Origin: Streptosporangiales bacterium | GTDB taxonomy: Bacteria > Actinomycetota > Actinomycetes > Streptosporangiales > WHST01 | DNA length: 64,000 nucleotides | Assembly (NCBI GenBank): GCA_009379825.1 | Contig: WHTA01000007.1 | Span: 62,001 to 126,000, forward strand | Direction: 5' to 3' | Shown: positions 1 to 64,000 of the stretch, in pieces | Position numbering within the stretch: the first letter of the stretch is position 1 | How the letters are laid out: each line of letters starts with the position of its first letter | Program-made: the position numbers and the translations under genes | The notes under the pieces: model-generated | Told to the model about the DNA's origin: nothing | Database searches by the model: none | The model's input: the letters and a program-made list of their open reading frames with translations, nothing else

Positions 1-150
1 CAGAAGATGCGGGAGCTGGAGACGTGCATCGCCAGGCTGCAGGAGGTGCACGCCAGGCTGGGCCAGCAGCTGCAGGACGCGCTCGTACGCCACGGCGTCG
101 GCGCCCCCGACCCCGCGTGCGCCTACTTCCCACCGAAGGAGCAAGCATGA
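1..150 (+). CDS. C-terminal end of a probable MerR-family regulator (partial)
   Basis: Frame 1 is open from the window edge to a TGA at 148-150, giving 49 residues of which the first 35 or so form an amphipathic helix rich in Leu, Gln, Glu and Arg, like the dimerising coiled coil that ends MerR-family regulators. The DNA-binding domain would lie outside the window. The stop overlaps the ATG of the thioredoxin gene (ATGA), so the two are translationally coupled. The pairing of a MerR-type regulator with a thioredoxin is common in actinobacteria, which is the main reason for this assignment; the tail alone is not diagnostic. Confidence 0.5.
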   Translation, partial: QKMRELETCIARLQEVHARLGQQLQDALVRHGVGAPDPACAYFPPKEQA

Positions 151-494
151 CCACGGCCAGCAGCGAGGGCACGGTGGAGATCGTCGACGTGACCGAGGCG
201 ACGTTCGCGGAGCTCGTGCTCCGCAGCGGGACGCCGGTGCTCGTCGAGTTCTGGGGACGCGGCTGCGCGCCGTGCCGGATGCTTGCGCCGATCCTCGCGG
301 AGATCGCCGCCGAGTTCGCCGGCCGGTTGCGGGTCGTGCGGGTGGACGGCGACTACGAGTCCGCGCTCGTCATCGCCGGCGGGGTGATGGGTTTCCCGAC
401 GCTCCACCTGTACAAGGCCGGCGAGCTGGTGTCGAGCATCGTCGGGGTCCGCTCGAAGGCCAGGCTGCTCGGTGCTCTCCGGGAGGCACTCTGA
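147..494 (+). CDS. thioredoxin-family protein with CAPC active site
   Basis: A 115-residue cytoplasmic thioredoxin fold. The redox motif is C40-A-P-C43 instead of the usual CGPC, in the context FWGRGCAPCR, so the Trp that normally precedes the first Cys is Gly; W36 is retained. The cis-proline is P84 in GFPTLHLY. Length matches classical thioredoxins (105-115). It should act as a dithiol reductant or oxidant. The start at 147 overlaps the preceding stop, which favours this ATG over the longer reading frame beginning at 24. The Gly-to-Ala change inside the CXXC dipeptide usually alters redox potential, so partner or function may differ from housekeeping TrxA. Confidence 0.88.
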   Translation: MTTASSEGTVEIVDVTEATFAELVLRSGTPVLVEFWGRGCAPCRMLAPILAEIAAEFAGRLRVVRVDGDYESALVIAGGVMGFPTLHLYKAGELVSSIVGVRSKARLLGALREAL

Positions 495-506
495 CCCGAC
501 TCTCCG

Positions 507-520
507 CTGACCGCGGTCAG
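507..520. terminator. palindrome between convergent genes, possible bidirectional terminator
   Basis: CTGACCGCGGTCAG is a perfect 14-bp palindrome lying across the end of the minus-strand peptidase gene and just after the thioredoxin stop. It can form a short 5-bp stem with a CGCG loop. There is no T-tract, so termination activity is only inferred from its position. Confidence 0.3.
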
Positions 521-1605
521 CCCTGGTACTCCCAGTGCCACGGCTCGAGCCGCGTAGTCTCGGCCCACCGCGGGTGCACCCAGCCGAACTTGGGCGCGTT
601 GCGTTTCATCCAGCGGTACGGGGTCGAGCCGAAGATCTGGATGCCGCAGCCGAGGTCGACCGCCATGCCCAGGCCGTGCCGGCTGGTGCCTGGCACCGCG
701 GCAAGGCCGGGCTTCGCCCGGTAGACGGCGTGCTGCGCCGCCAGCGAGCGGTACGAGTCGGTGATGCAGATGTGGCGGTCGAAGCGCATCTTGTACGCGG
801 TGTCGAGCAGCCAGAAGCCGCGCGCCGCGTCGGCGCGCAGCGAGTGGCCCGGCTGCGGCAGCGGGCACAGCAGCGCCATTGGGATCAGCCCGTTGGGGAA
901 GCCGCGCACGGTCGGCTTCTCGCAGGAGGCGCCGCTCGCGCCGCTGCGCTTCAGGCGCTCCCTGCTGACCTGGAACGCGTCGCCGTACCGCTTGGCCTTG
1001 ACCAGCCGCACGGTCAGCCGGTCGAGCCGGTCGAGCAGCTTGTCCGTGATGCGCTTGGACTCCGCCTGCAGCCGCTTCTGCTGGGCGGCCAGCCGCTTCT
1101 GCTGGCCGGTGACGGACCGTTCGAGCGTCTTCGCCTGCCGGTGCAGCGCCCGTTGCCTGGCCAGCTCCTGGCCGTACGAGCGGACGGCGTGGGCGCGGCT
1201 GTCCGCGAGGTACGCAGCGTCGCTGGTGGAGCGGGAGCGCGCGACCGTCGCCAGCGGGTTCTCCAGCAGCCCGCTGAGCTCGTCGCCGCCCGGTCCCTGG
1301 TACGCGGCGACGGCGAAGTCGACGAGCCCCTGCCGTGCCTGCTCGCGGTCGTCGCTCACCCGTTGCTCGTGTTGTGCGGTGGCGAGCAGCCGGCGTTCGG
1401 TCTGCCGCAGCCGTCGCCGCGCCTCCTCGTAGCGGCTGGTGTTCTTCGTCAGCGCCTTGGTGGCCCGGTTGGCTTCGACGCGAAGGTCGGCCACCTGCCG
1501 CTGCAGCGTCGTGACGCTGTCCGCGGAGACCGGCCGGACGGGAAGGAGGAGCGACGTCGCGAGGACGGCGAAGGTGGCCAGCACGCGTACGACGAGCTGG
1601 AACAC
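517..1605 (-). CDS. secreted coiled-coil M15 (VanY-like) D,D-carboxypeptidase
   Basis: 362 residues. An N-terminal hydrophobic signal segment (residues about 5-28, ending PVSA) is followed by a long coiled coil (about 30-215) rich in Arg, Leu, Gln and Glu. A C-terminal peptidase M15 domain follows (about 255-361): ITDSYRSLAAQ, then GTSRHGLGMAVDLG supplying zinc ligands His and Asp, and EPWHWEYQG at the extreme end, supplying E354 and ligand H357. M15 enzymes trim the terminal D-Ala from peptidoglycan stems. The architecture resembles exported wall hydrolases in which the coiled coil gates or positions the enzyme. Its paralogue lies immediately upstream (1686-2846), same strand, 80 bp away, so the pair probably arose by tandem duplication. 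Confidence 0.85.
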   Translation of the reverse strand: MFQLVVRVLATFAVLATSLLLPVRPVSADSVTTLQRQVADLRVEANRATKALTKNTSRYEEARRRLRQTERRLLATAQHEQRVSDDREQARQGLVDFAVAAYQGPGGDELSGLLENPLATVARSRSTSDAAYLADSRAHAVRSYGQELARQRALHRQAKTLERSVTGQQKRLAAQQKRLQAESKRITDKLLDRLDRLTVRLVKAKRYGDAFQVSRERLKRSGASGASCEKPTVRGFPNGLIPMALLCPLPQPGHSLRADAARGFWLLDTAYKMRFDRHICITDSYRSLAAQHAVYRAKPGLAAVPGTSRHGLGMAVDLGCGIQIFGSTPYRWMKRNAPKFGWVHPRWAETTRLEPWHWEYQG

Positions 1606-1685
1606 GGTGTCACGGTAACCGGCGACGGTGCGGTGACCGCGCTACGACACACGGTTATCGTGCTATTGCCCGCAAATCGGACGTG

Positions 1686-2846
1686 TCAGCCGGTCCCGGG
1701 CTTGTACTCGAAGTGCCAGGCCTCGGCCGGGCAGCACTTCGCCCAGTCCGGGTGCACCCACCCGTACTTCGGGCCGTTGGCGGCCAGCCAGTTGTGCTCC
1801 GCGGTGCCGAACCGGTTGATGCCACCACACAGGTCGAGAGCGAGACCCTCGCCGTGGTTGCTCGTGCCGGGTACGGCGGCCAGGCCGGGCTTCTGTGCGT
1901 ACACCGCCTGCTGTTCCGACAGGCTGCGGTACGAGTCGGTGATGCACATCTTCTTGCCGAACTGGTCGTGGAACGCGGCGTTCGCGTCCACGAAGCCGCG
2001 TGCGGCGTCGCCGCGCAGCTGCTCACCCGAGTAGCCGGGCAGGCTGCACAACGCCCACTCGGGCACCAGTCCGTTGGAGAACGAGCCCGAGTCGTAGTCG
2101 GCGTTCTTGCACCGCGCGTCAAGCACCGCACGCGAGGCGTAACGGGACGCGGCGCCGCCGGCGAGCCGGTTGAGCAGCTTGGTGAGCTTCCTGGTCGACT
2201 CCGCGGACCTCTTCCGCAGCGTCTTGACCTCGGCGGCGAGCTTCTTCTGCATCGCCGTCGTCTTGGCGGCCAGCTTCTCGGCCTGCTCGGCGAGCACGTC
2301 GGCCCGCCGCTTCTCCGTGCTGGCCAGCTCGACGGCGGCCTGCTCGCCCTTGCTCATGATGTTCAGCGAGGTGGCCTTGTCGATGGCTTCCTTGCCGTCC
2401 TTGGAGGTCAGCAGGACGCTGTTCTGGTCCGGCAGCGGAGCCTGGTACGCCGAACCGGCGAACGAGCCGACCCTGCTGCGGTACTTCTCGTAGACCTGGT
2501 CGGCGCGGGCGGATGCGACCTGCGTGCGCTGTAGCCGTGCCTTGGCGAGCTTGACGCTGCTCTTGTTCTTCTCGTACCGCTTGGTCGCGGCGCTGAGTTC
2601 GGCGGACGACTTGTCGGCCTGCTTCTTCAGCTTGGCCAGGGTTGCCTTGACGTCCTTCTTGACAGGGCGGGCCTGATCCAGGGACAGCGCTCCCTGGTCG
2701 CCCGCGGGCCCTGCGGCCTGCAGCAGGGCAAGGAACATCAACGCTGGGAGCACCCATGCGAGTGCGAGGGCACTGCTCAAGCGTCGTCGGTGGGGGGGTC
2801 GGGGCTGGGAAATAATCCGCAGGCCTCGCCGACTCGGCAAGGTCAC
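1686..2846 (-). CDS. secreted coiled-coil M15 (VanY-like) D,D-carboxypeptidase, paralogue
   Basis: 386 residues starting at a GTG preceded by GAGGAG. A basic leader with Arg-rich stretch and a hydrophobic segment (about 25-48) is the export signal. Residues about 60-240 form a Lys/Ala/Glu-rich coiled coil. The M15 domain at the C-terminus has ITDSYRSLSEQ, GTSNHGEGLALDLCGG (zinc His and Asp) and AEAWHFEYKPGTG with E375 and H378. It shares order and motifs with its neighbour but differs in the coiled coil and has an extra Cys in LDLCGG. Predicted D-Ala-D-Ala or D,D-dipeptide carboxypeptidase acting in the cell wall; substrate is inferred from family only. Confidence 0.85.
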   Translation of the reverse strand: MTLPSRRGLRIISQPRPPHRRRLSSALALAWVLPALMFLALLQAAGPAGDQGALSLDQARPVKKDVKATLAKLKKQADKSSAELSAATKRYEKNKSSVKLAKARLQRTQVASARADQVYEKYRSRVGSFAGSAYQAPLPDQNSVLLTSKDGKEAIDKATSLNIMSKGEQAAVELASTEKRRADVLAEQAEKLAAKTTAMQKKLAAEVKTLRKRSAESTRKLTKLLNRLAGGAASRYASRAVLDARCKNADYDSGSFSNGLVPEWALCSLPGYSGEQLRGDAARGFVDANAAFHDQFGKKMCITDSYRSLSEQQAVYAQKPGLAAVPGTSNHGEGLALDLCGGINRFGTAEHNWLAANGPKYGWVHPDWAKCCPAEAWHFEYKPGTG

Positions 2847-3133
2847 AGGAAGATTTCTCCTCGGGGCATGAATGGTTACGTACTAGGGGCGAAAAGCACG
2901 ATACATAGTCCGTCCATGCCCCTCAATCCCCGGGGGGTCCCCGCGTGTTGTCACTGACCGTAGTTGGGCCTTGGCGGACCGCCTGACCACCAGGGAGTCG
3001 CCGTCGTGGTGCCTGCTGTCCTCGCAGCTCATGCTGGCTTCCGCGGGATGCACGCGGAGTGTCCGCGGCGGGCGGTGCAGACTGGCAACCGGGGTACCCG
3101 CAGAGCGTGGCTGCACGGAGAGTAGGCGTCGGT
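2847..3133. promoter_or_regulatory. divergent intergenic region with long-range inverted repeat
   Basis: This 287-bp space separates the minus-strand peptidase from the plus-strand FAD oxidoreductase. GGGGCATG (2863-2870) and CATGCCCC (2915-2922) form perfect 8-bp arms 44 bp apart; on the minus strand the 3' arm is directly followed by the GAGGAG ribosome binding site of the peptidase gene, so pairing could affect translation. A possible minus-strand promoter (TTGAGG, 17 bp, TATCGT) would start inside the 5' arm, which weakens a leader-RNA reading. No known riboswitch consensus was recognised. Confidence 0.3.
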
Positions 3134-4597
3134 ATGACGGACTGCCCGGATGCGATCGTGGTCGGTGCCGGCCCGAACGGGCTGGCCGCCGCGGTGACGC
3201 TGGCGGCCGCGGGACTCGGTGTCCGCGTCTACGAGGGCGCCCCTGAGATCGGTGGCGGATGCCGGACGAGCGCGCTCACCTCGCCCGGGTTCGTGCACGA
3301 CGTCTGCTCCGCGGTGCACCCGATGGCCGTCGCGTCGCCGTTCTTCCGCGCGTTCGACCTCACCGCACGCGTCGACCTGCGGGTGCCCGAGGTGGCGTAC
3401 GCCCATCCGCTCGACGGCGGCCGCGCCGGGGTGGTGCTCGGCTCGGTGGCGGACACGGCGGCGCGGCTGGGGCCGGACGCGGACGCGTACCGCCGCATCT
3501 TCCGGCCGCTTGTGGCGTCCGCGACCGAGCTGAGTGAGCTGCTGCTCGCGCCGCCGCTTCGCCGGCTGCCGACCGACCCTGGCGGCGCCGCGGCGCTGGC
3601 GGCCGCGATGTTGCGGCTGACCGGCCGGGGCGTGCCCCGCACCTTCCGCACCGAGGAGGCCCGCGGCCTGTTCACCGGCGCCGCGGCGCACGCGGTGCAG
3701 CCACTGCGCCGGCTGGCCACCGCGCCGTTCGGGCTGCTGCTCACGATGCTTGCGCACACCACCGGGTGGCCGATGCCGCGCGGCGGCAGCCGGGCCATCA
3801 CCGACGCGCTGGCCGCCGCGCTGCGCAGCCTCGGCGGTGAGATACGCGTCGGCGAGCCGGTGCGGGACCTGCGGGAGCTGCCGCGCGCGCGAGCCGTGCT
3901 GCTCGACCTGGCGCCGAAGCAGTTCCTCGCCCTTGCCGGCGGCCGACTGCCGGCGTGGTACGCGGCCGCCGTACACCGTTTCCGGCCGGGTGCGGGCGTG
4001 TGCAAGGTCGACTACGCGCTGTCCGAGCCGGTGCCGTGGGCGGCGGCGGAGTGCCGCCGTGCCGGCACCGTGCACGTGGGCGGGCGCTGGGCCGAGGTCG
4101 ACCAGGCGATGGCCGACGTGGTCGGCGGCCGGCACCCGCAGCGCCCGTTCGTCCTCGCCGCCCAGCCGAGCCTGGTCGACGACTCGCGGGCACCGGCCGG
4201 CCGCCACGTGCTGTGGGCGTACTGCACCGTGCCCCCTGGCTCGGACGTGGACGTCTCCGACCGCATCGACGCCCAGCTCGAACGGTTCGCCCCCGGCTTC
4301 CGCGACGTCGTCGTCGACCGGGCCGTCCGTACGGCGGTCGACTACGAGCGCTACAACCCGGCGTACGTCGACGGCGACTTCACCGGCGGCGCAGCCACCG
4401 TGCGGCAGCTGCTCTTCCGGCCGGTGCCGCAGTGGGACCCCTACCGCACCCCGCTGCCCTCGGTCTTCCTCTGCTCGTCGTCCACGTCCCCGGGTGCGGG
4501 GGTGCACGGTATGTGCGGCTTCCAGGCGGCGAAGTCGGCGCTGCGGCACCGGTTCGGCGTCCGCCGTGCCCCCGAGCTGGGCGGCGTCGGCCGCTGA
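3134..4597 (+). CDS. phytoene-dehydrogenase-like FAD-dependent oxidoreductase
   Basis: 487 residues from an ATG at 3134 with a purine-rich GGAG about ten bases upstream. The N-terminus has the dinucleotide-binding motif IVVGAGPNGLAAAV (G11, G13, G16) followed by the Glu-ending second strand. The C-terminus has SSSTSPGAGVHGMCGFQAA, the FAD-binding signature of the CrtI/NAD(P)-binding amine-oxidase superfamily. Many actinobacterial members have this length and no carotenoid neighbours. No signal peptide or membrane helix. Substrate is unknown; there are no carotenoid or sterol genes beside it, so a carotenoid role is not supported. It stands alone, 59 bp before the MurA fusion gene. Confidence 0.8.
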   Translation: MTDCPDAIVVGAGPNGLAAAVTLAAAGLGVRVYEGAPEIGGGCRTSALTSPGFVHDVCSAVHPMAVASPFFRAFDLTARVDLRVPEVAYAHPLDGGRAGVVLGSVADTAARLGPDADAYRRIFRPLVASATELSELLLAPPLRRLPTDPGGAAALAAAMLRLTGRGVPRTFRTEEARGLFTGAAAHAVQPLRRLATAPFGLLLTMLAHTTGWPMPRGGSRAITDALAAALRSLGGEIRVGEPVRDLRELPRARAVLLDLAPKQFLALAGGRLPAWYAAAVHRFRPGAGVCKVDYALSEPVPWAAAECRRAGTVHVGGRWAEVDQAMADVVGGRHPQRPFVLAAQPSLVDDSRAPAGRHVLWAYCTVPPGSDVDVSDRIDAQLERFAPGFRDVVVDRAVRTAVDYERYNPAYVDGDFTGGAATVRQLLFRPVPQWDPYRTPLPSVFLCSSSTSPGAGVHGMCGFQAAKSALRHRFGVRRAPELGGVGR

Positions 4598-4656
4598 GCG
4601 CCCAACACGCGGGTCGTGCCACGGTTTAACTCATATGTGAGATATCTTCTCCTCTC

Positions 4657-6207
4657 GTGTCCGAGGAACGAGAACTCCAGTCCACCGACTACCTGCGCAA
4701 AGTCGGCATCCTGATCCGCGATGCCCGCAAGCACGGCGGGTGGACGCAGGCCCAGCTGGCCGAGGCCATCGGCACCAGCCAGAGTGCGATCAACCGGATC
4801 GAGAACGGCCACCAGAACGTCAGCCTCGAGATGCTGGCGCGGATCAGTGAGGCGGTGGACTCGGAGATCGTCTCGCTCGGGCACGCCGGCACCATGCATC
4901 TACGGGTCGTCGGCGGCCGCCGGCTGTCCGGCAGCATCAACGTGAAGACGAGCAAGAACGCCGGTGTCGCGCTGCTGTGCGCCGCGATGCTGAACAAGGG
5001 CCGCACGACGTTGCGCAAGGTCGCCAGGATCGAAGAGGTCAACCGGATCGTCGAGGTGCTGACCAGCATCGGCGTGAAGATCCGCTGGCTGAACGAGGAC
5101 AACGACCTGGAGATCGTGCCGCCGGAGCAGTTCGACCTGGCGAACATGGACGTGGAGGCGGCGCGCCGCACCAGGAGCATCATCATGTTCCTCGGCCCGC
5201 TGATGCACACCGAGGAGAAGTTCGAGCTGCCGTACGCCGGCGGCTGCAAGCTCGGTGCGCGTACCGTCGAGCCGCACATGACGGCGCTGCGGCCGTTCGG
5301 CCTCGAGGTCAAGGCGACGTCGGGCAGCTACCACGCGGAGGTGGACCGGACGATACGGCCGACGCGGCCGATCGTGCTGACCGAGCGGGGCGACACCGTC
5401 ACCGAGAACGCGCTGCTGGCCGCGGCCGGTCGCGAGGGCGTCACGGTGATCCGCAACGCCAGCCCGAACTACATGGTGCAGGACCTCTGCTTCTTCCTCG
5501 ACGCACTCGGGGTGAGGATCGAGGGCATCGGCACCACCGCGCTCACCGTGCACGGCGTCGGCCAGATCGACTTCGACGTCGACTATGCACCGTCCGAGGA
5601 CCCGATCGAGGCGATGAGCCTGATCACCGCCGCGATCGTCACCGACTCGAAGATCACCATCAAGCGGGCGCCGATCGAGTTCCTTGAGATCGAGCTGGCG
5701 CTGCTCGAGGAGATGGGCCTCAGCTACGAGCGCAGCGACGAGTACCCGGCGGCGAACGGCCGTACCCGGCTGGTCGACCTCACCATCCACCCGTCGGTGC
5801 TGAAGGCGCCGATCGACAAGATCCACCCGATGCCGTTCCCCGGCCTGAACATCGACAACCTGCCGTTCTTCGCGCTCATCGCCGCGACCGCACACGGTTC
5901 CACGCTGATCCACGACTGGGTGTACGAGAACCGCGCGCTCTACTTCACCGAGCTCACCAAGCTCGGCGCGAGCGTCACCCTCCTCGACCCGCACCGGGTG
6001 TACGTGGAGGGCCCGACGCACTGGTCGGCCGCCGAGGTGATGTGTCCCGCCGCCCTGCGTCCCGCGGTGGTCACGCTGCTCGCCATGCTCGCCGCCCGCG
6101 GTACGTCGGTGCTGCGCAACGTCTACGTGATCAACCGCGGCTACGAGCAGCTGGCGGAGCGGCTGAACCTGCTCGGCGCCAGGATCGGGGTCTTCCGCGA
6201 CATCTGA
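4657..6207 (+). CDS. XRE helix-turn-helix domain fused to a MurA-type enolpyruvyl transferase
   Basis: 516 residues from GTG 4657. Residues about 12-70 are an XRE/Cro helix-turn-helix (WTQAQLAEAIGTSQSAINRIENG). From about 82 to the end is a complete UDP-GlcNAc 1-carboxyvinyltransferase: K100-N101 in the substrate loop, catalytic loop GGCKLGARTVEPH with C197 (equivalent to E. coli Cys115), and the PFPGLNID segment carrying the catalytic Asp. The enzyme class commits UDP-GlcNAc to peptidoglycan. All catalytic residues I can check are intact, so it may be both enzyme and DNA-binding regulator. There is no convincing Shine-Dalgarno; the leader contains CTCA-TATG-TGAG (4631-4642), a weak candidate operator. 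It could be a second, non-essential MurA or a specialised UDP-sugar enzyme. Confidence 0.87.
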   Translation: MSEERELQSTDYLRKVGILIRDARKHGGWTQAQLAEAIGTSQSAINRIENGHQNVSLEMLARISEAVDSEIVSLGHAGTMHLRVVGGRRLSGSINVKTSKNAGVALLCAAMLNKGRTTLRKVARIEEVNRIVEVLTSIGVKIRWLNEDNDLEIVPPEQFDLANMDVEAARRTRSIIMFLGPLMHTEEKFELPYAGGCKLGARTVEPHMTALRPFGLEVKATSGSYHAEVDRTIRPTRPIVLTERGDTVTENALLAAAGREGVTVIRNASPNYMVQDLCFFLDALGVRIEGIGTTALTVHGVGQIDFDVDYAPSEDPIEAMSLITAAIVTDSKITIKRAPIEFLEIELALLEEMGLSYERSDEYPAANGRTRLVDLTIHPSVLKAPIDKIHPMPFPGLNIDNLPFFALIAATAHGSTLIHDWVYENRALYFTELTKLGASVTLLDPHRVYVEGPTHWSAAEVMCPAALRPAVVTLLAMLAARGTSVLRNVYVINRGYEQLAERLNLLGARIGVFRDI

Positions 6208-6219
6208 GCCGCGGCTGGA

Positions 6220-6756
6220 TCAGGCCCGGTAGCCGAGAGCGCGCGCGGGCACGGCCAGCACGCAGCCCACGGCCGCGGCGACGGGGTAGGGCGGCGAGGT
6301 GAGCCGGAACTCCTGCCGGTACGTCCACATCAGCAGCACCGACTGCAGGAACGGCGGGCGCGGCTGCCCGTGCCTGCCCATGGTGCCGGCCTCGACCAAC
6401 CCCCACATCGTCTCGAACATGTTCTCCGTACGCAGCGCGGGCGTCGTGCGCCAGCGGAAGCGCACCGGCTGCGAGCCCGCGTTCCACGCCATGTGCGGCT
6501 GCCGGCGGGGGATCGTCAGCTCGTCGCCGGCAGCCACGGTACGGAGCTCGCGGTCGAGGTCGAACGTCAGCTCCCTGTCGAGCACCTGGAACAGCTCGAC
6601 CTGGTGCGGGTGGTAGTGCATGGGCGGCCGCAGCTCGCCCATCGGCCCGTACGTCGTCTCCACCTCGAGGTACTCACCGTCGCTGTCCGCGCCGGTCGTG
6701 TGGAACACCATCGTGTCGGTCTCGCCCTGGTGCAGCGTGTCTCCCGCCTCGACCAC
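6220..6756 (-). CDS. cupin-domain protein
   Basis: 178 residues from GTG 6756, preceded by a strong GGAGGTGA. Cupin motif 1 is MHYHPHQVE with metal ligands H47, H49 and E54; motif 2 is GDELTIPRRQPHMAWN. A single cupin barrel spans about residues 20-120. The last 30 residues are hydrophobic (PVAAAVGCVLAVPARALGY) and may form one membrane segment. Function of these small cupins ranges from dioxygenase to isomerase or sugar binding; nothing here decides it. The gene is convergent with the MurA fusion and 48 bp downstream of the F420-type gene, on the same strand, so the two may be co-transcribed. Confidence 0.75.
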   Translation of the reverse strand: MVEAGDTLHQGETDTMVFHTTGADSDGEYLEVETTYGPMGELRPPMHYHPHQVELFQVLDRELTFDLDRELRTVAAGDELTIPRRQPHMAWNAGSQPVRFRWRTTPALRTENMFETMWGLVEAGTMGRHGQPRPPFLQSVLLMWTYRQEFRLTSPPYPVAAAVGCVLAVPARALGYRA

Positions 6757-6804
6757 CGTCGGTCACCTCCGTCAGCGCGGCATCCCGCTTTCTGCGGACC
6801 ACGG

Positions 6805-7203
6805 TCAGTGCGTGCTGGTCTTCGTCGGCCGCACCACGAGCACGGCCCGGTCCGCCGCGTCCTTCGGCGGTTTGGTGCCCCACGGTGCGCCGTAGCGCTG
6901 CGCCAGCTCGACGTAGAGGTCGCCACGGGGATCGGGGTCAAGCCGCTCCACCACACCGCGTACTTCCAGATGCCGGTACGGGTTGTCCGGGTCGATCACG
7001 GAGAACGCGACGGCCGGGTTCGCCTCCACGTTGCGGTGCTTCTGCCTGGTGACGACGTGGGTGAACAGGAGATGCTCACCGTCCCACTTGAACCACATCG
7101 CGTTCACCTGCGGAGTGCCGTCCGGCCGCACCGTGGCGAGATCGCCTACCAGCGGACGCTCGAGCAGGTCACGGTAGTCCTCGGGAATCGTAGTGGCGGT
7201 CAT
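6805..7203 (-). CDS. PPOX-class F420-dependent oxidoreductase
   Basis: 132 residues starting at the ATG at 7203, which has GGAGAGGA upstream; a longer GTG-like start at 7242 adds 13 acidic residues and is less likely. The split-barrel FMN/F420-binding fold is indicated by DLATVRPDGTPQVNAMWFKWDG, TRQKHRNVEANPAVAFSVID and the RYLEVRG-like segment YRHLEVRGVVE. Such proteins reduce small substrates with reduced F420 and are almost confined to actinobacteria. Cytoplasmic, probably dimeric. No pathway can be assigned from the neighbours, a cupin downstream and a GntR regulator upstream. Confidence 0.85.
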   Translation of the reverse strand: MTATTIPEDYRDLLERPLVGDLATVRPDGTPQVNAMWFKWDGEHLLFTHVVTRQKHRNVEANPAVAFSVIDPDNPYRHLEVRGVVERLDPDPRGDLYVELAQRYGAPWGTKPPKDAADRAVLVVRPTKTSTH

Positions 7204-7270
7204 CGATGCATCGTCCTCTCCCTCGCCTGCGGACGACAACACCTCATCACACAGTCACATTCCGAGCCGG

Positions 7271-7960
7271 TTACGACTCCTCGTGGTCCCAGAAGCCGTT
7301 CTCGCGCAGCATCTGGACCGCTTCCTTGCCCGTGTGGGTGAAGTGCTCGATCAGCGCGGTCGACGCGGCCTGACCGTCCCCGTTACGCAGCGCCTCGAGG
7401 ATGGTGTCGTGTTCGTCGAGCGCCTGCTCGCGAAAGCCACGGCCGGTGTGGTGCTCGAAGAAGTGCGTCGGCATGGAGCCGGACAGGGTTCGTAGCACCG
7501 CGACGAGCCGGCGCGAGGCTCCGGCCTTGTTGATGACCTGGTGGAACATGAAGTTGAGCCGGTCGTGCTCGCGTGGGTCGGTGTTCACGCGCATCTGGGC
7601 GACGATCTGCTCGAGCTGTTCGACCATGCCGTCCGGTCGTGCGATGGCGGCCCTGGCGGCCGCGAGGCCGCTGAGCAGCCCGTACATCTCGAACTGGTCG
7701 CTGATGTCAGCCGGCTCCAGGGACGCGACGTACGAGCCGTGCCGCGCGACGTTCTCGACCAGCCCCTCGCCTTCGAGGGTGATCAGGGCCTCGCGCACCG
7801 GCAGTCGGCTGACGCCGAGCTCCTCGGCAATGCGGTCCTGGTCCAGTCGCTGGCCGGGGCGTGCGCCGCCGGACAGGATCAGGTCACGGACGTACTTGGC
7901 GACCTCCTGCTTGAGGTTGGGGCGCTTGACGGTCACGTCAGCAGCATCGAGCTTCGCCAC
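7271..7960 (-). CDS. GntR-family (FCD) transcriptional regulator
   Basis: 229 residues. Winged helix at about 12-75 (DLILSGGARPGQRLDQDRIAEELGVSRLPVREAL), then the helical FCD effector domain at about 85-215 with the metal/ligand-binding His residues in DRLNFMFHQVI and ALIEHFTHTG. FCD regulators usually respond to carboxylic acids. It is divergent from the SDR/acyl-CoA dehydrogenase/TctCBA operon and most likely controls it through the 31-bp interrupted palindrome at 8006-8036. The ligand is predicted to be the carboxylate imported by TctCBA or a CoA-pathway intermediate. Confidence 0.87.
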   Translation of the reverse strand: MAKLDAADVTVKRPNLKQEVAKYVRDLILSGGARPGQRLDQDRIAEELGVSRLPVREALITLEGEGLVENVARHGSYVASLEPADISDQFEMYGLLSGLAAARAAIARPDGMVEQLEQIVAQMRVNTDPREHDRLNFMFHQVINKAGASRRLVAVLRTLSGSMPTHFFEHHTGRGFREQALDEHDTILEALRNGDGQAASTALIEHFTHTGKEAVQMLRENGFWDHEES

Positions 7961-8005
7961 GCGCGGCTAGCACCTCCATCGTCGGTCGTGTCCGTCCCCA
8001 TCGAA

Positions 8006-8036
8006 GGACCGCTTTGATACTTAATCATAGCGGTCC
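8006..8036. promoter_or_regulatory. 31-bp interrupted palindrome, predicted GntR operator
   Basis: Perfect 8-bp outer arms GGACCGCT (8006-8013) and AGCGGTCC (8029-8036), with inner arms TGAT (8015-8018) and ATCA (8024-8027) on the same dyad centred at 8021; 24 of 30 symmetric positions pair. It lies 45 bp from the GntR start and 115 bp from the divergent SDR start, so it is well placed as a shared operator. A transcription terminator is unlikely between divergent genes. Confidence 0.6.
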
Positions 8037-8086
8037 AATCCAGCGCTAGTCCGCAGCCGTGCGACCTGTGGACCGATCCAAGTGGC

Positions 8087-8115
8087 TTGTTTTGATAAAA
8101 AATGTTTGATAGACA
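8087..8115 (+). promoter_or_regulatory. candidate promoter with TTTGATA direct repeats
   Basis: TTGTTT (8087-8092) and TAGACA (8110-8115) are separated by 17 bp and could be -35 and -10 elements for the catabolic operon. TTTGATA occurs at 8091-8097 and 8105-8111, and a third copy at 8013-8019 overlaps the palindrome, so the repeat may also be part of the regulator's recognition sequence. AT-rich against a GC-rich background. Confidence 0.35.
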
Positions 8116-8151
8116 CAGCCCTAACATCGCAACGCTGCGAAGGAGTCATTC

Positions 8152-8942
8152 ATGCGTCTGGGGCTCGAGGGACGGACGGCGCTCGTGACGGGCGCCACGA
8201 GCGGGATCGGTCGCGCCGTCGCCGTCGAGCTGGCCACCGAGGGTGCCGACGTGGTCGTCGTCGGCAGGGACACCACCCGCCTCGACAAGGTGGCGCAGGA
8301 CGTGGAGACCGCAGGCCGCCGGGCCTGGGCGGTCGCGGCCGACATCACGGAACTCGCCGGCACCGACCTGGTCAAGCAGCAGGTCGACGACCTCGGTGGC
8401 GTGGACGTCCTGGTCAACAACGCAGGCGGCACTCCGTGGGGCGGCCTGGAACGGTTCGACGACCAGCAGTGGCGGGATGGGCTGCGGCTCAAGCCGCTGT
8501 CCTACGTACGACTCACCAGGGACGTCCTGCCCGGGATGAAGCCAAGAGCTGGGGCCGGATCGTCAACGTGGGCGGGCTGGAGAGCCGCACCGCGTGGCCG
8601 GACTACAACCTGGGCATGGTGAGTGCCGCCATCATCCAGGCCTTCACCAAGTCCGTCTCCGACGAGGTCGCCAAGTACGGCATCTGTGTTACCGCCGTCC
8701 ATCCGGGGCCGGTGGACACTCCTCGGCTGCGCAAGAAGGTCGCGTGGGCCAACCAGACCGGCCAGCCCGACCTCACCGTGGAGCAGCACCTCGCCAACCT
8801 CGCCGGCGAAACGGCGCTCGGCCGGTTGGGTACGCCGGAAGACATCGCCGCTGCGGTGACCTTCCTCGCGTCCGAGCGGGCCGCGTTCATCACCGGCGCC
8901 TCGCTCCTCGTCGACGGAGGCGCCAGTCGATCGGCCGTCTGA
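8152..8942 (+). pseudogene. SDR-family oxidoreductase, frameshifted
   Basis: The first 130 residues are a short-chain dehydrogenase Rossmann fold (TGATSGIG near residue 14, NNAG near 90). At about 8541 the frame is lost: the DNA reads GGGATGAAGCCAAGAGC where one extra G would restore GMKAKSWGRIVNVGG. The rest of the domain continues perfectly in another frame to 8942, including PGPVDTPRLR and SLLVDGGASRS. In the catalytic segment DYNLGMVSAA the active-site Lys of the YxxxK motif is Met, so even the repaired protein (about 263 residues) may lack dehydrogenase activity. First gene of the operon; the following acyl-CoA dehydrogenase has its own ribosome binding site. Confidence 0.75.
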
Positions 8943-9018
8943 CCGACGGCGCGTGCCACTGTGTAGATTCACCTGGTTTCCCCATTGATTTAGTGGGCTT
9001 TAGCGACGGAGGACGTAC

Positions 9019-10179
9019 ATGACCAGCGTTGTTCTCGACCTGGACGACACCGACGAGCAACGGGCGTTCCGCAGCTCGGTCCGTGCGTTCGCCAAGCGAG
9101 AGCTCGCGCCACGCTCCGACGAAGCCGAGGCGACTGGGAAGTATCCCCGTGAGCTGCTGAAGAAGGCCGCCGACCAGGGACTGATCGGCCTCACCCTTGC
9201 CGAGGAGCTCGGCGGGCTCGGGGCCGGCGTGCGCTACCAGGCGATCGCGACGGAGGAGCTCGCCTACGTCTGCGCCGGCCTGGCTACCGGGCTCAACGGC
9301 CTCGGCCTGAACCTGTTCAAGTACGCGTCGCAGGAGCAGCGCGACAGGTACCTGGTGCCGACTTTGGCCGGCGAGTGCACGGGCTCGTTCGCGATCACCG
9401 AGCCGGACGCGGGCTCCGACGTCCTGAACATGTCGGGCCGCGCCGTACGGACGGCCGACGGGTGGCGCATCACGGCCAACAAGATGTACATCACGAAGGC
9501 GCCGTTCGCGGAGTACTTGTTCGTCGTCGTCTACACGGACAAGGAGGCGCGGCGCAATGGGCTGAGCGCGTTCCTCGTCGATACGAGCACGCCAGGCGTG
9601 ACCGTCGAGAAGATGGACAAGCTCGGCCACTGGTCGATGGAGACCGGCATGGTCTACCTCGACTGCGAGCTCCCGGCGGAGGCGCTGCTCGGCGAGGAAG
9701 GGCGCGGGCTGGAGTACGTCGGCGAGACGCTAGAGCTGGGTCGGGTGAACCACGCTTCCCGCAGCCTGGGTGTGGCCAGGGCGGCGTACGACGCCGCGGT
9801 GGCGTACGCCCACGATCGGTCGACGTTCGGCAGGCCGATCAACCAGCATCAGGCGATCCAGTTCAAGCTCGCACGGATGCTGACCACCGTGCGTTCGGCG
9901 GCGCTGCATGTCAGGGATGCGGCCGTACGAGTCGAGCAGGGCCAGACGACCACCGGCGCCACGAACATGGCGAAGCTGGTTGCCAGTGAAGCGGCCGTCT
10001 CCGTCGCGACCGACGCTATGCAGGTGTTCGGCGGAATGTCCTACATCATGGAGACGCCTGTGCAGCGCTTCTTGCGCGACGCGTTCTTGTATCCGGTCAG
10101 CGAAGGCACCAGCGAAATTCAACTGCGCAATATCGCACGACTCACGGGGATCGTATCTACCACGGGGTGCGGCCACTAA
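9019..10179 (+). CDS. acyl-CoA dehydrogenase
   Basis: 386 residues, GGAGG nine bases upstream of ATG 9019. Family signatures: GSFAITEPDAGSDV (FAD and substrate contact), DRSTFGRPINQHQAIQFKLARM and the catalytic base E362 in SEGTSEIQLRNIAR. Full family length and no signal peptide: a cytoplasmic FAD homotetramer that makes the 2,3-enoyl-CoA and passes electrons to ETF. It follows the broken SDR by 76 bp and precedes the transporter genes, so it is likely a dedicated step for the imported carboxylate after CoA activation. Chain-length or branching specificity cannot be read from the sequence. Confidence 0.92.
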   Translation: MTSVVLDLDDTDEQRAFRSSVRAFAKRELAPRSDEAEATGKYPRELLKKAADQGLIGLTLAEELGGLGAGVRYQAIATEELAYVCAGLATGLNGLGLNLFKYASQEQRDRYLVPTLAGECTGSFAITEPDAGSDVLNMSGRAVRTADGWRITANKMYITKAPFAEYLFVVVYTDKEARRNGLSAFLVDTSTPGVTVEKMDKLGHWSMETGMVYLDCELPAEALLGEEGRGLEYVGETLELGRVNHASRSLGVARAAYDAAVAYAHDRSTFGRPINQHQAIQFKLARMLTTVRSAALHVRDAAVRVEQGQTTTGATNMAKLVASEAAVSVATDAMQVFGGMSYIMETPVQRFLRDAFLYPVSEGTSEIQLRNIARLTGIVSTTGCGH

Positions 10180-10189
10180 CGGAGTGGAT

Positions 10190-11220
10190 ATGACCGAGAA
10201 CAAGAAGCAGTTCACGCGGCGGCAGGCCCTCATCTACGGTTCGGTCGGCGTTGCGGGGGTCGCGGGCATTGGCGGCCTCACGCTGTTCGGCAAGGAGAAC
10301 GGCAAGGGCAGTGGCGGGGCGGCCGATGACTATCCCACCAAACCCATCAGCCTCTACAGCGGCTACGAGCCCGGCGGATCGACCGACGTCATGGGGCGAG
10401 GCGTGGTCGAGTACGCCAGCGAGCTACGCGGGCGGCCGACCAAGCTGGAGTTCATGCCAGGCGCCTCCGGCCTGACCGCCGCGAAGTACCTGTTGAACCA
10501 GCCGGCGGACGGCTACAAGTGGTACATCCGCCCGCACCTGGACTTCGAGATGGTCATGCTCCAGCACAAGAAGATGCCGGTGCAGTTCGAGGACTTCGCG
10601 ACGATCGGTGCATCCGGGGTGGGCGAGTACTTCGTCGTCGTGCCGAAGAAGTCGCCGTTCTCCTCGATGGAGGAGCTGCTCGACCACGCCAAGTCCAAGC
10701 CAGGAAAGGTGTCATACGGCTCGTCAGGCGCCGGCTCCGCGCACCCGTGGCGAGCGCCATGCTCGGTGAGAAGGCCGGGGTGAAGATCACCCACGTACCG
10801 TTCGCCGGCGGCGGACCGGCGCTCGAGGCGGTGCTCGGTGGACACGTCGACTTCCTGATGGCGACCATGCCGAGGATCAAGGACCACATCGTCTCCGGCG
10901 GTCGGCTGCGAACCCTGATCTGCTGCGGGAAGAAGCGGTCACCCGACCGGCCCGACCTGAAGACCCTCATCGAGCTTGGGTACGACGTCGACCTCGACCT
11001 CCGCCACACCGTCTGCGTGTCCGCGAAGACACCGAAGGAGATCGTCAGCAAGCTGCGCGCCTCGATGAAGGAGGCCGTCGACACGCCCAAGTACGCCAAG
11101 ATGATCAAGGAGACTGGCTACCGGGCCGAGTGGTTCGACCATGAGCAGTTCCAGGAGTGGCCGGACGCCAGCATCAAGACCTATCGGCCCGTCATGCAGC
11201 GGCTGGGTCTGATCAAGTGA
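10190..11220 (+). pseudogene. TctC-type solute-binding protein of a tripartite tricarboxylate transporter, frameshifted
   Basis: Starts at ATG 10190 with GGAG five bases upstream. The leader QFTRRQALIYG followed by a hydrophobic stretch looks like a Tat signal. The mature part has YEPGGSTDVMGRG and PGASGLTAAKYLL, typical of TctC/Bug binding proteins. At about 10747 a base is missing: CACCCGTGGCGAGC should read CACCCGGTGGCGAGC, after which the other frame continues VASAMLGEKAGVKITHVPFAGGGPAL to the stop at 11220. The repaired product is about 343 residues. The stop overlaps the GTG of tctB. It would capture a carboxylate outside the membrane and deliver it to TctAB. Confidence 0.78.
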
Positions 11221-11702
11221 TCGGGCGCGCTCCCGTGCTGTCGGTGGACAGGGTCGGTCCGTTCGTCGCATGGGCCGCCCTGGCCGCGTTCGTGGTGTGG
11301 GCAGCGCGCGGCCTCGAGTTCGGGTCGTTCGCGAAACCCGGGCCAGCGCTGTTCCCGATCCTGATGAGCGTAGCCATCGGCGTACTTGTCGTTGTCGACC
11401 TGCTGTTGCCGAGCCACCGGCGTACGCAGGACGCGAGCGAGGAGGCCGACGACCGTGGGCAGCTGCGGCTACGACGCGCGCTGGTGATCCTCTGTGTGGT
11501 CTTGTTCGCAGTGCTGCTGCCGTATCTCGGCACAGTTCTGGTGTCGGTGCTGATGATGATGTTCCTGCTCGTCGCCGTGGAGAAGCAGCCCGTGCCCAAG
11601 AGCCTGGCGATCAGCATAGGGACCTCGCTCGGCATGTACGCCGTCCTCGCGGTCGCGTTCGGAGTGCCGCTGCCCAACGGTCCGCTCGAGGCCCTGTTCT
11701 GA
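11217..11702 (+). CDS. tctB: TctB-family small permease subunit
   Basis: 161 residues from GTG 11217, overlapping the tctC stop (GTGA). Four hydrophobic segments (about 12-30, 38-58, 86-108, 115-155) with the conserved PGPALFPILMSV near the second helix identify the small membrane subunit of the tripartite tricarboxylate transporter family. It pairs with TctA in the membrane to energise uptake by ion gradient. Size and topology match the family. It is translationally coupled on both sides, with TctC before it and TctA after it. Confidence 0.82.
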   Translation: MIGRAPVLSVDRVGPFVAWAALAAFVVWAARGLEFGSFAKPGPALFPILMSVAIGVLVVVDLLLPSHRRTQDASEEADDRGQLRLRRALVILCVVLFAVLLPYLGTVLVSVLMMMFLLVAVEKQPVPKSLAISIGTSLGMYAVLAVAFGVPLPNGPLEALF

Positions 11703-13201
11703 TGGCCGACACCCTCAGCGCGTTGCTCTCCGGCTTCGCGACCATCCTCACGCCGATCAACATCGCGGCGGTGTTCGTCGGGGTCGTGATCGGCAACCTG
11801 ATCGGTGTGCTGCCCGGCCTCGGGCCGACGGCGTCGATGTCGCTGTTGTTGCCGGTCACCTTCTATCTCGAACCGACCACGGCGATCGTGATGCTCGCGG
11901 GCATCTACTACGGCTCGATGTACGGCGGTACCATCACCTCGGTGCTGCTGAACATCCCCGGTGAGGCTACGGCCATCGTCACGGCCTTCGACGGCCATCC
12001 GCTGGCGAAGAAGGGCAGAGCGGGCGCGGCCTTGTGTATCGGGGCACTGGCGTCGTTCGTCGGCAGTCTGTGCGCTGTGGTCGCCATGGTGTTCCTCGCG
12101 CAGGTGCTCGCAGACTTCGGGCTGCGGTTCGGTCCGCCGGAGATCTGCGCGATCATGCTGTTTGCCCTGACGCTCGTCAGCTCCCTGACGCAGGGCTCGT
12201 TCCGCAAAGCGATGATCATGACAGCCGCCGGGCTGTTGCTGACGACCGTCGGCACCGACATGTTCACCGGCGACCAACGGTTCACCTTCGACTTCCTGTT
12301 CCTGCAGGACGGCTTCAACCTGGTCGTCGTAATCATGGGCCTGTTCGGCATCTCGGAGATCCTCATGTCACTGCGGGACCAGCGGACCACGCCGATCTCC
12401 GTACGCCTGCGCGAGATGGTGCCGACAGGTGCCGAGCTGCGCGCTTCCCTGGCTCCCGTAGCGCGGGGTACGGGCACCGGCATGATCCTCGGTCTGGTGC
12501 CCGGGGCAGGAGCGCTGCTGTCGTCGTTCGCGTCGTACAGCCTGGAGAAGCGCGTTGCCAAGCAGCCGGCCAGGTTCGGCAAGGGTGCGATCGAGGGTGT
12601 GGCTGGTCCTGAGGCCGCGAACAACGCCGGCAGCACGAGCGCGTTCGTCCCGATGCTCAGCCTCGGCACCCCCACGACTGCGACGACGGCGGTGCTGCTC
12701 GGCGCGCTGATGATCAACGGTGTCGAGCCGGGCCCATTGCTCATCGACAAGGCGCCCGAGGTGGTCTGGGGCCTGATGGCGAGCATGTTCCTCGGCAACA
12801 TCATGTTGGTCATCCTGAACATCCCGCTCATCCGGGTGTGGACGAAGCTGCTGGAGATTCCTTTCCCCGTCCTGTACCCGATCCTGCTCGTGATCATCGG
12901 GTTGGGCACCTTCGCATTGAACAACTCGGTCGCGGACGTGATCGCTGTCGCGATCTTCGGCGTGCTCGGCTACTTCGCCCGCGTCCACGGGTATCCGTTG
13001 GCGCCGTTGGTGCTGGCGTTCGTCATCGGCAACCAGTTCGAGAGCAGCCTGCGCCAGTCGCTGACGCTGTCGCAGGGCTCGTTCGCCATCTTCTTCACCC
13101 GGCCGCTGAGTCTGGCCATCCTCATCGGGACCGTCGTCCTTTCCGCGCTCTTCGTGGTCCTGGCGAAGCGGTCCCGAATACGTACGGAAGACGAAGACTG
13201 A
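11702..13201 (+). CDS. tctA: TctA-family large permease subunit
   Basis: 499 residues; ATG 11702 overlaps the tctB stop (TGATG). About twelve membrane segments. Diagnostic stretches are GVLPGLGPTASMSLLLP, YYGSMYGGTITSVLLNIPGE and the repeated-half counterpart LGLVPGAGALLSSFASY with GPEAANNAG and LSLGTPTTATTAVL. This is the transport subunit of the tripartite tricarboxylate transporter, which imports citrate-like or aromatic carboxylates. Which acid is moved cannot be told from sequence; the surrounding CoA ligase and beta-oxidation-type genes imply it is degraded through a CoA thioester. Confidence 0.93.
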   Translation: MADTLSALLSGFATILTPINIAAVFVGVVIGNLIGVLPGLGPTASMSLLLPVTFYLEPTTAIVMLAGIYYGSMYGGTITSVLLNIPGEATAIVTAFDGHPLAKKGRAGAALCIGALASFVGSLCAVVAMVFLAQVLADFGLRFGPPEICAIMLFALTLVSSLTQGSFRKAMIMTAAGLLLTTVGTDMFTGDQRFTFDFLFLQDGFNLVVVIMGLFGISEILMSLRDQRTTPISVRLREMVPTGAELRASLAPVARGTGTGMILGLVPGAGALLSSFASYSLEKRVAKQPARFGKGAIEGVAGPEAANNAGSTSAFVPMLSLGTPTTATTAVLLGALMINGVEPGPLLIDKAPEVVWGLMASMFLGNIMLVILNIPLIRVWTKLLEIPFPVLYPILLVIIGLGTFALNNSVADVIAVAIFGVLGYFARVHGYPLAPLVLAFVIGNQFESSLRQSLTLSQGSFAIFFTRPLSLAILIGTVVLSALFVVLAKRSRIRTEDED

Positions 13202-13229
13202 TCAACCGCAGCAGAGGGAGGACGACAGT

Positions 13230-13985
13230 ATGACGGCCGAGTTCGAGGGTCAGGTCGCGATGGTGACGGGCGCCGGTCGCGGCATCGGTGCAGCGACCGG
13301 CAAGCGGTTGGCGGCGGGCGGTGCCAAGGTCGCCGTACTCGACATGGACCAGGCGACCAGCACCCAGGTGGCCGGCGAGATCGGCGAGGACGCGATCGCC
13401 GTGACGTGCGACGTCACGAGCTCGGCGGATGTGCAGTCGGCGGTCGACACGGTGCAGGAGAAGTTCGGCCGGATCGACATCCTCGTGAACAACGCCGGTG
13501 TCACGAGGGACAACCTGCTCTTCAAGATGACCGACGAGGACTGGTTCGCCGTGATGAACACGCACCTCACCGGGGCGTTCTACTGCAGCAAAGCGGTCCA
13601 GGCGGTGATGGTGTCGCAGCGGTACGGGCGGATCGTCAACCTGTCGTCCACCTCGGCGCTCGGCAACCGGGGTCAGGTCAACTACTCGGCGGCCAAGGCC
13701 GGGTTGCAGGGCATGACCCGCACGCTCGCGACCGAGCTGGGGAAGTTCGGCATCACCGTCAACGCCGTGGCGCCCGGCTTCGTGGAGAGCGAGATGACCA
13801 AGGGCGTCGCGGAACGCACCGGGGCGTCCTGGGAGGACGTCAAAGCGCGAGCCGTCGAGCGGTCTGCGGTGAAGCGCACCGGTCTACCCGAGGACATCGC
13901 GGACGCGATCGCGTTCTTCGCCTCCGAACGCGCGGGATACGTGACGGGGCAGATCCTGTACGTCGCCGGCCGGCCCACGGTATAA
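13230..13985 (+). CDS. SDR-family 3-oxoacyl reductase-like oxidoreductase
   Basis: 251 residues with a GGGAGGACGAC leader before ATG 13230. Classical SDR: TGAGRGIG near residue 13, NNAG near 88, catalytic Ser in NLSSTSALG, and Y-S-A-A-K at the active site; tail GQILYVAGRPTV deviates from the usual DGG ending. FabG-like enzymes reduce or oxidise 3-hydroxy/3-oxoacyl-CoA or cyclic alcohols using NAD(P). In this operon it could make the ketone that the Baeyer-Villiger enzyme, encoded 13 bp downstream, oxidises to an ester or lactone. Confidence 0.87.
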   Translation: MTAEFEGQVAMVTGAGRGIGAATGKRLAAGGAKVAVLDMDQATSTQVAGEIGEDAIAVTCDVTSSADVQSAVDTVQEKFGRIDILVNNAGVTRDNLLFKMTDEDWFAVMNTHLTGAFYCSKAVQAVMVSQRYGRIVNLSSTSALGNRGQVNYSAAKAGLQGMTRTLATELGKFGITVNAVAPGFVESEMTKGVAERTGASWEDVKARAVERSAVKRTGLPEDIADAIAFFASERAGYVTGQILYVAGRPTV

Positions 13986-13998
13986 GGGTCGGGGCAGC

Positions 13999-15903
13999 AT
14001 GACGAGGGACCCAGAGCCACACCGGAACCTTTCCGTCGCCGACCCGCGGATACTCGCGGCTGCGACAGCGCTCGTCTCCGGTGATCGTGAGGTGCTCGCG
14101 GCGATCGACGCGTACCTCGACCAACCGCCGGGCGAGCGGCGCGCGTACGTGCTCGCCGACGACCAGGACGGCTTGGTCGCCCGTGCGGCCACGCTGTTCG
14201 ACGAGCACGGTTGGCGGCGGCCTGCGACCACGCGGTTGTCGGCGGCCGAGCTGCGACGTGTCATGCAGTTGGTAACTGCGCCACGTGTCGGCGACGACTA
14301 TCTCGCCAAGTTCCGACACGACCTGGGTCTCGACGAACCCGCCACGGTTGCCTCGGACACCCGTTGGGACGCACGCATCGACGTGGTGGTCATCGGCGCC
14401 GGCCTGTCCGGGCTGGCTATGGCCACCCGGTTGGACGAGCTGAACGCCGACTACACCATCTTGGAGAAGCACGAGGACGTCGGCGGGGTCTGGTTCGAGA
14501 ACACCTATCCCGGCTGCGGTCTCGACACCCATCCGCACGTCTACACCTGGAGCTTCGCGCCCAAGAACGACTGGCCGTCGTACTACGTCAAGCGGCACGA
14601 GATGCTGGGCTACCTCAAGGACTACGCCACGAACCGCGGGCTGCGCGAACGCGTACGGTTCGGCACCGAGGTGCAGGGCGCGTGGTACGACGAGGAACAG
14701 CAGCGGTGGCACGTGCACGCCGTCGACAGCGCCTCGGGCGCCGCACGCGAGTACACGGTCAAGGTGCTGATCACCGCTGTCGGCACGCTGAACCAGCCGA
14801 AGCCGCCGGACATCCCCGGCCTCGACGCGTTCGCCGGCGAGGTCTTCCACACCGCACGTTGGCGGCACGACGTGGCGCTCGAAGGCAAGCGCATCGCGTT
14901 GATCGGCAACGGGTCGAGCGGCGTTCAGGTGGCGAAGGCACTCGCCGAGCTGGGGGAAGTCACCGTCTTCCAGCGGTCGCCGGCGTGGATCAAGCCGCGG
15001 CGGGTCAAGGCTGTCGACGAGCAGATCGCACCCGAGCTGATCTGGTTGCTCGACGAGCTGCCGTACTACGGACAGCTCTACCGGTTCGCGCTGTACTGGG
15101 AGTACGGCGACCGGATGCATCCCTACCTGATCAAGGATCCGGCCTGGTCGGGCAGGGGTACCAACGAGGCGAGCGAGCAGTTGCGCGCGGACCTGGAGAA
15201 GTACATCTGGGAACAGACCGGTGGCGACGCCGAGCTGGCCGCGAAGGTGACGCCGCAGTACCCGCCGTACGTCAAGCGGATGGTCATCGACAACGACTGG
15301 TACAAGACCCTCACCAAGCCGAACGTCACCCTGGTGGCCGACCGGATCGTGGCGGCCGACGAGTCCGGTCTGCGCACCGCCGATGGCGGGCACCACCGCG
15401 CCGACGTGATCGTCGTGGGGACAGGCTTCCAGGCGGCGAAGTTCCTGTTCCCCATGGAGGTGCGTGGCCGCAGCGGCCGTACCCCTGGCGAGATTGCCGG
15501 CAGCTCGGACGACGCACGCGCATACCTGGGCATCACACTGCCCGACTTCCCGAACCTGTTCGCCATCCAGGGACCGAACTCCAGCATCGGCCACGGTGGC
15601 GGTGCCACATTCGTCGGTGAGACCCAGTCGCACTACGTCGCCGAGGCGCTGAAGCTGATGAACGCCGAGTCGATCGCGGAGATCGAGTGTAGGCAGGCGA
15701 CCTGCGACGCCTACAACGCTGAGCTCGACAAGGCGATGGAACAGATGGTGTGGACCGAGGAAGGCGTGAACAGCCGTTACAAGAACAGCACCGGCCGCAT
15801 CGTGGCCAACCATCCCTGGACCCTGCAGCAGTACTGGAACATGACCAGAAAGCCCGAGCTCGACGACTTCCACGTGGTCAGGCAACGGCAGGCGTTGCCA
15901 TGA
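13999..15903 (+). CDS. Baeyer-Villiger-type FAD monooxygenase (4-hydroxyacetophenone monooxygenase-like)
   Basis: 634 residues. A helical N-terminal extension of about 125 residues, characteristic of the HAPMO branch, precedes the FAD motif VVVIGAGLSGLA (about 130-141). The BVMO fingerprint appears as FAGEVFHTARW at about 277-287 with Arg in place of the usual Pro/Asp after Trp. The NADPH-binding motif is IGNGSSGVQ. Such enzymes insert oxygen next to a carbonyl, turning ketones into esters or lactones with NADPH and O2. Placement between an SDR and an acyl-CoA ligase suggests ketone, then ester or lactone, then acid, then acyl-CoA, although no esterase is seen beside it. Confidence 0.88.
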   Translation: MTRDPEPHRNLSVADPRILAAATALVSGDREVLAAIDAYLDQPPGERRAYVLADDQDGLVARAATLFDEHGWRRPATTRLSAAELRRVMQLVTAPRVGDDYLAKFRHDLGLDEPATVASDTRWDARIDVVVIGAGLSGLAMATRLDELNADYTILEKHEDVGGVWFENTYPGCGLDTHPHVYTWSFAPKNDWPSYYVKRHEMLGYLKDYATNRGLRERVRFGTEVQGAWYDEEQQRWHVHAVDSASGAAREYTVKVLITAVGTLNQPKPPDIPGLDAFAGEVFHTARWRHDVALEGKRIALIGNGSSGVQVAKALAELGEVTVFQRSPAWIKPRRVKAVDEQIAPELIWLLDELPYYGQLYRFALYWEYGDRMHPYLIKDPAWSGRGTNEASEQLRADLEKYIWEQTGGDAELAAKVTPQYPPYVKRMVIDNDWYKTLTKPNVTLVADRIVAADESGLRTADGGHHRADVIVVGTGFQAAKFLFPMEVRGRSGRTPGEIAGSSDDARAYLGITLPDFPNLFAIQGPNSSIGHGGGATFVGETQSHYVAEALKLMNAESIAEIECRQATCDAYNAELDKAMEQMVWTEEGVNSRYKNSTGRIVANHPWTLQQYWNMTRKPELDDFHVVRQRQALP

Positions 15904-17450
15904 CGACTGACGTCGACGCCGCCGAGGCGGTACTTGACCCGTACGCGTACCTGCGTCGGCACGCTACCGGGACACCTACGAAGAGGTTCCTCGTCGATGC
16001 GGAGGGCGAGTACACCTTCGCGTACGTCCACGGTGCCGCGACGCAGTTGGCGAACCGGTTGACCGGGCTGGGCTGTGTGGCCGGTGACCGGGTGGGGATC
16101 TGGCTGCCGAACTGTCGTGAGTTCGTGTTCGCCCAGCTGGCCTGTCATGCGGTCGGCGCGGTCGCGGTTCCGCTGAACCCGCGCCTGCGCACGCGCGACC
16201 TGGCCTTTGCGCTCAACAACTGCTCGGCCAGGTTCCTCGTGCTCGGAGGGGCAAGCAGGCACCTCGACTACGAGCAGCTCGTCGCGGAGCTCGCGGCAGC
16301 GGGCGAGCTACCGGTGCTCGAGCACACGCTGAGCTACGTCGACGACGGCGTCGTGACCACTCCGGAGGAGACCTTCCAGCCAACCGCGCACCGACCGGGC
16401 GACCCCGCGTTCATCATGTTCACCTCGGGCACGACCGCGGACCCGAAGGGCGTCGTGCTCACGCAACGGAACATCCGTAACGCGGTGAAGGTCGCAGGCG
16501 GACTGAGCCCGGACGACGTGACCCTGCTCGGCTATCCACTGTCCGCCATCACCGGTTGCCACAACGGAGTGCTGGCGAGTCTGGTCGTGGGAAGCGCACT
16601 CATCCTCTACGACGACAGCGACCTGACGACCGCCGCGCTACTGAGCAAGACGTACGGCGCCACCCACCTGGCCGTGCACCGGCAGGTGCTCAAGGCGCTG
16701 GGCGCCGGCGGCCACTGCCAGGAGCTCAGGTTTCTGAAGGCCAGCATCTTCCCCCGGATGGCTGTGGACGCGCCGATCTACGAACGGCTCGGCGTCGAGA
16801 GCCTCGTCGTCGGCTACGGCATGACGGAGACCTGCGGCCCGGCCACGTACGCCAACGAGCTGAGCGTCGACGATGCGATCCACGCCGGCTGCGACGGTTG
16901 GCCCTCGCACGGCGTGGAACGCGTGATCGTGGGCCAGGACGGGCAGCCGACGGAAGCCGACCGGCCCGGGGAGATCCGGTTGCGTGGGCCGCAGGTCAGC
17001 CCCGGCTACTGGAACGGTCCCGGCGACTTCACGCCCATCACGGACACCGACGGTTGGCTGCGTACCGGCGACATCGGCGAGATCCGGGCCGACGGCTCGC
17101 TCCACTTCGTGGAGCGCAGGAGCGAGACGTTCAAGAGCAGGGGATTCACCGTGTCGCCGGGCGAGATCGAGACCGTGATCCGTGACCATCCCGGCGTCCA
17201 CGACTGCGCCGTGTTCGGGTTGGAGGCGGCAGCCGGCGGCACCGTCCCCGTCGCCGTCGTGGAGACCGAGGACGTCACTGCGGAGCTCGTCGACGCGCTG
17301 TATAGGAGATGCCGGGAGTCGCTGGCGTCGTACAAGGTGCCGCAGGCGATCCTGCCCGCGCATGCGTTGCCGCGTACCCGCACCGGGAAGCTGTCCAAGC
17401 GCGACATCGCGAGTCGACACGGCGACGAGTTGAGGAAGCCGCTGCCATGA
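15900..17450 (+). CDS. acyl-CoA synthetase (AMP-forming)
   Basis: 516 residues; ATG 15900 overlaps the preceding stop (ATGA). ANL-family motifs: P-loop FTSGTTADPKG at about 174-184, GYGMTETCG, GWLRTGDIGEI, and the C-terminal Lys motif RTRTGKLSKR near 500. Cytoplasmic; activates a carboxylate to acyl-AMP and then acyl-CoA. Together with the TctCBA importer and the downstream thiolase and hydratase genes it is the likely entry step of the pathway. Family members range from medium-chain fatty to aromatic substrates; the pocket cannot be read here. Confidence 0.9.
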   Translation: MTTDVDAAEAVLDPYAYLRRHATGTPTKRFLVDAEGEYTFAYVHGAATQLANRLTGLGCVAGDRVGIWLPNCREFVFAQLACHAVGAVAVPLNPRLRTRDLAFALNNCSARFLVLGGASRHLDYEQLVAELAAAGELPVLEHTLSYVDDGVVTTPEETFQPTAHRPGDPAFIMFTSGTTADPKGVVLTQRNIRNAVKVAGGLSPDDVTLLGYPLSAITGCHNGVLASLVVGSALILYDDSDLTTAALLSKTYGATHLAVHRQVLKALGAGGHCQELRFLKASIFPRMAVDAPIYERLGVESLVVGYGMTETCGPATYANELSVDDAIHAGCDGWPSHGVERVIVGQDGQPTEADRPGEIRLRGPQVSPGYWNGPGDFTPITDTDGWLRTGDIGEIRADGSLHFVERRSETFKSRGFTVSPGEIETVIRDHPGVHDCAVFGLEAAAGGTVPVAVVETEDVTAELVDALYRRCRESLASYKVPQAILPAHALPRTRTGKLSKRDIASRHGDELRKPLP

Positions 17451-18925
17451 GTTGGAGCGAACGGCTCGCCGAGCTGGCGGAGTTCAAGCGGCGGTACCAC
17501 GCGCACGGGTCCGACCGGGCGAAGAAGCGGAACACCGAGCGCGGCAAGCTGTTGGCGCGCGAACGCATGGCGTACCTGTGTGACGAGGGGTCGTTCACCG
17601 AGCTCGCCGGGCCGGCACACGAGGCGGGTCGCAACACCGCTGCCGTGGACGAGCCGGAGGCGCCTGGCGACGGTGTGGTCACCGGTGTCGGCCTGGTCGT
17701 CGGCCAGCCGGTCTGTGTGCAGGCCGACGACGGCACGGTCTTCGGCGGTGCGCGCGGTACAACCGGGGCGCGGAAGATCGAGCGGCTGAAGCGGCTCAGC
17801 ATCGAGCGGGGCTACCCGTACGTCGCGCTGCTCGAGGGCTCGGCTGGGCGCATCCAGGAGTCGATCGGGGCTACGTCGGCGTTCGTGGGTGCCGGGTTCC
17901 GTACCCAGATGGAGCTGCGTGCCGCGGTGCCTACGGTGGCCGCGATCATGGGCAAGTGCTTCGGCGGTCCGGCTTTCTACGCGGCGCTGTCCGACTACGT
18001 GCCGATGGTTGCCGGCACGGGATTCCTCGCGATGTCCGGCCCTTCGGTCATCCGGGCGGGCACCGGGCACCAGCTGACCGAGGACGAGATCGGCGGACCT
18101 GCGATGCAGGAGGCCGGCACCGGAATGGTCGACTACGTTGCCACCGACGACGCCGACTGCCTGGCGTCCATCAGGACGTTCCTGACGTACGTGGGAGCCG
18201 CCGGCCGGCCGACCGCCGACCCGGCCGACCGCCAGGTGCCGGAGCTGGTCGAGACGGTGGCGGAGCGCTTCACAAAGCCGTACGACATGCTCCAGGTGTT
18301 GCGTGGTGTGCTCGACGACGGTGACTTCTTCGAGCTCAAGAGCGGCCATGCACGTAACCTCGTCACCGGGCTCGGCGCCTTCGACGGCATCCCCGTAGGG
18401 ATCGTCGCCAGCCAACCGAACCGGAAGGCAGGTGTGCTCGACACCAAGTCGTCGGTAAAGGTGAAGAACTTCCTCGACCTCTGTCAGCGCCGACGACTGC
18501 CGGTGGTGTTCTTCCAGGACGTTCCTGGCTTCATCGTCGGCCTGGACGCCGAACGGGAGGGCCAGGTGCGATACGCAGCCGAGCTGTTGTGCGCGGTGGC
18601 CGGCGTGACCACACCGAAGATCACCCTCATCCTGCGCAAGTCGTTCGGGCTCTCCTACCTGGCCCTGGGCGGCAAGGCGATGGGGGCGGACTTCGTCTAC
18701 GCGTGGCCGGGCGCGGAGATCGGTCTGATGGGTCCTGAGGCGGCCGCCCGCACCATCCTCGGGCCCGGCGCGACGGTGGACGAGTTGGCGAAGGCGACCG
18801 ACGACTACCGCGCGCAGATGAGCCCGTACATCGCGGCAGGCGACGCCTACCTGGACGATGTCATTGCGCCCGCGGGCACCAGACAGGTGGTCTGCCGTGC
18901 CCTGACCCTGGCAGGAGCGAGGTGA
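17447..18925 (+). CDS. acyl-CoA carboxylase carboxyltransferase (beta) subunit
   Basis: 492 residues; ATG 17447 overlaps the ligase stop. Two crotonase-like halves: the N-terminal acyl-CoA-binding half with GGARGTTGARKIERLKRLS and GSAGRIQES, and the C-terminal half with NRKAGVLDTKSSVKVKNFLDLC and the oxyanion regions FFQDVPGFIVG and GGKAMGADF. Biotin-dependent carboxyltransferases of the AccD/MccB type use carboxybiotin to carboxylate acyl-CoA. No biotin carboxylase or biotin carrier gene is in the window, so the partner must be encoded elsewhere, or this protein works in the decarboxylating direction. Near-full length for the family (about 510-530), slightly short at the N-terminus. Confidence 0.87.
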   Translation: MSWSERLAELAEFKRRYHAHGSDRAKKRNTERGKLLARERMAYLCDEGSFTELAGPAHEAGRNTAAVDEPEAPGDGVVTGVGLVVGQPVCVQADDGTVFGGARGTTGARKIERLKRLSIERGYPYVALLEGSAGRIQESIGATSAFVGAGFRTQMELRAAVPTVAAIMGKCFGGPAFYAALSDYVPMVAGTGFLAMSGPSVIRAGTGHQLTEDEIGGPAMQEAGTGMVDYVATDDADCLASIRTFLTYVGAAGRPTADPADRQVPELVETVAERFTKPYDMLQVLRGVLDDGDFFELKSGHARNLVTGLGAFDGIPVGIVASQPNRKAGVLDTKSSVKVKNFLDLCQRRRLPVVFFQDVPGFIVGLDAEREGQVRYAAELLCAVAGVTTPKITLILRKSFGLSYLALGGKAMGADFVYAWPGAEIGLMGPEAAARTILGPGATVDELAKATDDYRAQMSPYIAAGDAYLDDVIAPAGTRQVVCRALTLAGAR

Positions 18926-18928
18926 ACC

Positions 18929-20100
18929 ATGCGTCCTGAGCCCGTTGTTGTCGACGCTGTGCGGAGTCCGATCGGCCGTGCCTTCAAGGGATCCTTGGTG
19001 GACTGGCGACCCGACGACCTCGCTGCACACGTCGCGCGCGGCCTGTTGGCGCGCGTACCAGAAGCCGAGGCTGCGGCGATCGACGACGTGGTGCTCGGTG
19101 CCGCCAACCTGGTCGGCGAACAGGCGAAGAACCTCGGCAGGATCGCCGGCTCGCTCGCGGGACTGCCCGACAGCGTGGGCGGAGCGACAGTGAGCCGCGC
19201 GTGCGCGTCGTCGTTGCAGGCGGTGCGGATGGTGTCGGACGCGGTGGTCGCAGGCGGCGGGGACACATTCCTCGCGCTCGGGGTGGAGAGCACGACGCGG
19301 ACCCGGCACGACGCCTTCGTCCCCGGCAAGCACGGCAACCCGAGGTTCCTCGAGGCGGCCCGCGACGACTACGTCAACGACATGTACATCGCGATGGGCG
19401 TGACGGCGGAGAATGTCGCGAAGCGGTTCGGTGTGTCTCGTGAGCGGATGGACGAGTTCGCCGTCCGCTCGCACGCACGTGCCGTCGCCGCACAGGACGC
19501 CGGTTTCTTCGACCGCGAGATCGTCACGGTGCCGCTCCAGGACGGCAGCGCGCTGGCGGCCGACGACTCACCACGCAAGAAGACGTCGGTGGACCTGCTC
19601 GCCACGCTGCCCGCGGCGTTCGCCGACGACGGTGTCGTGACGGCGGGCAACAGCTGTCCGCTCAGCGACGGCGCAGCGGCCGCGCTCGTCATGTCGCACA
19701 CCAGGGCCGGCGAGCTCGGCCTGCGGCCGCGGGCGAAGGTCCTCGGCTGTGCGGTCTCCGGTGTCGCGCCTGAGTTGATGGGATCGGACCGATCGACGCC
19801 ACCCGCAAGCTGCTGGACAGGCTGGGGCTGACCATCGGCGCCTTCGACCTGGTGGAGCTGAACGAGGCGTTCGCCGCACAGGTACTCGCCGTCGTCGACG
19901 AGCTGGGGATCGACGAGGAGAGCCAGCTGAACCTGCACGGTGGTGCGATCGCGCTCGGTCACCCCTTCGGCATGACGGGGGTGCGGCTGCTCACCACACT
20001 GCTGAACGGTCTGGAGACCTCGGACGGCACGTTGGGTCTCGCCACCATGTGCGTCGGTGGCGGGCAGGGCTTCGCCATGGCGGTCGAACGACTGCCCTGA
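18929..20100 (+). pseudogene. acetyl-CoA C-acyltransferase (thiolase), frameshifted
   Basis: Start ATG 18929, three bases after the previous stop. The loading half is intact with nucleophile C92 in SRACASSLQ. At about 19783 one base is missing (TTGATGGGATCGGACC, expected one more base before ATCGGACC), after which the second half continues in another frame: [37 protein letters not shown] and the second catalytic Cys in CVGGGQG, stop at 20100. The repaired enzyme would be about 390 residues, the normal thiolase length. It would split 3-ketoacyl-CoA into acetyl-CoA (or another acyl-CoA) at the end of the beta-oxidation spiral. Confidence 0.8.
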
Positions 20101-20114
20101 CGGGAAGGAACGCG

Positions 20115-20918
20115 ATGGAACGCAGGACGTGGACGAGCAAGGACTCTGCACTGTATGCCCTTGCCGTAGGTGCCAGTGGACTCGACAACGCCACGGAACT
20201 GGCGTACTCCACGGAGGATCTCGGTGCGGACGGACAGCGGGTGCTGCCGTCGTTCGCCGCGGTCGTCGGCCGCCGTACCGCGGACGCGTGGGACGGGCTC
20301 GGTGACCTCGACAAGCGGGGACTCGTGCACGGTGAGCAGGCGCTGCGGCTGTACGCGCCGCTGCCGGCCGCGGGCACGGTCGACGTGCAGAGCAAGGTCC
20401 TCGAGGTGCTGGACAAGCGCACCGGCACACTGATCCGCACTCGCACGACCGGCTTCGGCCGCGGCGGCAAGGCGTTGTTCGAGGCCGACTCGGGGACCTT
20501 CCTGCGCGGCGTGACAGGTATCGGCGACGCCCAGGGCGCCGCGAGCGAGCCGTGGTCACTACCGGAACGCGATCCCGATGTGAACATGCGGCAGCACACC
20601 CATCCGGAACAGGCGTTGCTCTATCGCCTCACCGGCGACATGAACCCGTTGCACGCCGACCCGGAGGTCGCGCGGCGAGCCGGCTTCCCCGGGCCCATCC
20701 TGCACGGGCTGTGCACCTACGGCTTCGCCTGCCGTGCGGTCGTCGCGCAGCTGGAGTCCGGTGGCGGGAAGCTGAATGGGATGAGTGCACGGTTCTCGGC
20801 GCCGGTCTACCCGGGAGATGCGCTGATCACGCGGATATGGCTGGACGGTAACGACGTGACGTTCGTGGTCGACGATGACGACGGTCGACGCGTCTTGGAC
20901 AGGGGACGGGCATGGTAG
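20115..20918 (+). CDS. MaoC-type enoyl-CoA hydratase (hydratase 2)
   Basis: 267 residues from ATG 20115 with GGGAAGGAA upstream. Double hot-dog: a divergent N-terminal half (about 1-130) and the catalytic C-terminal half carrying the hydratase 2 signature LTGDMNPLHADPEVARRAGF with the Asp/His dyad, followed by PILHGLCTYG. It adds water to 2-enoyl-CoA to give the (R)-3-hydroxyacyl-CoA, opposite in stereochemistry to the crotonase type. Cytoplasmic. It follows the thiolase and precedes a crotonase in the same operon; steroid and branched-chain pathways of actinobacteria often use this type. Confidence 0.88.
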   Translation: MERRTWTSKDSALYALAVGASGLDNATELAYSTEDLGADGQRVLPSFAAVVGRRTADAWDGLGDLDKRGLVHGEQALRLYAPLPAAGTVDVQSKVLEVLDKRTGTLIRTRTTGFGRGGKALFEADSGTFLRGVTGIGDAQGAASEPWSLPERDPDVNMRQHTHPEQALLYRLTGDMNPLHADPEVARRAGFPGPILHGLCTYGFACRAVVAQLESGGGKLNGMSARFSAPVYPGDALITRIWLDGNDVTFVVDDDDGRRVLDRGRAW

Positions 20919-20930
20919 ATAGAGACGCGA

Positions 20931-21735
20931 ATGGACGACGCTGAAAGTAGTGAGCGACGCGTGCACACCTCGGTGGAGGTGCGGGACGGGATAGCGCTGC
21001 TGACGTTGCGGCGGCCCGAGGTGCGCAACGCGTTGGGCACACAGATGCGGGCAGAGCTGAGGGATCTCGCCTACGAGTTCGCCTCCGACAGTGCAGTACG
21101 CGGCGTGATACTCACGGGCGAGGGCACGAGCTTCTGTTCCGGTGGCGACCTGAAGGAGATGCACGCGCTGCGCGAGAGCTCACTGGAGAGCGGGATCGCG
21201 CGCTACCTGCACGACTCGATGGCGACCGTGTTGGCGTTGCGGTCGCTGGGCAAGCCGATGATCGCTGCGGTCAACGGGCCGGCCGTGGGCGCGGGCTTCG
21301 GTCTCGCGCTGCTGGCCGACCTGCGTGTCGTCGCTGCGGATGCCTGGTTCGCCGCGCCGTTCGTGGAACGGGGGTTGATGCCCGACTGGGGCCTGTCGTA
21401 CTCGCTGGCCGAAGTACGTGGGCCTGGAGAAGGCCAGATACCTGTTGCTGTCCGGCGCGCGTTGCGATGCTGAGTCGGCGAGCCGCGCCGGCTTCGCGTC
21501 AGAGGTGGTGCCTGCGCCCGGCCTGCTGGAGACGAGCTTCGAGCTGATGGCGCAGATCCTCGTCGGTGCCCCGCCTGCCATCGCCGCCACCCTCTACGGG
21601 GTGGACCGCTTCTTCGGCCGGGTGGACCTGGTGGAGGCGATGATCGCGGAGGCGTACGAACAGGGCCGACTGCGTAGGAGTGAAGACCACCTCAACGCCG
21701 TGCAGCTCTTCGTCGACCGCGGTCGAGCCAGCTGA
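20931..21735 (+). pseudogene. enoyl-CoA hydratase/isomerase (crotonase family), frameshifted
   Basis: Crotonase fold with oxyanion-hole segments SFCSGGDLKEM and GPAVGAGFGLALLAD. At about 21411 the frame changes: CTGGCCGAAGTACGTG gives the conserved reading SLAKYVGLEKARYLLLSG if one G is removed, and the second frame runs to 21735. Repaired length about 267. Both hydratase Glu positions are replaced (Gly in VGAGFGL, Phe in AAPFVERG), while Asp in LMPDWG is retained, as in enoyl-CoA isomerases and some ring-cleaving crotonases, so isomerase or hydrolase activity is more likely than plain hydration. Last gene of the plus-strand operon, convergent with the next cluster. Confidence 0.76.
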
Positions 21736-21742
21736 CTACCGC

Positions 21743-23221
21743 TCAGTCGAGGGCGAGGCGGCGTAGTGCGGTGCGGTCTACCTTGCCGACGCCGTTGGTG
21801 GGGAGGCGATCGACTACGGTGACGGCGGCCGGGGCGTAGACGCGGGACAGGCGGGTGTGGACCAGCTCCTGCAGCTCGTGCTCCGACGGCTGCTGGTCGC
21901 CGTGGAACGCGACGAACGCTACCGGTACCTCGCCGAGGTCGGCGTCGGGCCGGCCTACGACACAGCACTCGCGGACGGCTGGGTGCGCGACGAGCTCGCC
22001 CTCGATGACCGCGGGGGACAGGTTCTCGCCGCCGCGGATGATGACGTCCTTCAGCCGGCCGGTGATGGTGAGGTAGCCGTCGGCGTCGAAGGTGTCGAGG
22101 TCGCCGGTGCGCAACCAGCCGTTCCGCACCGGCTGTTCGACGTCGGTGCCGAGGTACCCCTGCATCAGTGCCGGCCCCGAGATCCGGATCTCGCCGGTCG
22201 CGCCTACCGGTACCTCCTCGTCGGTGTCCGGGTGGAAGAGCGCCACGCGTTGCCCGGCGAGCACGGTGCCGACCGTGCCCACCCGCCGGTCGTCCGGCGG
22301 GTTCATCGTCGACGTGCAGGTCGCCTCCGACAGTCCGTACGAGACGACGAGTGGCACGCCGAACGCGCTCTCGATCCGTTCGTGCTCGGCCACGGTGATC
22401 GGTGCGGAGCCGCAACGCAGGAACCTGAGGTAAGGGAACGAGTCCGATGCCTCCACGTGCGGCAGCATCCGGTTGTACATGGTCGGTACGCCGGTGACGT
22501 ACGTCGGCCGGAACGTCCGCAGCTGCTCGACGGCGTCGGCGGCGCGGAAGCGCGGGATCAGCACCATCGTGGCGCCGGCGAGCAACGGCACCACCAACTG
22601 GTTGTTCACGCCGTTGGTGTGGTGCAACGGCATCAGGTGCAGCAGTCGGTCATCCGGTGTCACCCGTGTGTGCTGCCACACGCCAGCGGCGTTCGTGGCC
22701 ATGTTCGTGTGGGAGAGCAGCACGCCCTTCGGCTGGCCGGTGCTGCCGGACGTGAACAGCATCATGGCGCGGTCGTCGCCGGGTACCGTGTCGTCGAGGT
22801 ACGCGTCGGCGGTGCCGTCGACGCGGAGTACCTCGATCCCCGCCGCCGACAGTGTGGCAGCGGGCAGCGTGCCTTCCGGGTCGACGAGCTTGCGCATCCC
22901 CACGATGGTCAGCCGCTGTACCACCCCGTCGTCCTCGAGCCTGGGCTCGAGGAAACACGGACAGCCGCCTGCCTGCAGTACACCGAAGAACGTGGCCACC
23001 GTCTCGACCGACTTCGTGCCGGCGATGCCGACCACGTCACCGCGCCGCACACCAGCCGCGTGCGCCGCGCCGGCGTGCGCGTCCACCAGCCGGCCGAACT
23101 CCGCGTATCCGACGGTGCCGTCGGTATGGTCCACGAACGCGACCCGTCCGGCGTCGGCGTGCGCGGCGATGGCCGTGCGCAGTTGTGCGGGGAGCCCTGT
23201 ACTCGTGTCGATCAACGTCAT
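21743..23221 (-). CDS. acyl-CoA synthetase (AMP-forming)
   Basis: 492 residues, ATG 23221. ANL motifs: LFTSGSTGQPKGVLLSH, SYGLSEATCTST, GWLRTGDLDTFDADGY, GRLKDVIIRGGENLSP and the terminal Lys in PTNGVGKVDRTALR. It lacks part of the usual N-terminal length but all catalytic motifs are present. Last gene of the minus-strand operon running from the IclR regulator. It probably supplies CoA thioesters alternative to the CoA-transferase steps encoded before it. Related to long/medium-chain ligases and oxalyl-CoA-synthetase-like enzymes; substrate unknown. Confidence 0.89.
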   Translation of the reverse strand: MTLIDTSTGLPAQLRTAIAAHADAGRVAFVDHTDGTVGYAEFGRLVDAHAGAAHAAGVRRGDVVGIAGTKSVETVATFFGVLQAGGCPCFLEPRLEDDGVVQRLTIVGMRKLVDPEGTLPAATLSAAGIEVLRVDGTADAYLDDTVPGDDRAMMLFTSGSTGQPKGVLLSHTNMATNAAGVWQHTRVTPDDRLLHLMPLHHTNGVNNQLVVPLLAGATMVLIPRFRAADAVEQLRTFRPTYVTGVPTMYNRMLPHVEASDSFPYLRFLRCGSAPITVAEHERIESAFGVPLVVSYGLSEATCTSTMNPPDDRRVGTVGTVLAGQRVALFHPDTDEEVPVGATGEIRISGPALMQGYLGTDVEQPVRNGWLRTGDLDTFDADGYLTITGRLKDVIIRGGENLSPAVIEGELVAHPAVRECCVVGRPDADLGEVPVAFVAFHGDQQPSEHELQELVHTRLSRVYAPAAVTVVDRLPTNGVGKVDRTALRRLALD

Positions 23222-23241
23222 TCCTCCGAACGGGCGGTGCG

Positions 23242-23973
23242 TCAGCCGCGGATGGCGGCATCACGATCGAACTGGCCGTCCGGGTCGAGTGCGGCGAGCG
23301 CCTCCACCTCGGCCGGAGTGGGCGGCGGGGTCGGGCTCGCCGTGCTGATGTCGAGCCCGAAGCCGGTGCGGGCGACCACCTCGTCCACCGTGGTGTCCGG
23401 GTGCCAGGAGTCGAGTACCAGCCGGCCGTCGCGCAACACGAGCACCGCGATCGGTGTGACGACCCCGTGCATGCCGCCGGACGCGGTGACGAAGTCGAGC
23501 CGCTCGACCATCGTCCTTGTCGAGTGCTCGGTGCGCCAGGTGCAGGACCGCCGGGCGGTCGGCAGCATGACCGCGCCGCCGCCTCCGCCGGGCAACCGCA
23601 CCTTCGGGTGGTGCCAGTCACCGATGCACGAGACGTTGGTCTGTCCCCGCCCGTCGACCTGTGCCGCGCCGAGGAAGCAGAGGTCCATCCGGCCGCGGGT
23701 GCACAGGTCGTAGAAGTCCTCGTTGTCGAAGATCGCCGTCGAGCCCTCGGCGAGCACCGGGTCCGAGCTGGACAACGGTGCCGACGGTGGCGTCGGGTCG
23801 ACGCCGCCCGCGACGTTGATGTAGACGAAGTCGAAGTCGTACGCGCGCTTGGCGAGCAGGCAGGCGAGCATCGGCAGTGCCGAGTTCACCCCGCTGAACG
23901 TCACCTCCTGCGGCCGTACGAACCTGGCCAGGTTGGTGACGATGTACGAGAACGGCGACCACTGCTCAGCCAT
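23242..23973 (-). CDS. CoA-transferase family protein, beta subunit (GctB/IpdB-like)
   Basis: 243 residues. ATG 23973 lies inside the end of the alpha-subunit gene (8-bp overlap ATGGCTGA), strong evidence for a heteromeric pair. Typical segments are GVNSALPMLACLLAKR, DLCFLGAAQVDGRGQTNVS and GGGGGAVMLPTARR. The S-E-N-G-like motif that carries the catalytic Glu of class I CoA-transferase beta subunits is not apparent; the corresponding stretch reads NVAGGVDPTPPS. This recalls IpdB, the steroid ring-opening hydrolase subunit, which lost the Glu. It could therefore be a ring-opening hydrolase instead of a transferase. Confidence 0.8.
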   Translation of the reverse strand: MAEQWSPFSYIVTNLARFVRPQEVTFSGVNSALPMLACLLAKRAYDFDFVYINVAGGVDPTPPSAPLSSSDPVLAEGSTAIFDNEDFYDLCTRGRMDLCFLGAAQVDGRGQTNVSCIGDWHHPKVRLPGGGGGAVMLPTARRSCTWRTEHSTRTMVERLDFVTASGGMHGVVTPIAVLVLRDGRLVLDSWHPDTTVDEVVARTGFGLDISTASPTPPPTPAEVEALAALDPDGQFDRDAAIRG

Positions 23974-24793
23974 GCGCGCCGACCTCCGCTTCCGGTGCCG
24001 CGGCGAGGTGCTCCTGCAGCGCATCGTCGCCGTCGCGCAGGTAGCGCTCCACGCTCGGATAGTCGACGCCGTAGTCCGGCCAGCACGACCCCGGCCAGGC
24101 GCCGTTCGGCAAGACACTGACCGCCTCGACCATGAAGTGCGGCACGAGCGTCAGCTCCGGCTGCTCCTTGAACCTCTCCGTCGGCGCCAGCCGCTCGGCG
24201 ACGACGAGCACTCGGCGTGCGGCCCTCGTCATCACCCGGTCCCAGTGCGTGGTGCCGAAGACGCGCACGTCGCCCTGCGGGCTCACCTCGTTCGCGTGGA
24301 TAACCGCGACGTCAGGTGTGATCTCGGGGATCACCCACACCGATCGGCCGGAGCCGTACGGGTCCTCGATCTCGTGCCAGCCGTTCAGCGCGGGCAGGTC
24401 GGAACCGTGCAGTCCGCCGCACGGCTGGAAAGGTACGCCGAACGCGGCGGCACGCAGACCGGCGGTGAGGCTGGCGCACGCGTGCTCTTCGAGCGTGACG
24501 TCACCGTTCTCCACCGCCCTGCGGTACCACGGCGCGAGGCCGAAGTTCCCTTCCAGTGCCACGATCCCCGTACGCGCCCGTGCGACGCACCCGGCGCGGC
24601 AGAGCAGGTCGATGTCGTAGCCGGGCGACTGCTTGACGACCTCCAGGCCCGTACGTCGCTGCCGGACGAGCTCGCGTACGAGCGCGAACGGCCCGCGGTG
24701 CAGGAAGCTGCCGCCCAGGGTGAGCGACGCCCCGTCCGGTATGCGCTTGGCGAGCTCGGCGAGTGGGACGACCTTGTCGTCGTCTGTGGTCAC
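23966..24793 (-). CDS. CoA-transferase family protein, alpha subunit (GctA/IpdA-like)
   Basis: 275 residues from GTG 24793, which overlaps the crotonase stop (GTGA). The fold is indicated by [25 protein letters not shown], the central [17 protein letters not shown] and [19 protein letters not shown]. Family members transfer CoA between carboxylates or, in the IpdAB branch, hydrolyse a ring ketone. Gene order crotonase-alpha-beta matches echA20-ipdA-ipdB of mycobacterial cholesterol catabolism, but protein identity cannot be judged here and no other steroid genes are present. Cytoplasmic heterotetramer expected. Confidence 0.82.
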
Positions 24794-25509
24794 CGGTGTG
24801 CCCCCTCCCTGAATCGGCGGATGCGGTGCGCGAGACCCGGGCTCGCCGCACTGCGGACCAGGTCGGCCAGGTCGGCGTCCCTGGTGTCCGGCGTCAGCAC
24901 GTCGTGCAGCCGGGCCCGGGTCTTCGGCGTCAGCGTGTCGGTGTCGTGCTGTAGGCGGGTTACGTGCGCGTCCCACTCACCGGGTTCGACGACTGCGGTG
25001 GCCAGCCCGGCCGCCGATGCCTCGGCGGCGTCGACCGTACGTAGGCCGGCCAGCGTGCTCTGCGCCCACGACGGCGAGGTGCGGTGGGCCAGCCGTCGCG
25101 TGCCGAGCACCAGACCGAAGGCGAGCCCGGGGAAGCGAAACGTCGCGTCCGGGCTGGCGACGCGGTGGTCGCAGGCGACGAAGAGGTCGGCACCCGCGCC
25201 GAAGTTCCTGCCGTGTGCGAGGGCCACTGTCGCGTACGGCGCGTGGTGGATCGCCTGGAGCAGCAGCTCGATCCGGACGAACCGGTGCAGCAGCTCCGTA
25301 TCGGGGTCGCCGCCTTCGCCGAAGTCGAACCCTGCGCTGAGGTTCTTGCCGCTGCCACGCAACACCAGCAGCTGTGTGTCGTCGGGGGTTGCTTGCACGG
25401 CGTCGATGAGCTCTTCGACCAGGTCGGCGGAGAGCGCGTTGCGTTTGGCCGCCCGGTTCAGGGTGACGGTGACCACCGCGCCGGTACGGGTGACGTCGAG
25501 CTCAGCCAT
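24790..25509 (-). CDS. enoyl-CoA hydratase/isomerase family protein
   Basis: 239 residues. Crotonase features: [52 protein letters not shown] and [18 protein letters not shown]. The two hydratase Glu residues are not at their usual places, and the second half is unusual in its Ser/Thr-rich [10 protein letters not shown], so the reaction is uncertain. ATG 25509 overlaps the CaiB gene by 8 bp (ATGGCTGA) and its stop overlaps the alpha CoA-transferase start, so it is translated in step with both. Likely acts on the CoA ester made by the CaiB transferase. Confidence 0.85.
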
Positions 25510-26662
25510 TGGCCGTCCCCTTCACCCAGTCCTCGCCAGTCAGTTCTGCGCCGTGCTCGCCGAGCGCCGGTGGCTGGCGGTAGACGGGGAAGCCGGCTCC
25601 GTCGAAGCGGACCGGTGAGCCGAACGTCCGCGTACGCTGACCGCCCGGCAGCTCGATCTCCTCGATCCAGCCCATGTGCTCGACCTGCGGGTCGGCGAGC
25701 GCCTCCGAGTACGTGTGGATGGGGGCGCAGGGCACACCGGCCGTACGGAACAGGTCGAGCAGCTCGGTGCAGGTGCGGTCCTTGAACTCGACCTCCAGGA
25801 TGTCGCGCAGCGCCTCCTGGTGGCTCGCGCGCGCCGAGGTGCTGACGAACCTCTGGTCGTCGAGCAGGTCTTGCCGGTCGATGGCCGTACACACGGCACG
25901 CCACAGGCTGTCGTTGCCGGCCGCCATCGCGAAGTGCCCGTCGCTGGCGCGGAACGCCTGGTACGGCGCGTTGCGCGGGTGTGCGGACCCGAGCTTGCGT
26001 GGGTCGGTGCCACGGCCGAAGTACTCACTGGTCTGCAGTGCCGCGATCGCCAGTGACACGCCGAGCATCGGTGCGTCGATGTGTACTCCGCGGCCGGTGT
26101 CGCGTGCCTGGACGAGTGCGGTGACGATGGCGAACGCCGCGTAGAGGCCGCTGCTGAAGTCGGCGATGGGCACGCCGCACTTCACCGGGGCGCCGTCGGG
26201 TTCGCCGGTGACGCTCATGATGCCGCTCATCGCCTGCACGGTGAGATCGAAGCCCGCCTCTTCGGCGCGCGGTCCGTCCTGGCCGAAGGCCGAGATCGAG
26301 CAGTACACGAGGGCCGGCTTCTCGTCGCGGAACGACTCGTAGTCGAGGCCGAGGCGGGCCATCACGCCCGGTCGGTTGTTCTCCACGACGACATCGGCGG
26401 CGAGCACCAGGCGGCGGGCCCGTGCGGCATCGTCGGGGTCCTTCAGGTCGAGCGCGACCGAGCGCTTGTTGCGGTTCAGCGAGGCGAAGTTCTCGCTGAA
26501 GCCGTCGGTCAGCGGTGGCCACTGCCGCAGCCCGTCGCCGCCGTGCGGGTGTTCGATCTTCACCACGTCCGCACCCATGTCGGCGAGCAACATCCCGCAG
26601 AACGGGCCGGCGGCGACGTTGCAGAACTCGACGACTCTGATTCCCGCCAACGGTCGTGGCAC
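25502..26662 (-). CDS. CaiB/BaiF (class III) CoA-transferase
   Basis: 386 residues. N-terminal VVEFCNVAAGPFCGMLLADMGADVVKIEHP and NRNKRSVALDLKDP are class III hallmarks; the catalytic Asp is in AGFDLTVQAMSGIM, equivalent to Asp169 of formyl-CoA transferase. These enzymes move CoA between carboxylic acids by way of an aspartyl thioester. Interlocked homodimer in the cytoplasm. First structural gene 12 bp after the IclR regulator, so it likely performs the activation of the inducing carboxylate, with succinyl-CoA or a product CoA ester as donor. Confidence 0.92.
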   Translation of the reverse strand: MPRPLAGIRVVEFCNVAAGPFCGMLLADMGADVVKIEHPHGGDGLRQWPPLTDGFSENFASLNRNKRSVALDLKDPDDAARARRLVLAADVVVENNRPGVMARLGLDYESFRDEKPALVYCSISAFGQDGPRAEEAGFDLTVQAMSGIMSVTGEPDGAPVKCGVPIADFSSGLYAAFAIVTALVQARDTGRGVHIDAPMLGVSLAIAALQTSEYFGRGTDPRKLGSAHPRNAPYQAFRASDGHFAMAAGNDSLWRAVCTAIDRQDLLDDQRFVSTSARASHQEALRDILEVEFKDRTCTELLDLFRTAGVPCAPIHTYSEALADPQVEHMGWIEEIELPGGQRTRTFGSPVRFDGAGFPVYRQPPALGEHGAELTGEDWVKGTANG

Positions 26663-26674
26663 CCGATCATCCCC

Positions 26675-27466
26675 TCAGCTCGGTATCTTCTTGCCGCCGA
26701 AGCGGCCGGTGGCTTCCTCGTAGTCCACGCAGCCGAGCTGCTCGGAGAGCGTGCGTGCGGTGTCGAGGACGATGGTGCTGTGGCGCTTCAAGGTGGCCGG
26801 CCGCAGCCGGTCCGCGGGCCCGGAGATACCGATGGCGGCAGTCGGCGAACCGGTCGCGTCCAGCACGATGGCGGCCAGGCCGCACACCGACTCGCGCCAC
26901 TCACCGCGGTTCATCGCGTAGCGCTGTCGTCTGACGGTGGTGAGCTCGTCGAGCAGTGCGTCGCGGTCGCCGAGCGTGCGTTCGGTGTGGGTGGACAGCC
27001 GCTTCGGCAGCGCGGCAAGCGTCTCGTCGGCCTGGTAGGCGAGCAGTGCCTTGCCGGTGGCGACGCAGTGCGCGGGAGCCCGCCCGCCGATCGTGGAGTA
27101 TGCACGCACGGGTTGCGGGCTCTCGATCTTGTGCAGGTAGATGACCTCGATGCCGTCGAGTGCCGCGAGGTGCACGGTCTCCTCGGTCGCCGCGGCGAGG
27201 GCGTGCATGTGCGGCTCGGCGACGCTGCGGACGTCCACCCGCCCCATCACCGAGCTGGCCAGCTCGAAGAGCTTGAGGGTGCACTCGTACGTCCCTGCGG
27301 TCTCGGCCGGACGGACGTAGCCCGCGCTCACCAGCGTCTGCAGGGTGCGGTGCACGTTACTCTTGGTGAGCTCCAGTTCGCGGGAGAGGTCGGCGATGCC
27401 TCGCGGTGCCGGGCTCTTGGCCAATGCCTCGAGCATCGTCAGGCCCTTCAGTAAAGTCGAGTCCAT
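26675..27466 (-). CDS. IclR-family transcriptional regulator
   Basis: 263 residues. N-terminal winged helix at about 3-65 (RGIADLSRELELTKSNVHRTLQTL) and the IclR effector-binding domain from about 78 to 250 (GGRAPAHCVATGKALLA, SVCGLAAIVLD, AAIGISGPADRL). First gene of the minus-strand operon with CaiB, crotonase, CoA-transferase and ligase genes, and divergent from an MHS transporter. The palindrome GTTCTA-N5-TAGAAC sits two bases before its start codon and again before the transporter, so it very probably controls both directions and itself. Effector expected to be the transported acid or its CoA ester. Confidence 0.92.
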   Translation of the reverse strand: MDSTLLKGLTMLEALAKSPAPRGIADLSRELELTKSNVHRTLQTLVSAGYVRPAETAGTYECTLKLFELASSVMGRVDVRSVAEPHMHALAAATEETVHLAALDGIEVIYLHKIESPQPVRAYSTIGGRAPAHCVATGKALLAYQADETLAALPKRLSTHTERTLGDRDALLDELTTVRRQRYAMNRGEWRESVCGLAAIVLDATGSPTAAIGISGPADRLRPATLKRHSTIVLDTARTLSEQLGCVDYEEATGRFGGKKIPS

Positions 27467-27467
27467 T

Positions 27468-27484
27468 GTTCTAATATATAGAAC
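27468..27484. promoter_or_regulatory. IclR operator, copy 1 (GTTCTA-N5-TAGAAC)
   Basis: Perfect palindrome with 6-bp arms and spacer ATATA, located between the predicted start of transcription and the start codon of the IclR gene. A further partial site GTTCTATATAAC follows at 27488-27499, overlapping the predicted -10 element. The same palindrome and spacing recur at 27587-27603. Confidence 0.75.
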
Positions 27485-27497
27485 CTCGTTCTATATA

Positions 27498-27527
27498 ACA
27501 ATATTCGACCGCAGAAATGACGGTCAA
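27498..27527 (-). promoter_or_regulatory. predicted promoter of the IclR operon
   Basis: On the minus strand, TTGACC (27527-27522) and TATTGT (27503-27498) are 18 bp apart, a good vegetative promoter. Transcription would begin near 27491, directly beside the GTTCTA sites, consistent with repression by IclR binding. Confidence 0.5.
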
Positions 27528-27586
27528 GCAGTTGGCACCCCACAAGCGCTCTGCTGTCATATCTCTGTTCTACATCACGATACATA

Positions 27587-27603
27587 GTTCTAAAAAATAG
27601 AAC
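27587..27603. promoter_or_regulatory. IclR operator, copy 2 (GTTCTA-N5-TAGAAC)
   Basis: Same arms and spacer length as copy 1, spacer AAAAA, 18 bp before the GTG of the MHS transporter gene. An additional GTTCTA half-site lies at 27567-27572. Two identical 17-bp palindromes flanking a regulator's divergent promoter region are strong evidence for a shared operator. Confidence 0.75.
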
Positions 27604-27621
27604 GCCACGATCGATGGAGAT

Positions 27622-28965
27622 GTGCTGGCCAGCGGAGCTCGCAAGGTGTCGAAGGGTGGTTCCGTCTTCCGGGTGGTGGGCGGCAACTTCCTCGAGATGT
27701 TCGACTTCATGGTGTACGGCTTCTACGCCTCCGCCATCGCTACGGCCGTCTTCCCCAGCGACAACGAGTACGTCTCGTTGATGTTGTCGTTCGTGACGTT
27801 CGGCATGGGCTTCCTGATGCGGCCGTTGGGCGCGATCATCCTCGGCGGCTACATCGACAAGCACGGTCGCCGCAAGGGCCTGATCCTGAGCCTTGGGCTG
27901 GTGTCGATCGGCGTACTGCTCATCGCGCTCACGCCCGGGTACGCGACGATCGGGCTGGCTGCGCCGATCCTCGTGCTCCTCGGCCGGTTGCTGCAGGGCT
28001 TCTCCGCGGGCGCGGAGTCGAGCGGCGTCTCCGTGTACCTGGCGGAGATCGCGACGCCGGGCAAGCGCGGCTTCTACGTCAGCTGGCAGTCGGGCAGCCA
28101 ACAGGTGTCGGTCATCTTCGCCGCCGTCATCGGTGTCGTGCTCCACTTCACCCTCGCCGACGCGCAGATGCAGGCGTGGGGATGGCGGGTGCCGTTCCTC
28201 ATCGGCTGTCTGATCATCCCGTTCCTGTTCTGGATCCGGGCCACACTGACGGAGACCGAGGACTTCGAGGCCCGCACAAAGCAACGCAGGCCGAAGTTCC
28301 GCGAGGTCTACGCCACCCTGGTGCAGAGCTGGCGGATCGTGCTGACGGCGATCATGTTGGTCACGCTGACGAGCGTGATGTTCTACCTGATCACCACGTA
28401 CACGCCGACCTTCGGGGAGCGTGAGCTCGGCCTCTCGCAGACGGACAGCTTCGTGGTCACGCTGTGCGTAGGGTTCTCGAACCTGTTCTGGATCCCCGTC
28501 ATGGGTGCGCTCTCCGACCGACTCGGCAGGTTGCGGGTGCTGACGGCGTCCGCCGTGCTGGTCGCGGTCACCGCGTTCCCGCTGATGCTCTGGCTCACCG
28601 CGGCGCCGTCGTTCCCGCGGATGCTGGCGGTGTTGCTCGCCCTGTCGTTCATGTACGGCGGTTACCAGGGCGTCATGGTGGTGACTCTTACGGAGATCAT
28701 GCCGGCGAAGGTACGGGCCAGCGGCTTCGCGCTCGCGTACAGCCTCGCGCAGGCGATCTTCGGCGGCTTCACCCCGGCGATCGCCACCTGGCTGATCAAC
28801 GTCACGGGGAACAAGGCCATGCCTGGCGTGTGGCTGTCGTGTGCCGCGCTCGTGGCGCTCGTCGGCGCGTACGCCGTGCACCGCAGCAAGGTGCTGACCC
28901 GGGCCGACGACAGCTTCGTCCCCACCGCCTCCACTGCCGACCAGGCCGCGGAGCGGGTCGGCTGA
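27622..28965 (+). CDS. MHS-family MFS transporter (citrate/tricarballylate-type carboxylate symporter)
   Basis: 447 residues with twelve predicted membrane helices. The metabolite:H+ symporter signature is present: NFLEMFDFMVYGFYAS in helix 1, RPLGAIILGGYIDKHGRRKGL in loop 2-3, and RLLQGFSAGAESSGVSVYLAE in helix 4. Family members import citrate, tricarballylate, shikimate, alpha-ketoglutarate or benzoates. It is divergent from the IclR regulator and carries the second IclR operator, so it probably imports the substrate of the CaiB/CoA-transferase operon. GTG 27622 was taken as start; GTG 27646 is also possible because the purine-rich GGAGA is too close to 27622. Confidence 0.9.
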   Translation: MLASGARKVSKGGSVFRVVGGNFLEMFDFMVYGFYASAIATAVFPSDNEYVSLMLSFVTFGMGFLMRPLGAIILGGYIDKHGRRKGLILSLGLVSIGVLLIALTPGYATIGLAAPILVLLGRLLQGFSAGAESSGVSVYLAEIATPGKRGFYVSWQSGSQQVSVIFAAVIGVVLHFTLADAQMQAWGWRVPFLIGCLIIPFLFWIRATLTETEDFEARTKQRRPKFREVYATLVQSWRIVLTAIMLVTLTSVMFYLITTYTPTFGERELGLSQTDSFVVTLCVGFSNLFWIPVMGALSDRLGRLRVLTASAVLVAVTAFPLMLWLTAAPSFPRMLAVLLALSFMYGGYQGVMVVTLTEIMPAKVRASGFALAYSLAQAIFGGFTPAIATWLINVTGNKAMPGVWLSCAALVALVGAYAVHRSKVLTRADDSFVPTASTADQAAERVG

Positions 28966-29016
28966 CCGTCCGCGGCGCGCGGCGCGAGAGGATGGGCACG
29001 GAAGCGGAGGGTGCCC

Positions 29017-29811
29017 ATGGTTGGCGAGACGGATGCGGTGGCCGCGGCGGAACAGCTCCCGGCCGGCCGCGCGTACCGGCAGATCGTCGACGCGGTGGAA
29101 CGGGATCTCTACGCCGGCGTGCTGCAGCCCGGCGACCGGCTGCCCAGCGAGCGCGAGATGGTCGCGCGTTACGGGGTGAGCCGCGCGTCGGTGCGCGAGG
29201 CGTTGCGGGTGCTGGAGAACTCCGGACTGGTGCGGTCGCGGCACGGTGACCGGGCCGGGCCGCTGGTGCTCGACCCGGCCGGTGGGCCGCTGGCCGACAC
29301 CATGACGAGGATCGCCAAGCTGCACGGCTGCACCCCCGGTGAGCTGGTCGGGTTCCGCATGGTGCTGGAGTCGGCGGCGAACCAGCTGGCCGCGTATCTG
29401 CGCACGGAGGACCAGCTGACCGAGATCCGCGGCAGTCTGGCCGCGATGCGCGCCGCCGTCGACGAGGGCGGCGAGGCGTTCGGCCGGGCGGACTTCGCCT
29501 TCCACGAGTGCATCGTGCGGGCGAGCAGGAACACGCTGCTGGAGTACAACCTGAAGGCCGCGCGGCAGGCCGTGCTCGCGCAGATCGGCGACAAGATCGC
29601 CCAGGCCGGCGACGCCAGGGCGCAGCTGGAGGAGTCGCTGCGCCACCACGAGCTGGTGTTCGCCGCGATCGAGTCCGGTGACGGCGAGCTGGCCGCCGCG
29701 CTGGCGAAGCAGAGCTTGCTCGCGTACTACGGGGACGCGCTCGCCGTGGACGAGCGGCTGGCCCTGGCCAAGCTCTGCGGTCCCGGCGAGAACCCCTTCG
29801 TCAACTCCTAG
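29017..29811 (+). CDS. GntR-family (FadR-type, FCD) transcriptional regulator
   Basis: 264 residues from ATG 29017, chosen because GGAGG lies six bases upstream; a GTG at 29011 abuts it. Winged helix at about 20-85 (GDRLPSEREMVARYGVSRASVREALRVLE), then an FCD domain (VLESAANQLAAYL, ADFAFHECIVRASRN, RHHELVFAAIESGD) whose His and Asp residues form the usual metal/ligand site. It precedes, in the same direction, the SDR/MHS/hydrolase/amidase operon. Two FadR-like palindromes lie in the 78-bp gap after it, so it most likely represses that operon until a carboxylate ligand appears. Confidence 0.9.
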   Translation: MVGETDAVAAAEQLPAGRAYRQIVDAVERDLYAGVLQPGDRLPSEREMVARYGVSRASVREALRVLENSGLVRSRHGDRAGPLVLDPAGGPLADTMTRIAKLHGCTPGELVGFRMVLESAANQLAAYLRTEDQLTEIRGSLAAMRAAVDEGGEAFGRADFAFHECIVRASRNTLLEYNLKAARQAVLAQIGDKIAQAGDARAQLEESLRHHELVFAAIESGDGELAAALAKQSLLAYYGDALAVDERLALAKLCGPGENPFVNS

Positions 29812-29819
29812 CCACTCAC

Positions 29820-29836
29820 CACTGGACAGACCAGTG
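29820..29836. promoter_or_regulatory. GntR operator A (CACTGG-N5-CCAGTG)
   Basis: Perfect palindrome with spacer ACAGA. It overlaps the predicted -35 element TGGACA (29823-29828). The CTGG..CCAG core matches the TGGT-N3-ACCA type bound by FadR-like GntR proteins. Confidence 0.65.
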
Positions 29837-29851
29837 CGGAGCGCTTACCAT
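29823..29851 (+). promoter_or_regulatory. predicted promoter of the SDR/MHS/amidase operon
   Basis: TGGACA (29823-29828), 17 bp, TACCAT (29846-29851): one mismatch from the -35 consensus, with a TAnnnT -10. Transcription should start near 29858, inside operator B, so both operators would block it. Confidence 0.55.
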
Positions 29852-29856
29852 CGTGC

Positions 29857-29871
29857 ACTGGTCTGACCAGT
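29857..29871. promoter_or_regulatory. GntR operator B (ACTGGT-CTG-ACCAGT)
   Basis: Perfect palindrome close to the E. coli FadR site (CTGGTCnGACC). Its centre is 36 bp from operator A, and it covers the predicted transcription start. It lies 18 bp before the first SDR gene. Confidence 0.7.
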
Positions 29872-29889
29872 CATTTCCCGAGGAGTGAC

Positions 29890-30636
29890 ATGCCCCGCCC
29901 CTGGGCCCTGGTGACCGGCGCCGCCGCCGGCATCGGTGCCGCCTGCGCGGCCGAGCTCGCCGCGCGCGGCTACGCGCTGGTGGTCGCGGACCTCCCCGGC
30001 GAGCCGGCCGACCAGCTCACCGCGCAGTGGCGCGCCGCGGACGCCGAGGTCGTGCCGGTAGCCGCGGACGTACGCACCGACGAAGGGGTGGACGCGCTGG
30101 GTGCGGCCGTCGACCGGGCGGGGGAGCTGGCCGCGCTGGTCAACAACGCCGGCACCGGCCTGACCAAGCCGGTGGAGGAGATCGCCCCGCGGGAGTGGGA
30201 CGACCTGTTCGGCGTGCACGTCCGCGCCCACTTCCGGCTGGTCGCGCGCTGCTCCGCCGCGCTACACGCAGCCGGCGGCGCGGTGGTGAACGTCAGCAGC
30301 GTCGCCGCCCACGTCGGGCTGCCAGGCCGCACCGCGTACGGCGCGACGAAGGCGGCCGTCGAGGGCTTCACCCGGTCGCTGGCCGGCGAGTGGGCGCCGC
30401 ACGGGGTGCGGGTGAACGCGGTCGCGCCAGGCACCATCAGGACCCCGCTGGTGGAACGCAACTTCGAGCGCGGCCTGCTCGACCCCGACATGGTGCTCGC
30501 CCGCACCCCGATGGGCAGGTTCGGCACGACGGCGGAGGTGGCGAAGGTGGTCGCGTTCCTCGCGAGCGCCGACGCCTCGTACGTCACCGGCCAGACCATC
30601 TGCGTCGACGGTGGCTGGACGACGTGGGGAGGCTGA
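29890..30636 (+). CDS. SDR-family oxidoreductase
   Basis: 248 residues with AGGAGTGAC before ATG 29890. TGAAAGIG cofactor motif near residue 10, VNNAGTG near 86, catalytic Ser in VNVSSVAAHVG and YGATK at the active site; C-terminal TGQTICVDGG completes the fold. NAD(P)-dependent oxidation or reduction of a hydroxy/keto substrate. First gene of the operon governed by the FadR-like regulator; it overlaps functionally with the next SDR, from which it is separated by one base. Substrate not identifiable. Confidence 0.88.
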   Translation: MPRPWALVTGAAAGIGAACAAELAARGYALVVADLPGEPADQLTAQWRAADAEVVPVAADVRTDEGVDALGAAVDRAGELAALVNNAGTGLTKPVEEIAPREWDDLFGVHVRAHFRLVARCSAALHAAGGAVVNVSSVAAHVGLPGRTAYGATKAAVEGFTRSLAGEWAPHGVRVNAVAPGTIRTPLVERNFERGLLDPDMVLARTPMGRFGTTAEVAKVVAFLASADASYVTGQTICVDGGWTTWGG

Positions 30637-30637
30637 C

Positions 30638-31357
30638 GTGACGAACGGACGACAGGTGGCCGTGGTCACCGGTGGCGCGTCGGGCATCGGCGCGGCGACC
30701 GTGCAACGGCTGGTCGACGGCGGCTGGCGGGTCGCCGTTCTCGACCGCGCCGCCGAGCCCGGCGTGCACCTGCAGGTCGACGTACGCGACGGCGATGCCG
30801 TCGCAGCCGCGTTCACCGAGGTATGCGATCGCTGGGGCGACGTCGACGCGGTCGTGCACTGCGCCGCGATCGCGCAGCGCGGCGAGTCCGTGGCGGAGCT
30901 CAGCGTCGACCAGTTCAGGGAGCTGGTCGACGTCGATCTCGTCGGTAGCTACGCCGTCGCCCGCGCGGCTGCCGACGCCATGCGTACCGGCGGCGGCGCG
31001 ATCGTGCTGGTCTCGTCCGGTTCGGGGATCCGCGCACGACGCGGGATGGCGGGCTACGGCGCCGCGAAGGCCGGCGTGATCCACCTGACCAAGCTGCTCG
31101 CCGTGGAACTCGGGTCGGCAGGCATCAGGGTCAACTGCGTCTCACCCGGCGTCACGCTCACCCCGCTGATGCTCGACGCGTGGGGCGCCGCGGATTCCGA
31201 CCAGGCCTTCGCCATGGCCGACGCGCAAGCACCGATACCGATCGGCCGGCTGGTGACTGCGGACGAGGTGGCGGCCGCCGCCTGCTACCTCGTCTCGCCG
31301 GACGCCGGCGCGATCACCGGCCACAACCTCGTCGTCGACGGTGGCCGCTCACTGTAG
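30638..31357 (+). CDS. SDR-family oxidoreductase
   Basis: 239 residues from GTG 30638, with GGGGAGG seven bases upstream. TGGASGIG near residue 11, HCAAI in place of NNAG near 76, catalytic Ser in LVSSGSGIRA and YGAAK; ends GHNLVVDGGRS. The replacement of the structural NNAG by HCAA is tolerated in some SDRs. It forms a pair with the preceding SDR, perhaps catalysing consecutive oxidations or acting as two subunits. The following MHS transporter starts 24 bp after its stop. Confidence 0.85.
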   Translation: MTNGRQVAVVTGGASGIGAATVQRLVDGGWRVAVLDRAAEPGVHLQVDVRDGDAVAAAFTEVCDRWGDVDAVVHCAAIAQRGESVAELSVDQFRELVDVDLVGSYAVARAAADAMRTGGGAIVLVSSGSGIRARRGMAGYGAAKAGVIHLTKLLAVELGSAGIRVNCVSPGVTLTPLMLDAWGAADSDQAFAMADAQAPIPIGRLVTADEVAAAACYLVSPDAGAITGHNLVVDGGRSL

Positions 31358-31380
31358 GCAGCAAACCCATGGGAGACATG

Positions 31381-32674
31381 ATGACCGGTTCGGCGACGGC
31401 GACGCCCGACACCTCGCCCAGACGGACCCGCAAGGCAGTGTTCGCCGGCGGGATCGGGAACTTCATCGAGTGGTACGACTACGGCGTCTACGCCGCGTTG
31501 AGTCCCGTGCTCTCGCAGCTGTTCTTCCCGTCCTCGAGTGTGGTGGCGTCGACGCTGGCGAACTTCGCGGTGTTCGGCGTCGGCTTCGTGGTGCGCCCGC
31601 TCGGCGGCCTGTTCTTCGGCCAGCTCGGTGACCGGAAGGGGCGCAGGGTCGCGCTCGGGCTCGCGCTGATCATGGTGTCGCTGGCCACCTTCGGCATGGG
31701 CCTGCTGCCGACGTACGCGTCGGTAGGCGTCGCGGCACCCATCGCGTTGACGTTGCTGCGCCTGGTGCAGGGCTTCTCCGCCGGCGGTGAGTGGACCGGT
31801 TCCGCCGCGCTGATGGTGGAGAACGCCCGCGAGGGCAGGCGCGGCTGGATCGCCAGCTGGCAGCAGTTCAGCGTGATCGTCGGCCAGCTCGGCGGCATCC
31901 TCGTGGTCACCGCGATCACCAACGTCTGGTCCGAGCAGTTCCTGCGCGATGTCGGCTGGCGGTTCCCTTTCCTCATCGCCCTGGTGCTCGGCCTGGTCGG
32001 GCTGTACGTGCGGTTCCGGATGGAGGACACGCCGCACTTCCAGAAGCTGGAGCAGGAGGAGCTGGTCGCGGCGACGCCGACGAGGGAGGCACTGCGCACC
32101 CAGCGCCGCGCGATGCTCACGGCGTTCTTCTTCGTCGCGTTCCCGAACGTCGGGTTCTACACGTTCATGGCATACATGCCGACGTACCTGAACCAGGCCG
32201 CCGGGTTGAGCCTGACGGACGCGTACACGGTGAACCTGGTCGGCATGTGTATCTACGCCGCGCTCACGCCGGCTCTCCGACCGGGTGGGCCGGCGGCCGA
32301 TACTCCTCGTACACGTGCTGGGCATGATCGTGTTCTCGCTGCCGATCTACTGGCTGCTGTCGCACGGTTCGTTCCACGTGGCATTGATCATGCAGGTGCC
32401 CGCGCTCGGCCTGATGTCGCTCTACGGCGGTGCGGGCACCGCGGCCGTGACGGAGATGTTCCCGAGCCGGTTGCGGTACTCCGGGCTCGCGTTGCCGTAC
32501 AACCTGAGCTCAGCCGCGTTCGGTGGCACCGCACCGATCGTCGGCACCGGCCTGATCGCGCTGTTGGGTACGCCGATCGCCCCGGCGTTCTGGGCGATGG
32601 CGGTGGCGGTGCCGACGCTGGTCGTCTACCTCAGGCTGAAGGAGACCGCACACGAACCGCTGCGCGACGTGTGA
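31381..32674 (+). pseudogene. MHS-family MFS carboxylate transporter, frameshifted
   Basis: Helix 1 has NFIEWYDYGVYAAL, loop 2-3 has RPLGGLFFGQLGDRKGRR and helix 4 LVQGFSAGGEWTGSAALM, all MHS hallmarks. ATG 31381 has GGGAG five bases upstream. At about 32272 the frame is lost (ACGCCGGCTCTCCGACC); one inserted base or two deleted bases separate ...YAALTP from LSDRVGRRPILLVHVLG, which then continues correctly to 32674 through the last six helices. The repaired product is about 430 residues. It would be a proton symporter for a dicarboxylate or related acid, fitting an operon whose hydrolases release such acids. Confidence 0.78.
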
Positions 32675-32698
32675 GCGTACGCCAGGGAGGAGATCGTT

Positions 32699-33517
32699 GT
32701 GAGTGAACCGATCGACGTCGTGCTCACCTTCGACGTGGACGCGGAGACGCTGTGGGAGGCGCGTGACCCGGAGAGTGCGAGCAAGCCGATCTGGCTCTCC
32801 CAGGGCAGGTACGGCCCGACGGTCGGGCTGCCGCGAGTGCTCGATCTGCTTGCCAGGTACGCGATTCCCGCGTCGTTCTTCGTGCCTGGGCTCGTCGTGC
32901 AGCGCTACCCGGCGGAGATCGGTACCATCGTGGAGGCTGGGTTCGGCATCGGCCACCACAGCCACACGCACACCTGGGCGAAGGACCTCGGCGAGGCGCA
33001 GGAGCGCGAGGAGTTCGAGACCGCACTCGGCGTGCTCGAGGAGTTCACCGGCAGCAGACCGCGTGGTTACCGGTCGCCGTCCGCCGAGTTCACCCTGCGC
33101 ACCATCGCGCTGATGGAGGAGTACGGGTTCGAGTACTCGAGCAACATGTTCGACGGTGACTCGCCTTACCTGCTGCGCGACGGCGACCGGGAGACGGACA
33201 TCCTGGAGTTCCCGTTCTCCTGGTATCTCGACGACGCGCCGTTCTTCTTGTACAGCAACAAGTTGCCAGGCCGCACGATCTCCGCGCCGAGCGCGATGTT
33301 GGAGACGTGGACGATCGAGTTCGACCAGTTGAGCAGGGAGCCGGACCGCTGCCTGGTCGTCGCCATGCACCCGCAGGTGATCGGGCGGCCGTCGCGGCTG
33401 TGGGTGCTCGAACGGTTCGTGGAACACGTGTTGGAGGCGGGCAACGCGCGGTTCCGTACCTTCGAGGAGCTGACCGACGAACTGCGCCCCGCGCTGTTGC
33501 AGAGGCGATCTGGTTGA
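32699..33517 (+). CDS. NodB-homology (polysaccharide deacetylase/PuuE-type) hydrolase, possible cyclic imide hydrolase
   Basis: 272 residues from GTG 32699 after AGGGAGGAG. NodB metal site: TFDVD (D12, D14) and GHHSHTHTW near 84-90; RGYRSPSAEF supplies the motif 3 Arg. There is no signal peptide, so it is cytoplasmic and not a wall deacetylase; this fits the PuuE allantoinase and cyclic-imide-hydrolase branch. Its stop overlaps the TTG start of an amidase, the classic partner that would hydrolyse the half-amide made from a cyclic imide. Allantoinase-like or N-acyl hydrolase activity is the alternative. Substrate inferred from context only. Confidence 0.8.
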   Translation: MSEPIDVVLTFDVDAETLWEARDPESASKPIWLSQGRYGPTVGLPRVLDLLARYAIPASFFVPGLVVQRYPAEIGTIVEAGFGIGHHSHTHTWAKDLGEAQEREEFETALGVLEEFTGSRPRGYRSPSAEFTLRTIALMEEYGFEYSSNMFDGDSPYLLRDGDRETDILEFPFSWYLDDAPFFLYSNKLPGRTISAPSAMLETWTIEFDQLSREPDRCLVVAMHPQVIGRPSRLWVLERFVEHVLEAGNARFRTFEELTDELRPALLQRRSG

Positions 33518-34953
33518 GCGATTCCAGCGAGGCGGGCCGGTTGCTCGACGGGCCTGCGTGGGCGATGCGTGATCGCCTCGTACGGCACGAGCTGACCGTT
33601 GCCGAGGTCGTGGACGAAGCGTTGCGGCGGATCACGGAGCGAGACGGCGCGGTGCACTCGTTCCTCACCGTCGACGAGGCGGGTGCCAGGGAGACGGCAC
33701 AGCGGTTGCAGGCGAAGCTCGACGCCGGCGAGCAGCCAGGGCCGTTGTTCGGCGTGCCGGTGTCGTTGAAGGACCTCTACGAGACCGCCGGCGTGCGCAC
33801 GACGTCGGGATCGCGGGCACTCGAGGACTACGTGCCGGACTTCGACTCCGTGCACGCCGAGCGGTTGCGCGCCGCGGACGCCGTCATCGTCGGCAAGACG
33901 AATACGCCGGAGTTCGCCATCTTCATCCGCACGGTGAACGACCTCGCGCCGGAGACGGTGAATCCCTGGGACCCGGCACGCACGTGCGGTGGTTCGAGTG
34001 GCGGCGCCGCGGCGAGCGTGGCGGCCGGGTTCACCCAGCTCGCCGTCGGCAGCGACGGCGGCGGCTCCACCCGTATCCCTGCGGCGTTGTGCGGCACCGT
34101 CGGCGTGCAGCCGAGTCGCGGTGTGGTGCCGCACGTCGGCGGTCTGGTCGGCACGTTACTGTTCTCGTCGGCCGGCCCGATTACCAGGGACGTACGCGAT
34201 GCCGCGACCATGCTGCAGGTGCTCGCCGGTCCCGACGACCGAGATCCGGCCTCCGTGCCGACCCCGCCCGGCGACTACCTGACCGGTCTCGACGACGGCG
34301 TCGCCGGCCTCCGGGTGACCTGGTTGCAGCGGTCCGGGCTGTTCGACGCGACCGAAGAGATCGCAGCGACTTGCAGGGAAGCGCTGGCCGCGCTTGAACG
34401 CGCGGGCGCAACGGCGCGGGAGTCCGCAGGCAGCATGGAGGCGGCGCGCTGGCGCGAGGGTTTCTACGCAATGATGATGGCCGACAGGTACGCGGTCGGT
34501 GGCGCCAGGTTCTACGAGGACATCACCGCCAGGGGTCTGCTCACCGACTACGCGCGCACGCACTTCGAGCGCGCCGCCACGGTCACCGGCGCGCAGTACT
34601 CGGCCGCGTTGGCTGACCGGTTCGCCGCGATCCGGTTGGTGGAGGACCTCTTCGACGGCGCCGACCTGCTCGTCACCCCGACCGTCGGTATGGTCGCCGC
34701 TGAGCTGTCGGACGACCTAACCAGGATCCCCGACGAAGCCAGATTGCCGTACGTCGCGTACACGTACCTGGTCAACTACACGGGCTACGCCGCAGCGACC
34801 GTACCCTGCGGCCTGGTCGACGGCCTGCCGGTCGGCCTCCAGCTGATCGGCCGCCCGGGCAGCGAGGCGACCGTACTGCGCGCCTGCCGCTCGCTGGAAC
34901 ACGCGCTCGCACCGTTCCGAAGCCCCACTTCCCCACGCACGGCGTGCTCATGA
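33514..34953 (+). CDS. amidase-signature-family amidase
   Basis: 479 residues; TTG 33514 overlaps the previous stop (TTGA). The Ser-cisSer-Lys triad is K86 (GVPVSLKDLYE), S161 (TCGGSSGGAAAS) and S185 (GSDGGGSTRIPA), with the spacings 75 and 24 typical of the family. No signal peptide. It hydrolyses an amide to acid plus ammonia. Coupled to the NodB-type hydrolase it could act as a half-amidase giving a dicarboxylate. The gene ends convergently with the GH2 gene, the two stops overlapping by six bases. Confidence 0.9.
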   Translation: MSDSSEAGRLLDGPAWAMRDRLVRHELTVAEVVDEALRRITERDGAVHSFLTVDEAGARETAQRLQAKLDAGEQPGPLFGVPVSLKDLYETAGVRTTSGSRALEDYVPDFDSVHAERLRAADAVIVGKTNTPEFAIFIRTVNDLAPETVNPWDPARTCGGSSGGAAASVAAGFTQLAVGSDGGGSTRIPAALCGTVGVQPSRGVVPHVGGLVGTLLFSSAGPITRDVRDAATMLQVLAGPDDRDPASVPTPPGDYLTGLDDGVAGLRVTWLQRSGLFDATEEIAATCREALAALERAGATARESAGSMEAARWREGFYAMMMADRYAVGGARFYEDITARGLLTDYARTHFERAATVTGAQYSAALADRFAAIRLVEDLFDGADLLVTPTVGMVAAELSDDLTRIPDEARLPYVAYTYLVNYTGYAAATVPCGLVDGLPVGLQLIGRPGSEATVLRACRSLEHALAPFRSPTSPRTACS

Positions 34954-37323
34954 GCCCTGGCGCGTGACGACGGTGACCTCCGCGGTCCCCAGGCGTCCGT
35001 GCTCGGCGCGCAACCGCACCGTGCCCGCGCGGCTCGCCACGCTGCGCACCCAGACGGCGCCGACACCCCCGTTCGCGCCGAGGTCGAACGGGTCGTCGCC
35101 GACGAGCTCACCCGGGCCTTCGACGGTCAGCGACAGCTTGCCCGTCACGTAAGGGCGCGGCGAGCCGTGCCTGTCGACCGCGCGGAACGAGACCCTGGTG
35201 GCGTCCGAGCCGTCCGCGCGGATCGCGTCGTCGTCGGCGTGCAGCGCCAGCCGGTCGCCCTTGGTGTCGGCGGAGAACCGGCGCCGCAGCACGCGTTCGC
35301 CGTCCACGTAGCCGTCGATACGCAACTCGCCGGCGGAGGCACCGTCGACGGTCAGGTCGAGGAACGACGGCGGGTACGGCAGGTAAGGGAACCGCGCGAC
35401 CGCTGGCCGCACGGTCGCACGGTGCCCGTCGCCGACGTACACCTCGAGCCGCTCACAGTTGGAGCAGACCATCGCCTCCTTGCCAGGACCGTGCTCTGGC
35501 GAGTCGGCACCGAAGTCCCAGAAGAAGGCGGGCTCGATCACCGGGCGCACGCGGGGGTCGACCTGGGCGCGGTAGATGGTCGCTCCGAGCTTGGGCATGC
35601 GGAACGTGTCGAGCACGCCGTTCCACTTGAGTCCCTCGTAGATACGGTTGCCGCCGTTGATCGACTGGTAGTCGATCGCCGACCAGGCGACCAGGCCGGC
35701 GTAGCGGTCGTCGCTGCCCGCCTGGTTGTGCACCTGCGCGTGCAGGTACGCCTGACGCGCCTGCACGTCGGCGGGGTCGGTGTGCCGGTAGAGAGGTGCG
35801 CCGTCGAGCGACCCGACAGACTCCGTAACGTAGTACGGGATGTCGGGCAACGGCGGCCGCAGCGTCGCCACCTCGCCGGCGCCGAGGTAGTTGTTGTAGG
35901 CGAACACGTCGTGCTGGAAGTCCCTGCGGGAGTACAGTCCACCGACCATCGCGCCGGACGTCTGGCGCGAGTCGTCGAGCTGCTTCGCCACCTTCTCCGT
36001 GCGGGCATAGAAGCCGGGGAAGTTGGCCGACTCGTTGATCCGTACGCCCCAGACGACGACCGACGGGCGGTTGCGGTCGCGCCGGATCATCGTCTCGACG
36101 TCGCGTACCGCAAGGTCCTGCCAGGCCTCGTCGCCGACGTACTGCCAGCCGGGTATCTCCTCGAAGACCAGCAGGCCGAGCTCGTCGCACGCGTCCATGA
36201 ACGCGGCGGACTGCGGATAGTGGGCGCAGCGAACCGCGTTGCAGTTGAGCTCGTTGCGCAGGATCTGGGCGTCGCGACGCTGCACACGGTCCGGCATGGC
36301 CATCCCCGTGTACGGGTACGTCTGGTGCCGGTTGAGGCCGAACAGCTTGACGTGCCGCCCGTTGAGGTAGAACCCGTCCGCTTCGAACCGCGCGTCGCGG
36401 AACCCGATCCTCGTGGCGTACTCGTGCATCCGCTCGTCGTCCACGATGAGCGTCGCGGTGACGTCGTAGAGGTGCGGGTCGTCGACGTCCCAGAGCCTTA
36501 CGTCGCCGAGATCGTCGAGCGTCGCTTCGACCGTGGTGCGCCCCGGTTTGCCGAGCTCGACCGGCACCGACCTGGTGGCCACTACCCGGGCGCCGTCGGT
36601 GAGCCGCACCTCGACGCGTGCACTGCCTGGCAGTGCTTTCGCGCCGTCCAGCGTGCACTCGACGTCCACCCGCCGCTTCGCGGACAGTACGCTCACCGGC
36701 TTGGCGAACACGTCGTCGATGAACACCTGTGGCACCACGCGGAGCGTCACGTCACGGTAGAGCCCGGCGGGCTGCAGGTAGTCGACGGTGATCGCGCCGT
36801 TCTCGTGTCCGGAAGGCGGTACGTCGAGCCAGCGTCCGTCGAGCACGACGGCGAGCACGTTGTCGCCCTCGCGCACGAGGTCGGTGAGCTCGTAGCTGAA
36901 CGGCAGGTAGCCGCCGAGGTGTTCCTCGAGCTCGGTGCCGTTGACCGTCGGTGCCACCGCACTGAGTGCACCTTCGAAGTCGACGAAGACGCGCTTGTTC
37001 GCCAGGTCGTCCGGCGGCCGGAAGTGTCGGCGGTAGATCCACCGGTGTTCCCACGCCTCGATGTCCCAGTTCCGCCAGGAGAGGTCGACGGCGGAGTGCG
37101 GCAGCGTGACCCGTTCGAAGTCGGCGTCGCCGTAGTCGGGACGGGTGCTGCCCTCGATGCACCTGCCGCCGAACAGCCAGTCGGTCGTCAACGGGACCCG
37201 ATCTCCCTCCTGGCCGCGCGCCGTCGCGGCCGCGACGGGCAGGTGCCGCCCGAGCGCGGCGACGGTCGCGAGGCCGGCGCTTGCGCCGAGGAGCTGTCGC
37301 CGGGACAGGCGCCGTACGCTCAT
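34948..37323 (-). CDS. Tat-exported glycoside hydrolase family 2 protein (beta-galactosidase-like)
   Basis: 791 residues from ATG 37323. The leader SRRQLLGASAGLATVAAL is a Tat signal. Then a GH2 sugar-binding domain (about 45-200), an immunoglobulin-like domain (200-310) and the TIM barrel: NRHQTYPYTG, acid/base E431 in GVRINES, nucleophile E501 in YYVTES. A C-terminal all-beta region follows from about 590. Family 2 enzymes cleave beta-galactosides, beta-glucuronides or beta-mannosides. The start overlaps the NPCBM gene (ATGA). As an exported enzyme it would release a sugar that the ABC system upstream imports. Specificity is not decided. Confidence 0.88.
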   Translation of the reverse strand: MSVRRLSRRQLLGASAGLATVAALGRHLPVAAATARGQEGDRVPLTTDWLFGGRCIEGSTRPDYGDADFERVTLPHSAVDLSWRNWDIEAWEHRWIYRRHFRPPDDLANKRVFVDFEGALSAVAPTVNGTELEEHLGGYLPFSYELTDLVREGDNVLAVVLDGRWLDVPPSGHENGAITVDYLQPAGLYRDVTLRVVPQVFIDDVFAKPVSVLSAKRRVDVECTLDGAKALPGSARVEVRLTDGARVVATRSVPVELGKPGRTTVEATLDDLGDVRLWDVDDPHLYDVTATLIVDDERMHEYATRIGFRDARFEADGFYLNGRHVKLFGLNRHQTYPYTGMAMPDRVQRRDAQILRNELNCNAVRCAHYPQSAAFMDACDELGLLVFEEIPGWQYVGDEAWQDLAVRDVETMIRRDRNRPSVVVWGVRINESANFPGFYARTEKVAKQLDDSRQTSGAMVGGLYSRRDFQHDVFAYNNYLGAGEVATLRPPLPDIPYYVTESVGSLDGAPLYRHTDPADVQARQAYLHAQVHNQAGSDDRYAGLVAWSAIDYQSINGGNRIYEGLKWNGVLDTFRMPKLGATIYRAQVDPRVRPVIEPAFFWDFGADSPEHGPGKEAMVCSNCERLEVYVGDGHRATVRPAVARFPYLPYPPSFLDLTVDGASAGELRIDGYVDGERVLRRRFSADTKGDRLALHADDDAIRADGSDATRVSFRAVDRHGSPRPYVTGKLSLTVEGPGELVGDDPFDLGANGGVGAVWVRSVASRAGTVRLRAEHGRLGTAEVTVVTRQGS

Positions 37324-38153
37324 CGCCCGACCTCCAGCCGTGCGTCCGCCCAGTCGGCGCCGTCGTTGGCCTGCCCGTCGGCCGTGGGGTCGGCGACCAG
37401 GTCGAGCTGCTCGATCCCCGTGACGTCGACGGATACCTGCTCCGCGGCCGAACTCCCTGTAAGCACGGGGCTCTCGTAGAGCACCCGCCCGTCCCCGAGC
37501 ACCCGGAACTGGACGCTGCCGGCGCCGCCGCGCACGTCGTCGATGCCGACCACGGCCGTGAAGCGCGTGCACTTCCCGCCGAGATGTACGCCGACGACGC
37601 TGCGGGCGTTGGTCCCGATGCCCTTCTCGTACGTCTTCCCGTCCAGCCGGATCGGCCCGCCGTCACCGGGCCTCAGCTGGCCGTTCGCCGCGTCCCGCTC
37701 GATCGGGCCGTACCCGTTGGTCGCCCAGGAGAAGTCCAGGTCGCTGACGTAGACGTCCTTGTCAGGTGCCGGCGGCGGCACCACGGCGACGCTGCGCGCA
37801 GCGGTCACCGATCTGCGGTCACCTGGCCGGCCGTACGTGGCTGTTGCAGTCAGCTGCATGTCGTACGGCGGTGCCTCTGCCCGCAACGGTGCCGCCCATC
37901 GCCAGCGCGATCTGACCGAGCTACCTGACCGCACGTCGGAGTGCTTGGTCGCGGTGGTGGGGGAGAAGACCCCTGGACCGTGGAGCGCGAGGACGACATC
38001 GCCGGCCAGCGGTGCGTCGAACGTGACGCCGACTTCCGTCACGAAGTCGGGCACCCCCTGCCGGTCCGGCCGTGCGGATGCGAACGCGATGTCCCACACG
38101 GTCAGCGGGGCGTCCACCTGCTCGGGAGCATCGATGCTCAGGCCGTCGTCCAT
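37320..38153 (-). CDS. NPCBM-domain protein without catalytic domain
   Basis: 277 residues. The C-terminal half (about 135-275) is an NPCBM carbohydrate-binding module (VSDLDFSWATNGYGPIERD, YEKGIGTNARSVV, FTAVVGIDD). The N-terminal half is beta-rich and resembles the NEW3-type Ig domain found beside NPCBM in alpha-galactosidases. There is no signal peptide at this start and no hydrolase domain, unusual for a module that binds extracellular glycans. No Shine-Dalgarno is evident before ATG 38153, so the true start may differ. Coupled to the GH2 gene by ATGA, it may act as that enzyme's accessory binding subunit. Confidence 0.72.
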   Translation of the reverse strand: MDDGLSIDAPEQVDAPLTVWDIAFASARPDRQGVPDFVTEVGVTFDAPLAGDVVLALHGPGVFSPTTATKHSDVRSGSSVRSRWRWAAPLRAEAPPYDMQLTATATYGRPGDRRSVTAARSVAVVPPPAPDKDVYVSDLDFSWATNGYGPIERDAANGQLRPGDGGPIRLDGKTYEKGIGTNARSVVGVHLGGKCTRFTAVVGIDDVRGGAGSVQFRVLGDGRVLYESPVLTGSSAAEQVSVDVTGIEQLDLVADPTADGQANDGADWADARLEVGR

Positions 38154-38216
38154 GTCGGAGGTCTTACCACGTTGTAGAACAGACGGACAAGGCCGAGCAC
38201 GCGGCGTTACGCCGGC

Positions 38217-39011
38217 TCAGCGCCTCAACAGCTTCGCGACGCGGGGGAGCACCTCGGCGGGCGGGCCGCTGAGGCGACACTCCATGGCCAGCCAGCCGTC
38301 GTAGCCGATGTCGGCGAGGGCGTCCAGGCAGGCGTCCCAGTCCAGGTGGCCGGCGCCCGGCTCGAGCCGGTTGGTGTCGCCGAGCTGGCCGTGCGCGATG
38401 AGCGGTCCGACGTCCCTGAGGCTCTGCGCCGGGTTGCCCTCTTCGATGCTCATGTGGAAGAAGTCGGCCATTACACGTACGGACGGTAGGTTCACCTCAC
38501 GGACCAGCTCGGCGGCCTTGGCGAGGGTGTTGACCATGTGGTCCTCGTACCGGTTCAGCGGTTCGAGCAACACCACGGTGCCTTCGCGTGCGGCGTGCTC
38601 GCCGAGCGCGGTGAGCTCCTCGACCAGCACGGCCCTGTCGTCCTCGGGCGACCGGGGTGGCGTGAACGGCGGCAGCCGGCGGGAGAACAGGCCGTACGCC
38701 GCGGGCGTGACGGCACCGAACCCGCCGGCGACCGCGATCGTCGACAGCAGCTCTTTCATCCCGGCGCGTGCCTGCGCCCTGCGGTCGGGGTCGAAGTCGC
38801 CGATGAAGCGGTCCATCTGCACACAGACCGACGGCATCACCACGCCGGCTTCCCTGGCGGCCGCGAGCTCGTCGCGGCGTGCAGCGAAGATGCCGTCGCC
38901 CTTGCCGAGCAGCTCGATGCCGTCGAAGCCTACGGAGCGCGCGAACTCGAACTTCTCGACCAGATCGGCACCTTCGAGCATGTGCTCCTGGGCAGCGAGG
39001 CGGATGGGCAT
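38217..39011 (-). CDS. sugar phosphate isomerase/epimerase family protein (AP endonuclease 2 fold)
   Basis: 264 residues forming a TIM barrel with metal ligands suggested by LLEPLNRYEDHMVNT, VMADFFHMSIEE, IAHGQLGDTNR and AMECRLSG. Relatives include IolE, IolI, hydroxypyruvate isomerase and the lyases that eliminate aglycones from 3-keto-glycosides. Cytoplasmic. It is ten bases after the dehydrogenase gene, so an oxidation/isomerisation pair is plausible. A second, distantly related member lies at 43175-44095 in the same operon. Confidence 0.83.
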   Translation of the reverse strand: MPIRLAAQEHMLEGADLVEKFEFARSVGFDGIELLGKGDGIFAARRDELAAAREAGVVMPSVCVQMDRFIGDFDPDRRAQARAGMKELLSTIAVAGGFGAVTPAAYGLFSRRLPPFTPPRSPEDDRAVLVEELTALGEHAAREGTVVLLEPLNRYEDHMVNTLAKAAELVREVNLPSVRVMADFFHMSIEEGNPAQSLRDVGPLIAHGQLGDTNRLEPGAGHLDWDACLDALADIGYDGWLAMECRLSGPPAEVLPRVAKLLRR

Positions 39012-39021
39012 CGACTCTCCT

Positions 39022-40056
39022 TCAGAACTCGATGACGACTTGCAGGGACTTCGCCGGCGACTCGTCGAGCGCGCGGAACGCTGCCGGTGCCCCGTCGACG
39101 GGCACGACCTCGCTGATCAGCGGCAGCACCTGGAGCTTGCCGCTGGCGGCGAGGTCGACCGCCGTGCGCTGCAGCCGGTACGTGTCCCAGCGGTACGACA
39201 GCGCCGGCGCGACACCGGAGATCTGTGAGCACATGACCTGCACGCGGTTGTGGTGGAACTCCTCCCCCAGCGCCAGGCCCATGCCTTCCCGCTGGAAGAA
39301 GCCGGCGGCGACCACCCGCGCGCTGTACGCCACCGACCTGATGGCCTCGTGCAGCGCGGGATACGCACCGCTGACCTCGAGTGCCACGTCCGCGCCGCGT
39401 CCTTCTGTCAGCTCGTGGATCCGTTCCGCGACTTCGCCCTTCGTCGCGTCGAGAACGGTGTCGGCGCCGAGCTCCCGCGCTTTCGCCAACCGGTCAGACA
39501 GGGTGTCCACGCCGATGACCCTGGCTCCGTTCAGCGCGGCGAGCTGCGCGACCAGCTGGCCGGGTACACCGAGCCCGAACACGGCGACGGTCTCGCCGAC
39601 GTGGATGTCGGCGTCCAGCATGACGTTGAGCGCGATCGCGCCGATCTGGGAGAAGATGCCCACCTTCGGGTCGATGCCCGGGGCGAGGACGCGTTGCGCC
39701 GCGTACTCCGCCGGCTTGGTCGTCAGCGCCCGGTGACCCCAGGTGCCCCACACCACCTGTCCCAGCTGCACGTCACGGACGTCGCCGCCGACCTCGACGA
39801 TCTCGCCGACCTCCTCGTAGCCCCAACCGTCGACCGGGTAGGCGAGCGTGCTGTCGCCGGGGACGAAGAGCCTCCGCTCGGGGTCCCAACGCTTGTCGAG
39901 GTACGGGTTGGAGCCACGGTACGCCGTCAGCTCGGTGCCCGCCGAGATGCCGGAGTAGAGGGTGCGGATGCGTACGTCGCCGGCGCCGAGCTCGGCCTCC
40001 GGCTCGTCGACGACCGACGCCTCGCGTGCAGCCGCGAACCTGACCACCTTGGCCAT
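39022..40056 (-). CDS. zinc-type medium-chain dehydrogenase/reductase
   Basis: 344 residues. Medium-chain dehydrogenase fold: the GroES-like half with YSGISAGTELTAYRG and GWGYEEVGEIVEVG, and the NAD-binding half with VFGLGVPGQLVAQLAAL. The usual structural-zinc four-Cys lobe is absent, and the catalytic Cys at the first zinc ligand is Ser (YSGISAG), as in the bacteriochlorophyllide/sorbitol-like subgroup, so zinc dependence is doubtful. Expected to oxidise a sugar or polyol hydroxyl with NAD(P). Located between the permease genes and an isomerase gene of the sugar operon. Confidence 0.82.
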   Translation of the reverse strand: MAKVVRFAAAREASVVDEPEAELGAGDVRIRTLYSGISAGTELTAYRGSNPYLDKRWDPERRLFVPGDSTLAYPVDGWGYEEVGEIVEVGGDVRDVQLGQVVWGTWGHRALTTKPAEYAAQRVLAPGIDPKVGIFSQIGAIALNVMLDADIHVGETVAVFGLGVPGQLVAQLAALNGARVIGVDTLSDRLAKARELGADTVLDATKGEVAERIHELTEGRGADVALEVSGAYPALHEAIRSVAYSARVVAAGFFQREGMGLALGEEFHHNRVQVMCSQISGVAPALSYRWDTYRLQRTAVDLAASGKLQVLPLISEVVPVDGAPAAFRALDESPAKSLQVVIEF

Positions 40057-40083
40057 GGAACGGATCCCTTTCTCTCGTAGGAG

Positions 40084-40938
40084 TCAGCCCTTGACCGCGC
40101 CAGCCATGAAGCCGCGGAGCAGCTGTCGCTGGGCGACCAGGAAGACGGCGATGACGGGAAGCACGGTGAGCAGCGAGCCGGCAGCCAGCGGGCCGATGTC
40201 CAGTGTGCGGCCGCTGGCAAGAAGGTACAGGCCCGCGGTCAGCGGCCGGTACTCCCCACCGGGCAGGTAGAGCAGCGGCACAAGGAAGTTGTTCCAGTTC
40301 TGCAGGAAGGCGAACACCGTCAGCGCGCCGGCGGCGGAGCGGACGAACGGCAGCATCACGTGCAGGAAGATCTGCCACTCGCTCGCACCGTCCACCCTGG
40401 CAGCCTGCTCGAACTCGTTCGGGATGTCGATGAAGAACGACCGCATCATGAACGTGCCGAACGCCAGCTGGGTCATGGTGAGCACGAGGATCGCGCCGAT
40501 CAGAGTGTCGAGCAGACCGAGCTGACGCAGCTGGAAGTACAACGGGATCATGATGGTGAAGAACGGCACGAGCAGCCCGAGCATCATCGCGTAGAACAGC
40601 AGGTCCCTGCCCAAGAACGCGCATCGCGCGAACGCGTAGCCGGCCGCGGTCGCCAGCACCACGACGAGCACGGTGCTCGGCACCGCGAGCAGCACGCTGT
40701 TCAGGAAGTACTCGCTGAAGTTCGCCCGCGTCCACGCCGCGGCGATGTTCTCCACGCTGAACGAGGTGAACAGATCGAACGGCGCCGTCCGTACGTCCTC
40801 GGGAGTTCGGATGGCGGTGGAGAGGATCAACAGCGGCGGGAACAGTGAGAGGAACGCGAACGCCAGCAACACCAGCTGCCTTACGGCACTCGTCGACGGG
40901 GTCTGTCCGGGTCGGCGACTCGAACCCGTGATGGTCAT
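40084..40938 (-). CDS. carbohydrate ABC transporter permease (MalG type)
   Basis: 284 residues with six membrane helices and the EAA loop EFEQAARVDGASEWQIFLHVMLP, the contact site for the ATPase. The MalG-type family (CUT1) imports mono- and oligosaccharides. ATG 40938 overlaps the stop of the partner permease gene. As in most actinobacterial CUT1 operons there is no ATPase gene nearby; a shared MsiK-like ATPase encoded elsewhere would energise it. Confidence 0.93.
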   Translation of the reverse strand: MTITGSSRRPGQTPSTSAVRQLVLLAFAFLSLFPPLLILSTAIRTPEDVRTAPFDLFTSFSVENIAAAWTRANFSEYFLNSVLLAVPSTVLVVVLATAAGYAFARCAFLGRDLLFYAMMLGLLVPFFTIMIPLYFQLRQLGLLDTLIGAILVLTMTQLAFGTFMMRSFFIDIPNEFEQAARVDGASEWQIFLHVMLPFVRSAAGALTVFAFLQNWNNFLVPLLYLPGGEYRPLTAGLYLLASGRTLDIGPLAAGSLLTVLPVIAVFLVAQRQLLRGFMAGAVKG

Positions 40939-41852
40939 CCGGCCTTCTCCTGTACGTGCCTGCGCTGCATCCGGTTCAGGATGATGACGAACGGCAATGA
41001 GAGCAGCGTGACCATCAGTGCCAGCGCGGTGCCGTAACCGACCCGGTTCAGGGTGAATGCGTTCTCGAACGCGTACGTGCCGAGCACCTCGGTGGCGTTG
41101 CCCGGTCCGCCGCCGGTCATGATGAAGACGATGTCGAAGACGCTGAAGCCGCCGACGAGGATCACCGTCGTCACCATCAGGAAGACGGGCATGATCTGTG
41201 GGAGTACGACGTGCACGAGACGCTGCAACGCGTTCGCGCCGTCGATGCGTGCGGCGTCGACCAGGTCGAGGTCGACGTTCTGCAGGGCGGCGAGGAAAAT
41301 GACCACCGCGAAGCCGAACGTCGCCCAGATCGCCGTCGCGAGCACGGCGAAAAGCGCTGTGTCAGGTTCACCGAGCCAGCCGCGTGCCAGGGCGTCAAGC
41401 CCGATTGCGTTCAGCACCTTGTTCACCCAGCCGTACACCGGGTCGTAGATCCACGTCCAGGCGATGCCGATCACCACCTGGGGGAGCACGTAGGGCAGGA
41501 AGAACGCCAACCGGTAGGCGAGCACGCCCCTTGCGCCGCTCCAGAGCAGCACGGCGAGCAGCAGGCCGATGACCAACGGCGCCGCTGTGCCGATGACGAT
41601 CCAGATGGCGTTGTTCGCGAGTGCGTGCCACACCTGGCCGTCGGTGAGCATCTCCACGAAGTTGCGCAACCCGACGAACGGGGCCTGCGGCACCACCCCA
41701 TTCCAGCTGGTCAGCGAGAAGTAGCCGGCGCTGACCAAGGGGAAGAGAAAGAAGAGGGCCATGAGTGCCATCGCGGGCGCGGCGAGCAAGACGCCGAGTC
41801 GCGCCTTTGCTCGCCGCGTCGCGGTGACACCGGCCTCCCTTACTGCGGCCAC
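40935..41852 (-). CDS. carbohydrate ABC transporter permease (MalF type)
   Basis: 305 residues, GTG 41852 one base after the binding-protein stop. Six to seven hydrophobic helices and the EAA loop NVDLDLVDAARIDGANALQRLVHVVLPQI. Pairs with the MalG-type subunit to form the CUT1 membrane channel. The N-terminal GVLLAAPAMALMALFFLFPLVSAGYFSLTSWNG is typical of MalF/UgpA-type proteins. Substrate specificity rests with the binding protein. Confidence 0.93.
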   Translation of the reverse strand: MAAVREAGVTATRRAKARLGVLLAAPAMALMALFFLFPLVSAGYFSLTSWNGVVPQAPFVGLRNFVEMLTDGQVWHALANNAIWIVIGTAAPLVIGLLLAVLLWSGARGVLAYRLAFFLPYVLPQVVIGIAWTWIYDPVYGWVNKVLNAIGLDALARGWLGEPDTALFAVLATAIWATFGFAVVIFLAALQNVDLDLVDAARIDGANALQRLVHVVLPQIMPVFLMVTTVILVGGFSVFDIVFIMTGGGPGNATEVLGTYAFENAFTLNRVGYGTALALMVTLLSLPFVIILNRMQRRHVQEKAG

Positions 41853-41853
41853 G

Positions 41854-43137
41854 TCACTTTCCTGGTTTCTCGTACGCGTCCGCCATGTCCGCCGCGCACT
41901 CCTTCGGTGTCTTCTGATCGACGAGCACGCCCTGGAGTCCGTCCCACATGGCCTTGTTGAACGACTGCTTCATCAGCACGTCGATGTTGTAGCCGAACTT
42001 GCCTTCGCCGGACGCGATCGAGCTCGTGTCGTCCAGGATCTGCCGGAAGAGCGGGGTCGCCTGCACGTCGTCCGTCTTGACCGGGAAGGCGGGGATGCTC
42101 TTCATCTGCTCGACCTGCCACTTGCCGTGCTCCTGCGTCTGGACGAAGTCGAGATACTTCACGGCCAGGTCGGGGTTCGCGGTCTTCGCCGAGACGAACG
42201 TGCCGGAACCGAGGCCGGCGGCCGGATAGCCGGGCCCGGACTCCGAGGGGAACGGCATGAAGCCGACGTCGAACTCGGCGGACTTCTCGATGTCGTGTGC
42301 CAGCCAGGAACCGGTGAGTGTCATGCCGGCCTTCTGCTTGTAGAGGAGCGCGTTCGCGTTGTCGTACGTGATCGCGTTCGGGCTCTTCGGCAGAAAGCCC
42401 TTCTTGCGGTAGTCGACGAAGAACAGCTCGATGGCGTCGACGACCTCGGGGCTGTCCCACGACTTCTTGCCCTCGATCAGGTCCTGCATCACCTTCGGCC
42501 CGACGGCGCTGCTCAACGGCGCGCTTAGTGCGTGGCCGGCTTCCCAGCCCTCCTTGTTGGAGAACGCGATCGGGGTGACGCCGGCATTGCTCAACTTCGA
42601 GGCGCCGGCCTCCAGGTCGGCGAGGTTCTTCGGCTCGTCGATGCCGTGCTTTGCGAACATGTCCTTGTTGTAGAAGAGGCCGATCTCCTCCACCTGGTCG
42701 GGTACGCCCACGACCTTCCCGCCGAACGTGACCCGCTGCTTCGCCCAGTCGTAGATGGGCCAGTCGTTCTTCTTGTACGCGTCGGACAGGTCGTAGAGCA
42801 GACCCGCCTCGGCAAGCACACCCGCGAAGCCTGGCCCGGTGTCGTAGCTGAAGATGTCCGGGCCCTTGCCGCTCTGCAACTGCGTCTGCAGCACGGTGCG
42901 CAGCTGGTCGTTGGGCATCACATTGAGCTTGACGTGCTTGCCCGGGTGTTGTTTCTCGAACTTCTTGATCTGGCTCTTGATCGCCGTCACCTGCTCGGGG
43001 TCTTCCGGTTGCCCGATCAGGTAGGTCAGCGTGTCTTCGTTCCCCCCGGATGACTGGGTGGCGCCGCCGGTGCACCCGGCGAGTAGCCCTATCGCAGTCA
43101 CAAACGCGAGCCCCGTCGTTGCGGCTGCACGTCGCAT
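41854..43137 (-). CDS. carbohydrate ABC transporter substrate-binding lipoprotein
   Basis: 427 residues. Lipoprotein signal with lipobox LLAGC (C22), followed by a Gly/Ser-rich linker and a two-lobed extracellular solute-binding protein family 1 domain (FEKQHPGKHVKLN, GPDIFSYDTG, EIGLFYNKDMFAKHG, KAGMTLTGSWLA). Attached to the outer membrane face it would bind the mono- or disaccharide released by the Tat-exported GH2 enzyme and deliver it to the permeases encoded next. Confidence 0.93.
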   Translation of the reverse strand: MRRAAATTGLAFVTAIGLLAGCTGGATQSSGGNEDTLTYLIGQPEDPEQVTAIKSQIKKFEKQHPGKHVKLNVMPNDQLRTVLQTQLQSGKGPDIFSYDTGPGFAGVLAEAGLLYDLSDAYKKNDWPIYDWAKQRVTFGGKVVGVPDQVEEIGLFYNKDMFAKHGIDEPKNLADLEAGASKLSNAGVTPIAFSNKEGWEAGHALSAPLSSAVGPKVMQDLIEGKKSWDSPEVVDAIELFFVDYRKKGFLPKSPNAITYDNANALLYKQKAGMTLTGSWLAHDIEKSAEFDVGFMPFPSESGPGYPAAGLGSGTFVSAKTANPDLAVKYLDFVQTQEHGKWQVEQMKSIPAFPVKTDDVQATPLFRQILDDTSSIASGEGKFGYNIDVLMKQSFNKAMWDGLQGVLVDQKTPKECAADMADAYEKPGK

Positions 43138-43174
43138 GGTTCCTCCTCGTTGAGTTGACCGGGGTGTGTGCCGG

Positions 43175-44095
43175 CTAGGCGACGATGAGCGGGCGCAGTG
43201 TCCGGTGCGCGATCTGCAGGCCCTGGGTCACCCGCTCGTCGGTGCCGCCCCAGACCGGGTCTTCGTGCTCGACCGAGACGGTGCCCTCGTACCCGCCCTC
43301 GTAGAGGGTGTCGACGACCCGGCGCCAGTCGACGTCGCCGAGCCCCGGGATCCGGTACCGCCACCAGCCGATGTCCCACGGCGACTTGCGTTCCTGTGTC
43401 TTGCCGAAGATGCCGTACCTGTTGCGTGCCTGCAGGTTCACCTCGGCGTCCTTCGCCTGGGTGTGCAGTACCCGGTCGGTGTACGGCTGCAGTGCGGTGA
43501 CCGGGTCGATGCCGAGCCACACCAGGTGGCTCGGGTCGTAGTTCAGGTAGAAGCCGAGGGTGAACATCCACTCCCACAGCTCCGGTGAGTACGCCAGGTT
43601 CGCCGGGTAGCCGTCCAGGTGCCAGCCCTCCATCGGGCAGTTCTCAACGACGAGGCGTACACCGTGGTCTTCGGCGTACTTCGTCAGCGGCGGCAGGATG
43701 CGTTCGCCGAGCTCGAGGTTCTCTTGCACGCTCTTGCCGATGTCGCGGCCGATGAAGGTGCCGACGTAGGGGCAGCCGAGCAGCGAGGCGGCGTCGATGC
43801 AGTGCCGCAGGTGTTCGTGGATCTGCTCGCGCCTGCTCTCGTCGCCGTGCAGGTTGTTCTCGTAGTAGCCGATGGCGGAGAGGCCGAGGCCGTGCTTGTC
43901 GAAGAGCGCGTGTACGTCGTCGGCGGCGGCGCGGTCGAAGTTCGCGACGTCGATGTGGCTCGCCTCGAAGGCGCGGGAGCCGACGCGCGGCCAGGCGGCG
44001 ACCTCGAGCGCCTCGTACTCGGCGCCGGCCGCCCAGGCGGCGATGTCGGCGAGCTGCCAGGACGGCAGGCAGGCGGTGAGGAATCCAAGCTTCAT
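43175..44095 (-). CDS. sugar phosphate isomerase/epimerase family protein (AP endonuclease 2 fold)
   Basis: 306 residues; ATG 44095 overlaps the Gfo/Idh gene stop (ATGA). TIM-barrel metal ligands: LVVENCPMEGW (Glu), FYLNYDPSHLVWLG (Asp, His), HTQAKDAEVN (His, Asp) and VSVEHEDPVW (Glu). This set is complete and matches inosose dehydratase/isomerase-like proteins. Translational coupling to a Gfo/Idh/MocA dehydrogenase suggests the pair oxidises a sugar ring carbon and then isomerises or eliminates, as in inositol and 3-keto-glycoside pathways. Confidence 0.88.
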   Translation of the reverse strand: MKLGFLTACLPSWQLADIAAWAAGAEYEALEVAAWPRVGSRAFEASHIDVANFDRAAADDVHALFDKHGLGLSAIGYYENNLHGDESRREQIHEHLRHCIDAASLLGCPYVGTFIGRDIGKSVQENLELGERILPPLTKYAEDHGVRLVVENCPMEGWHLDGYPANLAYSPELWEWMFTLGFYLNYDPSHLVWLGIDPVTALQPYTDRVLHTQAKDAEVNLQARNRYGIFGKTQERKSPWDIGWWRYRIPGLGDVDWRRVVDTLYEGGYEGTVSVEHEDPVWGGTDERVTQGLQIAHRTLRPLIVA

Positions 44096-45216
44096 TGCGG
44101 TACCTCGATCCAGCGACCTTGACGGGCGGAGTTCAGCACGGTGTCGGTGAGCACGGCGGTACGGGCACCGTCGGTGAGCGTGGGGAAGGTGGCAGGTGCC
44201 CCGGTCTCGATGGCGGCGTAGACGTCGGTGAGGAACGCGGCGAAGCAGTCCGCGTACCCCTGCGGGTGCCCAGGCGGCAGGGTGACCAGGCGCGCCGCGT
44301 CGCTGCTGAGGCTGTCGGCGGCACGGGGCAGCATCCGGTTGGCAGTGCGGCTGCCCGACCACAGCCACTCCGGTTCCTCCTGGTTGAACGCGATGCTGGC
44401 GTCGGCGCAGTCGACCTCGAACCACAGCCGGTTCTTCCTGCCGGGGGAGACCTGGCTCAGGAGCAGGTTGCCGAGCGCGCCGCCTTCGGTACGGAAGATC
44501 ACGGCCGCCGCGTCCTCGGTGTGCACGGACTGACTGTCGGACGTACGGACGCTCTTCGCGAACGTCCGGCCGGCGGCACGGTTGCGTTCCGGCAGCAGGA
44601 TCTCCGTCCTTGCGATGAGCTCGACGATCCGTTGCCCGGTGACCCACTCGACGAGGTCGCACCAGTGCGACCCGATGTCGGCGAACGTGCGGGACGCGCC
44701 GCCCGCGGCCGGGTCGACGCGCCAGTTCATGTCCGCGCTCTCCGACAGCCAGTCCTGCAGGTACGAGCCGTGCACCAGCCGGATCGGGCCGAGACCGCCG
44801 TCGCGCACCTGGTGCCGCGCTTCCCAGGCGGTCGGGTAGTAGCGGTACACGAACGGCACCGCGGTGACTGTCGCCGCCGCGGCGGCGCGCTTGGCGAGGT
44901 CGATGGCGTCCGCCGCGTTCGTGGCGACCGGCTTCTCGCACACCACGTGCTTGCCGGCGTCCAGGGCGAGCTGGGTGAGCGGGTGGTGGCTCTGGTTCGG
45001 GGTGCACACGTGCACGACGTCCACGTCGGGTGCGGTGACGAGCTCCTCCGTCGTCGGGTAGGAGCGCGCCGCGGCCATCGACGCGGCGACCTGCGCGCCG
45101 CGTTCCGGCGTGGAGGCGGCCACCGCCGTGACGCGCGCACCGAGCCGCCGTGCGGTCTCCGCGTGCATGCGGCCGGCGAACCCGGCGCCCACGATCCCGA
45201 CCCGCACGTCTCGCAT
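44092..45216 (-). CDS. Gfo/Idh/MocA-family NAD(P)-dependent dehydrogenase
   Basis: 374 residues from ATG 45216, chosen over TTG 45249 because GGAAGGGA precedes it. N-terminal Rossmann fold (VGIVGAGFAGRMHAE), the family EKP motif (HVVCEKPVATNA), and a C-terminal substrate domain with DIGSHWCDLVEWVTG supplying catalytic Asp and His. Oxidises or reduces sugar, inositol or glycoside substrates. First gene of the minus-strand operon, divergent from the ROK regulator, hence the probable first catabolic step. Confidence 0.92.
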   Translation of the reverse strand: MRDVRVGIVGAGFAGRMHAETARRLGARVTAVAASTPERGAQVAASMAAARSYPTTEELVTAPDVDVVHVCTPNQSHHPLTQLALDAGKHVVCEKPVATNAADAIDLAKRAAAAATVTAVPFVYRYYPTAWEARHQVRDGGLGPIRLVHGSYLQDWLSESADMNWRVDPAAGGASRTFADIGSHWCDLVEWVTGQRIVELIARTEILLPERNRAAGRTFAKSVRTSDSQSVHTEDAAAVIFRTEGGALGNLLLSQVSPGRKNRLWFEVDCADASIAFNQEEPEWLWSGSRTANRMLPRAADSLSSDAARLVTLPPGHPQGYADCFAAFLTDVYAAIETGAPATFPTLTDGARTAVLTDTVLNSARQGRWIEVPQ

Positions 45217-45340
45217 CGGCTGTCCGTCCCTTCCGGCGTGTATTGACAACAGAAGCTATTAAGCGCGCCTCTTATGGGCAAGATCTGCGTAACTTATTTC
45301 GTTTTTGGATTAAGAGAGTCGTCTTCAGTATGCTGCCGGC
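45217..45340. promoter_or_regulatory. divergent control region of the sugar operon and ROK gene
   Basis: AT-rich compared with its surroundings. Plus strand: TTGGAT (45305-45310), 18 bp, TATGCT (45329-45334) would start transcription at or next to the ROK start codon at 45341, so that mRNA may be leaderless. Minus strand: TTGCCC, 17 bp, TAGCTT (ending near 45253) is a weaker candidate for the operon. TAAG-N7-CTTA at about 45260-45274 and CTTA/TAAG elements near 45293-45313 are possible ROK binding sites. Confidence 0.4.
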
Positions 45341-46534
45341 ATGGAAGGCGCTGAGGGCACCGTGCTGCGCCGGGACCCGGCCGCGCTGAGCGCGATCGTG
45401 TCGCTCGTCGCGCAGGGCACGGCCACGTCCAGGTCGGACATCGCACGGCACACCGGCCTGGCCAGGTCGACGGTGTCGCAGCGGGTGGAGCAGCTGCTCG
45501 ACCTGGGGCTGCTCGTCGACGCGGGGCGGTCGCCGTCCAGGGGTGGCCGGCCGCCGGTCAGCCTGTCGTTGAACCCGCGCGCCGGTGTGTTGCTGTCCGC
45601 GGACGTCGGCGCCAGCCACGTCCGGATGGCGCTCAGCGACCTGGGCGCGAGCCTGCTGGCCGAGCTCAGCGAGCCGATGGACGTCAACGACGGCGCGCAG
45701 GCGGTGCTCGGCCAGGTGTGGGCGGGGTTCCGCGAGCTGCTCGCGGAGACCGGTAACGACGTGACGGACGTCCGCGGCGTCGGCCTCGGCATGCCGGGCC
45801 CGGTCGAGTTCGCCACCGGCACCGTCGTACGGCCGCCGATCATGGCCGGCTGGGACGGCTACCGCGTACCGGGCTACTTCGTCGACCTGCTCGACGCGCC
45901 GGTGATCGTGGACAACGACGTGAACATCATGGCCCTCGGCGAGTACTGGGCGCGCCAGGACGTGGAGTACCTGCTGTACGTCAAGGTCGGCACCGGCATC
46001 GGCTGCGGGATCATCAGCGAGGGCCACCTGCACCGCGGCACCGACGGCGCCGCCGGCGACATCGGCCACATCCAGCTCCCCGGCCACGAGTCGACCAGGT
46101 GCCACTGCGGGAACACCGGTTGTGTGGAGGCGGTCGCGTCCGGCTCCGCGTTGGTGCGGGCGTTGAGCCAACAGGGCCTGGACGTAAGCGACAGCCACGA
46201 CGTCGTCCGGCTGGCCGAGGACGGGAACGTGCTCGCGCGGCACGCGGTGCGCGAAGCCGGCCAACACATCGGCGAGGTGCTGGCATCCCTGGTGAGCTTC
46301 TACAACCCTGCGGCGATCGTCCTGGGCGGTGCCCTGGCGCAGGTGTCCGAGGAGCTACTCGCCAGCATCCGCGGCGTCGTCTACCGCCGTGCCCTGCCCC
46401 TGGCGACGAGGAACCTCCGGATGGAGACCAGCCGCCTAGGTCCACAAGCCGGCGTGCTCGGCGCCACCGTCCTCACCCTCCAGCACGTCCTCTCCCCGGC
46501 CGGCCTGGCCACCCTGCTGAGAGCCACCATCTGA
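45341..46534 (+). CDS. ROK-family transcriptional regulator
   Basis: 397 residues. Winged helix at about 15-70 (SDIARHTGLARSTVSQRVEQLLDLG), then the ROK sugar-kinase-like domain: GVGLGMPGPV, VDNDVNIMALGEYW, KVGTGIGCGII and the zinc motif HCGNTGCVE preceded by C in TRCHCG. NagC/Mlc/XylR-type proteins repress sugar genes until bound by a sugar or sugar phosphate. It is divergent from the glycoside operon and its probable repressor. Start at 45341 with little or no leader (see the control region). Confidence 0.92.
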   Translation: MEGAEGTVLRRDPAALSAIVSLVAQGTATSRSDIARHTGLARSTVSQRVEQLLDLGLLVDAGRSPSRGGRPPVSLSLNPRAGVLLSADVGASHVRMALSDLGASLLAELSEPMDVNDGAQAVLGQVWAGFRELLAETGNDVTDVRGVGLGMPGPVEFATGTVVRPPIMAGWDGYRVPGYFVDLLDAPVIVDNDVNIMALGEYWARQDVEYLLYVKVGTGIGCGIISEGHLHRGTDGAAGDIGHIQLPGHESTRCHCGNTGCVEAVASGSALVRALSQQGLDVSDSHDVVRLAEDGNVLARHAVREAGQHIGEVLASLVSFYNPAAIVLGGALAQVSEELLASIRGVVYRRALPLATRNLRMETSRLGPQAGVLGATVLTLQHVLSPAGLATLLRATI

Positions 46535-46582
46535 CCGCTTGCCACCCTGCGAGCCCCACCCCCCACCCGATACCCTGCGATG

Positions 46583-46655
46583 GGGCCGTTAGCTCAACTG
46601 GCAGAGCAGCGGACTTTTAATCCGCGGGTTCAGGGTTCGATCCCCTGGCGGCCCA
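46583..46655 (+). tRNA. tRNA-Lys (anticodon TTT)
   Basis: 73 nt. Acceptor GGGCCGT pairs with GCGGCCC (one G-T), discriminator A, CCA not encoded. D-arm GCTC..GAGC, anticodon stem GCGGA/TCCGC with loop CTTTTAA (anticodon TTT at 46616-46618), T-arm CAGGG-TTCGATC-CCCTG. All arms fold canonically. Confidence 0.96.
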
Positions 46656-46713
46656 CTTTCATCGCACAATGCGAACCGTCGCTATGCGGGTGTTCTGTAG
46701 GTCAGATGCCCTG

Positions 46714-47223
46714 CTAGCGGCAGTCTGGGCTGATGCCGAAGAGTGATCTCGCGGTGAGGTCTGGCCGGTCCAGGGCATCGAGCGCGGTGACGATTGTGCG
46801 TTCCTCGAAGGTGAAGTGCGATTCGATGATCGCGGCGGGTCCGTCTAGCTCACCCGTGACGCGCACGGTGTCCTGCGCGTCCGGGTCGGTTGGCAGTTCG
46901 CCGAGGAGCTGGTTCAGCCGCTGCAGGATCGACGCGACGAGGGCGCGGTCTTCTTCGAGTTTCGTGATCACCGGCGCGAGGTCGGAGAACTCCTGCCTAA
47001 GCGCCGGGAACGCGCTGCTGTCCTCACCCGAGTGGTGCTGGTCGAGCGCGGAGCAGAACGCTAAACAGTGGGCCGCCAGCGAATGCACCTGACCAGGGCC
47101 GTCATGGTGGCCGTCCTGCAGGCTCTGTCGGACGGTGGCCAGTTCCTGACGGAGGTGGTCGTGGATCGCGATCAGCTCGGTGCCGAACGCGGCCAGTCGC
47201 TCTTGTCCCCGTTCGCGCTCCAT
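46714..47223 (-). CDS. hemerythrin-like HHE-domain protein
   Basis: 169 residues forming a four-helix bundle. Iron-ligand-type residues appear in ELIAIHDHLRQEL, LDQHHSGEDSSAFPAL and AAIIESHFTFEERTI, the pattern of HHE cation-binding proteins. Such cytoplasmic di-iron proteins bind O2 or NO or protect against redox stress. It stands alone between the tRNA and a TetR gene. The start is ATG 47223; no strong ribosome binding site is evident. Confidence 0.83.
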   Translation of the reverse strand: MERERGQERLAAFGTELIAIHDHLRQELATVRQSLQDGHHDGPGQVHSLAAHCLAFCSALDQHHSGEDSSAFPALRQEFSDLAPVITKLEEDRALVASILQRLNQLLGELPTDPDAQDTVRVTGELDGPAAIIESHFTFEERTIVTALDALDRPDLTARSLFGISPDCR

Positions 47224-47534
47224 CGCGGTGAGCGTACCGGGTCTTCGGAGGCGATGCAGCGGCTCGTTCGACTGCGGAGGGGTGAGACCCTAGCGGCGAG
47301 GATGCCTTGCCCGGTAGGAGGTGGCGGCGACAAGGGAGACGATGGGATGTCTGGGCCTCGACAGTGCGAGGTTGTATTCGAGCTTCGCAGTGGAACGGGG
47401 TGCGGGAGCGTATCCATGCCCTCGTAGCAGCTGGAACGCCGCTGCTGAGTCCGTCACCTGTGCTGACCTCTCTTCGCGCATGGTCGTGCCAGGCGCTCTT
47501 GAGTTGCGCCGCCTGCTCTACTGGACTCGACGTG
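47224..47534. other. intergenic stretch without a recognisable gene
   Basis: Short open frames on both strands here show no family motifs, no good start signals and unstable composition. I see no repeat, RNA gene or operator I can support. It may contain the hemerythrin promoter on the minus strand and decayed sequence. Confidence 0.5.
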
Positions 47535-48209
47535 TCAGCGCGTTGCGTCGGAGAGTGTCACTGCTGACGGGATGGCGTCGAACGCCTCCTCGATTCGGCG
47601 GAGCAGGGCCCGGCGTTCGGTTGCGTCGGGCTTCCCCCGGCCGGTGCGGGCCTGCGATTTCAGGCCGCGGACCCAGTTCTTCGCGCCGCACCGCCAGGCG
47701 CTCATGGCGAACTCGCAGACGAGGCGGAGCCGGACATCCCTGCGGCTGTCGATGCCGAGCTTGGTCTCGAGCGCGTCGACCAGGTGCTCTTGGATTCTGA
47801 TGCTGGTGAGCGCGCTGTACTCACGGAGCTCTGGGGTACGGCCGGCGAGCCCCCTGGTCGCGATGAAGCGGCGCTCCCAGTCGTCGTCCATGCCGTTCAG
47901 CGCCGAGACGAGCGCGTGCCGCAGCGCGTCAAGGACGTTGCCGTCGGCGTCGGTGTCGGCGACCACGTCGAGGTAGGCGTCCCACAACTCCTCCTCGGCG
48001 GCAATGGCGACGGCTTCCTTGCCGGAGTAGTAGCGGAAGAACGTCCGCATCGACACCTCTGCCTCGTCTACCAGCTGTTCCAGGGTGGTCTGGTGGAAGC
48101 CCTGCTCGATGAATAGGCGGAGTGCCGTCTCCGACAGCGTGCGGCGGACACGCAGCTTCTTGCGCTCGCGCAGCGGCAGCGCACGGTCCGTCGCGACCGG
48201 TTCGATCAT
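47535..48209 (-). CDS. TetR-family transcriptional regulator
   Basis: 224 residues from ATG 48209. TetR helix-turn-helix at about 18-65 (TLSETALRLFIEQGFHQTTLEQLVDEAEVSMRTFFRYYSGKEAV), followed by a helical ligand domain with the MftR-like C-terminal segment (LRLVCEFAMSAWRCGAKNWV). Divergent from an MFS exporter whose promoter contains a TetR-type palindrome, so it most likely represses the exporter and itself and is released by the exported compound. Confidence 0.9.
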   Translation of the reverse strand: MIEPVATDRALPLRERKKLRVRRTLSETALRLFIEQGFHQTTLEQLVDEAEVSMRTFFRYYSGKEAVAIAAEEELWDAYLDVVADTDADGNVLDALRHALVSALNGMDDDWERRFIATRGLAGRTPELREYSALTSIRIQEHLVDALETKLGIDSRRDVRLRLVCEFAMSAWRCGAKNWVRGLKSQARTGRGKPDATERRALLRRIEEAFDAIPSAVTLSDATR

Positions 48210-48256
48210 ACGTTCATACTAGCAAACTGCCTATCGCTGGTTGAAGCTTGCGGTTA

Positions 48257-48273
48257 GTTTGAGCTTATCAAAC
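48257..48273. promoter_or_regulatory. TetR-type operator GTTTGA-N5-TCAAAC
   Basis: Perfect palindrome with 6-bp arms and spacer GCTTA, ending five bases before the MFS start codon. Size and AT-content fit a TetR dimer site controlling the divergent pair. Confidence 0.6.
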
Positions 48274-48277
48274 GCTT

Positions 48278-49498
48278 ATGCTAATGAGTGGCAGATTGTT
48301 GAGCCGGCGGACCCTGGTTCTGTGGACCCTGCTGTTGGCGTCGACGCTGGGAGTGATGGCTGGAGCGACGGTCGCTCCTGTCCTCGCCGTGATCCAGAAC
48401 GACCTCGGTGTCTCCGGCACCGCAGCCGGCTTCATCATCACCACGCACGGCCTGACGATCGCGGTCACCAGCCCGCTGGTCGGCCGGCTCGTGGACAGGC
48501 GCGGAGTCCGCGTGCCGTTGACCGCGGGGCTGGTGCTGTACGGCCTGGGCGGTGGTTCCGGGCTGCTGGTCACCAGCTACCCCGCATTGATCGCCAGCCG
48601 GTTCGTGCTCGGGCTCGGCGCAGCCGTGGTGTTCACGGCGACGACCGTCGCCCTCCTCTCGCTGTACGAGGCGGCGAAGCGCGACCGGGTGATGGGCTGG
48701 CGCACCACGGCGACCACCGTCGGTGGCCTGGTGTGGCCGCTGCTCGCCGGTGCGCTGGGCGACATTTCGTGGCACGCCTCGTTCGCCGTGTACCTGGTCG
48801 GCGTCCCGCTCGGCGTCGCGGTGCTGCTGGCGATGCCGAAGGACGTGACCGCGGTGGGCGCGGAGCGTTCCGGAGGCGGTGCGTTGCGGCTGATGCGGGC
48901 GCATCCCGTGCTGCTCGGCCTCTGCGGACTGGTCCTCGCGACCGGCGTGATGATGTACGTGCCCGCGGTGTTCCTGCCGAAGCGACTGGAACAGATCGGC
49001 ATCACCTCGACGTTCCTGGTCGCCGTCTACGCCGTGACCCTGGGGGCAGTGGTCGCGAGCCTGATCGGCCTGTTGTATGGGCGGCTGCGGTCTCGGTTGA
49101 GCGTCGCTGCGGTCACGCGGCTCGCCGCCGGCTGCTGGATGCTCGCGTTCGTCATCTACGCTCGCGTCGATCAGCCGGTGCTCCTGCTGCTCGCACCGGC
49201 CCTCGCCGGCGCCGGCAATGCCCTTGCCATGCCGGCGCTGACGGTGCTGTTCGCCGACGCCGTCGCGCCCGAACAGCGTGGTCGCGCGACGTCTCTGCAG
49301 GGTACGTCGATGTTCGCCGGGCAGTTCGTCTCGCCACTCATAGCCGGGCCGCTGATCGCCGCCACCGACTACTCGATCGGCTTCCTCGCCGCCGGCGGAG
49401 TTGCGCTGGTGATGCTGATCGTGCTGCTGACCACGAAGGTCACCGCACACCGGCCACCGACTGCCGTCTCGACCGAGTCCGCGACCGCCGCGCGCTAG
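48278..49498 (+). CDS. MFS transporter (drug or metabolite efflux type)
   Basis: 406 residues with twelve membrane helices. Motif A is PLVGRLVDRRGVRVPL between helices 2 and 3, and motif C-like glycines occur in helix 5. It resembles drug:H+ antiporter-1 and cyanate/arabinose-efflux-type carriers. ATG 48278 is used; ATG 48284 is also possible. It is divergent from a TetR regulator. Its end overlaps the stop of the second, convergent TetR gene by four bases. Exported compound unknown. Confidence 0.87.
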   Translation: MLMSGRLLSRRTLVLWTLLLASTLGVMAGATVAPVLAVIQNDLGVSGTAAGFIITTHGLTIAVTSPLVGRLVDRRGVRVPLTAGLVLYGLGGGSGLLVTSYPALIASRFVLGLGAAVVFTATTVALLSLYEAAKRDRVMGWRTTATTVGGLVWPLLAGALGDISWHASFAVYLVGVPLGVAVLLAMPKDVTAVGAERSGGGALRLMRAHPVLLGLCGLVLATGVMMYVPAVFLPKRLEQIGITSTFLVAVYAVTLGAVVASLIGLLYGRLRSRLSVAAVTRLAAGCWMLAFVIYARVDQPVLLLLAPALAGAGNALAMPALTVLFADAVAPEQRGRATSLQGTSMFAGQFVSPLIAGPLIAATDYSIGFLAAGGVALVMLIVLLTTKVTAHRPPTAVSTESATAAR

Positions 49499-50074
49499 GC
49501 GGCGAACAGCCGGTCGAGGTGGGTGCGCAAGACCGTACGAACCTCGTCGACGGTGTGCTTGCCGACCAGGACCATGGTGCCGAGGCCGTGGTTGAGCGCC
49601 ACCAGGTGCGCCGCCTCGCGGTCGGGGTCGCGGTCCGCTGCCAGCTCGCCGGTGTGCTGCGCGTGCCGGAGGGCGTCGGCGAGCTGCTGGTCAGCTGGGT
49701 CAGTCCGGCGACGACGGGTTCGCCTGCGAGGCCGGGGTCGGTCATCGTCAGCACGGCGTAGGAGGTGCCGGCGAGGTGGAAGGTGCGGCCCTGCTCGTCG
49801 GTGGGCAGCGCCTCGTCGAGGAACGTCTCGACGAAGTCACGCGCCGACACCGGCTGGGGGAGTGCGGTGAGCTTCGCTGTCCAGCGTTCGTTGCTCTGCC
49901 GCTCCAGGTGTCGGAGCGTTCCCGCCAACAGCTGCGTCTTGGTGTCGAAGTAGTACTGCACGAGGCGCAGTGATACGCCCGCTTCGGCGGCGACCGACCG
50001 CATGGTGACGGCAGGCATGCCGTCGCGGGCTAGGACGCGCACGAGTCCGTCGGCGATCTGTGTGCGCCGCGCAT
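49495..50074 (-). pseudogene. TetR-family transcriptional regulator, frameshifted, start uncertain
   Basis: The N-terminal DNA-binding domain is clear (RTQIADGLVRVLARDGMPAVTMRSVAAEAGVSLRLVQYYFDTKTQLLAG, in two parts of one helix-turn-helix). At about 49686 one base is missing: after GLTQLTS the DNA continues in a new frame as QLADALRHAQHTGELAADRD and VALNHGLGTMVLVGKHTVDE to a stop at 49495. No start codon is in frame; ATG 50074 would serve if another base were missing near 50060. Divergent from the DHA2-type exporter and presumably its repressor. Confidence 0.72.
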
Positions 50075-51458
50075 GCGGGCGCGTGTCGATAGCGGCGGTG
50101 TGCTCGGGCTCGCCTGCGTAGGGCTGTTCGTCGTGGTGCTCGACGTGTCGGTCGTCAACGTGGCCCTGCCGTCGATGCGGACCGGACTGGGGTTCGGTCC
50201 CGGCGGGCTGCAGTGGGTCGTCACGGCGTACGCGTTGGCGTTCGGCGGGCTGCTCATGCTCGGTGGTCGGCTCGCCGACCTGCACGGGCACAAGCGGGTC
50301 TTCGTCGCCGGCATCGGCGTGTTCTCCGCGGCGAGCCTCGCCGGCGGGCTGGCGGCCGGTCCGTGGACGCTCGTCGCTGCGCGTGCCGCGCAGGGGCTTG
50401 GCGCGGAGGTGCTCGCACCCGCCACGCTCACGTTGCTGACCACCGCGTACCCCGAGGGCTGTAGCCGCACTCGAGCCCTGGCGACCTGGACGGCGGTGAG
50501 CATCGCGGGCGGCGCGGCGGGGAACATCGTCGGCGGCGCGCTCACCCAGGTCCTGTCCTGGCGGGCGACGTTGCTGGTGAACGTGCCGATCGGCGCGGTC
50601 GCGATCCTGGTCGCCGCGCGCACGCTCGCCCCCGACGGCCCAGCGAGGCAGCGGCGCGAGCTGGACGTGCCGGGCGCCCTGCTCGCGCCGCTCGGCTTCG
50701 CGTCGCTGACCTACGGCATCACCCAGGTGCAGGACGGTGGCTGGACCGTCCCGACGACGGTGATCCCGCTGCTGGCCGGCGCCGTCGCGCTGGTCGGCTT
50801 CGTTCTGGTCGAGGCACGCGTCGCGGCCGTCCCGCTGGTGCCGCTGCGATTGTTCCGTGTGCGGGCGATCAGCACGGGCAATGTCGTGATGCTGCTCGCC
50901 GGTGCCTGCCTGCAGGTGCCGATGTGGTATTTCCTCACGCTCTACATGCAAGACGTGCTCGGCTACGGACCGTTGCAGACCGGGCTGGCGTTCCTACCGC
51001 ACGCGGTGATGAGCATCGTCGGCGCGCGCCTCGCGCCACAGCTGATGGAGCGCTTCGACGCGAGCACGCTCATCGTCGCCGGTGTCCTACTCGCCGCCGC
51101 TGGGTTCTGGTGGCAGAGCCGGATCACCGCCGACAGCGGCTACCTCACCGGCATCCTCGGACCCGCGGCGGTCTACACGTTCGGCGGCGGGCTGCTCAAC
51201 ACGCCGCTGACCGCGACCGTCACCACCGGTGTCGCCTCCGGTGACGCGGGTGCATCGTCCGGCGTGATGAACACTGCCAAGCAGGTCGGTGGCGCGCTCG
51301 GTCTCGCCGTCCTCGTTACAACCACGATGCGGCCCGAGGCCGGCACGCCGCACACGATCGCCGCCGGTTACGGTGGCGCGTTCGCCGTGCTCGCCGTGTT
51401 GCAGCTCGTCATCGCGGCCGCCGCGCTGACCCTGCCATCACTGCACCGGGCTCGGTGA
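50073..51458 (+). CDS. DHA2/EmrB-type MFS multidrug transporter
   Basis: 461 residues, about fourteen helices. Hallmarks: VVVLDVSVVNVALPSM in helix 1, GGRLADLHGHKRVF (motif A), RAAQGLGAEVLAPATLTLL and WRATLLVNVPIGAVAI. Proton-driven export of drugs or toxic metabolites. ATG 50073 is the only in-frame start; it overlaps, on opposite strands, the ATG proposed for the TetR gene (GCATGC at 50071-50076), leaving no intergenic space, so transcripts would have to be leaderless or start inside the neighbour. Confidence 0.88.
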   Translation: MRARVDSGGVLGLACVGLFVVVLDVSVVNVALPSMRTGLGFGPGGLQWVVTAYALAFGGLLMLGGRLADLHGHKRVFVAGIGVFSAASLAGGLAAGPWTLVAARAAQGLGAEVLAPATLTLLTTAYPEGCSRTRALATWTAVSIAGGAAGNIVGGALTQVLSWRATLLVNVPIGAVAILVAARTLAPDGPARQRRELDVPGALLAPLGFASLTYGITQVQDGGWTVPTTVIPLLAGAVALVGFVLVEARVAAVPLVPLRLFRVRAISTGNVVMLLAGACLQVPMWYFLTLYMQDVLGYGPLQTGLAFLPHAVMSIVGARLAPQLMERFDASTLIVAGVLLAAAGFWWQSRITADSGYLTGILGPAAVYTFGGGLLNTPLTATVTTGVASGDAGASSGVMNTAKQVGGALGLAVLVTTTMRPEAGTPHTIAAGYGGAFAVLAVLQLVIAAAALTLPSLHRAR

Positions 51459-51466
51459 TGCTGTGG

Positions 51467-52255
51467 TCAGGCGAGGTGGAGCTCGAGATGGTCGCGCATG
51501 TTCAGGTGCAACGGTGTCTGGAGGTCGGCGACCGGGATGCCGTCGCGCAGCACGGTATGGCTGCCCCATACGGGGATCACGGTGACGGCCCGCGCCTGGC
51601 TCGTCCATTTGTCCGCGCCGGGCGGCTCGATCTCGATGGCCAGCTCGTCAGGGTGGGGCATGATCCGGAGCTGTGATCCCGGTGCCAGCCTGTGCCGGCG
51701 CGCGTGTCCGTGATCGGCGAGGTGGATCGCGAGCCGACACGTGTCGGCGGACGCGGGGAGGAACTCGACCCCGGACAGAGTCACCTCGTGCCCGGTCGCG
51801 AGGTCAGCGCCGCGTGCCCGGATCACCGGTTGGTACGTCTTCTCCGTGCCGGCAGGCGTGTCATGAAGCGGTAAGGCAACCAGCGGCAGTCCGTGGATGA
51901 CTGCCAGATGCGCGGCGAGACCGTGCTGGGAGGCCGCGTCGACGAGGAGGACGGTGGCTGCGTCGACGATCTGCGGCAGACCTCGGTCATGGCGGACAGG
52001 TCGTCGGGGGCTGTGGTCGACCGACGTGATGCCGCGGCGGGCGAGTTTGCGGCAGAGCTCTGCTGTGCGGATGCGGCCCCGCCGGTCGAGGTCGCCTGCC
52101 ACGCCGACCAGTCCGTGCGCTGATACCACGTTCGCGAGCGCGTGGGCGGTGGCGTCGGCGAGACGTGTCAATCGCGACGGTTCACGACCGCGGCGGCCCG
52201 CTGTTCGCGGGATCAGTAGGCGTGGTTGGTGTCGATGTCGGGATTCAATGGTCAA
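51467..52255 (-). CDS. hypothetical protein
   Basis: 262 residues from TTG 52255, overlapping the end of the DUF2795 gene by 11 bp. No family recognised. The central part alternates Ala/Leu/Val-rich strands and helices (AATVLLVDAASQHGLAAHLAVIHGLPLVALPLHD) like a Rossmann-type or lipid-kinase-like core, and the C-terminal third is beta-rich. It ends eight bases from the convergent MFS stop, and this tight packing supports it as a gene. Rich in His and Arg. No signal peptide. Confidence 0.5.
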   Translation of the reverse strand: MTIESRHRHQPRLLIPRTAGRRGREPSRLTRLADATAHALANVVSAHGLVGVAGDLDRRGRIRTAELCRKLARRGITSVDHSPRRPVRHDRGLPQIVDAATVLLVDAASQHGLAAHLAVIHGLPLVALPLHDTPAGTEKTYQPVIRARGADLATGHEVTLSGVEFLPASADTCRLAIHLADHGHARRHRLAPGSQLRIMPHPDELAIEIEPPGADKWTSQARAVTVIPVWGSHTVLRDGIPVADLQTPLHLNMRDHLELHLA

Positions 52256-52451
52256 CCGGCACCTCGGCCAAATGCGGCCACAGGTCCATGAGCGAGCGGT
52301 AGCTGCGCTCGGGCAGGCCGGACAGGGTGGCGATCACTTCCGGACGGGCGTGCCGGGCGAGGGCGTAGGCGATGAGGTCGTCCTTGCTCGCCGGCGGGTA
52401 GGCGAAGGCCTCCTCGAGTTGGTCGGCGATCTCCACGCGGGTGACGGTCAC
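52245..52451 (-). CDS. DUF2795 small protein
   Basis: 68 residues from GTG 52451. The sequence PPASKDDLIAYALARHARPEVIATLSGLPERSYRSLMDLW matches the DUF2795 pattern: a Pro/Lys helix start, 'A..R.A....V...L..LP.R.Y' and a final helix. The family is found widely in actinobacteria, function unknown. It starts right where a broken transposase fragment ends, so insertion-sequence activity may have displaced its original upstream region. Confidence 0.68.
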   Translation of the reverse strand: MTVTRVEIADQLEEAFAYPPASKDDLIAYALARHARPEVIATLSGLPERSYRSLMDLWPHLAEVPVDH

Positions 52452-52452
52452 G

Positions 52453-52600
52453 GACGTAGGCAGCGCCGCACACCACGTCGGCCTCCGCGGACATCAGCGT
52501 GTTGATGAACATGCTGAGCAACTCGCGCAGCAAGTCAGGCGACGCCTGCGCCAGCTGTTCCTCGAGCAGACGAGCAGGGTCGATACTGAGGGTGACGGTG
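52453..52600 (-). pseudogene. IS256-family transposase N-terminal remnant
   Basis: About 48 codons read SIDPARLLEEQLAQASPDLL, then LRELLSMFINTLMSAEADVVCGA, the opening of IS256/mutator-type transposases (catalytic DDE domain missing). The similarity stops at 52453, immediately before the DUF2795 start. No terminal inverted repeats were found. A scar of an old insertion. Confidence 0.65.
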
Positions 52601-52744
52601 TCGCCGTAGTGGCCTTCTTCGAGTCGGTTGTGAGAGATCACTCGAAGGACCACCCGGTGGCCGTCACCTACATCGGCAGCGACACGCTCACCAGGAGCCG
52701 TACACCACTCTGCCGGACGCCACTCTCGACCTGCTCCCGAGAGC

Positions 52745-52861
52745 GCCCCACCGCTCGGTCGCTTCCCGCTGGGTAGTCTGTCCACTGAGGACCTGGTTGA
52801 ACAACTCGTCCTTCTCGCTCGGCGCGAGCCGGTTACGTGGCTTTGCGCTCCGGCTTCGTAG
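52745..52861 (-). pseudogene. transposase-associated helix-turn-helix fragment
   Basis: About 39 codons reading RNRLAPSEKDELFNQVLSGQ then TTQREATERWG, which resemble the N-terminal helix-turn-helix of actinobacterial transposase OrfA-like proteins. The continuation expected after ERWG is lost. A second piece of mobile-element debris at the left edge of the arsenic/phosphate genes. Confidence 0.5.
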
Positions 52862-53082
52862 CCGTCCAGTGGGCGGGTGTTAGAACCCATGAAGTGGTGT
52901 ACGAACCCAGATGCGGAAGGCGCCTGCCCTTCGCTGGCTAGTACCACCACTGTCCGCGGACATGGAATCCGACCGGCCCTGTGTGACGTGCGAACGCAGT
53001 ATCTGTTGCCGGTATGTAGGTCCTGGCGTACGAGAGGCACGAGACATAGATTGTTGTCTATGGCGACTCTCTGTGGTGGTCG
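52862..53082. other. leader region of the PiT gene
   Basis: No gene is apparent. Composition is less GC-biased than the neighbours. Its right end holds the CATAGA-N6-TCTATG palindrome described separately. Together with 52601-52744, which also lacks a recognisable gene, it forms the junction between transposase scars and the arsenic/phosphate genes. Confidence 0.45.
53045..53062. promoter_or_regulatory. ArsR-type operator CATAGA-N6-TCTATG before PiT
   Basis: Perfect palindrome with 6-bp arms and spacer TTGTTG, 20 bp before the GTG start. ATAGA..TCTAT-type dyads are typical of ArsR/SmtB repressors. The half-site GTCTATG recurs at the other island promoters. Confidence 0.65.
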
Positions 53083-54084
53083 GTGACCTGGATGCAGTGG
53101 GTGGAACTGGCGGTCATCGTCGCGGTGGCGTTGGTGTTCGACTTCACCAACGGGTTCCATGACGCGGCGAACGCGATCGCGACCAGCGTCTCGACGCGTG
53201 CGCTCACGCCGCGGGTGGCGTTGGCGCTGGGGGCGGTGATGAACTTCGTCGGCGCGTTACTCGGTACGGGTGTCGCGGTGACGGTGGGCAGCGGGATCAT
53301 CGCCACGCCGGCGACGGAGGGTGGTCTGGTCGTGGTGCTGGCCGCACTGGTTGGTGCGATCGCGTGGAACATCTTGACGTGGGCGTTCGGGCTGCCGTCG
53401 TCGTCCTCGCACGCGCTCATCGGCGGCCTGGTCGGCGCGGCGTTGGCGTCCGGCACGCTGGTGCACTGGGCCGGGGTGGGGGAGAAGGTGGTCATCCCGA
53501 TGATCCTCTCCCCGCTGGTCGGCTTCACCCTCGCGTTCGGCGTGATGCTCGCCATCATGTGGATCTTCCGCAATCGTGCGCCTGGCCCGGTGGGTCGCGG
53601 GTTCCGGTTCGCGCAGGCGATCTCGGCGGCGGCGATGGCGCTCGGGCACGGTCTTCAGGATGCGCAGAAGACGATGGGCGTGATCGTGCTCGCGCTCGTC
53701 ACCGTCGGTTTGCAGGACGACTTCCACGTGCCGCTGTGGGTCATCATCTCGGTTGCGGTCGCCCTCGCGGCCGGCACGTGGGCAGGTGGCTGGCGGATCA
53801 TGCGCACGCTCGGCCGCCGCATCGTGCACCTGGAGCCGCCGCAGGGCTTCGCCGCGGAGATGAGTGGAGCAGCTGTGCTCTACACGACGGCGTTCGTGTT
53901 CAGTGTCCCGGTCTCGACCACGCACACCATCACCTCGGCGATCGCTGGCGCGGGCGCGACGAGGCGGTTGTCCGCGGTCCGGTGGGGTGTGGCGGGCAAC
54001 ATCCTGACCGCGTGGGTGTGCACGCTCCCCGGTGCCGGCGGTGTGGCCGCGGTCTGTTACCTCCTTCTCGACCTGGTGGTCTGA
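53083..54084 (+). CDS. PiT-family inorganic phosphate transporter
   Basis: 333 residues from GTG 53083 (ATG 53092 is an alternative), about ten membrane helices. The family signature occurs twice: FDFTNGFHDAANAIATSVSTRALTP near the start, and ALGHGLQDAQKTMG in the second half, along with STTHTITSAIAGAGATRR. PiT carriers are metal-phosphate:H+ symporters of moderate affinity and generally also admit arsenate. Beside ars genes and behind an ArsR-type operator, it might supply phosphate when arsenate blocks other routes, or export; direction cannot be read. Confidence 0.92.
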   Translation: MTWMQWVELAVIVAVALVFDFTNGFHDAANAIATSVSTRALTPRVALALGAVMNFVGALLGTGVAVTVGSGIIATPATEGGLVVVLAALVGAIAWNILTWAFGLPSSSSHALIGGLVGAALASGTLVHWAGVGEKVVIPMILSPLVGFTLAFGVMLAIMWIFRNRAPGPVGRGFRFAQAISAAAMALGHGLQDAQKTMGVIVLALVTVGLQDDFHVPLWVIISVAVALAAGTWAGGWRIMRTLGRRIVHLEPPQGFAAEMSGAAVLYTTAFVFSVPVSTTHTITSAIAGAGATRRLSAVRWGVAGNILTAWVCTLPGAGGVAAVCYLLLDLVV

Positions 54085-54668
54085 TGAACGCCATTCCGGT
54101 ACTTCGACCAGGGACGCATCTGCATCCCAGTGATGGCATGTGTCTGACCGAGTGGGTGTCGGTCTTGGCCGGTGAGCCGTTCACCGACGAACCTCTTTGC
54201 ATGGAGCCGGTGCTGGCCACGCTGGCGCGCCTTGTCAACGACGACCTCGACGATGCGACACGACAGGGTCTCGTCGACGTCGCGCCAAGACTGGTCGGTG
54301 CGACAGGGGACGGGCCGTGGTCGGCGTCGGATGTGGTGGCCGCTGCCCTTGGTCGGATGGTGCCGGTATCGGGCCTGCCCAACCGTCGCCGGCGAAACCT
54401 CGACCGGCATCTGCGCCGTGCCTCGCGCCGTTCGACTCGCCTACGACGTCGCACAGGCCACGCGGTCGCGCGCCGAGTATCGACATGGTTGTACCGGCGA
54501 GGACCGGCGAACGCTGCGCTGGCGAGCGCAGTGCACAGCGCCCGGCTGCTCGCCGTGGTACATCGGGAAGCGCTGCTGTCGGCGATGCTGCATGCGGGGC
54601 TTGGAGCACTGGTGCCACCTGACCGGAATGGACCGGTGCCCGCGTCATCCCGGCACGTTCGCCACTGA
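54084..54668 (+). CDS. hypothetical protein linked to PiT
   Basis: 194 residues; ATG 54084 overlaps the PiT stop (TGATG). The first 75 residues (MCLTEWVSVLAGEPFTDEPLCMEPVLATLARLVND) recur in actinobacterial hypothetical proteins of the type 'C..E.VS.LAGE..SD.P.C..PV...L.R..N'. The rest is Arg-rich with an Ala/Leu helix (NAALASAVHSARLLAVVHREALLSAMLHAGLGAL). The Arg-rich middle could hide a frameshift. The end overlaps the convergent flavoprotein gene by 24 bp. Function unknown. Confidence 0.55.
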   Translation: MNAIPVLRPGTHLHPSDGMCLTEWVSVLAGEPFTDEPLCMEPVLATLARLVNDDLDDATRQGLVDVAPRLVGATGDGPWSASDVVAAALGRMVPVSGLPNRRRRNLDRHLRRASRRSTRLRRRTGHAVARRVSTWLYRRGPANAALASAVHSARLLAVVHREALLSAMLHAGLGALVPPDRNGPVPASSRHVRH

Positions 54669-56051
54669 CTCCGGCAGTGCAGCCTCGGTCTCGAGGTGGT
54701 CGCGGACCCAGGCTTGGGTGGCCATCTGGACGGCGTCCCACGGGCTGCCCAGGGGCGGGGTGTAGGAGAGGTCCAGCTCGGCGACCGTGTCGACGTCCAG
54801 GCCGGCGAACAAGGCGGTGGCGAATGTGTCGATGCGCTTGGCTACCGCGGTGGGAATGGGGCCGACGAGTTGGGCGCCGAGCAGCTTGCCCGTCTCGGCG
54901 TCGCCCGTGACACGTGCGGTGATGGGCTGCGCCCCGGGGTAATAGGCCTTGTGGTCGTCGGCGACGCTGCCCACCGTGACGGGTGCAAAGCCCACCGTAC
55001 GGGCCTCGTGGTCGCGTAGCCCGGTGCGGGCGACGGCGAGGTCGAAGACCTTCACCACCTGGGTGCCGAGGCTGCCGGCGAACGCGCGGTCGCCACCGAC
55101 GGCGTTCTCGCCGGCGACCCGACCCTGTTTGTGCGCGGTAGTCCCCAGCGGCAGGTACGTCGTACCCAGCAGTCGGTGATGGGTGACCACACAATCGCCG
55201 GCAGCGTAGACGTCCGGCACCCCGGTGCGCATGTGCTCGTCCACGACGATCGCGCCGCGGACGTCGAGCGAGACACCGGCGGTCTCGGCCAGTGCGGTGT
55301 CCGGCGCGACGCCGCCGACGACGAGAACGAGGTCGACGTCACGGGTGAAGTAGTGGTCACCGTCGACGTGCAGCCGGTTACCTTCTCTGGTGATGTCCGT
55401 GACGCGGGTTCCGGTCACGACGTCGACGCCGTGACCCGTGAGTTCGGCACACACCAGCGCGCCCAGTTCCGGGTCCACGGTGGGTAGGACCTCGGGGAGC
55501 TGTTCGACTTGGGTGACCCGGATTCCCCGCGCGGTGAGCGCCTCGGCCATCTCCAACCCGATGTAGCCCGCACCGACGACCAACGCGGTGCGTGGCTGGC
55601 GGCGTTCGAGCGACTCCATCACGGCGAACGTGTCGCCCATGGTGTGCAGGACGTGTACCCCGTCGGCGGGGCCGAGTTCGGCGAGTCCACGGATCGGTGG
55701 CCGCACTGGGATGGCGCCGGTGCCGATGACCAACTGGTCGTAGCCGAGCAACTGCTCGTCGCCGGCTGGGCCGGTCACGGTCACCGTCTTGGCGGCAGAG
55801 TCGATGCGGTGTGCCGTGTGGTCCAGTAGCAGGTCGAGTCCGGCGTTCTCCAGGTCGTGCCGGGTGCGGTGGGCGAGGTGCCGCCAGTCCGTGACGTCGC
55901 CGGAGACGTAGTACGGGATGCCGCAGATCGAGAAGTTCGGGTACGCGTCGGCGACCACCAGCGTGGTCTCCATGCTCGGGTCGAGTTCGCGGGCGCGTAG
56001 CCCGGCGCTGATTCCTGCGTCGCTACCGCCAATGATGACCAGGCGTGTCAT
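54645..56051 (-). CDS. CoA-disulfide reductase-like FAD/NAD(P)-dependent flavoprotein
   Basis: 468 residues. FAD motif IIGGSDAGISAG, single redox Cys C43 in NFSICGIPYY (the exact position of the active Cys in CoA disulfide reductase), NAD(P) motif VVGAGYIGLEMAE, and FAD/C-terminal segment DVYAAGDCV followed by a dimerisation domain ending LDLSYTPPLGSPWDAV. One-Cys members reduce CoA or other low-molecular-weight disulfides, persulfides or peroxides. It follows the arsR-arsC fusion by 31 bp, so it may regenerate the thiol used in arsenate reduction or handle thiol-As adducts. Recurrent in actinobacterial ars operons. Confidence 0.88.
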   Translation of the reverse strand: MTRLVIIGGSDAGISAGLRARELDPSMETTLVVADAYPNFSICGIPYYVSGDVTDWRHLAHRTRHDLENAGLDLLLDHTAHRIDSAAKTVTVTGPAGDEQLLGYDQLVIGTGAIPVRPPIRGLAELGPADGVHVLHTMGDTFAVMESLERRQPRTALVVGAGYIGLEMAEALTARGIRVTQVEQLPEVLPTVDPELGALVCAELTGHGVDVVTGTRVTDITREGNRLHVDGDHYFTRDVDLVLVVGGVAPDTALAETAGVSLDVRGAIVVDEHMRTGVPDVYAAGDCVVTHHRLLGTTYLPLGTTAHKQGRVAGENAVGGDRAFAGSLGTQVVKVFDLAVARTGLRDHEARTVGFAPVTVGSVADDHKAYYPGAQPITARVTGDAETGKLLGAQLVGPIPTAVAKRIDTFATALFAGLDVDTVAELDLSYTPPLGSPWDAVQMATQAWVRDHLETEAALPESVANVPG

Positions 56052-56082
56052 GAGGCCTTCCTAGGTGACGTTCACTGCATGT

Positions 56083-57069
56083 TCACGCCGTCGTGCCGAG
56101 CAGGTCGGTCGCCAGCTGATGGACGCGTTCGTCGATGGCGTCGCGGATCTTACGGACACGGTCCAGCGGCTGGCCGATCGGGTCGGGGATCGGCCAGTCG
56201 AGATAGCGCCTGCCGGGGAAGACGGGGCAGGCGTCACCGCAGCCCATGGTGATGACGTAGTCGGCAGCGCGAACGACCTCGTCGGTGAGTGGCTTGGGGA
56301 ACTCCCGACCCATGTGGACGCCGACCTCGTCCATCACCTGCCAGACTGTCTCGGCCAACTCGCTGACGGGGGTCGAGCCGGCCGACCGGACGTGCACGCG
56401 GTCACCGGCGACCTGCTCGAGCAGGCCGGCGGCCATCTGGGAGCGACCGGCGTTCTGGACGCAGACGAACAGCACTTCAGGGCAGGTGTTGGGACGTTGG
56501 CCCTCGGCTTGGGCGAGTGCAGCCAGTCGTTCGGCGGCGAAGTTCGCCGTCAGTGAGGGCAGGAAACGCCGGATCCGGGCCCGGGACGCCAGCATCTCGT
56601 AGCTCTCGTGCACATATCTGGCCACCGTCTCGGGCGAGAACACCCCAGCGAAACGACTAGCGAGCTGGTCAGCGATCCGGTCGAGTACCGCGCGGTGCAG
56701 CGGGTCCGCCGGTTCGATCGTGCGCACTCTGGCCGGGTCGAGTTGGTTCGCCTCCGTGACTGACGGCGCGATGAGGGTGGCGTAGTGCGCAAGCGCGCGG
56801 TGGGTAGCACGGTAGTACACCCCGGTGCCGTGACGTTCTCGCTCCAGGAGGCCCGCCCGGCACAGCACCGTCAAGTGATGGGTGACGGTGGGGCCGGTCA
56901 GCTCGAATGCGTCGGCGAGCTCGCCGCGGCGGATCTCGCCGGATGGATGTGTCAGCACCAAGCTGAGGATCCGTAGCCGGACCGGATCCGCCAATGCCCG
57001 CATCTGCGCCGACCGCTCCTCGGCGGAGGCACGGTCCAGCGGTGGACCCGCGGCACCAGAGGTTAGCAT
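56083..57069 (-). CDS. ArsR-ArsC fusion: regulator plus low-molecular-weight-phosphatase-type arsenate reductase
   Basis: 328 residues in three parts. Residues 18-100: ArsR winged helix (ALADPVRLRIL, FELTGPTVTHHLTVLCRAGLL), lacking the CxC metal motif, with only C70. Residues about 122-185: a three-helix segment found before ArsC in actinobacteria. Residues 198-325: arsenate reductase with P-loop C203-VQNAGRS, C277 and C281 in MGCGDACP, and the Asp of WPIPDP. It reduces arsenate to arsenite with thiol cofactors, probably mycothiol. The ATG lies within a repeat element (57067-57094), suggesting autoregulation. First gene of a two-gene operon. Confidence 0.92.
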   Translation of the reverse strand: MLTSGAAGPPLDRASAEERSAQMRALADPVRLRILSLVLTHPSGEIRRGELADAFELTGPTVTHHLTVLCRAGLLERERHGTGVYYRATHRALAHYATLIAPSVTEANQLDPARVRTIEPADPLHRAVLDRIADQLASRFAGVFSPETVARYVHESYEMLASRARIRRFLPSLTANFAAERLAALAQAEGQRPNTCPEVLFVCVQNAGRSQMAAGLLEQVAGDRVHVRSAGSTPVSELAETVWQVMDEVGVHMGREFPKPLTDEVVRAADYVITMGCGDACPVFPGRRYLDWPIPDPIGQPLDRVRKIRDAIDERVHQLATDLLGTTA

Positions 57070-57094
57070 ACGTCTATGTTGACGGACGTCTATG
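57067..57094. promoter_or_regulatory. two ACGTCTATG repeats over the arsR-arsC start
   Basis: ACGTCTATG at 57070-57078 and 57086-57094, exactly 16 bp apart; the first forms the dyad CATA-CGTC-TATG (57067-57078), which includes the start codon on the minus strand. On that strand CATAGACG doubles as a possible -10 region. Probable autoregulatory site. Confidence 0.55.
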
Positions 57095-57195
57095 CGCCTC
57101 GTCGAGTCCGGGCGACGAGGTTCACCTGGTGTTCACCTGCAAGTTCGCGATGTCTACCGTCGGATCGGCAGATTTCGATGTGACGTGGCGCCGCG

Positions 57196-57576
57196 TCAGG
57201 TGCACGGCCTACGCAGCGTCTGTGCTCGTTGTGCCTGCACGGCCATTCCTGCGATGGCTGCGATCAGCGTGTTGAGCGCTTCGGGACGCAGCCGGTAGTA
57301 GGTGTACCGACCGTGGGGCTCGGCGGCAACAAAGCCGGATTCACGGAGGATACGCAGGTGATGACTGATCGTGGACTGCCGTGCGCCCGTTTCCTCCACG
57401 AGGTGGCAGGTGCACATCTGTTCGTCGGCAAGCAACCGCACGATCTTGGCGCGAAGTGGGTCGCCGAAGAGCCGCACGGTTGCCTCGGCGATATCGGGGT
57501 CGGCGTCCGTGGTATGTCCGACTTCGCCTTCATCGGCAAGTGCGGTTGATGAAGTCGACATATTTTGATCAGACAC
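57196..57576 (-). CDS. arsR: ArsR-family metalloregulator with CxC site
   Basis: 126 residues from GTG 57576 (ATG 57561 also possible). Winged helix with ATVRLFGDPLRAKIVRLLADEQMCTCHLVEE in the metal-binding helix; C55 and C57 form the CxC arsenite site of the classic ELCVCDL type. Recognition helix: GARQSTISHHLRILRESG. It dissociates from DNA on binding As(III)/Sb(III). Divergent from arsB, and therefore its probable repressor. The 107 bp after its stop separate it from the arsR-arsC promoter. Confidence 0.92.
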   Translation of the reverse strand: MSDQNMSTSSTALADEGEVGHTTDADPDIAEATVRLFGDPLRAKIVRLLADEQMCTCHLVEETGARQSTISHHLRILRESGFVAAEPHGRYTYYRLRPEALNTLIAAIAGMAVQAQRAQTLRRPCT

Positions 57577-57691
57577 CGAGTACTGGTTCCCGTCAAGGCC
57601 CCAGATGATCGCTGTCTAGCCGGATTTCCATGGTTTTCAGGTTCTTGTTCCGCCGCAGGCGATCGGAGGTTGTGTAGCTCACATCAATTCT

Positions 57692-57717
57692 CATAGATTC
57701 ATCAGCTTCTATCGATG
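57692..57717. promoter_or_regulatory. imperfect dyad before arsB (CATAGAT-N12-ATCGATG)
   Basis: Arms CATAGAT (57692-57698) and ATCGATG (57711-57717) pair at six of seven positions; ATAGA-N10-TCTAT (57693-57697, 57708-57712) is a second symmetric reading. It lies between the divergent arsR and arsB and differs in spacing from the N6 sites, so it may belong to the CxC-type ArsR. Confidence 0.45.
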
Positions 57718-57773
57718 TAGTGTCGAGAGAGAGGATCGCGCCGAGCGAACGAGCACAGGAGGCCGCCAACGCC

Positions 57774-59186
57774 ATGACCGTGGCAGCAATCCTCATCTTC
57801 GCGGCGACGCTCACTCTGGTGATCTGGCAGCCCAAGGGACTGGGCATCGGCTGGAGCGCCCTCGGCGGCGCGGTGGTCGCTCTGCTGACGACGGTGGTGC
57901 ACCTCTCCGACGTGCCTACCGTCGTGGGTATCGTGTGGAATGCGACGCTGGCGTTCGTCGCGGTGATCATCATCTCTCTGGTGCTCGACGAGTGTGGTTT
58001 CTTTGAGTGGGCCGCCCTGCACGTCGCGCGCTGGGGCCGTGGCCGCGGGCGTGCGCTGTTCGTGTTGATCGTCCTGTTGGGGGCGGCGATCGCCGCAGTG
58101 TTCGCCAACGATGGTGCCGCCTTGATCCTCACCCCGATCGTCATGCAGATCATGCTCGCCCTGCGGTTCTCACCGAAGGCATCGCTTGGGTTCGTCATGG
58201 CGACCGGGTTCATCAGCGACACCGGTAGCCTGCCGCTGGTCGTGTCCAACCTCGTCAACATCGTCTCCGCCGACTTCTTCGGCATTGGCTTCGCCCGCTT
58301 CGCCGCGGTCATGGTCCCCGTGGGGATCGTCTCCGTCGTAGCCAGCCTGGCCATGTTGGTGCTCTATTTCCGCCGCTCGATCCCGAAGACCTACGACGTG
58401 ACCGCCCTGCGGCGACCGGCGGATGCGATCACCGACCGGTTGACCTTCCGCGCCGGGTGGGTCGTGCTCGTGTTGCTGTTGGTCGGCTACTTCGGCGCGG
58501 ACCCAGTGGGCGTGCCGCTGTCCGTGGTGGCCGGAGGCGGTGCGCTGATCTTGATCGCCGTCGCGGCACGCAGGCCCGCCTTCCTGTTCCCGCAGCTGAC
58601 CCGCCGTCCTGCACCGGTGATGGTGAGGGCGGAGCAAGCCGCGAGCGCGCCGGAAGCTTCGGCCGCTGACGACCACCGTCTGACCGCGCCGCGGCAGATC
58701 CCCGTAGGCAAGGTCATCAGGGAAGCGCCGTGGCAGATCGTGCTGTTCAGCATCGGTATGTACCTCGTCGTATACGGCCTCCGCAACCAGGGGCTCACCG
58801 GTGAGCTGGCCAAGGTCTTCGGCTTCTTCGCCGACCACGGCGACCTCACTGCGGCTCTCGGCACCGGCTACGTGGTCGCCGGGCTCTCGTCAATCATGAA
58901 CAACATGCCCACGGTGCTCATCGCCGCACTGGCCATCGACGCGGTCGGTGCCACCGGGCTCACGCACGAGGCGATGGTCTACGCCAACGTCATCGGCTCC
59001 GACCTCGGCCCGAAGATCACCCCCATCGGCAGCCTGGCTACCCTGCTGTGGCTGCATGTACTAGATCGCAAGGGCATGCACATCGGATGGGGTCGTTACT
59101 TCCGCACCGGCATCGTGCTCACCATCCCGGTCCTGCTGGTCACCCTGCTCGCCCTTGCCGGCTGGCTCAGCGTCATCGGCGCCTGA
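57774..59186 (+). CDS. arsB: ArsB-type arsenite efflux permease
   Basis: 470 residues from ATG 57774, AGGAGG eleven bases upstream. About twelve helices. ArsB/NhaD superfamily motifs: [41 protein letters not shown], and in the second half [16 protein letters not shown] and [22 protein letters not shown] hydrophilic loop near 285-325 separates the halves. Exports As(III)/Sb(III) by H+ antiport, or with an ArsA ATPase, which is not seen here. Divergent from the CxC-type arsR and followed by the ArsO-like gene. Confidence 0.93.
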
Positions 59187-59199
59187 GCGGGCGGCAGAC

Positions 59200-60267
59200 G
59201 TGGCCGGGACATCGGACGTGGTCGTCATCGGCGGCGGTCAGGCGGGACTTGCCGCCGGCTACTACCTCCGCCGCGCCCGGGTGAGCTTCGACATCCTGGA
59301 CGCGCACGACCGGCCGGGAGGTGCGTGGCAACACGGCTGGGACTCGCTGCAGTTGTTCTCCCCAGCCGAGTACAGTCCACTGCCTGGCTGGTGGATGCCG
59401 CACCAAGAAGGCGAGACGTTCCCCACCGCCGGGCATGTCGTCCGCTACCTCGGCACGTACGAGCAACGGTACGAGCTCCCGATCCACCGGCCGGTCCAGG
59501 CGCGAGGCGTCCGTGCCGCCGGCCCACTCCTGGCGGTCGAGACCGACCGAGGTACCTGGCGGGCCAAGATCGTCATCAGTGCCACCGGCACCTGGGATAC
59601 GCCCTACCTCCCCGAGTACCCAGGTAGCCACGACTTCGTGGGCCGCCAGCTGCACACCGTGTCGTACTCCTCCCCCGAGCCGTTCCACGGTCAGCGCGTG
59701 GTGATCGTGGGGGGAGGTAACTCCGCAGCCCAGATCCTGGCCGAGGTCTCCACTGTGGCCGACACCCTCTGGGTCACCCAACGTCCACCTCGCTTCATGC
59801 CCGATGACGTCGACGGCCGCATCCTGTTCGACGTCGCCACCCGGCGAGAGGCCACACAACGCGATGGCGCCGACACCGCCGGTGTAGGCGGGCTGGGGGA
59901 CATCGTCATGGTGCCCAGCGTGCTCGACGCCCGCGAGCGCGGCGTCCTACACGCGCCCCCCATGTTCCAGCGGCTTACCCGCGGCGGGGTCACCTGGGAC
60001 CACGGAACCGAACACCCCTGCGACGCGATCATCTGGTGCACCGGCTTCCGCCCCAGCCTGCACCACCTCGAACCGTTGAGCCTGGAGTATCACCACGGCG
60101 TACCCAAGACCGTGGGCACACGATCGGTGGACGAACCCCGCCTGTACCTCCTCGGCTACGGAGACTGGACGGGTGCTGCCTCGGCCACCTTGATCGGTGC
60201 CGGCCGTACCGCGAAGTCAGCTGTCGCCGAGATCGCCGACCGCCTCGAGCTCATTGGCTCGGAGTGA
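59200..60267 (+). CDS. ArsO-like flavin-dependent monooxygenase
   Basis: 355 residues from GTG 59200; a longer frame from TTG 59155 overlaps arsB. FAD motif VVVIGGGQAGLAAGYYLRR, followed by the conserved RPGGAWQHGWDSLQLFSPAEYSPLPGW, and NADPH motif VIVGGGNSAAQIL; C-terminal GYGDWTGAASATLIGAGRTAK. This flavoprotein monooxygenase type recurs in ars operons as ArsO; its substrate is unsettled and may be an organoarsenical or a thiol-bound arsenic. Fourteen bases after arsB, so co-transcribed. Convergent with the third arsR gene. Confidence 0.85.
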   Translation: MAGTSDVVVIGGGQAGLAAGYYLRRARVSFDILDAHDRPGGAWQHGWDSLQLFSPAEYSPLPGWWMPHQEGETFPTAGHVVRYLGTYEQRYELPIHRPVQARGVRAAGPLLAVETDRGTWRAKIVISATGTWDTPYLPEYPGSHDFVGRQLHTVSYSSPEPFHGQRVVIVGGGNSAAQILAEVSTVADTLWVTQRPPRFMPDDVDGRILFDVATRREATQRDGADTAGVGGLGDIVMVPSVLDARERGVLHAPPMFQRLTRGGVTWDHGTEHPCDAIIWCTGFRPSLHHLEPLSLEYHHGVPKTVGTRSVDEPRLYLLGYGDWTGAASATLIGAGRTAKSAVAEIADRLELIGSE

Positions 60268-60275
60268 GGGCGAAC

Positions 60276-60608
60276 TCAGCGGAGGATGTCGGCGACGGCG
60301 GTCAGCCGGTCGGGCACGATGGAGTACCAGACCCAGCTGCCCCGCTTCTCGCGCTGGAGGATGCCGGCTTCGACGAGCATCTTGAGGTGGTGGCTGACCG
60401 TAGGTTGCCGTAGCCCCAGTGGCTCGGTCAGGTCGAGCACGCAGGCCTCCCCTGTGGGGCTGTCGCTGATCATGCTGAGCAGCTGCAGTCGAGTGGGGTC
60501 GGAGACGACCTTGAGGAGGCGGGCGAGACGTTCGGCGTCGTCGCGGTCGAGTGGCTGGGCAGACACCTGCTGGGGGGTGTCGTCCTGGCTGGCCGCGGCT
60601 CCTCGCAT
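60276..60608 (-). CDS. ArsR-family regulator with a single Cys
   Basis: 110 residues from ATG 60608; longer starts (for example 60650) are possible but would put the operator inside the gene. Winged helix: LLKVVSDPTRLQLLSMI, then SPTGEACVLDLTEPLGL with only C56 where CxC proteins have two, and RQPTVSHHLKMLVEAGIL. Its sensing site must therefore differ from the CxC type, perhaps using C56 with another residue, or another ligand. Divergent from phoX. Its own start codon is part of the palindrome at 60606-60623. Confidence 0.88.
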   Translation of the reverse strand: MRGAAASQDDTPQQVSAQPLDRDDAERLARLLKVVSDPTRLQLLSMISDSPTGEACVLDLTEPLGLRQPTVSHHLKMLVEAGILQREKRGSWVWYSIVPDRLTAVADILR

Positions 60609-60623
60609 AGGGAGAAGTCTATG
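60606..60623. promoter_or_regulatory. ArsR-type operator CATAG-N8-CTATG at the third arsR start
   Basis: Reads CATAGG-GAGAAG-TCTATG, 11 of 12 symmetric bases as in the PiT site. On the minus strand TAGACT lies seven bases before the ATG and could be the -10 of a leaderless transcript, so binding would block both transcription and access to the start. Confidence 0.6.
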
Positions 60624-60759
60624 TCCTCGCCTGCCTGGCCGGATGCTCATGGTGGTTCGGCATCGATCGTTCAGCAGGCGTTGACGTCCCAGGCCGGTGG
60701 TGGTCCGGCGCTCCCGTTCTCTCCGTTCATCTGATCGACGCCGACGGGCCACCGAAACA

Positions 60760-60777
60760 CATAGATCGATATCGATC
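60760..60777. promoter_or_regulatory. dyad before phoX (CATAGATCGATATCGATC)
   Basis: Left half CATAGA equals the island half-site; GATCGATATCGATC (60764-60777) is a perfect 14-bp palindrome. It overlaps the position expected for the -35 of a promoter whose -10 could be TAGCGT (60785-60790). Weaker match to the N6 consensus than the PiT and PstS sites. Confidence 0.45.
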
Positions 60778-60835
60778 CGATTGCTAGCGTCCATCTCAGA
60801 TGTGTCGGTATGAAGGACCCCGAGAGGACCAAACG

Positions 60836-62929
60836 ATGACGTCCGCCAGCGATCGTCGATTGTTGCCCATGTCAGTCCACGGCTCGGGCCGTAGCGCGAT
60901 GACCTGCCTCTACCGGTGCGGCAACGCGTGCGCGCATCCGGCGCCGAACACCTCGGACAACCCTTACTTCGGTGATCTGGTCCGCACTGAGGTGTCCCGC
61001 CGCGGGATCCTGCGGGCCGCGGCCGCCGGAGCCGTCGTCATCGGTGCGGGCGCGGGGGTAGTCGCGGGTGCGGCTCCGGCGTCGGCGAGCCCGGGGTCAC
61101 CGTCGTCGGCTGATGGTGCGCCGACGTTCACGCCGGTTCCGCCGAACAGGTTGGACGCGGTCGTGGTCCCGGCCGGGTATGAGCACTCGGTGCTGGTGCG
61201 GTGGGGCGATCCGGTCCTGCCGGGCGCACCCGACTTCGACATCGACGGGCAGTCACCGCAGGCGCAGCGGCAGCAGTTCGGCTACAACAATGACTTCCTC
61301 GTCGTGCTGCCCCTGGATCGGCGCGGGACGCAGGGGCTGTTGGTGGTGAACCACGAGTACACCAACGAGGAGTTGATGTTCCGCGGCTACACCGACGGTG
61401 CGGCCGCCACGGTCGAGCAGATCCAGATCGCGATGGCCGCGCACGGGATGAGTGTGGTGGAGGTCGAGCGCGTCGGTGACTCCGGCGAATGGCGCGTCGT
61501 GCAGAACGGGCGGCGCCGCTGCAATCGCCGGATCACCGCCGACACCCCGATGCGGTTCACCGGTCCGGCCGCAGGCTCCGAGCTGCTCCGTACGGCCGCC
61601 GATCCGCGTGGGCTGCGAGTGCGGGGATCGCTGAACAACTGCGCCGGCGGCATGACTCCTTGGGGGACGGTGCTGTCGGGCGAGGAGAACTTCAACCAAT
61701 ACTTCGTCGGCGGCAACGGCGCACCGGCAGCGGAGAAGCCGGCGCTGGCGCGGTACGGCATCAACACCACCGACCGCTACCCCGACGGGAACCGGCACTG
61801 GGACAAGGCCGACGAACGGTTCGATCTCGCCAAGCACCCCCGTGAGGCCAACCGGTTCGGATGGGTTGTGGAGGTCGACCCGTACGATCCGGACTCGACG
61901 CCGCGCAAGCACACCGCGCTCGGCCGGCTCAAGCACGAGGGCGCCACGATCGTCGTCACCAAGGACGGCAGCGTCGCGGCCTACATGGGTGACGACGAAC
62001 GCTTCGACTACATGTACAAGTTCGTCTCCGACCGCAGGTTCCGCACCGGCAGCTCCGCCGCGGACCGTGAGCACAACCGGCAGCTGCTGGAGTCCGGCAC
62101 GTTGTACGCGGCGCAGTTCGCGTTCACCAGCGCCGACGAGATCGACGGATCGGGCTCGCTGCCCAGCGACGGCGCGTTCAACGGCACCGGCCGCTGGCTC
62201 CCACTCGCACGCGGCACGACGTCGATGATCGACGGCATGTCGATCGATGAGGTGCTGGTGCACACCAGGATCGCGGCTGACCGAGCCGGTGCGACCAAGA
62301 TGGACCGGCCGGAAGACATCGAGCCCAACCCGCACAACGGCAAGGTCTACGTCGCATTGACGAACAACTCACGACGAGGAGCAACGGGCCAGCCGCCCGC
62401 GGACGAGGCGAACCCACGCAACGACAACAAACACGGCCAGATCCTCGAGCTGGCCGAACACGGTGCAGACGCCGCCGCCGAGACCTTCAGTTGGAACCTG
62501 CCGATCGTCTGCGGCGACCCCGACGACCCGTCGACCTACTTCGCCGGCTACGACAAGTCGAAGGTCTCGCCCATCTCCTGCCCGGACAACCTCGACTTCG
62601 ACGCGCACGGCAACCTCTGGATCTCCACCGACGGCAACGCACTCACCGATCCCGCGGGGGAGAACTACAACGACGGCCTGTTCGCCGTACCTGTCGCCGG
62701 GCCGGAACGCGGCCACGTCAAGCAGTTCCTGTCCGTCCCGCCCGGGGCGGAGCAGGCGTCGGCGTACGTGCTGGACGACAACCGCAGCGTCGTCGTGTCC
62801 GTCCAGCATCCCGGCGAGATCGATGGCGCCACCGTCGACGACCCCGCATCAACCTGGCCCGACGGCGACTTCGCCCGGCCCGCCGTTGTCGTCGCCTGGC
62901 GGCCGGACGGGCGCGACCTGGGCGCCTGA
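60836..62929 (+). CDS. phoX: PhoX-family alkaline phosphatase
   Basis: 697 residues from ATG 60836, GAGAGGA eight bases upstream. The actinobacterial PhoX N-terminus (MTCLYRCGNACAHPAPNTSDNPYF) precedes a Tat signal, SRRGILRAAAAGAV at 54-67. The six-bladed propeller follows, with VVNHEYTNEE, NNCAGGMTPWGTVLSGEENFNQYF, HEGATIVVTKDG and PDNLDFDAHGNLWISTDG; these hold Ca2+/Fe3+ ligands. It releases phosphate from organic esters outside the cell. Divergent from an arsR gene, upstream of pstS, and ended by a strong hairpin. Usually a PhoP-regulated gene; here ArsR control is suggested. Confidence 0.93.
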   Translation: MTSASDRRLLPMSVHGSGRSAMTCLYRCGNACAHPAPNTSDNPYFGDLVRTEVSRRGILRAAAAGAVVIGAGAGVVAGAAPASASPGSPSSADGAPTFTPVPPNRLDAVVVPAGYEHSVLVRWGDPVLPGAPDFDIDGQSPQAQRQQFGYNNDFLVVLPLDRRGTQGLLVVNHEYTNEELMFRGYTDGAAATVEQIQIAMAAHGMSVVEVERVGDSGEWRVVQNGRRRCNRRITADTPMRFTGPAAGSELLRTAADPRGLRVRGSLNNCAGGMTPWGTVLSGEENFNQYFVGGNGAPAAEKPALARYGINTTDRYPDGNRHWDKADERFDLAKHPREANRFGWVVEVDPYDPDSTPRKHTALGRLKHEGATIVVTKDGSVAAYMGDDERFDYMYKFVSDRRFRTGSSAADREHNRQLLESGTLYAAQFAFTSADEIDGSGSLPSDGAFNGTGRWLPLARGTTSMIDGMSIDEVLVHTRIAADRAGATKMDRPEDIEPNPHNGKVYVALTNNSRRGATGQPPADEANPRNDNKHGQILELAEHGADAAAETFSWNLPIVCGDPDDPSTYFAGYDKSKVSPISCPDNLDFDAHGNLWISTDGNALTDPAGENYNDGLFAVPVAGPERGHVKQFLSVPPGAEQASAYVLDDNRSVVVSVQHPGEIDGATVDDPASTWPDGDFARPAVVVAWRPDGRDLGA

Positions 62930-62950
62930 GCGGGCCAGCGTCCACCGCCA

Positions 62951-62999
62951 GCGATGCCGCGCCCCACGTCCTCACAACAACCAAGGGGCGCGGCATCGC
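62951..62999 (+). terminator. strong hairpin terminator after phoX
   Basis: Perfect 15-bp arms at 62951-62965 and 62985-62999 (GCGATGCCGCGCCCC and its complement) with a 19-nt loop, 21 bp after the phoX stop. No T-tract follows, as is common in actinobacteria. It separates phoX from pstS. Confidence 0.75.
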
Positions 63000-63141
63000 C
63001 TTGCGTGCTCGCGTGACTACGTACGGCTACGACGTGTCACGGGACGGAACGCGTGGGGTGGGCTGGTTCGACGCAGTGCCATCGGCGTCAGCGGCGGCCG
63101 GCCGAGTTCACTCGTCGTTCAACCGGCACTCACAGTCTGGT

Positions 63142-63159
63142 AATAGACATCCATCTATG
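63142..63159. promoter_or_regulatory. ArsR-type operator AATAGA-N6-TCTATG before pstS
   Basis: ATAGA (63143-63147) and TCTAT (63154-63158) are perfect inverted arms with spacer CATCCA, the same 6-bp spacing as the PiT site. TTCAAC (63118-63123), 17 bp, TAATAG (63141-63146) is a possible promoter whose -10 the site covers. Confidence 0.6.
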
Positions 63160-63186
63160 TTGTGAGCGAACTGGTTGTTGCACCCG

Positions 63187-63234
63187 ACGCCTTCGGCGTG
63201 TGGGTTCACGGATCTTCCCGGCGTCGCGCCGGGA
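63187..63234 (+). promoter_or_regulatory. two hairpins in the pstS leader
   Basis: ACGCC-TTC-GGCGT (63187-63199) and TCCCGGCG-TCG-CGCCGGGA (63216-63234) can form stable stem-loops in the pstS mRNA; the second ends seven bases before the AGGAGG ribosome binding site. They could insulate or attenuate expression. Confidence 0.4.
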
Positions 63235-63251
63235 CCGATGCAGGAGGTCTT

Positions 63252-64000
63252 GTGATCATCCGCCATTCGAAGCGGGCGCGCTTCGCGGCAGTGTTCGTGA
63301 CAGCTGGGTTGGCACTGGCCGCTTGCGGGGGCGGCGGGGGGTCGTCCGGCGGCTCCGACGACGAGGGCAAGGAGCTGTCGGGCACCGTCCTGCTGGACGG
63401 GTCGAGCACGGTGGCTCCGCTCGGTGAGGCCGCAGCCGAGCTGTTCATGGAGGAGAACCCCAACGTCAAAGTGACCGTCGGTACGGCGGGCACCGGAGGC
63501 GGGTTCGAAAAGTTCTGCGCGGGCGAGACCGACATCTCCAACGCGTCCCGCCCGATCGAGGACGACGAGACGAAGGTGTGCAAGTCCAACGCTGTCGCAC
63601 ACGAGGAGCTCGCCGTTGCCAACGACGCTCTGACTGTGATGGTGCACAAGGACAACCCGGTCTCCTGCCTGACGACCGAGCAACTCACGCAGATCTGGGA
63701 GCCGGGCTCGACGGTGAAGAACTGGAGCGAGATCGACGGTCTGGAGGAGAACTTCAACGCGCCACTCGATCTCTACGGCCCTGGCACCGACTCCGGCACC
63801 TTCGACTACTTCACCGAAGCGATCAACGGGGAAGAGGGCGTACAGCGGAAGCAGTACAACAACATCGGCGAGAACGACAACGCCGGCATCACCGGTGTGA
63901 GCGGCTCGAAGGGCGGCATGTTCTACGCCGGTTTCTCCTACTACGAGGAGAACAAGGACAAGGCGAAGGCGCTGCAGATCGACGGCGGCGACGGCTGCGT
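63252..64000 (+). CDS. pstS: PstS phosphate-binding lipoprotein (partial, runs off the window)
   Basis: The first 249 residues from GTG 63252, with AGGAGG at 63242-63247. Lipoprotein signal with lipobox ALAAC (C25) and a Gly/Ser-rich linker. Phosphate-binding loops are evident: LLDGSSTVAPL, GTAGTGGGFEKFCAGETDISNASRPI, and LYGPGTDSGTFDYF, where Ser, Thr, Asp and Arg contact phosphate. High-affinity periplasm-side receptor of the PstSCAB importer; pstCAB would be expected beyond the window. Located after phoX and an ArsR-type operator, so it may be an arsenate-discriminating paralogue expressed under arsenic stress. Confidence 0.93.
   Translation, partial: MIIRHSKRARFAAVFVTAGLALAACGGGGGSSGGSDDEGKELSGTVLLDGSSTVAPLGEAAAELFMEENPNVKVTVGTAGTGGGFEKFCAGETDISNASRPIEDDETKVCKSNAVAHEELAVANDALTVMVHKDNPVSCLTTEQLTQIWEPGSTVKNWSEIDGLEENFNAPLDLYGPGTDSGTFDYFTEAINGEEGVQRKQYNNIGENDNAGITGVSGSKGGMFYAGFSYYEENKDKAKALQIDGGDGC

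Follow-up and report, generated by a model that had tools for sequence, protein, structure and literature searches.

Which reaction, and which genes, are in the charge of a protein that carries a repressor-type DNA-binding domain in front of a peptidoglycan-precursor enzyme? The question is raised by a gene at positions 4657–6207 (+ strand) of the window analysed here, a 64,000-nucleotide stretch of DNA from a Streptosporangiales bacterium. The gene is a single open frame with a GTG start, encodes 516 amino acids, and was described in an earlier note, from the sequence alone, as an XRE repressor domain fused to a catalytically complete MurA that could tie wall synthesis to transcription. The family is a known, uncharacterised one; what it newly receives here is an operator, a model of its promoter and grounds for doubting the MurA name.

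A fusion family of single origin

That an XRE-type helix-turn-helix (HTH) is joined to a MurA fold is borne out by domain matches within the one open frame. HTH_3 (PF01381) aligns with residues 20–68 (4714–4860, + strand; E = 2.7e-16) at 59.8 bits against a gathering score of 23, placing the protein among XRE/Cro-CI regulators, and the HTH region also matches NCBIfam NF006015; the EPSP_synthase/MurA domain (PF00275) follows at residues 86–503 (E = 1.9e-44). In an AlphaFold2 model built from 27 orthologs (mean pLDDT 83.9), the HTH is succeeded by a linker (residues 69–79; 4861–4893, + strand), with pLDDT below 50 at residues 71–78, and by a MurA-fold domain (residues 81–511; 4897–6189, + strand). 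This domain of the model superimposes on MurA structures with a TM-score of ~0.9, NikO and then AroA coming next, and by sequence the best PDB matches are all MurA (E = 4e-51), the NikO structure 4fqd being matched more weakly (E = 6e-21). A chance or mis-called fusion is ruled out by the same fusion in 93 orthologs.

A scan of GTDB contigs returned at least 592 matching stretches, 80 of which were retained, with 74–88% identity over nearly the whole length. Orthologs in this range occur in Acidothermales, Pseudonocardiaceae, Micromonosporaceae, Streptosporangiaceae and Streptomyces, and further hosts are Actinopolymorpha, Nonomuraea and Kitasatospora. The gene is core in Streptomyces (198 of 199 genomes, and all 194 of good quality) and patchy elsewhere, being present in 7 of 61 near relatives and in 16 of 396 genomes drawn from the phylum as a whole, the majority of the latter belonging to the genus Streptomyces. 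In a tree with unfused MurAs, the fusion proteins form a monophyletic clade (support 100/100), the stem of which measures 4.37 changes per site and is far longer than any branch separating the MurA classes; on this phylogeny, the HTH-MurA fusion is a family of single origin. The sister group of the clade was not interpreted, because the tree method warns of long-branch attraction. The MurA domain of the fusion is more conserved than the true MurA of the same hosts in 28 of 28 host pairs, with means of 82% vs 66%, which means strong constraint on the fusion protein; horizontal transfer may account for part of this high conservation between hosts.

Comparison of the neighbours of orthologs disclosed no conserved operon or pathway partner outside Streptomycetaceae, where an aconitase gene lies close to the fusion gene. 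In the window, a pair of neighbouring genes that encode VanY-type D-alanyl-D-alanine carboxypeptidase domains (PF02557; 517–1605 and 1686–2846, both on the − strand) sits 1.8–4 kb upstream; the pair is not kept beside the fusion genes of relatives. A fosfomycin self-resistance cluster was considered and ruled out, as no supporting neighbours surround the fusion gene.

An operator in the promoter of the fusion gene

The small dyad noticed ahead of the gene (CTCATATGTGAG, 4630–4641) is indeed there, and it proved to be part of a 16-bp operator, AACTCA-TATG-TGAGAT (4628–4643, + strand). The upstream regions of the 93 orthologs yield the family consensus ATCTCA-N4-TGAGAT, from which the site in the window departs by one mismatch in the left arm. 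The operator is kept in 92 of the 93 orthologs, with no more than two mismatches, and both arms are perfect in 81; among ~1,800 control windows taken at these loci, none comes within fewer than two mismatches of it, and nine have two. The arms are fixed, whereas the four bases between them vary and the flanking columns are unconserved between families. The genome of locus L046 has a further operator-like site, 117 bp upstream of the first (G069:C1:6035299-6035432).

The right arm of the operator overlaps a −10 box of the form TANNNT (TATCTT, 4643–4648, + strand), in which the TA is found in 92 of 92 orthologs and the last T in 90. From the box to the start codon there are 8 nt (4649–4656, + strand), a spacer too short for a Shine-Dalgarno sequence, and the distance is 6–8 nt in 88 of 92 orthologs, 63 of which have 7 nt before an ATG. 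This is the −10 layout of a leaderless gene, and the transcript is accordingly predicted to be leaderless, which would explain why, as the earlier note had remarked and we confirm, no Shine-Dalgarno sequence precedes the GTG.

Most XRE regulators autoregulate via palindromes (PMC12565409), and a palindromic operator in the gene's own promoter is likewise a trait of the fusion family. In the HTH, 15 of 52 positions are invariant, including T40-S41-Q42-S43-A44, R47 and E49, in the region of the recognition helix (near residues 42–49). Conservation of the operator makes a good case that the fused HTH binds DNA; repression rather than activation we infer solely because the operator overlaps the −10 box. 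A decayed ortholog, L193 (G218:C1:1261846-), has a frameshift near residue 390 and a divergent HTH and has lost the operator, a joint change that fits the operator and the HTH being partners. A −10-like TACGAT is still present at this locus, 7 nt before an ATG.

A predicted regulon of one gene

Searched for as a 17-mer with two mismatches allowed, the operator turned up in 20 of 24 genomes and, with few exceptions, at the fusion gene alone. The 17-mer occurs in 188 of 199 Streptomyces genomes, for the most part as a single copy at the fusion gene, and in 7 of 61 relatives, of which 4 have it at the fusion gene; most of the relatives without the fusion among these 61 are also without an operator site. 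When one arm mismatch was allowed in 32 genomes, the perfect-arm sites among the matches listed all belonged to the fusion gene, but for one extra in one genome. An excess of one-mismatch sites over a reversed-pattern control carries no weight, that control not being composition-matched. Upstream of true murA genes there is no operator, the sequences there having at least four mismatches to it.

The extra perfect-arm sites that were examined closely lie within the coding frame for a ROK-like regulator, next to a MarR-type gene where the genome lacks the fusion, or between TetR-like and IclR-like genes of the source genome; none of them recurs with the fusion, and they were set aside as targets. 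The site at the MarR-type gene is a recurrent dyad, ATCTCAACGTTGAGATA, present at L197 and L198 (genomes G004 and G015) and in G581, G586, G512, G494, G618 and G556. In G004, from which the fusion is absent, its neighbours are the MarR-type gene on one side and a divergent transporter gene on the other. This dyad is probably the operator of another regulator.

Within the limits searched, by a consensus that could miss weaker operators elsewhere, the sole recurrent position of the operator is thus the fusion gene's own promoter, and the predicted target is therefore the gene itself: the fusion protein probably regulates only itself. Of the proposal that wall synthesis is tied to transcription by DNA binding, the part that concerns binding stands, as the conserved operator supports it, but the link to the wall most likely does not, with the own promoter as predicted target and true murA without a site.

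An altered active site beside a true MurA

The residues originally singled out do align with those of MurA: K100, N101, C197 and D400 (the Asp of PFPGxxxD) correspond to K22, N23, C115 and D305, and R173, R202, R426 and R494 are retained as well. A catalytically complete MurA, however, is contradicted by fixed substitutions at 27 MurA-invariant positions and by a score below the cut-off of TIGR01072, the MurA equivalog model. The comparison covered 71 positions with a conservation of 95% or more in a set of 48 unfused MurAs (actinobacterial proteins of the Cys and Asp types and two proteobacterial ones); the fusion proteins retain 40 of these, are mixed at 4 and differ at 27 in essentially all 92 members. 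In MurA numbering, those kept include K22, N23, R91, C115, R120, H125, D305, R331, R371 and R397, and the catalytic and PEP residues expected of a MurA (K22, N23, C115 or Asp, R120, D305, R397) are invariant, as are R91 and R331. By contrast, D369 and E188-P189-E190, invariant in the 48 unfused MurAs, are gone from all 92 fusion proteins, the former replaced by P or A (A465 in the window protein) and the latter by N-Y-M (N271-Y272-M273). S162, in the diphosphate-binding loop, a region of MurA named in PMC8698320, has become G (G245 in the window protein), R232 has become P and T304 has become I. The replacing residues are largely invariant themselves; at positions 121, 163 and 164, some unfused MurAs vary as well. 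Judged by this alignment, the PEP-side catalytic residues are kept, and the motifs around UDP-GlcNAc are replaced by equally invariant residues. Against the TIGR01072 cut-off of 392.7 bits, the window protein scores 304 and its orthologs ~294–318; a looser subfamily model is narrowly passed by the window protein (316.8 vs 297).

In E. coli MurA, D369 is listed as one of the residues that interact with ligands (PMC4062475), but MurA D369N has been found in viable clinical E. coli (PMC10352792), so that loss of this residue alone is no proof of lost activity. Taken as a whole, the altered active site suggests that the fusion protein may not perform the MurA reaction, although the changed positions could be compensated, leaving genuine MurA activity.

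A second, unfused murA, the existence of which had been left to be checked, is present in the source genome (G000:C57), and another MurA above the equivalog cut-off occurs in 18 of 18 host genomes tested. At the position of Cys115, the only true MurA of the source genome (G000:C57:13748-14989; L002/L165) carries Asp, and so do the top-scoring true MurAs in those hosts examined from Pseudonocardiaceae, Micromonosporaceae and Actinopolymorpha; the fusion always has Cys. Replacement of Cys115 by Asp makes MurA fosfomycin-insensitive in other species.

Discussion

We consider it fairly probable, from comparative sequence analysis, that the gene encodes an autogenously repressed, MurA-derived and neofunctionalised enolpyruvyl-transferase-like enzyme or sensor. 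The protein, dimeric through its HTHs, would occupy the operator and deny RNA polymerase access to the −10 box of its own gene; binding of a ligand would close the MurA-like domain, the HTHs would lose their spacing, and the repression thus lifted would allow more protein to be made. Control by substrate occupancy, as put forward in the earlier note, is a plausible mechanism. The MurA-like domain probably still carries out PEP-dependent chemistry on, or senses, a substrate other than UDP-GlcNAc. More tentatively, the locus could be a one-gene circuit, in which an enolpyruvyl transferase with a new acceptor doubles as its own repressor and substrate sensor and has a regulon of exactly one gene.

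Relatives of both halves of the protein help to place it. With MurA (TIGR01072) it shares the fold (TM-score ~0.9), ~30% identity, the PEP-side residues and the reactive Cys; it differs in the N-terminal HTH and in the replacement of D369, E188-P189-E190, S162, R232, T304 and 20 further positions. NikO (4fqd), of the nikkomycin pathway, is a MurA-like enzyme of Streptomyces that acts on an acceptor other than UDP-GlcNAc and represents the next-best PDB fold group after MurA, but it is a pathway gene product without an HTH and a much weaker match (E = 6e-21 vs 4e-51 for MurA). BzdR consists of an XRE HTH and a shikimate-kinase-like domain that senses benzoyl-CoA, and it is the HTH part of BzdR that NF006015 matches in the fusion. 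Regulators of this type, like the fusion, have an XRE HTH at the N-terminus and the fold of a metabolic enzyme behind it, whereas in the fusion the sensor fold is that of MurA rather than shikimate kinase, catalytic residues are kept and the regulon is apparently the gene itself.

The Streptomyces HTH-MurA gene is matched, by literature and genome context, to SCO5998 ('MurA2') of S. coelicolor, which adjoins SCO5999 just as the fusion gene is close to aconitase in Streptomycetaceae; Streptomyces orthologs are 74–77% identical over the full length of the protein and share the operator. The available portions of PMC12161575 and PMC8346170 treat SCO5998 as a UDP-GlcNAc transferase of peptidoglycan synthesis, and mention in those portions neither autoregulation through an operator nor a changed active site. 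They describe a SigB-dependent promoter (PMC8346170) and, in the stretch that separates SCO5998 from SCO5999, a predicted DmdR1 site (PMC12161575), which point to further inputs on this gene.

The fusion could accordingly be what the name 'MurA2' implies, a true second isozyme with its own repressor domain that makes UDP-GlcNAc-enolpyruvate and is turned on when wall precursors are low or under stress. The MurA fold and all PEP-contacting residues are retained, SCO5998 is named one of two UDP-GlcNAc transferases (PMC12161575) and is SigB-dependent (PMC8346170), Firmicutes have two functional MurAs (PMC6736417), and the fusion keeps Cys where the main MurA of the source host has Asp at 115. We nevertheless regard this explanation as unlikely, in view of the replacement of 27 MurA-invariant positions, including D369, E188, E190 and S162, in essentially all members, of scores under the equivalog cut-off, and of a stem whose length far exceeds that of any branch separating MurA classes.

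Should the domain instead have lost catalysis altogether, the protein would be a pseudoenzyme regulator in which a PEP- or sugar-phosphate-like ligand, bound by the MurA-like domain, controls the HTH. Loss of D369 and E188/E190 in all members, together with the precedent of XRE regulators that have enzyme-derived sensor domains, such as BzdR, speaks for such a regulator, which is still improbable: the reactive Cys, Lys22, Arg120, Arg397 and Asp305 are invariant in more than 90 proteins, residues for which a domain that only binds would have little use, and an apparent regulon consisting of the gene itself leaves a pure regulator nothing else to control. Least credible, and very improbable indeed, is an HTH that is a relic or serves dimerisation alone, with the dyad belonging to another regulator. 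Similar dyads probably do serve other regulators in these genomes, as with ATCTCAACGTTGAGATA beside the MarR-type gene of a genome lacking the fusion; yet the site follows the fusion gene across families that share no other neighbours and is otherwise nearly unique, the recognition-helix residues are invariant, and L193, with its frameshift and divergent HTH, is also without the operator.

The operator, the leaderless promoter predicted with it and the fixed changes of the active site thus mark the fusion, on our preferred reading of a neofunctionalised MurA derivative, as a distinct, self-controlled protein. It is universal in good-quality Streptomyces genomes and more conserved than the essential MurA in the hosts compared, yet it has been assumed to be a redundant wall enzyme. 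If it uses a new acceptor, one of the core metabolic steps in actinomycetes would have been overlooked, and if the one-gene circuit is real, there would be an unrecognised metabolite, and a pathway to go with it, in Streptomyces and other actinomycetes.

Follow-up and report, generated by a model that had tools for sequence, protein, structure and literature searches.

The window, a stretch of 64,000 nucleotides from a Streptosporangiales bacterium, carries phosphate and arsenic genes side by side. A PiT-type inorganic phosphate transporter of 333 residues is encoded on the forward strand (53083..54084; Pfam PHO4, 306.8 bits against a cut-off of 33.7). On the reverse strand lie an FAD-dependent disulphide oxidoreductase (54645..56051), which resembles CoA-disulphide reductases with a score below the NCBIfam cut-off, an ArsR-ArsC fusion (56083..57069) that joins a helix-turn-helix to a low-molecular-weight phosphatase-type domain, and ArsR2 (57196..57576), which keeps a CTC motif and is a candidate arsenite sensor. 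A relative of the oxidoreductase was found in a congeneric genome (G001), and FAD-dependent oxidoreductases are annotated close to pst on Streptomyces plasmids. The forward strand then encodes the arsenite efflux pump ArsB (longest frame 57720..59186; NCBIfam NF011980, 652 bits, cut-off 457) and an ArsO-family flavin monooxygenase (longest frame 59155..60267, true start probably later; NF040505, 549 bits, cut-off 425). A third regulator, ArsR3 (reverse strand, 60276..60608, 110 residues), is followed on the forward strand by the alkaline phosphatase PhoX (longest frame 60800..62929; Pfam PF05787, 542 bits, cut-off 24) and by pstS (63252..64000), which is cut by the window end and whose partial protein scores 217.6 bits with TIGR02136 (cut-off 206.6). 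Beyond the window the operon runs on as pstC-pstA-pstB-pstB-response regulator (L019). It adjoins arsB, arsO and arsRC, and the host has a separate pst operon at C50 whose PstS is 24% identical.

The first-pass annotation had proposed that one ArsR-type motif is shared by these phosphate and arsenic genes, and every half-site it cited was found at its position. Dyads, given here without strand, lie upstream of PiT (CATAGAT-N4-GTCTATG, 53045..53062), at arsR3 (CATAGGG-N4-GTCTATG, 60606..60623), upstream of phoX (ATAGAT-N4-ATCGAT, 60761..60776) and ahead of pstS (AATAGAC-N4-ATCTATG, 63142..63159); the congener has corresponding exact dyads before PiT and phoX and an equivalent with one mismatch at arsR3. 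The most likely start of arsR3 is the ATG at 60608-60606, as in the congener, so that the 60606 dyad covers the start codon. phoX has a dyad of its own. At the start of arsR-arsC the two GTCTATG half-sites were present (57072..57094, no strand), but the second forms only a weaker dyad with two mismatches (57078-57093). The CATAGAT element claimed for arsB amounts to a lone half-site, ATCTATG on the reverse strand between arsR2 and arsB (57692..57698), with no good dyad.

These sites are rare. Within the window RTCTATG matches 8 times, every time inside 53045-63159; shuffled sequences average 3.31 matches, and none of 100 shuffles reached 8. MATAG-N8-CTATG gave five strand-matches at three places, where 0.01 are expected, and these three (PiT, arsR3 and pst) are its only exact places in the 6.15 Mb genome; the same dyad does recur three times as had been claimed, and it is not scattered at random. 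Three exact dyads within 10 kb have P ~6e-9 if two places are expected per genome. The reversed pattern, whose different composition makes it less than ideal as a control, had 1 forward and 2 reverse matches in the whole genome; pst operons away from arsenic genes are the better control. A looser form, ATMGAY-N4-RTCKAT, has five exact places in the genome, at PiT, phoX, pst, an arsR-arsN1-like fusion and arsM, and each adjoins arsenic or phosphate genes. No dyad was found in the stretches around the host's other pst operon and second phoX (up to one mismatch), nor at its conventional arsR-ACR3-arsC operon (C10, genes named by eye; stretch L286, up to two mismatches).

To see whether the link extends to other genomes, 100 related pst operons were chosen by PstS similarity alone. 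The dyad was present in 11 of the 15 ars-linked operons vs 2 of the 85 others (P ~7e-10, ignoring relatedness; the dyad loci are related to one another and the counts are not independent), and both of the latter have an ArsR3 homologue. The reversed pattern was found in 0 of 104 pst loci. Four preselected loci (WIN, L118, L044 and L073) are excluded from the 11/15; G139 and G141 are within it and had already shown the dyad in the order-wide search. An operon counted as ars-linked if its stretch matched ACR3, ArsB, ArsO, ArsM or an ArsR-acetyltransferase (over 120 bits, at least 38%) or an ArsC-type phosphatase (at least 42%), so that other phosphatases could count; ACR3 identity was confirmed on three proteins. 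The best PstS per stretch was taken, and L234 was therefore scored on the second of its two pstS genes. Across 345 genomes of the order, 14 dyad sites were found, 11 of them inside ars clusters and three at unrelated genes; the site at L126 does not fall within an evident promoter. The order-level and class-level searches overlap, and the simple gene caller used for site contexts misses or merges some genes. Overall the dyad recurs across 10 genera and 6 families. The congener has a similar layout ahead of a non-orthologous pst, a Cellulosimicrobium plasmid and a Streptomyces plasmid share the pst dyad layout, both Pseudonocardia plasmids have weak sites only, and the three ars-linked loci with PstS closest to that of the window (L226-L228) have no dyad. 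The proposal that PiT, phoX and pst share one ArsR-type operator motif with the arsenic genes is supported, and the motif is conserved in other genera.

The dyad-bearing pst promoters also have a common architecture. In 13 of 15, paired dyads lie 55-57 bp apart (1/83 in other pst promoters), and in 14 of 15 a PHO-box-like repeat (0-4 mismatches of 13) ends against a dyad; the remaining dyad sites have 6-11 mismatches to such a repeat at the equivalent position, and shuffles gave an abutting site in 0.17 of 15 loci. The window promoter is the one in which no repeat abuts; it has a single dyad and, about 20 bp upstream of it, the forward-strand repeat GTTCACT-N4-GTTCAAC (63106..63123, two mismatches of 14), to which a possible third unit (63128-63138) can be added by eye. 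A perfect repeat, GTTCACC-N4-GTTCACC, lies upstream of arsR-arsC (57120..57137, forward strand); it has no counterpart in the examined stretch of the congener (up to four mismatches, strand shown) and is a weak lead. We had expected the PHO box to be lost where the dyad is present, and this was rejected: at up to three mismatches the repeat occurs in 11/15 dyad promoters vs 60/83 other pst promoters (P = 1). The repeat sought was a direct GTTCACC repeat with an 11-bp period; two control patterns reached the same threshold in 0/15 and 1/15 of the dyad promoters. Our model was consequently changed from replacement to dual control. Because the repeats are equally common in pst promoters away from ars genes, they do not by themselves demonstrate dual control, which is suggested rather by their abutting the dyad in 14 of 15. 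The earlier view that ArsR takes over from PhoP is thus not borne out, and PhoP is probably not replaced at these promoters.

Which protein would bind the dyad? ArsR3 is an ArsR-family winged helix (HTH_5, 54.3 bits, cut-off 22; NF033788, 87.2 bits, cut-off 55) with the recognition helix GLRQPTVSHHLK. An ArsR3-type gene is near 14 of the 15 dyad pst operons and in seven is the next recognised gene past pst and the response regulator. By co-occurrence, the dyad was found in 14 of 18 ArsR3-bearing pst loci vs 1 of 86 others; L235 has ArsR3 and no dyad, and L234 has the dyad and no ArsR3 in reach. ArsR2 as the binder is disfavoured, since none of the three loci with ArsR2 and without ArsR3 (L226-L228) has the dyad. 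The arsenite-sensing CxC class is recognised by a cysteine pair before the recognition helix, and here the window ArsR3 reads CVL (leucine codon at 60435-60437), with one cysteine among its 110 residues. The congener orthologue retains CVC, and the loss may thus be recent. CxC was absent in 15 of the 78 ArsR matches kept (of 94; above 75 bits), one of the 15 being an ArsR-ArsC domain. On a weakly resolved tree (74 sequences once identical rows were dropped, built by a quick method that left 36 of the 71 inner branches open) its presence changes eight times, of which at least three changes are forced by well-supported branches. Two loci that lack CxC, L188 and L200, keep the order pst-response regulator-arsR3-phoX, and none of the ars markers used was found in their examined stretches.

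We consider it probable that the dyad is an ArsR3-type operator and that, at the pst promoter, PhoP activates and ArsR3 blocks transcription. The predicted operator, ATAGAY-N4-RTCTAT, would control a small regulon in this genome: arsR3 itself, PiT, phoX, the second pst operon and, probably, arsR-arsC. Putative variants lie at the arsR-arsN1-like fusion and at arsM. Across the wider group, a pst promoter usually has the dyad twice, some 56 bp apart, and the PHO-box-like repeat ends against the second copy. PhoP would activate this promoter in phosphate shortage and ArsR3 would block it, so that the strongest transcription is expected when phosphate runs short and the repressor has come off. Where relatives have a CxC-bearing ArsR3, the releasing signal would most likely be arsenite. 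In the window strain that signal is uncertain owing to the missing CxC cysteine, a loss that recurs in pst-linked ArsR3. The first-pass reading is partly supported: PiT, phoX and pst do share the motif, and the arsenic trigger is uncertain in this strain. Arsenate competes with phosphate, and the likely benefit of exporting a phosphatase and keeping a dedicated high-affinity pump would be a larger phosphate supply while arsenic is being expelled. In this strain and a number of its relatives, phosphate-scavenging genes carry the site of an arsenic-family repressor, with a phosphate-starvation-type site close to it at the pump genes, and this arrangement suggests that both arsenic and phosphate hunger are weighed before the genes are switched on.

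It is possible, if unlikely, that the dyad is the ArsR3 operator and that the ArsR3 of the window no longer senses arsenic, being fixed or differently gated, with phosphate state, redox or some other ligand as the releasing signal. The CVL, the recurrent absence of CxC and the two loci without ars markers all point this way, but the locus still lies among arsB, arsO and arsR-arsC, the congener keeps CVC, and ArsR2 with its CTC might substitute. Some ArsR types have their cysteines elsewhere, but the window protein has a single one to offer. Slightly less likely is a broader form in which a phosphate module (pstSCAB, a PhoB-like regulator with a degenerate receiver, and PhoX) is policed by its own ArsR repressor, a former arsenite sensor with repeated cysteine losses, that would form an interlocked switch with PhoP and answer to a non-arsenic signal in such strains. 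If this were true, one branch of the ArsR family would be devoted to supplying phosphate.

That PhoP alone governs pst and phoX, with the dyads a by-product of neighbouring arsR promoters, appears quite improbable. PHO-like repeats do occur within the same promoters, pstS is described as a PhoP target in Streptomyces (PMC9019756), and a divergent arsR lies upstream of pst at some loci such as L186. The window pst, however, is preceded by phoX and not by a divergent arsR, 83 of 85 pst operons of the same type away from ars genes have no dyad, the host's other pst and phoX stretches lack it, and the spacing of paired dyads is nearly fixed. The same spacing, together with the genome-wide rarity, the shuffles, the ars linkage among pst operons and the spread over 10 genera and 6 families, led us to reject a chance origin; an AT-rich promoter element or chance match bound by no repressor is very improbable, even though the half-site by itself is short and 3 of the 14 sites of the order are at unrelated genes.

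ArsR control of a pst operon in an arsenic island is already known from Agrobacterium tumefaciens 5A. In the available text, ArsR1 controls pstS1/phoB1 there (PMC7965956), and a separate pst2 locus is unaffected; PhoB1 forms part of the same model (PMC7533571). The window locus is alike in that its second pst operon adjoins ars genes, apart from the other pst, as in the strain 5A arrangement where an ars-adjacent ArsR represses such an operon. A. tumefaciens is an alphaproteobacterium, whose motif as spelled out in that text (TCGTCG-TGTC) is unlike the actinobacterial dyad; most of its motifs reportedly lie at least 100-150 nt upstream (PMC7965956), whereas the actinobacterial dyads abut a PHO-like repeat. 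By comparison, the actinobacterial group has PhoX and PiT among its predicted targets, and arsR3 often follows pst. This dyad is absent from the pst promoter of pSinA, an arsenic plasmid of Sinorhizobium. Arsenic islands with pst/phn genes also place pst beside arsenic genes (PMC3834237); they were gathered around aioBA, the motif search described there covers aioBA upstream regions, and the words phoX, pit and Actinobacteria are absent from the main text. Among Streptomyces linear plasmids, compared through the pFRL3-pFRL6 records, pFRL5 carries phoX, pstSCAB, a response regulator, an FAD oxidoreductase, a low-molecular-weight phosphatase, ArsR and PiT, with dyads ahead of pst and PiT. The arsRBOCT genes of pHZ227 are said to count among such linear-plasmid loci, and no description of pst or phoX regulation on these plasmids was found in the literature searched. 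Among solved structures, PDB 6j0e, CgArsR of Corynebacterium glutamicum, is the closest in sequence to ArsR3, at 67 bits and with a recognition helix like that of ArsR3; its arsenic site is built from other cysteines, and the window ArsR3 has one only. The new parts are the actinobacterial operator, the promoter layout, the PhoX and PiT targets and the repressors without the cysteine pair.

Arsenate enters cells via phosphate pumps, and how phosphate feeding proceeds under poisoning is therefore an open physiological question. In the one actinobacterial expression study found, on Rhodococcus aetherivorans BCP1, arsenate did not induce pst genes; a possible reason, according to its authors, is that the cells were not starved of phosphate (PMC6514093). 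With a defined operator of 16-18 bp, a recurring promoter layout and named plasmids, an arsenic-phosphate AND gate is directly testable in Actinomycetota. Because arsenic-binding cysteines have been lost repeatedly in pst-linked ArsR3, these proteins form a natural series for studying how a toxic-metal sensor might be turned to a nutrient task.

The window carries genes for PiT, an FAD oxidoreductase, ArsR-ArsC, ArsR2, ArsB, ArsO, ArsR3, PhoX and PstS. The ArsR-type motif that the first-pass annotation had proposed as shared among them was borne out: its half-site RTCTATG had eight matches against a shuffle mean of 3.31, with eight never reached by shuffling, and the dyad MATAG-N8-CTATG occurred in three places against 0.01 matches expected. 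Across all 6,154,701 bases of the genome the exact dyad was found at the same three places only; its reversed control gave one forward and two reverse matches. A looser palindrome, ATMGAY-N4-RTCKAT, was matched exactly at five places, and as it was picked after the first matches were known, its five out of five is descriptive only: these are PiT, phoX (60761) and pstS, and two sites on other contigs, C4:15926, which ends 12 bp ahead of an ArsN1-like ArsR-acetyltransferase fusion (139 bits, under the 170 cut-off), and C151:4618, about 10 bp ahead of an arsenite methyltransferase gene (arsM; 301 bits, cut-off 263). A second site near arsM (C151 4652) has one mismatch. With up to one mismatch the palindrome was found in 20 places of the genome, against 4 for the reversed pattern, the contexts viewed outside the locus being that of the arsM site and those of the C7:17860, C4 and C151 stretches. 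Elsewhere in the genome lie a further pst operon (PstS 24% identical) and a further phoX (62%); no dyad with up to one mismatch was found in the stretches fetched for them.

The dyad is conserved in the congeneric species G001, where it is exact ahead of PiT and phoX, has one mismatch at arsR3, where it likewise ends on the start codon, and is present as two sites with one mismatch each ahead of a pst operon. This operon is not orthologous to that of the window (PstC 28% identical), but the layout of its promoter is similar, an argument for selection acting there. The family's third genome (77% complete) held no match to the exact dyad. Across 345 genomes of the order, the exact 18-bp form was present at 14 sites, spread over 12 genomes; the control had 2. 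Eleven of the 14 lie within ars clusters (own genome, 2; G001, 2; G272, 2; G040, G043, G139, G141, G190 and G330), and three lie outside them (G014, G204 and G318). The two dyads of G272 precede pstS and a gene matching Pfam PhoX; the G190 site (stretch L126) has no evident promoter around it.

To the matches of a PstS search (E <= 1e-60; 63 of 345 order genomes and 48 of 394 class genomes, in overlapping sets) correspond 100 fetched pst stretches, which with four preselected loci make 104. Allowing at most one mismatch in the region -400 to +60, we found the dyad in 13 of 19 ars-linked pst operons and in 2 of 85 others, and the reversed control in none of the 104. Without the preselected loci the ars-linked count was 11 of 15, still against 2 of 85 (P ~ 7e-10, relatedness ignored). 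In the two dyad loci that are not ars-linked, L188 and L200, arsR3 and phoX adjoin pst. The 15 positive loci cover 10 genera and 6 families, and the dyad label requires eight changes on the PstS tree, at least three of them forced by well-supported branches. Dyad-negative among the 19 ars-linked loci are L226-L228, with ACR3 (plus ArsC in L226) and ArsR2 and without ArsR3, and L263, with arsC immediately ahead of pstS. Also negative are two Micromonospora loci (L044 and L073), in which apparent variant dyads, read by eye, flank a PHO-like repeat at the same spacing.

Site pairs (up to two mismatches) spaced by 55-57 bp were found in 13/15 dyad promoters and 1/83 others, and a near-GTTCACC-N4-GTTCAC repeat (0-4 mismatches of 13) runs right up to a dyad, with no gap, in 14/15. 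In 13 of them it abuts the second dyad; in L259, with a spacing of 27 bp between its two sites, it abuts the first. Other sites had 6-11 mismatches to the repeat at the same offset, and Markov shuffling of the promoters gave, averaged over 200 rounds, 0.165 loci of 15 with a site (maximum 2). The window pst promoter is the exception, with a single dyad (63142-63159) not abutted by its repeat (63106-63123). The repeat has the same consensus as the Streptomyces PHO box quoted in PMC9019756. With up to three mismatches of 14 within 400 bp, it was present in 11/15 dyad promoters (0 and 1/15 for two control patterns) and 60/83 non-ars pst promoters (1 and 5/83). The dyad promoters thus retain the PHO-like element, as do the non-ars ones, and control by PhoP has probably not been replaced. 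Strong PHO-box-like direct repeats also lie in the window ahead of arsR-arsC (57120-57137) and of the FAD oxidoreductase (56070-56087), hinting that phosphate shortage could also turn on arsenate reduction.

An independent check covered 10 of 37 matching plasmid records. Two dyads 56 bp apart with the PHO-like repeat in register were found in Cellulosimicrobium cellulans ORNL-0100 (one mismatch each) and Streptomyces sp. F8 pFRL5 (one and two mismatches), and pFRL5 has a further one-mismatch dyad directly ahead of PiT. In the near-identical stretches of pFRL3, pFRL4 and pFRL6 the repeat is in register and the second dyad has two mismatches. Sites were weaker in Pseudonocardia alni (one near pst, one mismatch) and P. 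autotrophica (two, two mismatches), where no PHO-like match with up to three mismatches was found. Two Rhodococcus opacus plasmids, in a stretch without annotated ars genes, had the repeat and no dyad; neither was found in Sinorhizobium pSinA. By the one-mismatch rule, three of seven actinobacterial ars-linked plasmids were positive (F8, P. alni and Cellulosimicrobium). On three Streptomyces linear plasmids (L310, L317 and L318) the phoX-pst-ars block adjoins TnsA/TniQ-type transposition genes, which suggests that it may move as a unit. A Cellulosimicrobium plasmid has a cysteine-less ArsR3 (L316:14799-15071) beside arsC, in a cluster that also encodes ArsR copies with CxC.

Two ars clusters encode a molybdopterin oxidoreductase with an apparent twin-arginine signal (L119:2-1447, minus strand, and L120:12168-13001), preceded by the dyad, exact in L119 and with one mismatch in L120. 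The L119 protein had no NCBIfam match above cut-off, the best being formate-dehydrogenase- and reductase-like models. The enzyme of these clusters is possibly an unrecognised arsenic-linked oxidoreductase. ATCGAY-N4-RTCGAT-like sites, perhaps a sister operator class, stand in groups of two or three ahead of ArsR-acetyltransferase fusions at ArsO loci (L030, L031, L040, L041, L043, L049 and L058) and, in L031, also ahead of arsM.

Past the window end the pst operon continues as pstC-pstA-pstB-pstB and a PhoB-like response regulator (L019:4981-5805). It has a degenerate receiver domain, which scores 22.6 bits in Pfam, under the cut-off of 30.2, and by eye has glycine at the phospho-acceptor position; a relative of the regulator is present in 74 of the 104 pst stretches. 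In 7 of 15 dyad loci arsR3 is the next recognised gene past the regulator gene of the pst operon, on the same strand. An ArsR3-type gene is close to 14/15 dyad pst operons and to 4/89 without the dyad, and the dyad is in none of three loci with ArsR2 and without ArsR3. This co-occurrence and position point, by association only, to ArsR3 as the candidate dyad repressor.

E. coli-type ArsR senses arsenite through a CxC pair. The window ArsR3 has CVL and one cysteine in 110 residues; that of G001 has CVC. The pair is absent from 15 of 78 ArsR matches (one an ArsR-ArsC domain), among them those of the pst-linked loci L188, L196, L200, L249, L256 and L257, and L249 and L256 additionally hold a CxC-bearing copy. 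On a weakly resolved tree its absence takes eight changes, at least three by well-supported branches. In all six genomes of this set that were searched (G178, G166, G026, G450, G469 and G571) the best ArsR3 match lacks CxC. Given these and its single cysteine, the window ArsR3 may be blind to arsenite. Five of the six also have a CxC-bearing ArsR, mostly with other recognition helices; a similar QPT[VI]SHHLK helix is in one of G166 and two of G571, and in some genomes such a second copy could carry the arsenic signal.

Agrobacterium tumefaciens 5A ArsR1 represses pstS1/phoB1 beside ars1, binding between them (PMC7965956); a review combines ArsR1 with PhoB1 in a single model (PMC7533571), and pst-bearing arsenic islands are on record (PMC3834237). 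Arsenate did not induce pst in Rhodococcus aetherivorans BCP1 (PMC6514093). No account of an ArsR operator within the promoters of actinobacterial pst, phoX or PiT came up in the open literature searched, subscription papers being mostly outside its scope.

The genome scan, G001 and the pst-operon counts confirm that one motif links phosphate uptake to the arsenic genes, and at the sequence level this operator-like dyad is real and conserved. The best reading is a predicted dual control of these promoters by PhoP and ArsR3. As for the arsenic-triggered programme of the first-pass annotation, triggering is uncertain in this strain, given its CVL-type ArsR3, and likely in the wider group.
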